Below are positions 1-23,437 of a stretch of DNA of 23,437 nt, one piece after another. Source of the DNA: a virus; the IMG/VR virus record IMGVR_UViG_3300009679_000221, positions 1-23,437 of that record. One strand, written 5' to 3'. The notes beneath the pieces are model-generated. The model saw only the letters and a program-made list of their open reading frames with translations. It was not told where the DNA came from and made no database searches. The first letter of the stretch is position 1. The number at the start of each line of letters is the position of its first letter. Position numbers and translations under genes: made by a program.

Positions 1-326
1 CAGCAGCAGATGCTCCTGATGGTACTGATTTTAATTCATACGATACAATAATAGGAATACATTTAGCAAATAGAACAACTAATACAATTAATGCTACTGT
101 ATTTATCACAGACTATAATGATGATGCAGATGATGATCCAACAAATAATGCTGCTAATACATATTATTTATTAAAAGATGCACCTATCCCTGCAGGATCT
201 GCATTACAAGTAATGGATGGTGGAGCTAAAGTAGTTGTTCAAGATGGTGATCGATTATGGATTCAATCTGATACAGCAAGTTCATTAGATGCATGGGTTT
301 CTGTTGTAGATGCAATAAGTACATAG
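1..326 (+). CDS. Small virion protein, C-terminal part
   Basis: The reading frame is already open at base 3 and runs 107 codons to a TAG at 324-326; the start lies upstream of the window. The product is beta-rich and hydrophilic, with a central segment LLKDAPIPAGSALQVMDGG and an end reading SLDAWVSVVDAIST. Small proteins of this type are common next to tail-fibre genes in marine phages, and from general knowledge I take it to be a minor virion component such as a neck, tail or decoration subunit. No catalytic motif, membrane segment or signal peptide is visible. The next gene starts 9 bases after the stop, and the TAGGAGAG around the stop serves as its ribosome binding site. The exact role is unknown. 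Confidence 0.7.
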   Translation, partial: AADAPDGTDFNSYDTIIGIHLANRTTNTINATVFITDYNDDADDDPTNNAANTYYLLKDAPIPAGSALQVMDGGAKVVVQDGDRLWIQSDTASSLDAWVSVVDAIST

Positions 327-335
327 GAGAGTTAA

Positions 336-835
336 ATGGGATACGTAGGAAATCAAGCAAGTAGTTCCTTTAATAGCATAACTAAACAAGATCTTACAGG
401 TGCTAGTGGTAGTTCTTTAACTCTATCAAATGCAGTGGCTAATGAAAACGAAATAGAATTATTTATTAATCATGTTAGACAAGAGCCTGCAACATCTTAT
501 ACAGCAAGTGGAACTACTGTAACATTACAGGGTTATACTGTAGCTGGAACTGATGATATATATGTAGTATATTAGGTAAAGGTCAACAAACAACAGTAAC
601 ACCAGATGGTTCAGTAACTAGTGCTAAGCTAGGAAGTGGTGTTGTACATGGTTTAGGAATATTCAAAGGTGATACTTCACAAGATCTAGGTGCTATTATA
701 AGAGTACATGAGAACGAATTAAATACAAGCACAACTATCGATGCCAATACTAATGGAATAGCAAGTGGACCAATGACAATAGCAAGTGGTGTTACATTAA
801 CTATAACTAGTGGAGGGGCATTGTCAATCGTATGA
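336..835 (+). CDS. Tail-fibre-like protein, split by a one-base frameshift
   Basis: An ATG at 336, preceded by TAGGAGAG, opens a frame that stops at TAG 573-575 after 79 codons (ending TDDIYVVY). Coding continues without a gap in the -1 frame: from 572 it reads LGKGQQTTVTPDGSVTSAKL and runs to TGA 833-835, ending TLTITSGGALSIV. The intact gene at 3516-3989 has the same plan: the same kind of YT.SG..I/V core, an SVTSAKL-like SIQAAQL stretch after the junction point, a GVTLTVNGVLTVV end, and the same ATGA overlap with the next gene. One ancestral gene of about 166 codons is therefore the best reading. A missing T near 570-574 would restore the frame. No canonical slippery heptamer is seen, so an indel or sequencing error is likelier than programmed frameshifting. 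Role inferred: tail fibre or tail-tip subunit. Confidence 0.7.
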
Positions 836-1347
836 GTGTACTAAGAACAAATCAAATACAAGATACTGGAACTAATGTTGCAGCAAATATTAGTGGTGGT
901 GTAGTTACATTTAGTAATATACCTAGTGGTATAGTAGCCAGTGGAACATACACTCCACAACTATTCGATGCAGTAACTGGAGGTAACGGAGGTGGTGCAG
1001 AAGCTACTAATGGAAATTATGTAAAGATAGGAACATTTTGTCATGTCAGTATAAGAATGGTCAATGTTACAAAGTCAGGTTTAACTGGAGGTAACGTAGC
1101 TTATTTTAGTTTACCTTTTACAGCAGCAAATATTGTTTCAAATTACTCAACTAACTTTCCTTTAGTATCAATTCTAGGAGGCACAAGTGGAAGTGAAGCA
1201 CCTCCAGTATTAAGAGTTGATCCTAACACTAGTAGATTTTTCTTTTCAAGAATTGTTGATAATGCTGCAGCAGTCGAATTTACAGTTGATAACATAGGAA
1301 GTAGTTTTGATTTAACAACTTCTGTTTCTTATATAACTGCAACGTAG
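832..1347 (+). CDS. Tail-fibre-like protein with MSxLRxNQIQD N-terminal module
   Basis: The ATG overlaps the stop of the previous gene as ATGA, which suggests translational coupling; the nearest GGAGGGG (about 810-816) is further away than usual. The first 35 residues carry the module MSVLRTNQIQDTGTN followed by SGGVVTFSNIPSG, which is widespread at the start of marine phage fibre genes. The remaining ~130 residues are Ser/Thr/Gly-rich beta structure (VKIGTFCHVSIRMVNV, then ISVSYITAT-like strands at the end) and resemble a compact fibre knob. There is no membrane segment. The module is shared with other genes of the array, including a 23-base exact match to the gene at 4687. Host recognition or a tail appendage is inferred from family context only. 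Confidence 0.7.
   Translation: MSVLRTNQIQDTGTNVAANISGGVVTFSNIPSGIVASGTYTPQLFDAVTGGNGGGAEATNGNYVKIGTFCHVSIRMVNVTKSGLTGGNVAYFSLPFTAANIVSNYSTNFPLVSILGGTSGSEAPPVLRVDPNTSRFFFSRIVDNAAAVEFTVDNIGSSFDLTTSVSYITAT
891..913 (+). repeat. 23-base module repeat, copy 1
   Basis: Encodes the SGGVVTF part of the N-terminal module in the gene at 832. An exact copy lies at 4767-4789. Confidence 0.85.
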
Positions 1348-1362
1348 GAGGATAACATGAGT
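1345..1362 (+). repeat. 18-base direct repeat, copy 1
   Basis: TAGGAGGATAACATGAGT occurs here and again at 1889-1906. Each copy includes the ribosome binding site and first codons of a fibre gene. The copies are 544 bases apart and bound exactly one gene. Confidence 0.9.
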
Positions 1363-1899
1363 GAACTAAGATCAAATAGGATTACAGATATCGCTGGAAC
1401 AGCATCTCCTATAATTCCTGGAGCAGTATTACAGATGCCTTTTACGCAGTATAGTGGCACAACAGAAGTAAGTACAAACCAAACTAGTAAAGCTGTAGAT
1501 GTTTTAACTGTTAGTATAACTCCTAAAAGTACATCATCCATAATTAAATTAGATGCTAATATATTCCATGAATGGACACAAGCAGATGCCTCGTATCTTT
1601 GTATGTGGTTTTTTTATAGAGATTCAACAAAGCTAGGTGCAGCTCAAGCAGGCAGTAGATTATGTGGTATTACTTGTTCAGGACTTAGTTATTATGCTTC
1701 AGATGCAAGTAGTACTCCTGAAGTAGCTAGTTATAGTTATTTTGATACACCCTCAACAACTAGTCTAATCACTTACAAAGTAGGTGTTGTCTCTCATCAT
1801 ACTACTTCTGTTCATATTAATAGAACAGTTAGTGATGGAGATAGTACGTCACATAATAGAGGTATTAGCTTTATCTCAGCAACCGAAATAGGAGGATAA
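1357..1899 (+). CDS. Tail-fibre-like protein on a repeat-bounded cassette
   Basis: 180 aa starting MSELRSNRITDIAGT, preceded by a strong TAGGAGGATAAC. After the N-terminal module comes a domain with VLTVSITPKSTSSIIKLDAN, then FFYRDSTKL and a C-terminus ISFISATEIGG. The gene at 5910 shows the same plan (TASITPSSSSNKILIRV, then ALLRGSTII, then ITLMEIAG), so the two are paralogues of a common phage tail domain. The final codons GGA GGA TAA double as the ribosome binding site of the next gene. Identical 18-base sequences sit at the start of this gene and at the start of the next one, so the whole ORF is bounded by direct repeats. A tail appendage role is inferred. Confidence 0.7.
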   Translation: MSELRSNRITDIAGTASPIIPGAVLQMPFTQYSGTTEVSTNQTSKAVDVLTVSITPKSTSSIIKLDANIFHEWTQADASYLCMWFFYRDSTKLGAAQAGSRLCGITCSGLSYYASDASSTPEVASYSYFDTPSTTSLITYKVGVVSHHTTSVHINRTVSDGDSTSHNRGISFISATEIGG

Positions 1900-1906
1900 C
1901 ATGAGT
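1889..1906 (+). repeat. 18-base direct repeat, copy 2
   Basis: Exact second copy of the sequence at 1345-1362. It covers the last codons of the gene at 1357 and the start of the gene at 1901. Part of the identity could come from ribosome-binding-site constraint. Confidence 0.9.
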
Positions 1907-2530
1907 ACATTAAAAGTCGGTGCTATACAAAGCACAACAGGCAATGCAGCGATAACAGTTGCAGCTAATGGTAATCTTACTATTCCAGGAACTACTACAT
2001 TTTCTAATGGTGCTGGAGCTATGGTTAAGCTATTAGATACAACTTCAGTAGCTGGAGCAACTTATGATATATCTTCAACTTATATAAATGCTACTTATGA
2101 TACTTATATAATTTATGGTGAACTATTACCAGCTACAGACAATGTATATTTATATAGTCAAGTATTTGTAGGTGGAACTGTTCAAACTGGAACTATATAT
2201 GGTTATGAAACTGCAGCTATGTCTAGTAGTGCTTATAGCAATAACGATGCAACTACATTACTTTGTCAATATGCTCATGGACCAATGGGAAATGCTACAG
2301 GTGAAGGAATTACATTTAATGCGACTTTACAAAATGTAAATAGTACAACAAGACCATGTTCTATTACAGGAATGTCTAATATAGCCAATACTAGTGGTAC
2401 TCCTAATTCTTCAACATTTGCAGGTCAGATGATACCTGCTAATGCTGCTAATGTAGTTAATGGATTACGTATACATTTTAGTAGTGGTAATATAGCTAGT
2501 GGTACAATTAGATTATATGGAGTAAGGTAA
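1901..2530 (+). CDS. Tail-fibre-like protein
   Basis: 209 aa. The start MSTLKVGAIQSTTGNAAITV followed by NLTIPGTTTFSNG is the array's N-terminal module in its commonest form. The C-terminal domain (about residues 45-209) begins VKLLDTTSVAGATYDISSTY and ends LRIHFSSGNIASGTIRLYGV. This domain is seen repeatedly in marine phage tail proteins and is presumed to be a receptor-facing beta structure. The ribosome binding site GGAGG lies inside the last codons of the preceding gene. The stop overlaps the next ATG as TAATG. Confidence 0.72.
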   Translation: MSTLKVGAIQSTTGNAAITVAANGNLTIPGTTTFSNGAGAMVKLLDTTSVAGATYDISSTYINATYDTYIIYGELLPATDNVYLYSQVFVGGTVQTGTIYGYETAAMSSSAYSNNDATTLLCQYAHGPMGNATGEGITFNATLQNVNSTTRPCSITGMSNIANTSGTPNSSTFAGQMIPANAANVVNGLRIHFSSGNIASGTIRLYGVR

Positions 2531-3225
2531 TGCCAAAGAGTCAAATAATAACTACATCTATTGCTAATGCTGCAGTAGATACAACACAACTTGCAGCTGA
2601 TGCAGTTGATAATACTATATTAGATTTAGCTGATGATTACACTTTTTCTGGAACTATTGCAGGTGATAATGCTGGGTATACTTCAGGTACTACATTTGAT
2701 TTAACCACAGCAACTTCTTATGAAGTAACTGGAATACCTGCTGGAATTAATCATTTAATAGTAGCAATATCAAATTACAGTTTTGATAATAGTGAATTTA
2801 TACAATTTCAATTAGGTACTTCAGCTAGTTATCCTGATAATTCATATAGCTATGGAGGAGTAACTCGTTATACAACTGGTAATACACATAACGTAAATGC
2901 TGGAAATACTACAGAATTACAAGATGGATTAGGTTTATTTCATTATTGTCATAACTATTCTGGAATAATTGATTGTAGAAAAGTTAATGATGCCGACCAT
3001 GAATGGGTTTTACGTTCTCAAATGGCTAGTAACTACAATGGTGGATTTCATGGTAACACTAAAACAAATTCTCATTTTGGAGAATCTTGTGCATCTGTTA
3101 GATTAGCTGCAGCTCTTACAAGAATTAAAATAAAATCTTTAGCTGGTAATAATCAGAATAATAATGCTGCAGAAGGTGGAAGTAGTGGTACTGATAAAGG
3201 TCATGTCAGATTATATTGGATGTAG
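2530..3225 (+). CDS. Tail-fibre-like protein with a different N-terminal module
   Basis: 231 aa. The N-terminus MPKSQIITTSIANAAVDTTQ with AADAVDNTILDL is a second type of phage fibre attachment module, distinct from the MSxLK type. The C-terminal domain from about residue 50 (TTATSYEVTGIPAGINHLIV, later VRLAAALTRIKIKSLAGN and HVRLYWM) is aromatic- and Asn-rich. It resembles the C-terminal domain of the gene at 5259, which has TGIPSGVKRITVMF in the same place. The upstream GGAGTAAGG serves as ribosome binding site and the start overlaps the previous stop (TAATG). The role as a tail appendage is inferred. Confidence 0.7.
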   Translation: MPKSQIITTSIANAAVDTTQLAADAVDNTILDLADDYTFSGTIAGDNAGYTSGTTFDLTTATSYEVTGIPAGINHLIVAISNYSFDNSEFIQFQLGTSASYPDNSYSYGGVTRYTTGNTHNVNAGNTTELQDGLGLFHYCHNYSGIIDCRKVNDADHEWVLRSQMASNYNGGFHGNTKTNSHFGESCASVRLAAALTRIKIKSLAGNNQNNNAAEGGSSGTDKGHVRLYWM

Positions 3226-3236
3226 GAGGAATTACA

Positions 3237-3512
3237 ATGAAAGTAAAAGTAGTAACACATGATGCAATTACAGGTAAAACTGTAGAAAAAGAAGAAGACA
3301 TAACTCCTAAAACTTATCCAGAGCAAGAGCTTAAGGTATTAAGATATGCAAGAAATGAATTATTAGCAGAAACAGATTATATGATGTTAGCAGATACAGC
3401 AACAATAAGTGATGCTTGGAAAAAATATAGGCAAGAGTTAAGAGATATAACTAAAACATTTAAAAGCATGGGAGACAAAGATTTTAAGTTTCCAACAAAG
3501 CCAAAGGAGTAG
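3237..3512 (+). CDS. Tail fibre assembly chaperone-like protein
   Basis: 91 aa and charged, unlike its beta-rich neighbours. I choose the ATG at 3237 because TAGGAGGA lies 8 bases upstream; an in-frame ATG at 3216 lies inside the previous gene and lacks such a site. The core reads RNELLAETDYMMLADTATIS (residues 39-58) and then WKKYRQELRDI (61-71), ending with FPTKPKE. This matches the pattern of phage tail assembly chaperones (RxxLLxxTDW, then AWxxYRQxLRDI, then P.P), which help fold or assemble tail fibre proteins and are usually absent from the mature virion. Its place inside the fibre array fits that role. Confidence 0.75.
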   Translation: MKVKVVTHDAITGKTVEKEEDITPKTYPEQELKVLRYARNELLAETDYMMLADTATISDAWKKYRQELRDITKTFKSMGDKDFKFPTKPKE

Positions 3513-3515
3513 GAC

Positions 3516-3989
3516 ATGCCATATATAGGGAAAGAGCCATTACATGGTGAATATATAACACTAGATAGCATTAATGCAGCAACCTCTACAGGAGCTGGAC
3601 CATACAACTTATTAAGAAATAGTGCAGCATTCAGTCCTGGAACTGCTGAGCAATGTATTGTAAGTCTTAACGGAGTAACACAAGCTCCAGGAGATGCTTA
3701 TACAATATCAGGTAGTACAATATCATTTAGTGATGCATTAACAGATAATGATGTTATTAATTATATATTAGTTATGGGTAATAACTTAAGCACAGGTACA
3801 CCTTCTAGTGGATCTATTCAAGCAGCACAGTTATCTAATACATTATTTAGAGACCCATTAAGAATTAACGATGATAGTATTGACACTAATGTAACTATAG
3901 CTAGTACAGAAAGAGCTATGGTAGCTGGAGATATCTCTGTTGCTAATGGTGTAACACTAACAGTAAATGGAGTTTTAACAGTAGTATGA
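3516..3989 (+). CDS. Tail-fibre-like protein, paralogue of the frameshifted gene at 336
   Basis: 157 aa, starting MPYIGKEPLHGEYITLDSIN. The middle (IVSLNGVTQAPGDAYTISGS, then DVINYILVMG) is the short module found in many T7-like marine fibre proteins. The C-terminal half (SIQAAQLSNTLFRDPLRIND, then STERAMVAGDISVANGVTL) looks like a small capping domain with the widespread ERAMVAGPI-type motif. The same architecture appears in the broken gene at 336-835. Stop and next start overlap as ATGA, so translation is probably coupled. Function inferred as a tail fibre or tail-tip component. Confidence 0.72.
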   Translation: MPYIGKEPLHGEYITLDSINAATSTGAGPYNLLRNSAAFSPGTAEQCIVSLNGVTQAPGDAYTISGSTISFSDALTDNDVINYILVMGNNLSTGTPSSGSIQAAQLSNTLFRDPLRINDDSIDTNVTIASTERAMVAGDISVANGVTLTVNGVLTVV

Positions 3990-4687
3990 GTAAAATATTT
4001 GTAGACTCGATAGAGCCAAAAACAACAGGTGGTAGTATTACATTTCCTGAATCTGTTACGTTTAGTAATGGATTTACCGACAGTGGTAGTACATCATCAG
4101 GAGTAGCTTTACAAAAAATATCTAGTGGATCTGCTGCTACAGGTGTAGGAAGTTTAGATGTTGTTTTACCAACAGATTCTCATTGGGATAAATTTGTATT
4201 AGTATTGAAAGGAGTTGGTGGACATTCAGATTCTGGTGGTGGACATTTAATAGCTCAATTAAGAACAAGTGGAGGTTCGGTAAGAACTACTGGAGGTCAA
4301 ACCTCTGGAGATTATTATTATTATCATGCAACAGAACAACATGGTTCAGCTTGGACTGGTGATGAACAAGATGATTCAAATGGGGTAAGGATTACATATT
4401 ATCATTTACCAGATGCTGCTGCTGCTGCTCATGCAAAAAACTATTATGAGATAGAAATTGTACATAGCAATATAACAACTGCTGGTACAAAAATTGAATT
4501 TAAAGGTTATGGATTCTCTGAATATAGTAACTCTCTCTATGGTATATGGCGACAGGGTCATGGAGGTTTAGCAACTGCAGTTGAAGTAAACGATCTTATA
4601 AGAATTAAAGGAACTGATGGTGCTCAAACTGCAGATGATACATTCACACATGAGGGTTATACATTATATGGTTGGAGGAATGACTAA
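3986..4687 (+). CDS. Tail-fibre-like protein
   Basis: 233 aa. The N-terminal module is MSKIFVDSIEPKTTGG followed by SITFPESVTFSNG. The C-terminal domain starts near residue 40 (VALQKISSGSAATGVGSLDV) and contains SHWDKFVLVLKGV, a Tyr run (YYYYH), an alanine run encoded by five consecutive GCT codons (4415-4429), and an end YTLYGWRND. The domain looks like those that follow a W/YDxY-type strand in marine phage fibres. The start overlaps the previous stop, and a GGAG lies about 14 bases upstream. The stop overlaps the next ATG (TAATG). Tail appendage role inferred. Confidence 0.7.
   Translation: MSKIFVDSIEPKTTGGSITFPESVTFSNGFTDSGSTSSGVALQKISSGSAATGVGSLDVVLPTDSHWDKFVLVLKGVGGHSDSGGGHLIAQLRTSGGSVRTTGGQTSGDYYYYHATEQHGSAWTGDEQDDSNGVRITYYHLPDAAAAAHAKNYYEIEIVHSNITTAGTKIEFKGYGFSEYSNSLYGIWRQGHGGLATAVEVNDLIRIKGTDGAQTADDTFTHEGYTLYGWRND
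4415..4429 (+). repeat. Five-copy GCT microsatellite in a fibre gene
   Basis: Five perfect GCT units encode an alanine run inside the fibre gene at 3986. Slippage would add or remove alanines without changing frame. Confidence 0.8.
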
Positions 4688-5259
4688 TGAGTGGAGTAAT
4701 AACAGCAACAAATTTACAAACGAGTAATATAAAACATACTAACGGAACTACTGCTGCTACTGTAAGTAGTGGTGGTGTAGTTACATTTAATAATGAACCT
4801 TCAGGAATAAGTAATACTCCTTGTTTTTATGCCACATTTACCACTGAAGTAACTAACCAAGCAAATAACGTAGCAATAAAGATACCATTTAATGCAACAT
4901 CATTTAATCAAGGTGGTGGAACATTTGATACATCAAACTATCGTTGGACTCCTGGAGTTGCTGGTGTTTATCAAATAGGTGCTACAGTTAATTTAAAAGA
5001 TTATGGTGATGATAGTCATTTTCAACAACAAAATGTTTCAATAAGAAAAAATGGAACTGATGTTTATTATAATCGAATACAACTTACTGCAAGTTATTTT
5101 CAAGGAGATGCTTACAATCCAATATTAACTATTCTTGGTTTAGTGCAATTAGATGCAGATGATTATGTAGAGGTATGGGGAAGCATATATGGTGGAAACT
5201 TTAATGTGCATAGTAATGGTTCAAGATTTTATGGATTTAGATTAGTGGGGACAGTATAA
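4687..5259 (+). CDS. Tail-fibre-like protein with C1q/TNF-like C-terminal domain
   Basis: 190 aa. The N-terminal ~42 residues carry the fibre module (MSGVITATNLQTSNIKHTNG, then SSGGVVTFNNEPSG). From about residue 45 the sequence follows a C1q-type jelly roll: CFYATFTTEV, then IKIPFNATSFNQGGGTFDTS, then YRWTPGVAGVYQIGATVNL, then VSIRKNGTDVYYN, then VQLDADDYVEVWG, ending SRFYGFRLVGTV. This order (F.A opening strand, PFNxxxFNxGGxFD, FTPGVAGVYQ, NG, L.DxDYVEV, F.GFRLV) is the family signature. Such domains form trimeric knobs and are common at phage fibre tips, so host binding is likely. GGAGG upstream, TAATG overlap with the previous gene. Confidence 0.8.
   Translation: MSGVITATNLQTSNIKHTNGTTAATVSSGGVVTFNNEPSGISNTPCFYATFTTEVTNQANNVAIKIPFNATSFNQGGGTFDTSNYRWTPGVAGVYQIGATVNLKDYGDDSHFQQQNVSIRKNGTDVYYNRIQLTASYFQGDAYNPILTILGLVQLDADDYVEVWGSIYGGNFNVHSNGSRFYGFRLVGTV
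4767..4789 (+). repeat. 23-base module repeat, copy 2
   Basis: Exact copy of 891-913, here encoding SGGVVTF in the N-terminal module of the gene at 4687. The flanks diverge on both sides. Confidence 0.85.
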
Positions 5260-5900
5260 TGACAAGTATAATTAAAGTAAACAATATACAGAATAGCTCT
5301 GGCACTGCTGCTGTTACTATTGATGGAAGTAGTAATGTTACGTTTCCTCAGAATGCAACTGTTAGTGGTAATACAACTGTTACTGGTAATACAACTGTTA
5401 CTGGTAATCTATCAGTAAGTGGTACTACTACTGGTATTCCTTATTCTACTATGACTTTAGAAACTACACAAACTGTTAATGGTAATGATGAAGCTGATTT
5501 TACTGGTATTCCATCAGGGGTAAAACGAATTACAGTTATGTTTCATTTATTAAGTGTTGATGGTGGAAATGAACTAATGGTTCAACTTGGAACGAGTGGT
5601 GGTTTAGTAACATCAGGTTATGTTTCTCGTTCTGATTGGGGAAGTGGTGGAGAACAAAATCTTACTGGTTTTGGTGTTTATGGAGTTAGTAGTAGTAGCA
5701 CTTTATCAGGAATTATGACATTGGTTCACATGGGTTCAAATGTTTGGGTTGAATCTCATACTGCTAGATACAATTCAAGTAATGGTGTGTTTGGTGGTGG
5801 TGGAGTTACATTGGGTGGCACTTGCGACAGACTAAGAGTAAGACCTGACGAGACAAACACCTTTGATGGTGGCACTGTTAACATAATGTATGAATCATAG
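5259..5900 (+). CDS. Tail-fibre-like protein with short repeat stalk
   Basis: 213 aa. The module MTSIIKVNNIQNSSGTAAVT with NVTFPQNA is followed by a short tandem stalk, TVSGNTTVTGNTTVTGNLSV, of the kind that builds triple-stranded fibre shafts. The C-terminal domain (about residues 70-213) contains DFTGIPSGVKRITVMFHLLS and VQLGTSGGLV and ends GGTVNIMYES. It resembles the domain in the gene at 2530 and others in marine phages. Start overlaps the previous stop (TAATG). Role inferred as a tail appendage. Confidence 0.72.
   Translation: MTSIIKVNNIQNSSGTAAVTIDGSSNVTFPQNATVSGNTTVTGNTTVTGNLSVSGTTTGIPYSTMTLETTQTVNGNDEADFTGIPSGVKRITVMFHLLSVDGGNELMVQLGTSGGLVTSGYVSRSDWGSGGEQNLTGFGVYGVSSSSTLSGIMTLVHMGSNVWVESHTARYNSSNGVFGGGGVTLGGTCDRLRVRPDETNTFDGGTVNIMYES
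5358..5429 (+). repeat. 18-base tandem repeats in fibre stalk
   Basis: Three close copies of ACTGTTACTGGTAATACA-type units run from 5358, 5376 and 5394, with a weaker fourth at 5412. They encode TV(S/T)GNT repeats. Unit number could change by recombination without breaking the frame. Confidence 0.85.
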
Positions 5901-5909
5901 GAGATATAG

Positions 5910-6401
5910 ATGGCACTAACAAAATTAAACTTTAGTGGAACACAACAAGCTCTTGTAGCTGCTAATATGCCTGCTCATAGTGTAATACAGGTTATACAAG
6001 GAACTCTTGCAACTTATGTTAATCACGATACTGGTACTTTTACAGATACTGGCTTGACTGCATCAATTACACCCTCTTCAAGTTCAAATAAAATATTAAT
6101 TAGAGTTGCTGCTCTTGGTGTAGCTCAAAATGGATCTACAGCAAAAACCGAATTAGCATTACTACGAGGAAGCACTATAATTCAATATGCCTTAAGACCA
6201 GTTCTAACTAATGGTTCAGCTACTTTTGCTGCAGGAGCTTGTGCAATGGAGTTTTTAGACACTCCAAGTACAACAAATGCTACAACATATAAATTACAAT
6301 ATAGAACAAGAGATGGTGGAGATTCAATAAGACTTAATGATTACCATACTGGTTCTGAAAGAAGCACATCTACTATTACTTTAATGGAGATTGCTGGATA
6401 A
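5910..6401 (+). CDS. Tail-fibre-like protein, last of the array
   Basis: 163 aa starting MALTKLNFSGTQQALVAANM, with TAGGAGATATAG upstream. It lacks the MSxLK module. Its domain (VIQVIQGTLATYVNHDTGTF, then TDTGLTASITPSSSSNKILI, then LALLRGSTII, ending TSTITLMEIAG) is a common phage tail domain and is paralogous to the C-terminal part of the gene at 1357. The stop overlaps the next ATG (TAATG). After this gene the content changes from fibres to small membrane proteins. A tail appendage role is inferred. Confidence 0.72.
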   Translation: MALTKLNFSGTQQALVAANMPAHSVIQVIQGTLATYVNHDTGTFTDTGLTASITPSSSSNKILIRVAALGVAQNGSTAKTELALLRGSTIIQYALRPVLTNGSATFAAGACAMEFLDTPSTTNATTYKLQYRTRDGGDSIRLNDYHTGSERSTSTITLMEIAG

Positions 6402-6601
6402 TGAAACAAAAAATAGAGATAACACCTGAGCTCAAAGTCCAGATGGATCTACTGGCACATGAAAAAGAATGAGCAATTAGATATGAAGCTGTTAATGAGA
6501 AGCTGCATGCATTAGATAAACGTATGTGGCGTATAGAAGCTATGTCTATGATTGGTACATTAGGTATAGTAGCATTAGTAATAACAATTGTTATGAAATG
6601 A
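6401..6601 (+). pseudogene. Coiled-coil plus membrane-anchor protein interrupted by in-frame TGA
   Basis: From the ATG at 6401 the frame reads MKQKIEITPELKVQMDLL, then AHEKE, and meets TGA at 6470-6472. The same frame then continues without any other stop: AIRYEAVNEKLHALDKRM, then WRIEAMSMIGTLGIVALVIT and IVMK, ending at TGA 6599-6601. Joined, it is a 66-codon protein with a charged heptad-like helix and one C-terminal membrane segment. This layout is typical of small phage membrane proteins near holins (XhlA-like, by layout only). Other genes here use TGG for Trp and TGA as a true stop, so TGA is not generally reassigned. A nonsense mutation or base-call error is the simplest explanation; readthrough is possible. 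Confidence 0.6.
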
Positions 6602-6613
6602 GGTTTAAAGTAA

Positions 6614-6751
6614 ATGAAAAAACTTTCACAATTAATTGAAAAAGTTTTAAGAAAATTTATTACCTTTAAAGAAGGGCCAGCTTATTTATCTGGCAAAGGA
6701 AAAAAGAAAGATGGAACTAGTATTTGCACTAATAACTTATCTAGGAGTTAA
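6614..6751 (+). CDS. Small basic hypothetical protein
   Basis: 45 codons, starting MKKLSQLIEKVLRKFITF and continuing KEGPAYLSGKGKKKDG, with GAGG about 10 bases upstream of the ATG. It is rich in lysine and has an amphipathic N-terminal helix. I recognise no family. Its last 41 bases overlap the start of the next ORF (6711) in another frame. It fills the space between the interrupted ORF and 6711 with the same tight spacing as other genes, which supports it modestly. It could be spurious. Confidence 0.4.
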   Translation: MKKLSQLIEKVLRKFITFKEGPAYLSGKGKKKDGTSICTNNLSRS

Positions 6752-6911
6752 TATGGTAGATACAAGTTACTTTAAAGATATTGACAGTTGTTTTTATTTT
6801 GCCGAAAGAATAAATAGAAATGCATCTGTGCCGAGAGTGGAAAGTAAAGTAAGATATACTGCAGTTTGTCAACCTAAGAAAATAAATATTAAAAAGGAAA
6901 AAGTATATTAG
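6711..6911 (+). CDS. Small secreted or membrane-associated hypothetical protein
   Basis: 66 aa. The N-terminus MELVFALITYLGVNMVDT is hydrophobic and could be a signal or anchor. It is followed by a short soluble region with two cysteines (in IDSCFYFAERINRN and TAVCQPKKINI). Small proteins with a hydrophobic start, an F.S...C..FA/AER-type helix and a final Y.A.C.PK strand are frequent in marine phage lysis and tail regions; their function is unknown. The stop TAG merges with the ribosome binding site of the next gene (TTAGGAGATTGCA). The start lies inside the previous small ORF. Confidence 0.6.
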   Translation: MELVFALITYLGVNMVDTSYFKDIDSCFYFAERINRNASVPRVESKVRYTAVCQPKKINIKKEKVY

Positions 6912-6920
6912 GAGATTGCA

Positions 6921-7682
6921 ATGGACCCAGTAACTATATCGTTAGCAGTGGGGGTAGCCTCAAAAGCATTCTCTGCAATTAAACAAGGATTTGCAGTGGG
7001 TCGTGATATAGAACAAATGTCAGGGGACATCGGTAGGTGGATGGGAGCAGTGTCAGATGTTGACAATGCTGAGAAGCAAGCTAAGAACCCACCTCTTTTT
7101 GGTAAACTTTTTAAGGCAGGTTCTGTTGAAGAGGCGGCAATGGCAGCATACGCAGCCAAGAAGAAACTTGAAGAACAAAGATATGAACTAAAAATGTTTT
7201 TAAATCTTACTCATGGTCCTAAAGCATATGATGAATTATTGCAGATGGAAGGTCAGATAAGAAAACAAAGACAGCAGACTATATATAAGCAACAGCAATT
7301 AAGAAGACAAGTAGGCGAAGGTATTGCGTGGTTATTTCTTGTAATTATTATAGGTAGCTTTATATTATTATTAACTAGTTTGTTTGCAAATAAAGTTTAT
7401 GCAGATACATATAAATACGTACCTAAACCTTACACTAAACAACAGCTATTACAGCAAGGTAAAATACTTGAAAAGAAATATACAACCTGTAGATTAAAGA
7501 AGATACTTAAATCAAAGTACACAAACAAACAAGCTTGTATATATTTAGGTGGAAATAAAACATATACATTAATGTATGAAGCAAACTGTCCTAAGCAATA
7601 TAAATGTCTTTATAATCCTAATAGTAAAGAACCAAATATAGATAATGTTATGGAAAGTTTAAGAAGCATAGGAAAGAAATGA
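6921..7682 (+). CDS. Membrane protein with conserved cytoplasmic half and Cys-bearing tail
   Basis: 253 aa. Residues 1-131 form a helical soluble part (MDPVTISLAVGVASKAFSAI, later IGRWMGAVSDVDNAEKQAKN with PPLFGKLF, then a basic coiled-coil-like stretch IRKQRQQTIYKQQQLRRQ). A strong membrane segment spans about 134-156 (AWLFLVIIIGSFILLLTSLF) and ends in ANKVYADTYKY, which looks like a signal-peptide end. Residues 160-253 are basic and hold four cysteines (190, 206, 223, 229), suggesting disulfides outside the membrane. The N-terminal half resembles a widespread marine phage protein of unknown function that usually ends just after its membrane segment. The tail looks like a separate secreted domain, so this may be a fusion. 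AGGAG lies 7 bases upstream; ATGA overlaps the next gene. A lysis-related role is only suggested by position. Confidence 0.65.
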   Translation: MDPVTISLAVGVASKAFSAIKQGFAVGRDIEQMSGDIGRWMGAVSDVDNAEKQAKNPPLFGKLFKAGSVEEAAMAAYAAKKKLEEQRYELKMFLNLTHGPKAYDELLQMEGQIRKQRQQTIYKQQQLRRQVGEGIAWLFLVIIIGSFILLLTSLFANKVYADTYKYVPKPYTKQQLLQQGKILEKKYTTCRLKKILKSKYTNKQACIYLGGNKTYTLMYEANCPKQYKCLYNPNSKEPNIDNVMESLRSIGKK

Positions 7683-7828
7683 CACCATGTATTGGTATTT
7701 GTACACTACAAAATAATATTTGTATAGGGTGTAATAGAACAATAGAAGAAATTAAAGAAGCCTATGAGAAATTAAAAGGGGTAGAATGTAATGGATCTAA
7801 TTTTAATAAAAGAAACAATCAAAAATAA
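7679..7828 (+). CDS. DUF1289-like small Cys-motif protein
   Basis: 49 aa. The ATG overlaps the previous stop as ATGA. The N-terminus MTPCIGICTLQNNICIGCNR followed by TIEEIKEAY fits the DUF1289 pattern PCIxxCxxxxxxxCxGCxRTxxEI, with cysteines at 4, 8, 15 and 18. This four-cysteine set is predicted in bacterial homologues to bind a metal or an Fe-S cluster; the biological role is not established. Length is close to that of short bacterial DUF1289 proteins. A fifth cysteine (37) lies in a divergent tail. The Nfu-like Fe-S gene is 465 bases downstream. Confidence 0.75.
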   Translation: MTPCIGICTLQNNICIGCNRTIEEIKEAYEKLKGVECNGSNFNKRNNQK

Positions 7829-7895
7829 AATTAAAGAATTACTTAAATATAGAATACGAGTATGTAAATGTAATTGTACTTGTAAGAAGGATTAA
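7791..7895 (+). CDS. 34-aa Cys-rich peptide
   Basis: 34 codons: MDLILIKETIKNKIKELL, then KYRIRVCKCNCTCKKD. The AAGGGGT at 7777-7783 could serve as ribosome binding site. An amphipathic basic helix is followed by four cysteines in a C-x-C-x-C-x-C row (residues 25, 27, 29, 31), an unusual spacing that could bind metal. The gene overlaps the end of the DUF1289-like gene in another frame and stops 2 bases before the holin start. No family is recognised with certainty; the tight packing supports it being real. Confidence 0.5.
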   Translation: MDLILIKETIKNKIKELLKYRIRVCKCNCTCKKD

Positions 7896-7897
7896 AT

Positions 7898-8293
7898 ATG
7901 TTAACAGCTTTAATAGGACCAGTCAGTAATCTTCTTGGAAAGTTCATAGAAGATAAAGACGTTAAAAATAAACTTGCTCATGAGCTATCAACAATGGCCG
8001 AACGCCATGCTCAAGAACTTGCTCAAGGCCAATTAGAAATTAATAAAGCAGAGGCTACACATAAATCTATATTTGTCGCAGGTTGGCGTCCATTTATTGG
8101 ATGGACTTGTGGTATTGCTTTATGTTGGCATTTTGTTATTGCACCATTTACAATGTTTATATGTGCATACCTTATGGTTACAATACCAGAACTACCAACC
8201 TTTGATATGTCTAGTCTTATGACTGTTCTTATGGGTATGCTTGGTCTTGGTGGTCTTCGCAGTTTTGAAAAGTATAAAGGCTTAACAAAGTAA
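7898..8293 (+). CDS. Holin, GTA-type 3TM family
   Basis: 131 aa. Residues 1-55 are an amphipathic, charged region (LIGPVSNLLGKFIEDKDVKN and AHELSTMAERHAQELAQGQL). Then come the family hallmark AGWRPFIGWTCGIALCWHFV at about 61-80, a hydrophobic span to about 94, a short loop rich in Pro and Thr, a last hydrophobic stretch SSLMTVLMGMLGLGGLRSFE and the basic end KYKGLTK. This order matches the GTA_holin_3TM family of gene transfer agents and phages, which forms the membrane lesion that releases particles. AAGAAGGA precedes the ATG. The stop is directly adjacent to the next ATG. No separate endolysin gene is visible in the window. Confidence 0.82.
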   Translation: MLTALIGPVSNLLGKFIEDKDVKNKLAHELSTMAERHAQELAQGQLEINKAEATHKSIFVAGWRPFIGWTCGIALCWHFVIAPFTMFICAYLMVTIPELPTFDMSSLMTVLMGMLGLGGLRSFEKYKGLTK

Positions 8294-8572
8294 ATGAAAA
8301 CTAAAAAAGAAATTGAGGACTCTATTAAAAAAATAATTGAAGAAAGTATATTACCTACTGTACAAATGCATGGAGGTCATGTAGAGCTACAATCATTTAA
8401 TGATGGAATAGCTACAATATTTTTAAGTGGTGCTTGTAGTGGATGTGCAATGTCTACACAAACATTAAAGATGGGTATAGAAAATATGTTAAAATATTAT
8501 ATACCTGAAGTCTTAGGTGTTGAAGGAATTGAAGATCCAAATTCTACTGTTGATCCTTATTACTCATACTGA
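8294..8572 (+). CDS. Nfu-type Fe-S cluster scaffold domain protein
   Basis: 92 aa, consisting of one NifU C-terminal-type domain. Visible features are the helix EIEDSIKKIIEESILPTVQM, the HGGHVEL strand (usually DGGDIEF), the loop FNDGIATIFLSGACSGCAMS with the CxxC pair C48 and C51 that holds the bridging 4Fe-4S cluster, and the helix TLKMGIENMLKYYIPEV. Nfu proteins carry Fe-S clusters to target enzymes. Stand-alone domains of this size are known in marine phages as auxiliary metabolic genes, presumably supporting host Fe-S enzymes during infection. It has no A-type domain and no N-terminal IscU-like domain. It starts right after the holin stop and precedes ribonucleotide reductase. Confidence 0.88.
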   Translation: MKTKKEIEDSIKKIIEESILPTVQMHGGHVELQSFNDGIATIFLSGACSGCAMSTQTLKMGIENMLKYYIPEVLGVEGIEDPNSTVDPYYSY

Positions 8573-8621
8573 ATGTCTCCTATAACAATGGAAGAATTAC
8601 AGTTAGTTATAGGAGATATTA

Positions 8622-10397
8622 ATGTTACGTAATATGCAATATGAAGGTCCAGATAAGGATATATCTAAAGAAATTGATATGATGAAATATCGTCAGAAAG
8701 ACGAAAGCTTTGATGAAAAAATAAAAAGAATTGCAAATACATTATGTGATAATGAAGAACATAAATTTGAATTAGAAGACATACTAGGTAATATGAGGTT
8801 CCTACCAGCAGGTAGAGTGCAAGCTGCTATTGGATCTCAAAGAATTACAACTGCATATAACTGTTTTGTATCAGGTGATATTAAAGATAGTATGAATAAT
8901 ATAATGGAGAAAGCCGGTGAAGCAGCTGAAACAATGCGTAGAGGGGGTGGGATTGGTTATGACTTTAGTAAGATCCGACCAAGAGGCGACAAAATTAAAT
9001 CACTCGATAGCCAGGCTAGCGGCCCTGTATCCTTCATGGGCATCTTTGATGCTATCTGCCAAACCATCGCTAGCTCGGGACACCGCCGTGGGGCGCAAAT
9101 GGGTGTCCTCCGGGTCGACCACCCGGATATTGAGGAATTCATTACTGCTAAACGTAATACTCATAATCTTACTGGTTTTAATATAAGTGTTGGTATTACC
9201 GATACTTTTATGGAAGCTCTACTTAATAAAGATAATGATGATTTTGATTTAGTATTTGAAGGGCATGTACATAAAACTATATCAGCCAAAAAATTATGGG
9301 ATGATATTATGGAAAGTACATGGGATTGGGCAGAACCTGGAGTTTTATTTATTGATCGTATAAGTGAGATGAATAATCTATGGTATTGTGAAGAGATTCA
9401 TGCAACTAATCCTTGTGGTGAACAACCATTACCAGCTTATGGAGCATGCTTATTAGGCTCATTTAATCTTACTAAGTATTTAGAAGAGACTGCAATTCCT
9501 GGTGGTGAAACACTTGCTTATGATTATGAGTTTAATTTTAAAAGATTTAAAGATGATATAGCCCAAGTTGTTAGGGCAATGGATAATGTTGTAGATAGAA
9601 CGATATATCCTTTAGTTAAACAACAAGATGAAGCTAAGAATAAAAGACGAATGGGTTTAGGTATTACTGGTTTAGCAAACGCAGGTGAAATGCTTGGATA
9701 TGAATATGCTTCTGAAGATTTTATGAAGTGGTCAGAAAAAATCTTTGCATGTCTAAGAGATAATTGTTATAAGGCATCCGCTTTATTAGCTAAAGAGAAA
9801 GGTGCTTTCCCATTATATCGAGAAGAATATTTAAAATCTAATTTTGTTAGAACATTACCTGCCTCTGTTAAAAATTTAATTAGAGAACATGGTATACGTA
9901 ATAGTCATTTAACATCTATAGCTCCTACTGGAACTATAAGCATAGTAGCAGATAATGTTAGTGGAGGTATTGAACCAGTATTTAGTCACTACTATGATCG
10001 TACAATTCAAACTTTTGATGGTCCTAAAGTAGAGAGAGTCGAAGATTATGCTTATACAAAAGGAATAGAAGGTCGTGCTGCAAACGATATAAGTGTTCAA
10101 GAGCACTTAGCTGTCTTATTGTTAGCACAACATTATATAGACAGTGCTTGTTCTAAAACCTGTAATGTGGGTGATGATGTTACTTATGAAAGTTTCAAAC
10201 AAGTTTATGTTGATGCCTGGAAAGGCGGGGCGAAAGGATGCACTACGTTTAGACTTAACGGTAAAAGATATGGGGTGCTCCAAACCGTGGAAAAGAAAGA
10301 GGAAGTATCTAGCGAGACTAAGGAGATGGCTGAAGAAGAAGGAAAGGTTGAGGCTTGCTTTATCGACCCAAACACTGGCCATAAAGAATGTGCTTAG
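8622..10397 (+). CDS. nrdJ: Class II (B12-dependent) ribonucleoside reductase
   Basis: 591 aa. It reduces ribonucleotides to deoxyribonucleotides for phage DNA synthesis; class II enzymes use adenosylcobalamin to make the thiyl radical. Visible landmarks are MRFLPAGR (58-65), YNCFVSG with C81, RRGGGIGYDFSKIRPRG (106-122), GHRRGAQMGVLRVDHPDIEE (153-172), NPCGEQPLPAYGACLLGSFN with N263, C265, E267 and C276, RRMGLGITGLANAGEM, IAPTGTISI, and a C-terminal redox pair C579 and C590. There is no separate small subunit gene and no oxygen-dependent class I feature nearby, which fits class II. ATAGGAGAT lies before the chosen ATG. The gene contains a GC-rich tract at about 8975-9145 and a GC-richer 3' end, unlike the rest of the window. 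Confidence 0.9.
   Translation: MLRNMQYEGPDKDISKEIDMMKYRQKDESFDEKIKRIANTLCDNEEHKFELEDILGNMRFLPAGRVQAAIGSQRITTAYNCFVSGDIKDSMNNIMEKAGEAAETMRRGGGIGYDFSKIRPRGDKIKSLDSQASGPVSFMGIFDAICQTIASSGHRRGAQMGVLRVDHPDIEEFITAKRNTHNLTGFNISVGITDTFMEALLNKDNDDFDLVFEGHVHKTISAKKLWDDIMESTWDWAEPGVLFIDRISEMNNLWYCEEIHATNPCGEQPLPAYGACLLGSFNLTKYLEETAIPGGETLAYDYEFNFKRFKDDIAQVVRAMDNVVDRTIYPLVKQQDEAKNKRRMGLGITGLANAGEMLGYEYASEDFMKWSEKIFACLRDNCYKASALLAKEKGAFPLYREEYLKSNFVRTLPASVKNLIREHGIRNSHLTSIAPTGTISIVADNVSGGIEPVFSHYYDRTIQTFDGPKVERVEDYAYTKGIEGRAANDISVQEHLAVLLLAQHYIDSACSKTCNVGDDVTYESFKQVYVDAWKGGAKGCTTFRLNGKRYGVLQTVEKKEEVSSETKEMAEEEGKVEACFIDPNTGHKECA
8975..9145 (+). other. GC-rich tract inside the reductase gene
   Basis: Counting by eye, 9001-9120 is 73 of 120 G+C (about 61%), while most of the window is near one third G+C. 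Codons here favour C/G endings (ATC, GGC, AGC, CTC, CGC, GTC, CAC). Codons before about 8930 and after about 9145 return to AT-ending ones. The encoded protein is intact and highly conserved, so this is a base-composition tract rather than an inserted gene. Confidence 0.8.
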
Positions 10398-10414
10398 ATT
10401 AAAGGAGATTTGAA

Positions 10415-13400
10415 ATGGATCCAAATGAAATAATTAATGTAGTTGATTTGGCATCTAAAGGAGTAATAATTGATACACCTCCAGCTTCTTTACCTGCAAA
10501 TATATTTACTGATGTAAGAAATGTTAGGTTTAAAGATGGAGCAGTAAGAAAGATTGAAGGAGAAGTTTTATTAAATGATATAGATTTAAGTGCTTCTACT
10601 CATGGAAAAGTTAGATATTTAGCTTATTGGCCGAATCCCAATAGGAGCCCTCTGGGTGGCTATTATATTTTTGTTATAGATTATGTCAGTAGTGGTATTA
10701 CCATAGGCCAGAGGGTCTTTATACAAGACCACACGGGTACTAGAAGAGACATTACTCCTACATCTTTAAACAGTAATAACGGATTTACTTATACAGCGTC
10801 AGGTTGGCAGCATACTTTATTTGCTGGAGGATTTGCTTTTGTTATAAATAATGGAATTGATAGACCCCATTATATACTAGATGATGAAGGTAACACTGAT
10901 ATTAATAATATTGTTTTAGCGCAACTTCCAGGATGGGATAGCTATAATGCTTTTACTGAAGTCTTTAATGAAACTTGGTATGCCGCTGATATGTCATTAG
11001 TATTTGACTTAGCAAAGAAGATTGACTTTACTGTAGAAAAAATTACTGTAAAAATAAATGCAAGTACAACAACTTTTACTTCAGCAACAACAACTAATAA
11101 TATTGTTTTAGCTTTAGATACAACAACTAATACTCATGTCTTAACTTTTAATTCAGGAGGAACAGTTTTAAATGATGAAGATCTTGTTGAAATTAAATTT
11201 GAATCAGTAAATGTAGTTCAAGTAAGAGCTGCTGTTATTAGATCGTTTAAAAACTTTTTAATTGCTGGAGATTTAACTGAAGTTGATTCAACTAATAATG
11301 CTAAAATAGTTCGTAGACTTTCAGGAGTTATAAGAATTTCTGATTCAGCGGCGCCTGGTAGTATTCCAAATAACTGGAATCCATTTGCTTCTGGTACAAA
11401 TACTGCAGATGAATTTACTTTATCTGAAACTTATATTGTTAAAGATATTGTTTCTATGCAAGGTAGTTTATTTGTATACACTACACAATCTATTCATCAA
11501 ATAAAAGAAACTGGTATATTTGCAATACCTTTTTCTTTCACACCTATAACCGATTCCTATGGTACTATCTCCACTAATATTCCAATTGAATATGAAGGAA
11601 AACATTTTGTTGTAGGAACAAATGATATTTATTCTTTTCAAGGGCATCCTGGAAATATACAATCAATTGCTGATGGAAGAATCAGAGAATACTTTTTTAA
11701 TAATATAAATCCAATCTATGAGCAGCAGATATTTACATTACAAAATGCTGGACAAAATGAAATATGGTTATGTTATCCTACAAATCAATCTAAGTTTGGG
11801 GAATGTGATGAAGCATTAATATGGAATTATAGAAGTAATACCTGGACTATAAGAGATTTAGATAGTGTTACTTCAGGTGATGTAGCACCTGTTAAAGGAG
11901 GAGGCGTACCTTCTGCAACCTTAACTATTACAGGTAACTCTGGAAACTTTGGTTATACTAATAGAGGTAAGAGAGAAGTACAAAGAACTATAGTTAATGG
12001 TTATGCTGCTAAGAGACATATTGGTGTTAAAGAAAAACAAAAAATATTAGTTGGTTCATTTAGCAACTTTAATGCAACTGGAGATATAACTCTTACAGTA
12101 CATTTTCCAGATGGAACAAGTGCTTATAGTATATTAAATGGTAATGGGTTTAGTACAACTTTAATAAGAGATGAAATTAAAAGTCTTATAGATAATAATA
12201 GTTCTTGGACTACTGCTAATAGCTCAACTAATGCAGTCATACTTACCGCCCCAGCTGTAAGTCCACAAAATCCATTTGATGTTACTGTTGTAAGTAGTGG
12301 ATCATTACCTACAGGATTTGCTGATAGCACATTTACAGTAACCGAAGAGAGAGCTGGTTATAATGCATCTACTAATGAAGATGTGTTAGTACTAACTCCA
12401 CCTTCAGGATTTGGTACAGCACTAAATGTAACTCTTACTGCAGGCACAGGTAATTCAAATACATTTGATGTTGATAGTGCGGTAGGATATAGTACAACTG
12501 CTCATATAACTCCAAATGAAATTGCTACATTAGTTTATAATGCATGGCAAGCTGGAGGTAATTCTGCTAACCAAGCTATATGGACATTAGCAAACCCAGG
12601 AGGAAGTAGCCCTAACCTAGATTTTACTACAGTAGATAGATCGGCAGTTACTGGAACATTCACATATACTATAACTCAAGGAACAACTAGAACTGGTTAT
12701 GCAGCTGGACAAACACTTATTAGTAATGCAAGTGGTTCAGCAACTACTGAGGGTGTTACACCAACGTTTGCTAGAGGCACACGTGTTACTTTAACATTAA
12801 ATGGTGGTACTGTAATCTTTGATAAACATTATGGTGAAGGACCTGGAAGAATACTCGATAGCACATTTGTTAAAGGTGCAAACGATAATCATTATGGTTC
12901 TGTAACAGGATGGGATAGCACAACATTAGCTAACGTAAGAAGTACGTCTAATGATAATGCATATAGAGCTTTATTTTATAATCCTGATGCAACACAAAAT
13001 ACAGCTGAAACAAATAAATCAAATGGATTAATTGTTGATATGACTTTACATACTGCAACAAATAATACAACTACAACATTAATTGATTTAGCTGGAACTA
13101 ATGCATTAAAAGATATGTTATCAGTAATTGATTCTAACGAATTAATTAATGTTACTGCAGACAGTACAAGTGATCCTACAAATTTAGTAGTTACGTCAAG
13201 TCAGTTCTCAAGTGATGCAAGTTATGTACAAACTTATAATCCTTTTAGTACTCAAGTTGTGGCAGCTCGTGTAGCACCAACAACAAGTGCTCTTACTTCT
13301 GCTAGTGAAGGATCCACTGTTTCAGATAGTGCACCTACACAAGCTACAGGAGGAACAAGTATATCAACAACATTTGATATTGACAGACCTTGGAGTAGTA

Positions 13401-13924
13401 GTAATTTAAATCCAAATAAACTATTTCCTATCTTTGCAGAAAGTGGATTCTCTTCTGGAACTTTATTTAATAGAATAAGGGCTGCAGATATTAGTTATAA
13501 ATTTGGTACATCTTATTATGTTTCTTATGCAGAAAGAACTCAAATATCTATTAGTCCAAACTTTGACACTGAACATTTAGAATCGCTATCCCTATGGGGA
13601 GATGGTGGAACTGTTGAAACTGTGGGTGGAGAACCACAACCAGCTACTTTAAGAGTGAGGGCACGAAGTACAAATAACTCAGGGCAATTATCTTACTTAA
13701 CAACTGCTGAAGATAACACTCAATCAAATGCTAAAGCTAATAAGCTAGTTGTAAATGATTTTGTAGTAGGCAGTGATCATAAAGTTGACTTAAGAGTATT
13801 TGGTAGATTTTTAAATTATAGAATTGATGATGCAAATGCTTCTGGTAGTTATGTCACAACAAGTAATAAGGGTTGGAATGTATCTGGATTACAACTCCAT
13901 GTAAAGAAAGGAGGAGTAAAGTAA
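10415..13924 (+). CDS. Large tail protein, probable tail tubular/nozzle type
   Basis: 1169 aa with AAAGGAGAT upstream. The N-terminus VVDLASKGVIIDTPPASLPA followed by FTDVRNVRFKDGAVRKIEG matches the G.i.D.pp..LP...f.d.rNvRF.dGav...G opening of podovirus tail tubular/nozzle-like proteins. The following FAGGFAFVINNGIDRPHYIL, AQLPGWDSY, and RSFKNFLIAGDLTEVDST segments fit the propeller-like repeats of that family. Residues from about 530 to 900 are Ser/Thr/Asn-rich beta domains (DITLTVHFPDGTSAYSILNG and similar), apparently inserted, followed by a C-terminal part ending GWNVSGLQLHVKKGG. The usual family length is shorter, so the inserted domains explain the size. Function is inferred from the N-terminal resemblance. 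The stop overlaps the next ATG. Confidence 0.6.
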   Translation: MDPNEIINVVDLASKGVIIDTPPASLPANIFTDVRNVRFKDGAVRKIEGEVLLNDIDLSASTHGKVRYLAYWPNPNRSPLGGYYIFVIDYVSSGITIGQRVFIQDHTGTRRDITPTSLNSNNGFTYTASGWQHTLFAGGFAFVINNGIDRPHYILDDEGNTDINNIVLAQLPGWDSYNAFTEVFNETWYAADMSLVFDLAKKIDFTVEKITVKINASTTTFTSATTTNNIVLALDTTTNTHVLTFNSGGTVLNDEDLVEIKFESVNVVQVRAAVIRSFKNFLIAGDLTEVDSTNNAKIVRRLSGVIRISDSAAPGSIPNNWNPFASGTNTADEFTLSETYIVKDIVSMQGSLFVYTTQSIHQIKETGIFAIPFSFTPITDSYGTISTNIPIEYEGKHFVVGTNDIYSFQGHPGNIQSIADGRIREYFFNNINPIYEQQIFTLQNAGQNEIWLCYPTNQSKFGECDEALIWNYRSNTWTIRDLDSVTSGDVAPVKGGGVPSATLTITGNSGNFGYTNRGKREVQRTIVNGYAAKRHIGVKEKQKILVGSFSNFNATGDITLTVHFPDGTSAYSILNGNGFSTTLIRDEIKSLIDNNSSWTTANSSTNAVILTAPAVSPQNPFDVTVVSSGSLPTGFADSTFTVTEERAGYNASTNEDVLVLTPPSGFGTALNVTLTAGTGNSNTFDVDSAVGYSTTAHITPNEIATLVYNAWQAGGNSANQAIWTLANPGGSSPNLDFTTVDRSAVTGTFTYTITQGTTRTGYAAGQTLISNASGSATTEGVTPTFARGTRVTLTLNGGTVIFDKHYGEGPGRILDSTFVKGANDNHYGSVTGWDSTTLANVRSTSNDNAYRALFYNPDATQNTAETNKSNGLIVDMTLHTATNNTTTTLIDLAGTNALKDMLSVIDSNELINVTADSTSDPTNLVVTSSQFSSDASYVQTYNPFSTQVVAARVAPTTSALTSASEGSTVSDSAPTQATGGTSISTTFDIDRPWSSSNLNPNKLFPIFAESGFSSGTLFNRIRAADISYKFGTSYYVSYAERTQISISPNFDTEHLESLSLWGDGGTVETVGGEPQPATLRVRARSTNNSGQLSYLTTAEDNTQSNAKANKLVVNDFVVGSDHKVDLRVFGRFLNYRIDDANASGSYVTTSNKGWNVSGLQLHVKKGGVK

Positions 13925-14304
13925 TGAGACCTCCTATTACTGATGATGCAACTTTAAATTCTTGGTTGACAGATGCAACTAATAGTATATTTTTATTACA
14001 ACAAAAACAAAATAGTTCTAAGTTAGGAGAAGATCAGAGATGGCAAGACTTAACTAGTAGTAGATCAAAAGGTACCTTATATAGAAATGATACCGGTAAA
14101 CCTATTATGATTTGTGTAACTGCTTCAGGTAATGCAGGTACTAGATTTAGAATTGTTGTTAATGATGTTAAGATTGTTAAACCACAAATACCTGTTAATA
14201 ACTATTATAATTCAGCAGAAGTAATCATACCTAATGATGCTAAATATAAAATGGAAGATGATAGTGGTTCAACAACATTACAACTCTGGGCAGAATTGAG
14301 GTAG
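13924..14304 (+). CDS. Small virion protein, hypothetical
   Basis: 126 aa. I place the start at ATG 13924, which overlaps the previous stop (TAATG) and follows AAAGGAGG at 13907-13914; an upstream in-frame ATG at 13873 lies inside the previous gene without a good site. The sequence starts MRPPITDDATLNSWLTDATN, then GTLYRNDTGKPIMICVTASG, and ends with a beta-rich part (VIIPNDAKYKMEDDSGSTTL, QLWAELR). This NDTGKPIMVxV-type beta sandwich is seen in small proteins next to tail genes. The precise role is unknown; a tail or neck fibre component is plausible. Confidence 0.6.
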   Translation: MRPPITDDATLNSWLTDATNSIFLLQQKQNSSKLGEDQRWQDLTSSRSKGTLYRNDTGKPIMICVTASGNAGTRFRIVVNDVKIVKPQIPVNNYYNSAEVIIPNDAKYKMEDDSGSTTLQLWAELR

Positions 14305-14307
14305 TCT

Positions 14308-14799
14308 ATGATACGAAAAATAAATAGCAACGATGCTATGAAAACAATTACATTAATGAATGAATATATAGAAGCTAATAAAGATTCTCCTTCTATTGAT
14401 ATGTTAGATAGAGCAGAGTCTGTTTGGATTTCTTATTTGATTAATGCAATACACGAACAAATAAAAAATAATCCCCACTATATTGTGATAGGGGATTTTG
14501 ATAATGATAATAATTTAAATGGTTTTATATTAGCCGCATCTTTCCAGTCTTACTATAATAATAGTACAATCATGGATATAAAAGATTGCGTTGTTAAACC
14601 AGGATACGAAAGAGGTGCTCATGTTGTTATAAGATTATTCAATGAAGTTATGAATCATATAAAGCAACATGGAGGAAAGCACTGGAGGGCAGACTCTATA
14701 CGAGTTAATGAGGATTCACTTAAGTATGGAAAATTTTTACAAAAGAAATATGGGGGAGTACTACATTTTTCTGTAAATGGAATTATAAAGGAGACGTAA
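14308..14799 (+). CDS. GNAT-like acetyltransferase fold protein
   Basis: 163 aa. The order of elements fits a GNAT fold: N-terminal helix (NSNDAMKTITLMNEYIE), a strand pair HYIVIGDFDNDNNLNGFILA, then MDIKDCVVKPGYERGAHVVI with the turn where acetyl-CoA pyrophosphate binds (about 97-105), a helix LFNEVMNHIKQHGGKHW, and RVNEDSLKYGKFLQKKYGGV at the end. The classical Q/RxxGxG/A loop is weak, so activity is uncertain. Similar small GNAT-like genes lie among virion genes in related marine phages, where their substrate is unknown. GAGG precedes the start; the gene ends directly before the next ATG. Confidence 0.5.
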   Translation: MIRKINSNDAMKTITLMNEYIEANKDSPSIDMLDRAESVWISYLINAIHEQIKNNPHYIVIGDFDNDNNLNGFILAASFQSYYNNSTIMDIKDCVVKPGYERGAHVVIRLFNEVMNHIKQHGGKHWRADSIRVNEDSLKYGKFLQKKYGGVLHFSVNGIIKET

Positions 14800-15342
14800 A
14801 TGGGTAAAGGTGGTGGAGGAAGCGGCACTCAAACAGTGGGTATTGATCCAGAGTTTAAGCCGTATTTAGTAGATGCATTATCTGATGTTACAGATAAGTA
14901 TAAAGCAGATAGAGCAGCAGGACCTACTAGTGTTGTAGCATCAATGCAACCAGATCAATTAGCTGCATTAGAAGCAACAAGAAATCAATCCAGAGATATG
15001 ATGCTAGGCAGAGGTCTTTACGATGATAGAACTATGGTCAGTAGAGACTTGCAAAATTTAGCTGGTAGTAAAGTTGGTGAAGCAGCTTATGGTGGTCATC
15101 TTGGATCTGCAAAATCTGCAAGAGCTATGACTGGCGCACTAGCTGATAAAGCAGATGCTTGGAATATTAATAAAAGAAAAGTAGTTGATGATGGTATAAG
15201 TAAACTTGGTAATGTTGGTAGTACAATGCAACAATACGAACAATCTTTAATGGATGCACCACATACTATGGCATCTAGATATTTTGGATACCTAGGTAAT
15301 GCTCCTCAACAAACTCAAACTAGTAAATCAGGAGGTAAGTAA
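14800..15342 (+). CDS. Gly-rich internal virion-like protein
   Basis: 180 aa. The start MGKGGGGSGTQTVGIDPEFK is a Gly-rich leader seen at the N-terminus of internal or ejection proteins in marine podoviruses. The rest is helical and Ala/Asp/Gln-rich (YLVDALSDVTDKYKADRAAG, SMQPDQLAALEATRNQSRDM, SAKSARAMTGALADKADAWN), ending SGGK. No enzyme motif is seen. GGAGACG is the ribosome binding site. The last codons GGA GGT AAG TAA also form the ribosome binding site of the next gene. Role inferred from position and composition. Confidence 0.6.
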   Translation: MGKGGGGSGTQTVGIDPEFKPYLVDALSDVTDKYKADRAAGPTSVVASMQPDQLAALEATRNQSRDMMLGRGLYDDRTMVSRDLQNLAGSKVGEAAYGGHLGSAKSARAMTGALADKADAWNINKRKVVDDGISKLGNVGSTMQQYEQSLMDAPHTMASRYFGYLGNAPQQTQTSKSGGK

Positions 15343-15345
15343 TGC
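15329..15345 (+). repeat. 17-base gene-junction repeat, copy 1
   Basis: CAGGAGGTAAGTAATGC occurs here and at 17363-17379. Each copy holds the last codons of one gene (GGK), the stop, the overlapping ATG and the downstream gene's ribosome binding site. Confidence 0.85.
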
Positions 15346-15761
15346 TTAGATTATCAAAGCCTGCTGATATGATGTCTGATATGCAAGCCGGTCCATTACA
15401 ACAAAGAAAAAGATATGGTGGACCACAAGAAGATATGCAGTTTCAACCTGGAGCTATGTCACAATTTGGTGAAATGTTTAAAGATAAAATGCTCGAAGAG
15501 GGTATGAAAAAGATGGCAATCAAAAAAGGTATGACAGCAGCAGGCACAGCTATGGGTGGACCTATAGGTGGATTCGCAGCAGGCGTTGGTGCAGATCTTT
15601 TACCTGCATTACTTGGTAGCTACTTTAATAGTGGGGGTATGGCTGGCATGCTAGGACCATTATCTATGGAAAGAATTAGCAAAGTAAAATATAAAAGAAC
15701 TGGCGGGGAAACCTCAGAAGAATTTGAAATAGGATTAGGTCCTTTAGCACAGGGAGCATAA
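15342..15761 (+). CDS. Small glycine-zipper virion-like protein
   Basis: 139 aa. The N-terminal 60 residues are Met/Gln/Lys-rich (DMQAGPLQQRKRYGG, FGEMFKDKMLEEGMKKMAIK). Residues 63-100 are a glycine-zipper-like hydrophobic stretch (GMTAAGTAMGGPIGGFAAGV, then LLPALLGSYFNSGGM) that could insert into membranes. The tail ends FEIGLGPLAQGA. Small membrane-active proteins are typical of podovirus ejection complexes, so a part in DNA ejection is plausible but not shown. It contains the FNSGG motif shared with the next two genes. Start overlaps the previous stop (TAATG). Confidence 0.55.
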   Translation: MLRLSKPADMMSDMQAGPLQQRKRYGGPQEDMQFQPGAMSQFGEMFKDKMLEEGMKKMAIKKGMTAAGTAMGGPIGGFAAGVGADLLPALLGSYFNSGGMAGMLGPLSMERISKVKYKRTGGETSEEFEIGLGPLAQGA

Positions 15762-15762
15762 T

Positions 15763-17376
15763 ATGGCAGTACCATACCAACCAGGATATTCCCAATTAAA
15801 CTCTGGGAAATTTGGATTTAGATATAAGGCAGACCCTTTCGTAGATAACATTACACCTGCTTATGGAATGGATGGGGATAGGAATGTTTCGCCACCACCG
15901 AACATGAATACAAACCCAAATGTTTCACAGCAAACAATGCAATACGAAAACCCAGGCAATAATGAGGCACAGCAGCAAACATCCCAAAATCAAAATCGTG
16001 TAAATGTTGCAGGAAGTTATGGGTATAATGAAGTGGGTAAATCAAATCCAATGAACTTATTACCTGGTGGTTCTTATTTATCAGATTTTTTATATGGTCA
16101 AGATGCTAAATTTAATTTTGGGCAATCTGGAACAACTGATACTGCTGGTAATATATTTCAAGAAAGTCCTGCCTCAGGAATAAACCGTTCTTATGATCCT
16201 ATAACTGGAGCACCAGTAGGTTATGCAAGTTCTAGCGATTGGTATGGAAGTTGGACTGGACTTGGAACAGAAGAAGGTCTAGGAGGTCCTAGTAGTAGCT
16301 ATGGACAATTAAGAGCAGCAGGAGAAAATCCAATTTCATCTGCTCTAGGAAGCTATGAAGATTCTTCTTATTATATTCCATGGGAAGATAGAAACTATGG
16401 GGTAACTCCAGCAGGTCAAGCAGGTATCATGGATACTGGTTCAAGACTAAGATATAATACTTTTCAACAAAATCCAGATTTAATTCCAGATTATACATTA
16501 GGAGCAGCTAATACAATGGCTCCTGGTGCAATGAATCCTGGAGATTTTTCTAGAGCCGGAGAGCTTTATAACATGCCACTAACAGATTTAGGTTTTGATG
16601 GTTCAAGAATGGAGAGTTCTGGTCAGCAAGCATATGATCCTACTAACGCACAATTTATGGATAGAAGTTTAATTGGAACTGATGAAGCAATTCCAGGTCA
16701 AGTTGTTTATTTAAAAGATAGTGGTCAGTATGGGGTTGTTAATGAAAGTGGTACAATCTCAACACCATCAGGTACAGTTATTCAAACTGGCGGTACTTGG
16801 AATCCTGATTATGAAGATCATGATGGTAACAGAGGTAGATGGGAAAATCAAGTATCCTTATTAAATAGCAGAACACCTGATAGCCAAATTTCTGGATGGG
16901 AAGGTAGAACTGGAGAAGGTAGTGGTTATGAAGATGGTACAAAACCTGGTAGCTTTACACCAACAGATACATGGTATGATTCAGGATATACAGTAGATAC
17001 AACACCTGGTGGTTGGACTGATGAACCAGGTTATGAAACACCAACAACTTTTAATCCAGGTATAAATAGTGAGTATACTAACCCAGCAAATATAGGAATG
17101 CATCCTAGTGAGTATACTGATCCTGTTGGTTGGACTGATACTAGTGATTACACAGTAGATACAACACCTGGTGGTTGGACTGATGAACCAGATTATGATA
17201 CTGAATCAAGTTCTGATCTTAGTAGTAGTGTTAATGAAGGTGCTGAAGGTAATGTAGTAGATGGTAGTGATTCAGTTAGTTTTTCAGATGATTCACAATA
17301 TACAGATCCTTGGGGTGGAGATGAAGGCTGGTGGAATAAAGGTGGACAAATACCTAATAGAGCAGGAGGTAAGTAA
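15763..17376 (+). CDS. Low-complexity Gly/Tyr/Thr-rich virion-like protein with repeats
   Basis: 537 aa with almost no charged helix. The composition is dominated by Gly, Ser, Thr, Asn, Tyr and Pro, suggesting an extended or disordered protein. The N-terminus MAVPYQPGYSQLNSGKFGFR is followed by a Gln/Asn-rich region. The C-terminal third holds repeats: YTVDTTPGGWTDEP occurs twice (encoded by an exact 40-base repeat) with related EYT(N/D)P units between. It ends WWNKGGQIPNRAGGK. The last codons again form the GGAGGT ribosome binding site and TAATG start of the next gene. No family recognised. Its place among internal-virion-like genes suggests a virion or assembly role. Confidence 0.55.
   Translation: MAVPYQPGYSQLNSGKFGFRYKADPFVDNITPAYGMDGDRNVSPPPNMNTNPNVSQQTMQYENPGNNEAQQQTSQNQNRVNVAGSYGYNEVGKSNPMNLLPGGSYLSDFLYGQDAKFNFGQSGTTDTAGNIFQESPASGINRSYDPITGAPVGYASSSDWYGSWTGLGTEEGLGGPSSSYGQLRAAGENPISSALGSYEDSSYYIPWEDRNYGVTPAGQAGIMDTGSRLRYNTFQQNPDLIPDYTLGAANTMAPGAMNPGDFSRAGELYNMPLTDLGFDGSRMESSGQQAYDPTNAQFMDRSLIGTDEAIPGQVVYLKDSGQYGVVNESGTISTPSGTVIQTGGTWNPDYEDHDGNRGRWENQVSLLNSRTPDSQISGWEGRTGEGSGYEDGTKPGSFTPTDTWYDSGYTVDTTPGGWTDEPGYETPTTFNPGINSEYTNPANIGMHPSEYTDPVGWTDTSDYTVDTTPGGWTDEPDYDTESSSDLSSSVNEGAEGNVVDGSDSVSFSDDSQYTDPWGGDEGWWNKGGQIPNRAGGK
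16990..17029 (+). repeat. 40-base exact repeat, copy 1
   Basis: Encodes TVDTTPGGWTDEP and is repeated exactly at 17152-17191. A 14-base part (TGGACTGATGAACC) recurs at 18609-18622 in the next gene. Confidence 0.9.
17152..17191 (+). repeat. 40-base exact repeat, copy 2
   Basis: Exact copy of 16990-17029, 162 bases downstream in the same frame. The spacing is a multiple of three, so recombination would keep the frame. Confidence 0.9.
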
Positions 17377-17379
17377 TGC
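17363..17379 (+). repeat. 17-base gene-junction repeat, copy 2
   Basis: Exact copy of the junction sequence at 15329-15345. The two copies bound the genes at 15342 and 15763. Confidence 0.85.
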
Positions 17380-20300
17380 GAGTTAAAAAATTTACTAAGA
17401 AAGATCGTCATGGAAATATGATGTCTTTCGAGTTTGATGTAGATAGTGAGTTAGGACTTCAGCAAGTTCCTCCAATGGGTATGGGCGTACCACGTTATAA
17501 AGCTGTAGGTGGAATGGAAAGTAATCATCCAGGTGAACCTAAAGGTAAAGATACTGTACCAGCTTGGTTAACTCCTGTAGAATTTGTAGTTAATAAAGAA
17601 GCTACTGATATGTATGGTCCTATTATTAAGAAGATGAATGATCATGGTAGAGCAATACAGAATGGACAGAAACCTCCAGCACAGTATGCAAATAAAGGAA
17701 AAGAAATTCAAGGTAAGTATCAAGATAATGTAAGAAGAATTTATACTCATCTTAAAAATAAATGGAAATTAAATAATAATCAAATTGGTGCAATCTTAGG
17801 ACAGATAGGTCATGAGACCGGTGGTACTTTTGATTATCAAATGTTAGAAAAGAATGTAGATGCTAGTGTACAAGGACAAGGATTACTTCAAAATACTCCA
17901 GGCAAAAACAGAATGCTTGAACCTTACTTAAAGTATTTAAATAAAAATGAATTAACAAATTCTCCTGAGTCACAAATTGATTTCTTTATGGATAGCTTCA
18001 TGACAAAAGGTGCAGTGCCTAGAGAAGATAATCCTAATACAAAAGAAAATGAAGCTAGCCCTTGGTATCATGGATCAAAGAAAGCAGATCGAATGAGGAA
18101 CGCATTAACGAATAAAGATTTACGTGTTAATGTAGGATGGAAAGATAAAGATCCTTCACTTGTTGGAGAGCTAACTAGATTTATTAATGTACCAGGTGAA
18201 GCATTAAAGAGTAGAGATGCTTGGACGACAGCAGGATTAACATGGGCAAATAAACATGGTATGAAAGTTATTCCAGGATTACCTAAAGATGGAGAGGATG
18301 GTAACTTATATGAGGCAGGAGCAACTACTTCATTTCCTGGAGAAGAGAAGTATGATCAGGCAGTTCCTATGAAAAAACCAGTTCCAACTTGGGCAGATCG
18401 TGCAGGCCAAATAAAAGATAAGTTCATGGATAACCTTCGTTGGAATGAGGGTGGCTCAATTCCTCCAGCTTACTTAGAGCATGGTGGTTGGCATTGGGGT
18501 GATCCTAGTACTTGGGCTTGGGATAAGTGGAATCATGATCCCTCTAAAGATATTAATTCAACTATACCAGATTATGTTGACGCAATGAAAGTAAGTCCTG
18601 GTAATGAGTGGACTGATGAACCTTATGATAGTGTTACACCAAAAGGTAATGTAAATAATAATACTATTGATTCTAATATGGTTGATTCAATTCCTGAGAA
18701 TGCTGTAGATAATAATCCATTACCATCAGAATGGGAAGGATATGCTAAAGAATATAATAGTAATCTTTATGATTCAATTCCTGAGAATGCTGTAGATAAT
18801 AATAATACTATTGATTCTAATATGATTGATTCAATTCCTGAGAATGCTGTACCTGGTTTAAATGCACCTCCTAAAAATAATAATCTTCCTGAAGGATATT
18901 TAGATTTTAAGAATCATCCAATATTAGGTAAGCATTGGTTTGATGGATTACAAGTAAGTGCAAAAGATGGTAGTCCTATTTATACACCTAATTCAGGAAA
19001 GGTGTCTAGTATGGCAGGTAAGATATGGAAGAAGCGTTTGTTAGATGTTGATATTAAAGGACCATTAACTGAACAAGAAAAAGAAAATTATAATAATTAT
19101 CTTAAAGAAAAAGAAAGATTTAAGAAACAAGAAGATGCATATAATGCTTGGTATAAATGGAAAAGTGGAGAAGAGACTAAGAAAAATGTTACAGAAGAAA
19201 ATAATAATATCACTAAACAAATAAAAAGTTTAGATCAAAATATAAACGATGCAGAAAATGGAAACTTAAATGTTGCAGGAGATATAGTAGAAGCTTGGAA
19301 AAAGAAAAAAGAAAATCTTCAAGAAAAGAAAAAAGATAATCTAGCAACAATAGATCAAGATACATGGGGTCAGACTGTTGGTCAACAGTATAAGAAACCC
19401 GTAGGATCTACCACAGGATCTACCACAGGTGCTAATAAAGATGCAGCATTAAATTTATTTAAAGAAACCAAAAATGAAAAGAGTGCTGATGGTTCTAAAG
19501 AGACTGAAAATAAAATTATAGAAGAAGGTCAGAACAAAGGACAGAAAGATCCAGGTGCACTAGAGAAAGCTGAAGGTGTACTAAAAGATTTCTTAGGTCC
19601 ATTGTTTGATACACAAGAACTAAAAAGAATGGCAGTACTTTATCTTGGCTCTAGGCTATTAGGATTTAATCATGGTGGTTCTTTACAGTATGCAGCTAAA
19701 GGTTATTTAAAAAGAGTTGATACTAAAGAAGCTGCAATAAATAAATTCATTGCTGAGAATAGCCATAAGTTTACAGCTGGTTCTATACAAAACTTTAAAA
19801 GGACTGGAGACTATAGTAAACTTATACGTATAGGACAAACTCCTAGACAGGTAGGAGAACGTAAACCTTATTGGAAAAAGGTTGGTAATAAGATGGTAAA
19901 AGGATGGGCACGTGAATATGAGTTAACTGATCCGGTCACAAAGGAAAAGATAAAATATACGTCTACTGATGGTGGTAAAACTAGAATAGATGCATCATAC
20001 CAAACTGATCCTAAGTTAGTAGCAGGTACTCCAGAGTATCAGGATCGTAGAATGAAAATGGCTAAGCATGTAGAAGATCGTATTAAAGAAGATCATAACC
20101 AATTAGATAAAGATGAAACAGGAAGTAAGACTGCTGGTAATTATAAGGTTAGTTATAAAACTAATATTAAACCTGCTAAAGCCGCAGATGAAATAGTTAA
20201 ATGGGCTATGGAAAATAATATCGATCCTCTTGCAGCATCGCAGTATGGTACTCAAGCATACAATATGGCTATTGCACATACAAATAGAGATCCAGATGGT

Positions 20301-20672
20301 ATAAAACCAAGTAGTCTAAGACCTTTCTTAGAGCAACTTGCAATTGTTCATAAGGCTGCAGTACCTGGTTTACTTAAAGAAACTGTAGACGGAGAGACTG
20401 TTACATTTTCTCATGATAAATTTAAAACACTAAATGATAATATCATTCAATCTAAATATGGAGTTGGACATGGATTAAGTCCAGTAGCACAGCAAAAGCA
20501 ACTTGAAATCTTTTATGGTAATGTTAAAGTTGAATTTGAAAAGCAAGTTAAAAATCGTACATTAGATAAGAGGTATAGAAATCCAATACCAGGATATACA
20601 CCCTTTGCATTATTTGCACAAGACTTACTTAACTATAATATGAAATTAAAAGCTGAAGGTAAAGGAGCTTAA
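17376..20672 (+). CDS. Large tail/internal virion protein with tape-measure-like motif and lysozyme-like domain
   Basis: 1098 aa. Residues 42-91 (GGMESNHPGEPKGKDTVPAW, then LTPVEFVVNKEATDMYGPII) match the short GG...DTVPAxLTPGEFV motif found in phage tape-measure-type proteins, with Val in place of the usual Gly. Residues about 120-245 look like a phage tail lysozyme domain: YTHLKNKWKLNNNQIGAILG, then QIGHETGGTFDYQ with Glu147 as candidate catalytic residue. Residues about 420-500 contain DSIPENAVDNN repeats. About 580-680 is charged coiled coil (EKENYNNYLKEKERFKKQED). The C-terminal third is a helical domain with RNPIPGYTPFALFAQDLLNY at the end. RWNEGG (355-360) and GFNHGG (763-768) copies of a motif shared with neighbours are present. 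A virion-associated wall-degrading and ejection role is likely; details are inferred. Confidence 0.62.
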   Translation: MRVKKFTKKDRHGNMMSFEFDVDSELGLQQVPPMGMGVPRYKAVGGMESNHPGEPKGKDTVPAWLTPVEFVVNKEATDMYGPIIKKMNDHGRAIQNGQKPPAQYANKGKEIQGKYQDNVRRIYTHLKNKWKLNNNQIGAILGQIGHETGGTFDYQMLEKNVDASVQGQGLLQNTPGKNRMLEPYLKYLNKNELTNSPESQIDFFMDSFMTKGAVPREDNPNTKENEASPWYHGSKKADRMRNALTNKDLRVNVGWKDKDPSLVGELTRFINVPGEALKSRDAWTTAGLTWANKHGMKVIPGLPKDGEDGNLYEAGATTSFPGEEKYDQAVPMKKPVPTWADRAGQIKDKFMDNLRWNEGGSIPPAYLEHGGWHWGDPSTWAWDKWNHDPSKDINSTIPDYVDAMKVSPGNEWTDEPYDSVTPKGNVNNNTIDSNMVDSIPENAVDNNPLPSEWEGYAKEYNSNLYDSIPENAVDNNNTIDSNMIDSIPENAVPGLNAPPKNNNLPEGYLDFKNHPILGKHWFDGLQVSAKDGSPIYTPNSGKVSSMAGKIWKKRLLDVDIKGPLTEQEKENYNNYLKEKERFKKQEDAYNAWYKWKSGEETKKNVTEENNNITKQIKSLDQNINDAENGNLNVAGDIVEAWKKKKENLQEKKKDNLATIDQDTWGQTVGQQYKKPVGSTTGSTTGANKDAALNLFKETKNEKSADGSKETENKIIEEGQNKGQKDPGALEKAEGVLKDFLGPLFDTQELKRMAVLYLGSRLLGFNHGGSLQYAAKGYLKRVDTKEAAINKFIAENSHKFTAGSIQNFKRTGDYSKLIRIGQTPRQVGERKPYWKKVGNKMVKGWAREYELTDPVTKEKIKYTSTDGGKTRIDASYQTDPKLVAGTPEYQDRRMKMAKHVEDRIKEDHNQLDKDETGSKTAGNYKVSYKTNIKPAKAADEIVKWAMENNIDPLAASQYGTQAYNMAIAHTNRDPDGIKPSSLRPFLEQLAIVHKAAVPGLLKETVDGETVTFSHDKFKTLNDNIIQSKYGVGHGLSPVAQQKQLEIFYGNVKVEFEKQVKNRTLDKRYRNPIPGYTPFALFAQDLLNYNMKLKAEGKGA
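18684..18851 (+). repeat. Three direct repeats encoding DSIPENAV
   Basis: The unit GATTCAATTCCTGAGAATGC and following bases occurs at 18684, 18771 and 18828. The first and second copies agree over 33 bases. The first and third also share an upstream block encoding NTIDSNM. All are in frame. Confidence 0.88.
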
Positions 20673-20676
20673 TAAC

Positions 20677-23437
20677 ATGACGTTAAATCTTTCAGACCAG
20701 CAAGTACTAAATTTATTTGGTCCAACACCTACAGAGTTAACTGGTAGTGATGGACATGCTTTTGTAGATGGAGATACCTTAAGAAATACTGAAGGTAAAT
20801 TACTTAGAGTAGAAGGTCTTACTGCCGCAGAGATTATGAGGTTAGATCCTGAAGGGAAATTTAGTGCAGGTACACCAGGAGGTACAGCTTCTTGGGTTCA
20901 ACTTAGAAACTTAGCTGAAAACTTTGGCTTTAATAATGTTGTTTATTTAACAAATCCAGATGGTAGTCCTAAGATGGATGCTACTGGTAATCGTCAACTA
21001 GTTAGATTAAAAAATAATAAAGGTGACGACTTTACTCAAACAGTTTTACGTAAAGGAATCACAAAGCTAGGGGCTTTTAGTACTGCTGAAGATATAGAAG
21101 CATGGCAATGGGGAGACGCTCAGGTTTCTGAAGCTACTAATCAAGTACTAGAAAATAAAGAGTTAGATGATTGGGAGAAAGCACAAGTTGCAATTAACGA
21201 TGCAACTAATGCAGAAACTTGGAAAGAAAAAGAATTCCAAAAAGTTGCACTTAATGAAAAAGAATTATATAATTTAACTAAACCTCGTCAACCAGGTGAA
21301 TCAATAGAAGCCTTTGCATTAAGACAAAGTGAAGCTCAAAAATATAATAAGAGTATGGTCTATAATGATTGGTTAGATAGAGATATAACAAACCACTCTT
21401 TACATCCTGGATGGGATGGGCTTGGTGTAGGCTGGGACGGTGCAGCGGAAAGTATATATGGTGCTATCCAAATGCTTGGTGAAAAAACAGATATACCAGG
21501 ATTTTCTGAATGGCTTAAAGGAAAAGGAGAACAAGGAGTTGCTAGAAATAGAGAACTTCTTATGGATGTTCCTAATTTAAAATTGAATGCATTAAAACCT
21601 TTGTTAGATGATGACGGAAATATTGTTGGAAATGAATGGGATATAAATGGTATTGGAGAATTCTTTGAATACATTAAAACTAATGCAGCTATCTCACTAC
21701 CATATATGGGAGCCTCAATACTTGGTACTGTCTTAGCTCCTGCAACTAAAGGGGTATCACTTGCTTTACCTGTTTCAATTTTTACTGGTCAAACTTATAA
21801 TGAAATGGAAGGAACGCCAGAGGAAAAAAGAGCTACTCTTGCAGTAGCCGCAGGTATTACAATGACTGTGCTAGATCGTTTAGGTATTAAATTTTTAATG
21901 GGTAACTTTAAAGGTACACTACTTAATGAAGCTGTTAGAAATAAAATGGTTAAGGCATATGTACAAAAGCAAGCAGCCGATGGTAATATTATAACAGAAG
22001 ATACAGCTAGACTTGCAATTAATAAAATGACTCGAGTAGAATCTGCTAAGCTATTAGGAAATGCAGCAGAGATTGCAAAGCAACAGTTAACTGCAGTAAA
22101 CTTTTTAAAAGCTTTTTCTAGCAAATCAGTATTGGGTTTTAGTTCTGAGGCATTAACAGAAGCTGGTCAAGAGTTAACTGGTTATATGGCAGCTGTTGCT
22201 GGAAGTAATAAAAAGTTTAACCCAATGGAATTACAGAGTAGAATGCTTAATGCATTAATTGCAGGAGGAACTATTGGATCTGCTTTCTCTGTACCAGGAA
22301 CACTTTATGATGCAGGAAAATGGGCAGACGTTGCAGTAAGAGGAGATAAAGCAGAACAAAAACGTTTATCTTTTGCTGGAGAGCAAGCTCAAGAAGAGAA
22401 AAGAAAGACAGGTAAAATAAAATCAGTTAAAGAAATTAATACAGTTGTAACTACACCTTCTCAACCTGGTGATTCAGATTTTAATAGTCTAAGTAATGAT
22501 GGTAAGAAGCAACAAAAATCAAAAGACTCATTTGAAAAAATAAAAGATATGTGGGGTGCTATCCCAGTATTATGGAGGGGCTCTACAAGATTTATATTTA
22601 CTGAAGCAATACAAAAAACTTCTCAAGCTATGAGAGAGTTGGCTAGTATGTTTGGTGGGAATTTACAACGCATACATTCAGGAGAAAACTTTGAAGAAAG
22701 AAAGCGTAACCTATTAACTAAATATAGAAACTTAGTTAAGACACCTGCAGAGTATGCAAAGATGGCAGGCTTTGGTACAATTAATCAAGCAAAGCTATCT
22801 CAAATTATTAATGAGTTTCATAATTGGGTAAACAACAAAACAAAAAAGAGAAAAGAAGATAGTAAAAACCTTACTCAACAAGATTGGAATACCCTTGATC
22901 AAGAAGCTAATCTAAAAGACCATAAGTTTTGGTTAAACCAATGGTACTCAGATACAACAATGTTAGCTGATAAGTTATATGAAGCACAAAAGTATGCTTG
23001 GGAACAAAATAATCCTGGTAAATCTTTTGAGAAGCAGGTAGGAAGAAGAGGTAACTACTTACAAAGATATAAATCTTTTGATAAAGGTATTATTGAAAAA
23101 AATCAGAATGAATTTGCTGATGCTTTAGTTAAAGAATTTGGTATGGATTTAAATACAGCTAAAGATATAACTCGAAATATTGTAGAAGACAATAATATTA
23201 CAGGATTTGATAATGTCTTTGATGTAGGAAAAGGAAAGCATATACCTTCACAACATAAAAAGAATCGTTTAGGATTAGCAGAAAGAGATTCCTTTAAAAA
23301 GTTTATGGAGAATGATTCCTTTGTAAATATTTCAAACTCTGCAAAAGCTGCTGCAAGATTTCAAACTTATCAAGAATTTCTTGGAGATAACAATCAAAAG
23401 ATATATCAAAAATTAATGCAAGCAGAACAAGAAGGAG
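20677..23437 (+). CDS. Very large internal virion protein, N-terminal part, with SNase-like start
   Basis: The ATG at 20677 lies 4 bases after the previous stop, with AAAGGAG upstream (20661-20667). The frame stays open for 920 codons to the window edge. Residues 28-53 (AFVDGDTLRNTEGKLLRVEG, then LTAAEI) follow the staphylococcal-nuclease pattern DGDT...G...R..G.dAxE: D33, T34, R44 and E52 fit, but the Asp expected at position 49 is Thr. This suggests a structural or inactive copy. Later come charged helices, a hydrophobic stretch AAISLPYMGASILGTVLAPA (about residues 340-360), and SSEALTEAGQELTGYMAAVA followed by a Gly-rich hydrophobic segment (NALIAGGTIGSAF). Very large proteins with this layout sit at the end of late operons in marine podoviruses and are taken to be ejected with DNA. 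C-terminus is outside the window. Confidence 0.65.
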   Translation, partial: MTLNLSDQQVLNLFGPTPTELTGSDGHAFVDGDTLRNTEGKLLRVEGLTAAEIMRLDPEGKFSAGTPGGTASWVQLRNLAENFGFNNVVYLTNPDGSPKMDATGNRQLVRLKNNKGDDFTQTVLRKGITKLGAFSTAEDIEAWQWGDAQVSEATNQVLENKELDDWEKAQVAINDATNAETWKEKEFQKVALNEKELYNLTKPRQPGESIEAFALRQSEAQKYNKSMVYNDWLDRDITNHSLHPGWDGLGVGWDGAAESIYGAIQMLGEKTDIPGFSEWLKGKGEQGVARNRELLMDVPNLKLNALKPLLDDDGNIVGNEWDINGIGEFFEYIKTNAAISLPYMGASILGTVLAPATKGVSLALPVSIFTGQTYNEMEGTPEEKRATLAVAAGITMTVLDRLGIKFLMGNFKGTLLNEAVRNKMVKAYVQKQAADGNIITEDTARLAINKMTRVESAKLLGNAAEIAKQQLTAVNFLKAFSSKSVLGFSSEALTEAGQELTGYMAAVAGSNKKFNPMELQSRMLNALIAGGTIGSAFSVPGTLYDAGKWADVAVRGDKAEQKRLSFAGEQAQEEKRKTGKIKSVKEINTVVTTPSQPGDSDFNSLSNDGKKQQKSKDSFEKIKDMWGAIPVLWRGSTRFIFTEAIQKTSQAMRELASMFGGNLQRIHSGENFEERKRNLLTKYRNLVKTPAEYAKMAGFGTINQAKLSQIINEFHNWVNNKTKKRKEDSKNLTQQDWNTLDQEANLKDHKFWLNQWYSDTTMLADKLYEAQKYAWEQNNPGKSFEKQVGRRGNYLQRYKSFDKGIIEKNQNEFADALVKEFGMDLNTAKDITRNIVEDNNITGFDNVFDVGKGKHIPSQHKKNRLGLAERDSFKKFMENDSFVNISNSAKAAARFQTYQEFLGDNNQKIYQKLMQAEQEG

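Follow-up and report, generated by a model that had tools for sequence, protein, structure and literature searches.

The window is the entire IMG/VR record, a marine short-tailed-phage-like fragment of 23,437 bases. Eleven overlapping or adjacent genes, all on the plus strand, occupy positions 336 to 6401 (Table 1); gaps between them do not exceed 9 bases and start and stop codons mostly overlap. The array consists of one tail-fibre assembly chaperone, two short base proteins (S1 and S7) and eight small fibre proteins. A protein designated the neck marker forms the 5' border and was found directly upstream of S1 in almost every relative that was mapped. A short open reading frame lies between S11 and the membrane-protein marker at the 3' border, and further downstream a holin, a NifU-like protein (assigned by inspection), a ribonucleotide reductase and a large tail protein are encoded. 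The initial annotation had described ten adjacent fibre-like genes from position 832 onwards. The adjacent plus-strand reading frames were recovered at those coordinates, one of them being the chaperone, and the start of the array had to be moved upstream to 336: the 79-residue MGYVG reading frame is the front part of the S1 base of about 166 residues. The S1 frame is broken once in this record, near 571-576, and resumes to 835, where its stop codon overlaps the S2 start; in relatives the gene is intact and codes for 163-170 residues.

Table 1. Features of the fibre gene array and its borders (positions in the window)
Feature	Position	Strand	Remarks
Neck marker protein, C-terminal part	3..326	+	homologue of HMO-2011 gp42, 'putative structural protein'
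S1, short base (MGYVG...)	336..835	+	homologous to S7
S2, first follower of S1, module MSVLRTNQIQ and beta knob	832..1347	+	
S3, second follower of S1, module MSELRSNRIT and ITPSS knob (F0)	1357..1899	+	PHROG 6942, 9efk_AE
S4, third follower of S1, module MSTLKVGAIQ and LYG knob (F8)	1901..2530	+	
S5, stand-alone fibre, module MPKSQI and LYG-superfamily knob	2530..3225	+	PHROG 18673
APC tail-fibre assembly chaperone	3216..3512	+	PF16778, PHROG 4912
S7, short base (MPYIGKEP...)	3516..3989	+	PHROG 18673
S7 tip motif, conserved (TIASTERAMVAGDISVANGVTLTVNGVLTVV)	3837..3986	+	aligned with other tips
S8, first follower of S7, module MSKIFVDSIEPKT and LYG-superfamily knob (F12)	3986..4687	+	
S9, second follower of S7, module MSGVITATNLQ and C1q knob (F1)	4687..5259	+	
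S10, third follower of S7, module MTSIIKVNNIQ and LYG knob (F7)	5259..5900	+	knob modelled with AF2
S11, stand-alone fibre, module MALTKLN and ITPSS knob (F0)	5910..6401	+	PHROG 6942
MDPVTIS membrane-protein marker, 3' border	6921..7682	+	directly after S11 in most relatives

The chaperone was assigned to the Pfam family Phage_tail_APC (E=1.5e-10, 41.2 bits against a gathering cut-off of 26.6) and to the tail fiber assembly group PHROG 4912 (E=4.8e-15). Similarity to known tail fibres was found with the tail fiber groups PHROG 6942 (S3, E=1e-13; S11, E=6e-9) and PHROG 18673 (S7, E=1.5e-32) and with a solved phage protein chain, 9efk_AE.

The bases S1 and S7 are homologous, with 26-30 % identity. 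Across the relatives two base forms were observed: a short form (S1 163-170 residues, S7 151-162 residues) that ends in a conserved tip of about 45 residues, and a long form that carries a knob of its own instead of the tip. The S1 tip is located at the protein end (...GPMTIASGVTLTITSGGALSIV), and the S7 tip aligns with those of S1, HMO-2011, Melnitz and the giant fibres of cyanophages according to the pattern ..N.TI.ANTNA..AGPLTIASGVTLTI..G.L.IV. An AF2 model of the S7 base reached a mean pLDDT of 70, with 75-86 in the C-terminal part, and was discarded as a view of tip binding for its uncertainty.

The remaining fibre proteins combine a short N-terminal module with one of several C-terminal knobs, in agreement with the recurring N-terminal motifs and varied C-terminal beta domains described initially. 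The knob families comprise ITPSS (F0), C1q (F1), LYG (F7, F8 and F12, which find one another in iterated searches), GDLA (F5) and some smaller families. Most of the larger families are present in several slots: F0 was found in S3, S4, S5, S8, S9, S10, S11 and long bases, F1 in S5, S8, S9, S10 and long bases. The F0 profile matched residues 523-658 of 9efk_AE (E=1e-26), i.e. the C-terminus of a 658-residue chain named 'orf22' that is present in 18 copies. The C1q-like knob noticed earlier was verified in S9, whose family profile matched adiponectin/C1q in the PDB with E=2e-22 (2.3e-22); seven of 18 F1 members match PF00386, while the S9 knob of the window searched alone gave no Pfam match. For the S10 knob AF2 predicted an all-beta fold (pLDDT 89.8, pTM 0.82). 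A fold search in the PDB yielded for it weak galectin-like matches only, none with E<0.001, and the fold recurs inside many longer predicted viral proteins. Sequence profiles of the LYG families had no match in the PDB. The knob folds, as far as modelled, would fit receptor-binding heads.

Megablast of the first 12 kb of the window against phage records gave no match. About 400 loci served as relatives. They were retrieved by searches that started from the two bases (S1 and S7), the tip motif, the membrane marker or the large tail protein; their reading frames were labelled by profiles and N-terminal patterns, and loci with more than about 1 kb of common DNA were merged (L numbers below denote such loci). 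In all well-covered arrays of the group, dozens of distinct contigs, the slot order was constant: neck, S1, (S2, S3, S4), S5, chaperone, S7, (S8, S9, S10), S11, marker. Median identities of the N-terminal 22 residues were 38-55 % within a slot versus 20-38 % between slots, and those of the C-terminal parts about 25-31 % even within a slot. Judged from these identities, the N-terminal modules are position-specific, keep their order and are not freely exchanged, contrary to the mix-and-match library proposed initially.

Exchange affects the knobs. In eight swap pairs the matching DNA starts 72-117 bases into the follower gene (codon ~24-39) or, within long bases, behind the base domain, and ends near the stop codon. 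The knob start of exchanged pairs coincides with the junction of N-module and knob, and recent swaps have a DNA identity of 82-96 %. The long S1 of L193 and the long S7 of L205 have 178 residues in common at 98 %; further pairs are the knobs of S10 in L124 and the long S7 in L231 (92 %), S9 in L138 and S8 in L142 (92 %), S2 in L027 and the long S1 in L230 (88 %), and S10 in L003 and S8 in L110 (82 %). By these alignments knobs move between positions and phages, and the slot-marking N-module stays. Pairs of genes sharing only one half, as reported initially, were weakly visible inside the window, where an all-against-all comparison connected the first ~40 residues of S2 and S9 (E=2e-6) and parts of S5/S10 and S3/S11 only marginally; they became clear only once the relatives were added. 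The comparison of gene order across related phages, set out in advance as a possible refutation, thus gave a fixed order together with exchange. The array is indeed a tandem series of distinct small fibre proteins whose C-terminal domains are exchangeable, but the supposed mix-and-match library is not unordered: knobs are exchanged among fixed slots, arranged as a base and three partners, and a long base takes the place of an entire cassette.

This arrangement was followed through the relatives, counting for S7 the short bases that were traceable to the next slot (30 before HMO-2011 was included). A short S7 base had exactly three followers in 31 of 31 cases, a short S1 base in 13 of 13 (HMO-2011 being one in each set). 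No followers were present behind the long S7 base in 20 of 20 and behind the long S1 base in 47 of 49 cases, the other two having one unassigned gene at the S5 position. Fisher values for short versus long bases were about 1e-14 and 1e-13, calculated with shared ancestry ignored. Four further bases of 216-360 residues are followed by triplicated S11 genes, and in L135 a 223-residue S1 precedes a single gene of 817 residues. An extra unit takes the place of S5 in L182, consisting of a 70-residue tip-ended base and three followers. Among cultured phages the units are gp41 with gp40/39/37 and gp33 with gp32/31/29 (HMO-2011), Led_2 with Led_1/_71/_70 (Lederberg) and gp60 with gp59/58/57 (HTVC115P). 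S11 is either one gene or, in HTVC010P, HTVC019P, L149 and L150, three genes of the same knob family. In the cyanophage Sf-FR1 a tip-ended giant fibre is followed by three genes for 250-253 residues and a chaperone-like gene. An automatic survey of tips, classified by the number of recognised followers, gave 12 units with one, 16 with two, 78 with three and four with four; most of the 'two' units contain a third gene whose module is recognisable though below threshold, and S11 is counted in three of the 'four' units. Another 51 tips have followers outside the N-module profile, many of which look like three by eye. One base with exactly three followers thus emerges from the gene counts as a rule across many marine phages, with exceptions in the broad survey. 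A strict law that two followers never occur was rejected: one or two followers were counted in S-RIM32 and the cyanomyovirus-type loci L270-L274, a single one in S-RIM32.

Taken together, the array is probably a host-recognition apparatus built as ordered fibre cassettes. The two bases, which end in the conserved beta tip, would attach close to the tail, and each tip may bind the short position-specific N-modules and so carry three small fibre proteins, S2-S4 on S1 and S8-S10 on S7. S5 and S11 would be stand-alone fibres, and the chaperone would help the fibre proteins to fold. A single operon would supply all these proteins for the same virion, and one particle would therefore show many different binding knobs. 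Recombination at the junction of N-module and knob could supply a new knob, taken from any slot in any related phage, the N-modules keeping each protein in its slot.

Phage fibres are usually taken as homotrimers with one kind of binding head. The restriction to one gene or three suggests trimer chemistry, and each trio may form one 1:1:1 heterotrimer that caps a homotrimeric base, our preferred reading, to which we give not quite an even chance. More tentative is the wider proposal of a general fibre design in marine phages, by which a homotrimeric base is capped at its tip by a trimer of three different, separately encoded chains with up to three different receptor-binding heads, and by which single-gene fibres, one-plus-three cassettes and S11 triples are interconvertible and draw on a common knob pool. 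Alternatively, the base could be a scaffold with three docking sites on which each follower forms a homotrimeric fibre of its own, comparable to the branched receptor-binding systems of Ackermannviridae; this appears possible, if doubtful. Both assessments follow from the trios mixing knob families, from stalks without coordination and from knobs that also serve single-gene fibres. Knob families were mixed in 28 of the 30 S7 trios, only those of HTVC115P and Lederberg being of a single family, and heterotrimers built from like knobs are therefore not the general case. Same-family pairs within trios were slightly above shuffles (17 versus 10.8, p=0.02), not above trio-S11 pairs, and the knob start positions within S7 trios revealed no coordination of stalk length (p=0.70). 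Near-identical knobs occur in followers and in single-gene fibres, presumably homotrimers, as with the S10 knob of L124 and the long S7 of L231, and the nearest solved ITPSS relative, 9efk_AE, is one sequence in 18 chains. Separate homotrimers leave unexplained, however, the consistent number three, the occurrence of S11 as one gene or three, and the three same-family genes in Sf-FR1 and in GDLA-type units. The number may also be inherited from one ancestral cassette without structural meaning. The homology of the S1 and S7 bases would agree with a unit duplicated by descent, and the follower counts are not phylogenetically independent; we regard this as unlikely, since the number recurs, in a region where genes turn over heavily, in units whose N-modules and knobs are distinct, namely the S5 unit of L182, the S11 triples without a short base, Sf-FR1, L279, L281, L316 and L322.

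The initial annotation had left open whether the proteins are assembled together or used alternatively. Alternative use, with one or few fibres expressed or assembled per particle by phase variation or a diversity-generating element, has precedent in other phages and would suit the many knobs per genome. Against it, all genes are in one overlapping operon on one strand, and their order and number are constant. Reverse transcriptase (PF00078) and serine recombinase (PF00239) were absent from the eight records searched, the window and seven relatives, some of them fragments, and the inverted repeats found were short and imperfect only; on these grounds a diversity-generating retroelement and an invertible tail-fibre switch were rejected. 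The tight operon and the absence of both enzymes from these records make co-assembly the likelier mode, and alternative use is considered very improbable. Hardly more plausible, if at all, is a role of the array members as capsid decoration or other surface proteins. Marine phages do vary in several surface proteins, but the array holds tail-fibre PHROG members and a chaperone, homologues are annotated as tail fibre in HMO-2011, HTVC010P and HTVC019P, the ITPSS knob corresponds to the C-terminal end of 9efk_AE, and the tip motif closes the giant fibres of cyanophages. We thus favour virion fibres in ordered, jointly assembled cassettes.

Several known systems resemble parts of this apparatus. 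In the T4-like phages recombination swaps the adhesin part of the distal tail fibre, as with the knobs of the array; to our knowledge each of these phages has a single adhesin locus, whereas the array offers many slots among which exchange occurs. The branched receptor-binding proteins (RBPs) of Ackermannviridae and Alcyoneusvirus are, in the available descriptions, joined via N-terminal docking domains and have swappable C-terminal domains, but they are large enzymatic tailspikes, whereas the array encodes modules of about 20 residues and proteins of 125-235 residues in threes. A precedent for a heterotrimer is the virophage DSLV2, in which three consecutive tail proteins, when co-expressed, co-purify as a 1:1:1 heterotrimer (PMC12724248). 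According to the accessible part of that report, its three consecutive small tail genes have a position-specific phylogeny and its tail proteins are related to Synechococcus phage tail fibres; it differs as a virophage with a gp37-like fold, and no tip-ended base is reported there (PMC12724248). The array trios likewise consist of three consecutive genes with position-specific sequences. That fibre and C1q genes of pelagiphage-like genomes vary at the C-terminus was already known: the accessible text on metaviromic islands describes tail-fibre and C1q proteins with hypervariable C-termini as under-recruiting regions, without mention of three-gene cassettes, fixed slots or a base tip (PMC3909814). 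The cultured phages HMO-2011, Lederberg EXVC029P, HTVC115P, HTVC010P and HTVC019P have homologous slots, chaperones, knobs and one-plus-three or one-or-three units; their genes are annotated singly as tail fiber or hypothetical, and are fewer than in the L182 array. The gene arrays are thus already visible in deposited genomes. For the slot grammar and the one-plus-three rule the open-access literature, to which the search was confined with subscription journals not covered, yielded no earlier description.

One match in a genome collection was a contig assigned by binning to a Candidatus Pelagibacter MAG, its genes closely resembling those of L003. Together with the homologues in pelagiphages and a SAR116 phage this suggests an alphaproteobacterial host, probably SAR11, the binning of viral contigs being weak evidence. 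If correct, a fixed grammar of one base and three partners with exchangeable heads would amount to multi-specific fibres and would explain how phages of the abundant SAR11 and SAR116 vary their host contacts with assembly intact. It would also improve the annotation of many 'hypothetical' marine phage genes, and isolates obeying the rule (HMO-2011, Lederberg and HTVC115P) are already described.

The long S1 base of one relative (L005), a first-slot gene with its own knob, carries at its C-terminal end the intramolecular chaperone domain Peptidase_S74, thus the fibres may receive help with folding in cis or from the tail-fibre assembly chaperone (APC, PF16778), which has a gene of its own. Immediately behind the trios, the three follower fibre genes of a short base, a two-gene pair recurs whose products begin with MQTPEFQGTHLF.. 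and M..TYIVDKDGNQ... Several of the trios preceding it have knobs of the GDLA family, and the pair perhaps encodes knob-specific chaperones.

At the position of the stand-alone fibre S11, four loci had three paralogues with one shared knob family in place of the single gene. Fibres of 680-830 aa ending in the tip, the conserved C-terminal motif of short bases, form a separate lineage. The three genes behind such a fibre carry fixed N-modules of quite another kind (MAIQINGNG.., MS(S)IKLKHSGG.. and MSRILVDQ../MSTLKVDG..), and next there usually come a small ORF and a gene resembling S5. Under the podovirus rule a short tip-ended base precedes exactly three followers; methylophage Melnitz EXVC044M differs in gene order, as its tip-ended base of 115 aa is preceded by one gene of the MSxLxV type and followed by two.

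In the window, the S1 base has a single frame break and is otherwise intact; the break is either a genuine lesion or an error of sequencing or assembly. A NifU-like gene of the iron-sulphur scaffold type (CSGCAMS motif, by inspection) is flanked by holin and ribonucleotide reductase, and as it is missing in the close relative L002 it may be an auxiliary metabolic gene. Part of the N-terminal half of the large tail protein also occurs in structural proteins of many phages, PaP3-like Pseudomonas phages among them, while its C-terminal half was matched only in close relatives.

Positions of the features in the window and in related loci
Feature	Sequence	Position or genes
S1 base	window	336-835
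Frame break in S1 base	window	near 571-576
NifU-like gene	window	8294-8572
Large tail protein	window	10415-13924
Long S1 base	L005	1863-3122
Two-gene pair	L002	2998-3465 and 3476-3850
Two-gene pair	HMO-2011	gp36/gp35
Two-gene pair	L214, L221, L228, L238, L279, L316	
S11 triplet	L174 (HTVC010P)	gp30-32
S11 triplet	L257 (HTVC019P)	gp45-47
S11 triplet	L149, L150	
Lineage with 680-830-aa fibres	L293, L298, L299, L303, L305, L308, L311, L315, L318, L320, L343	
Melnitz EXVC044M locus	L177	114226-116582
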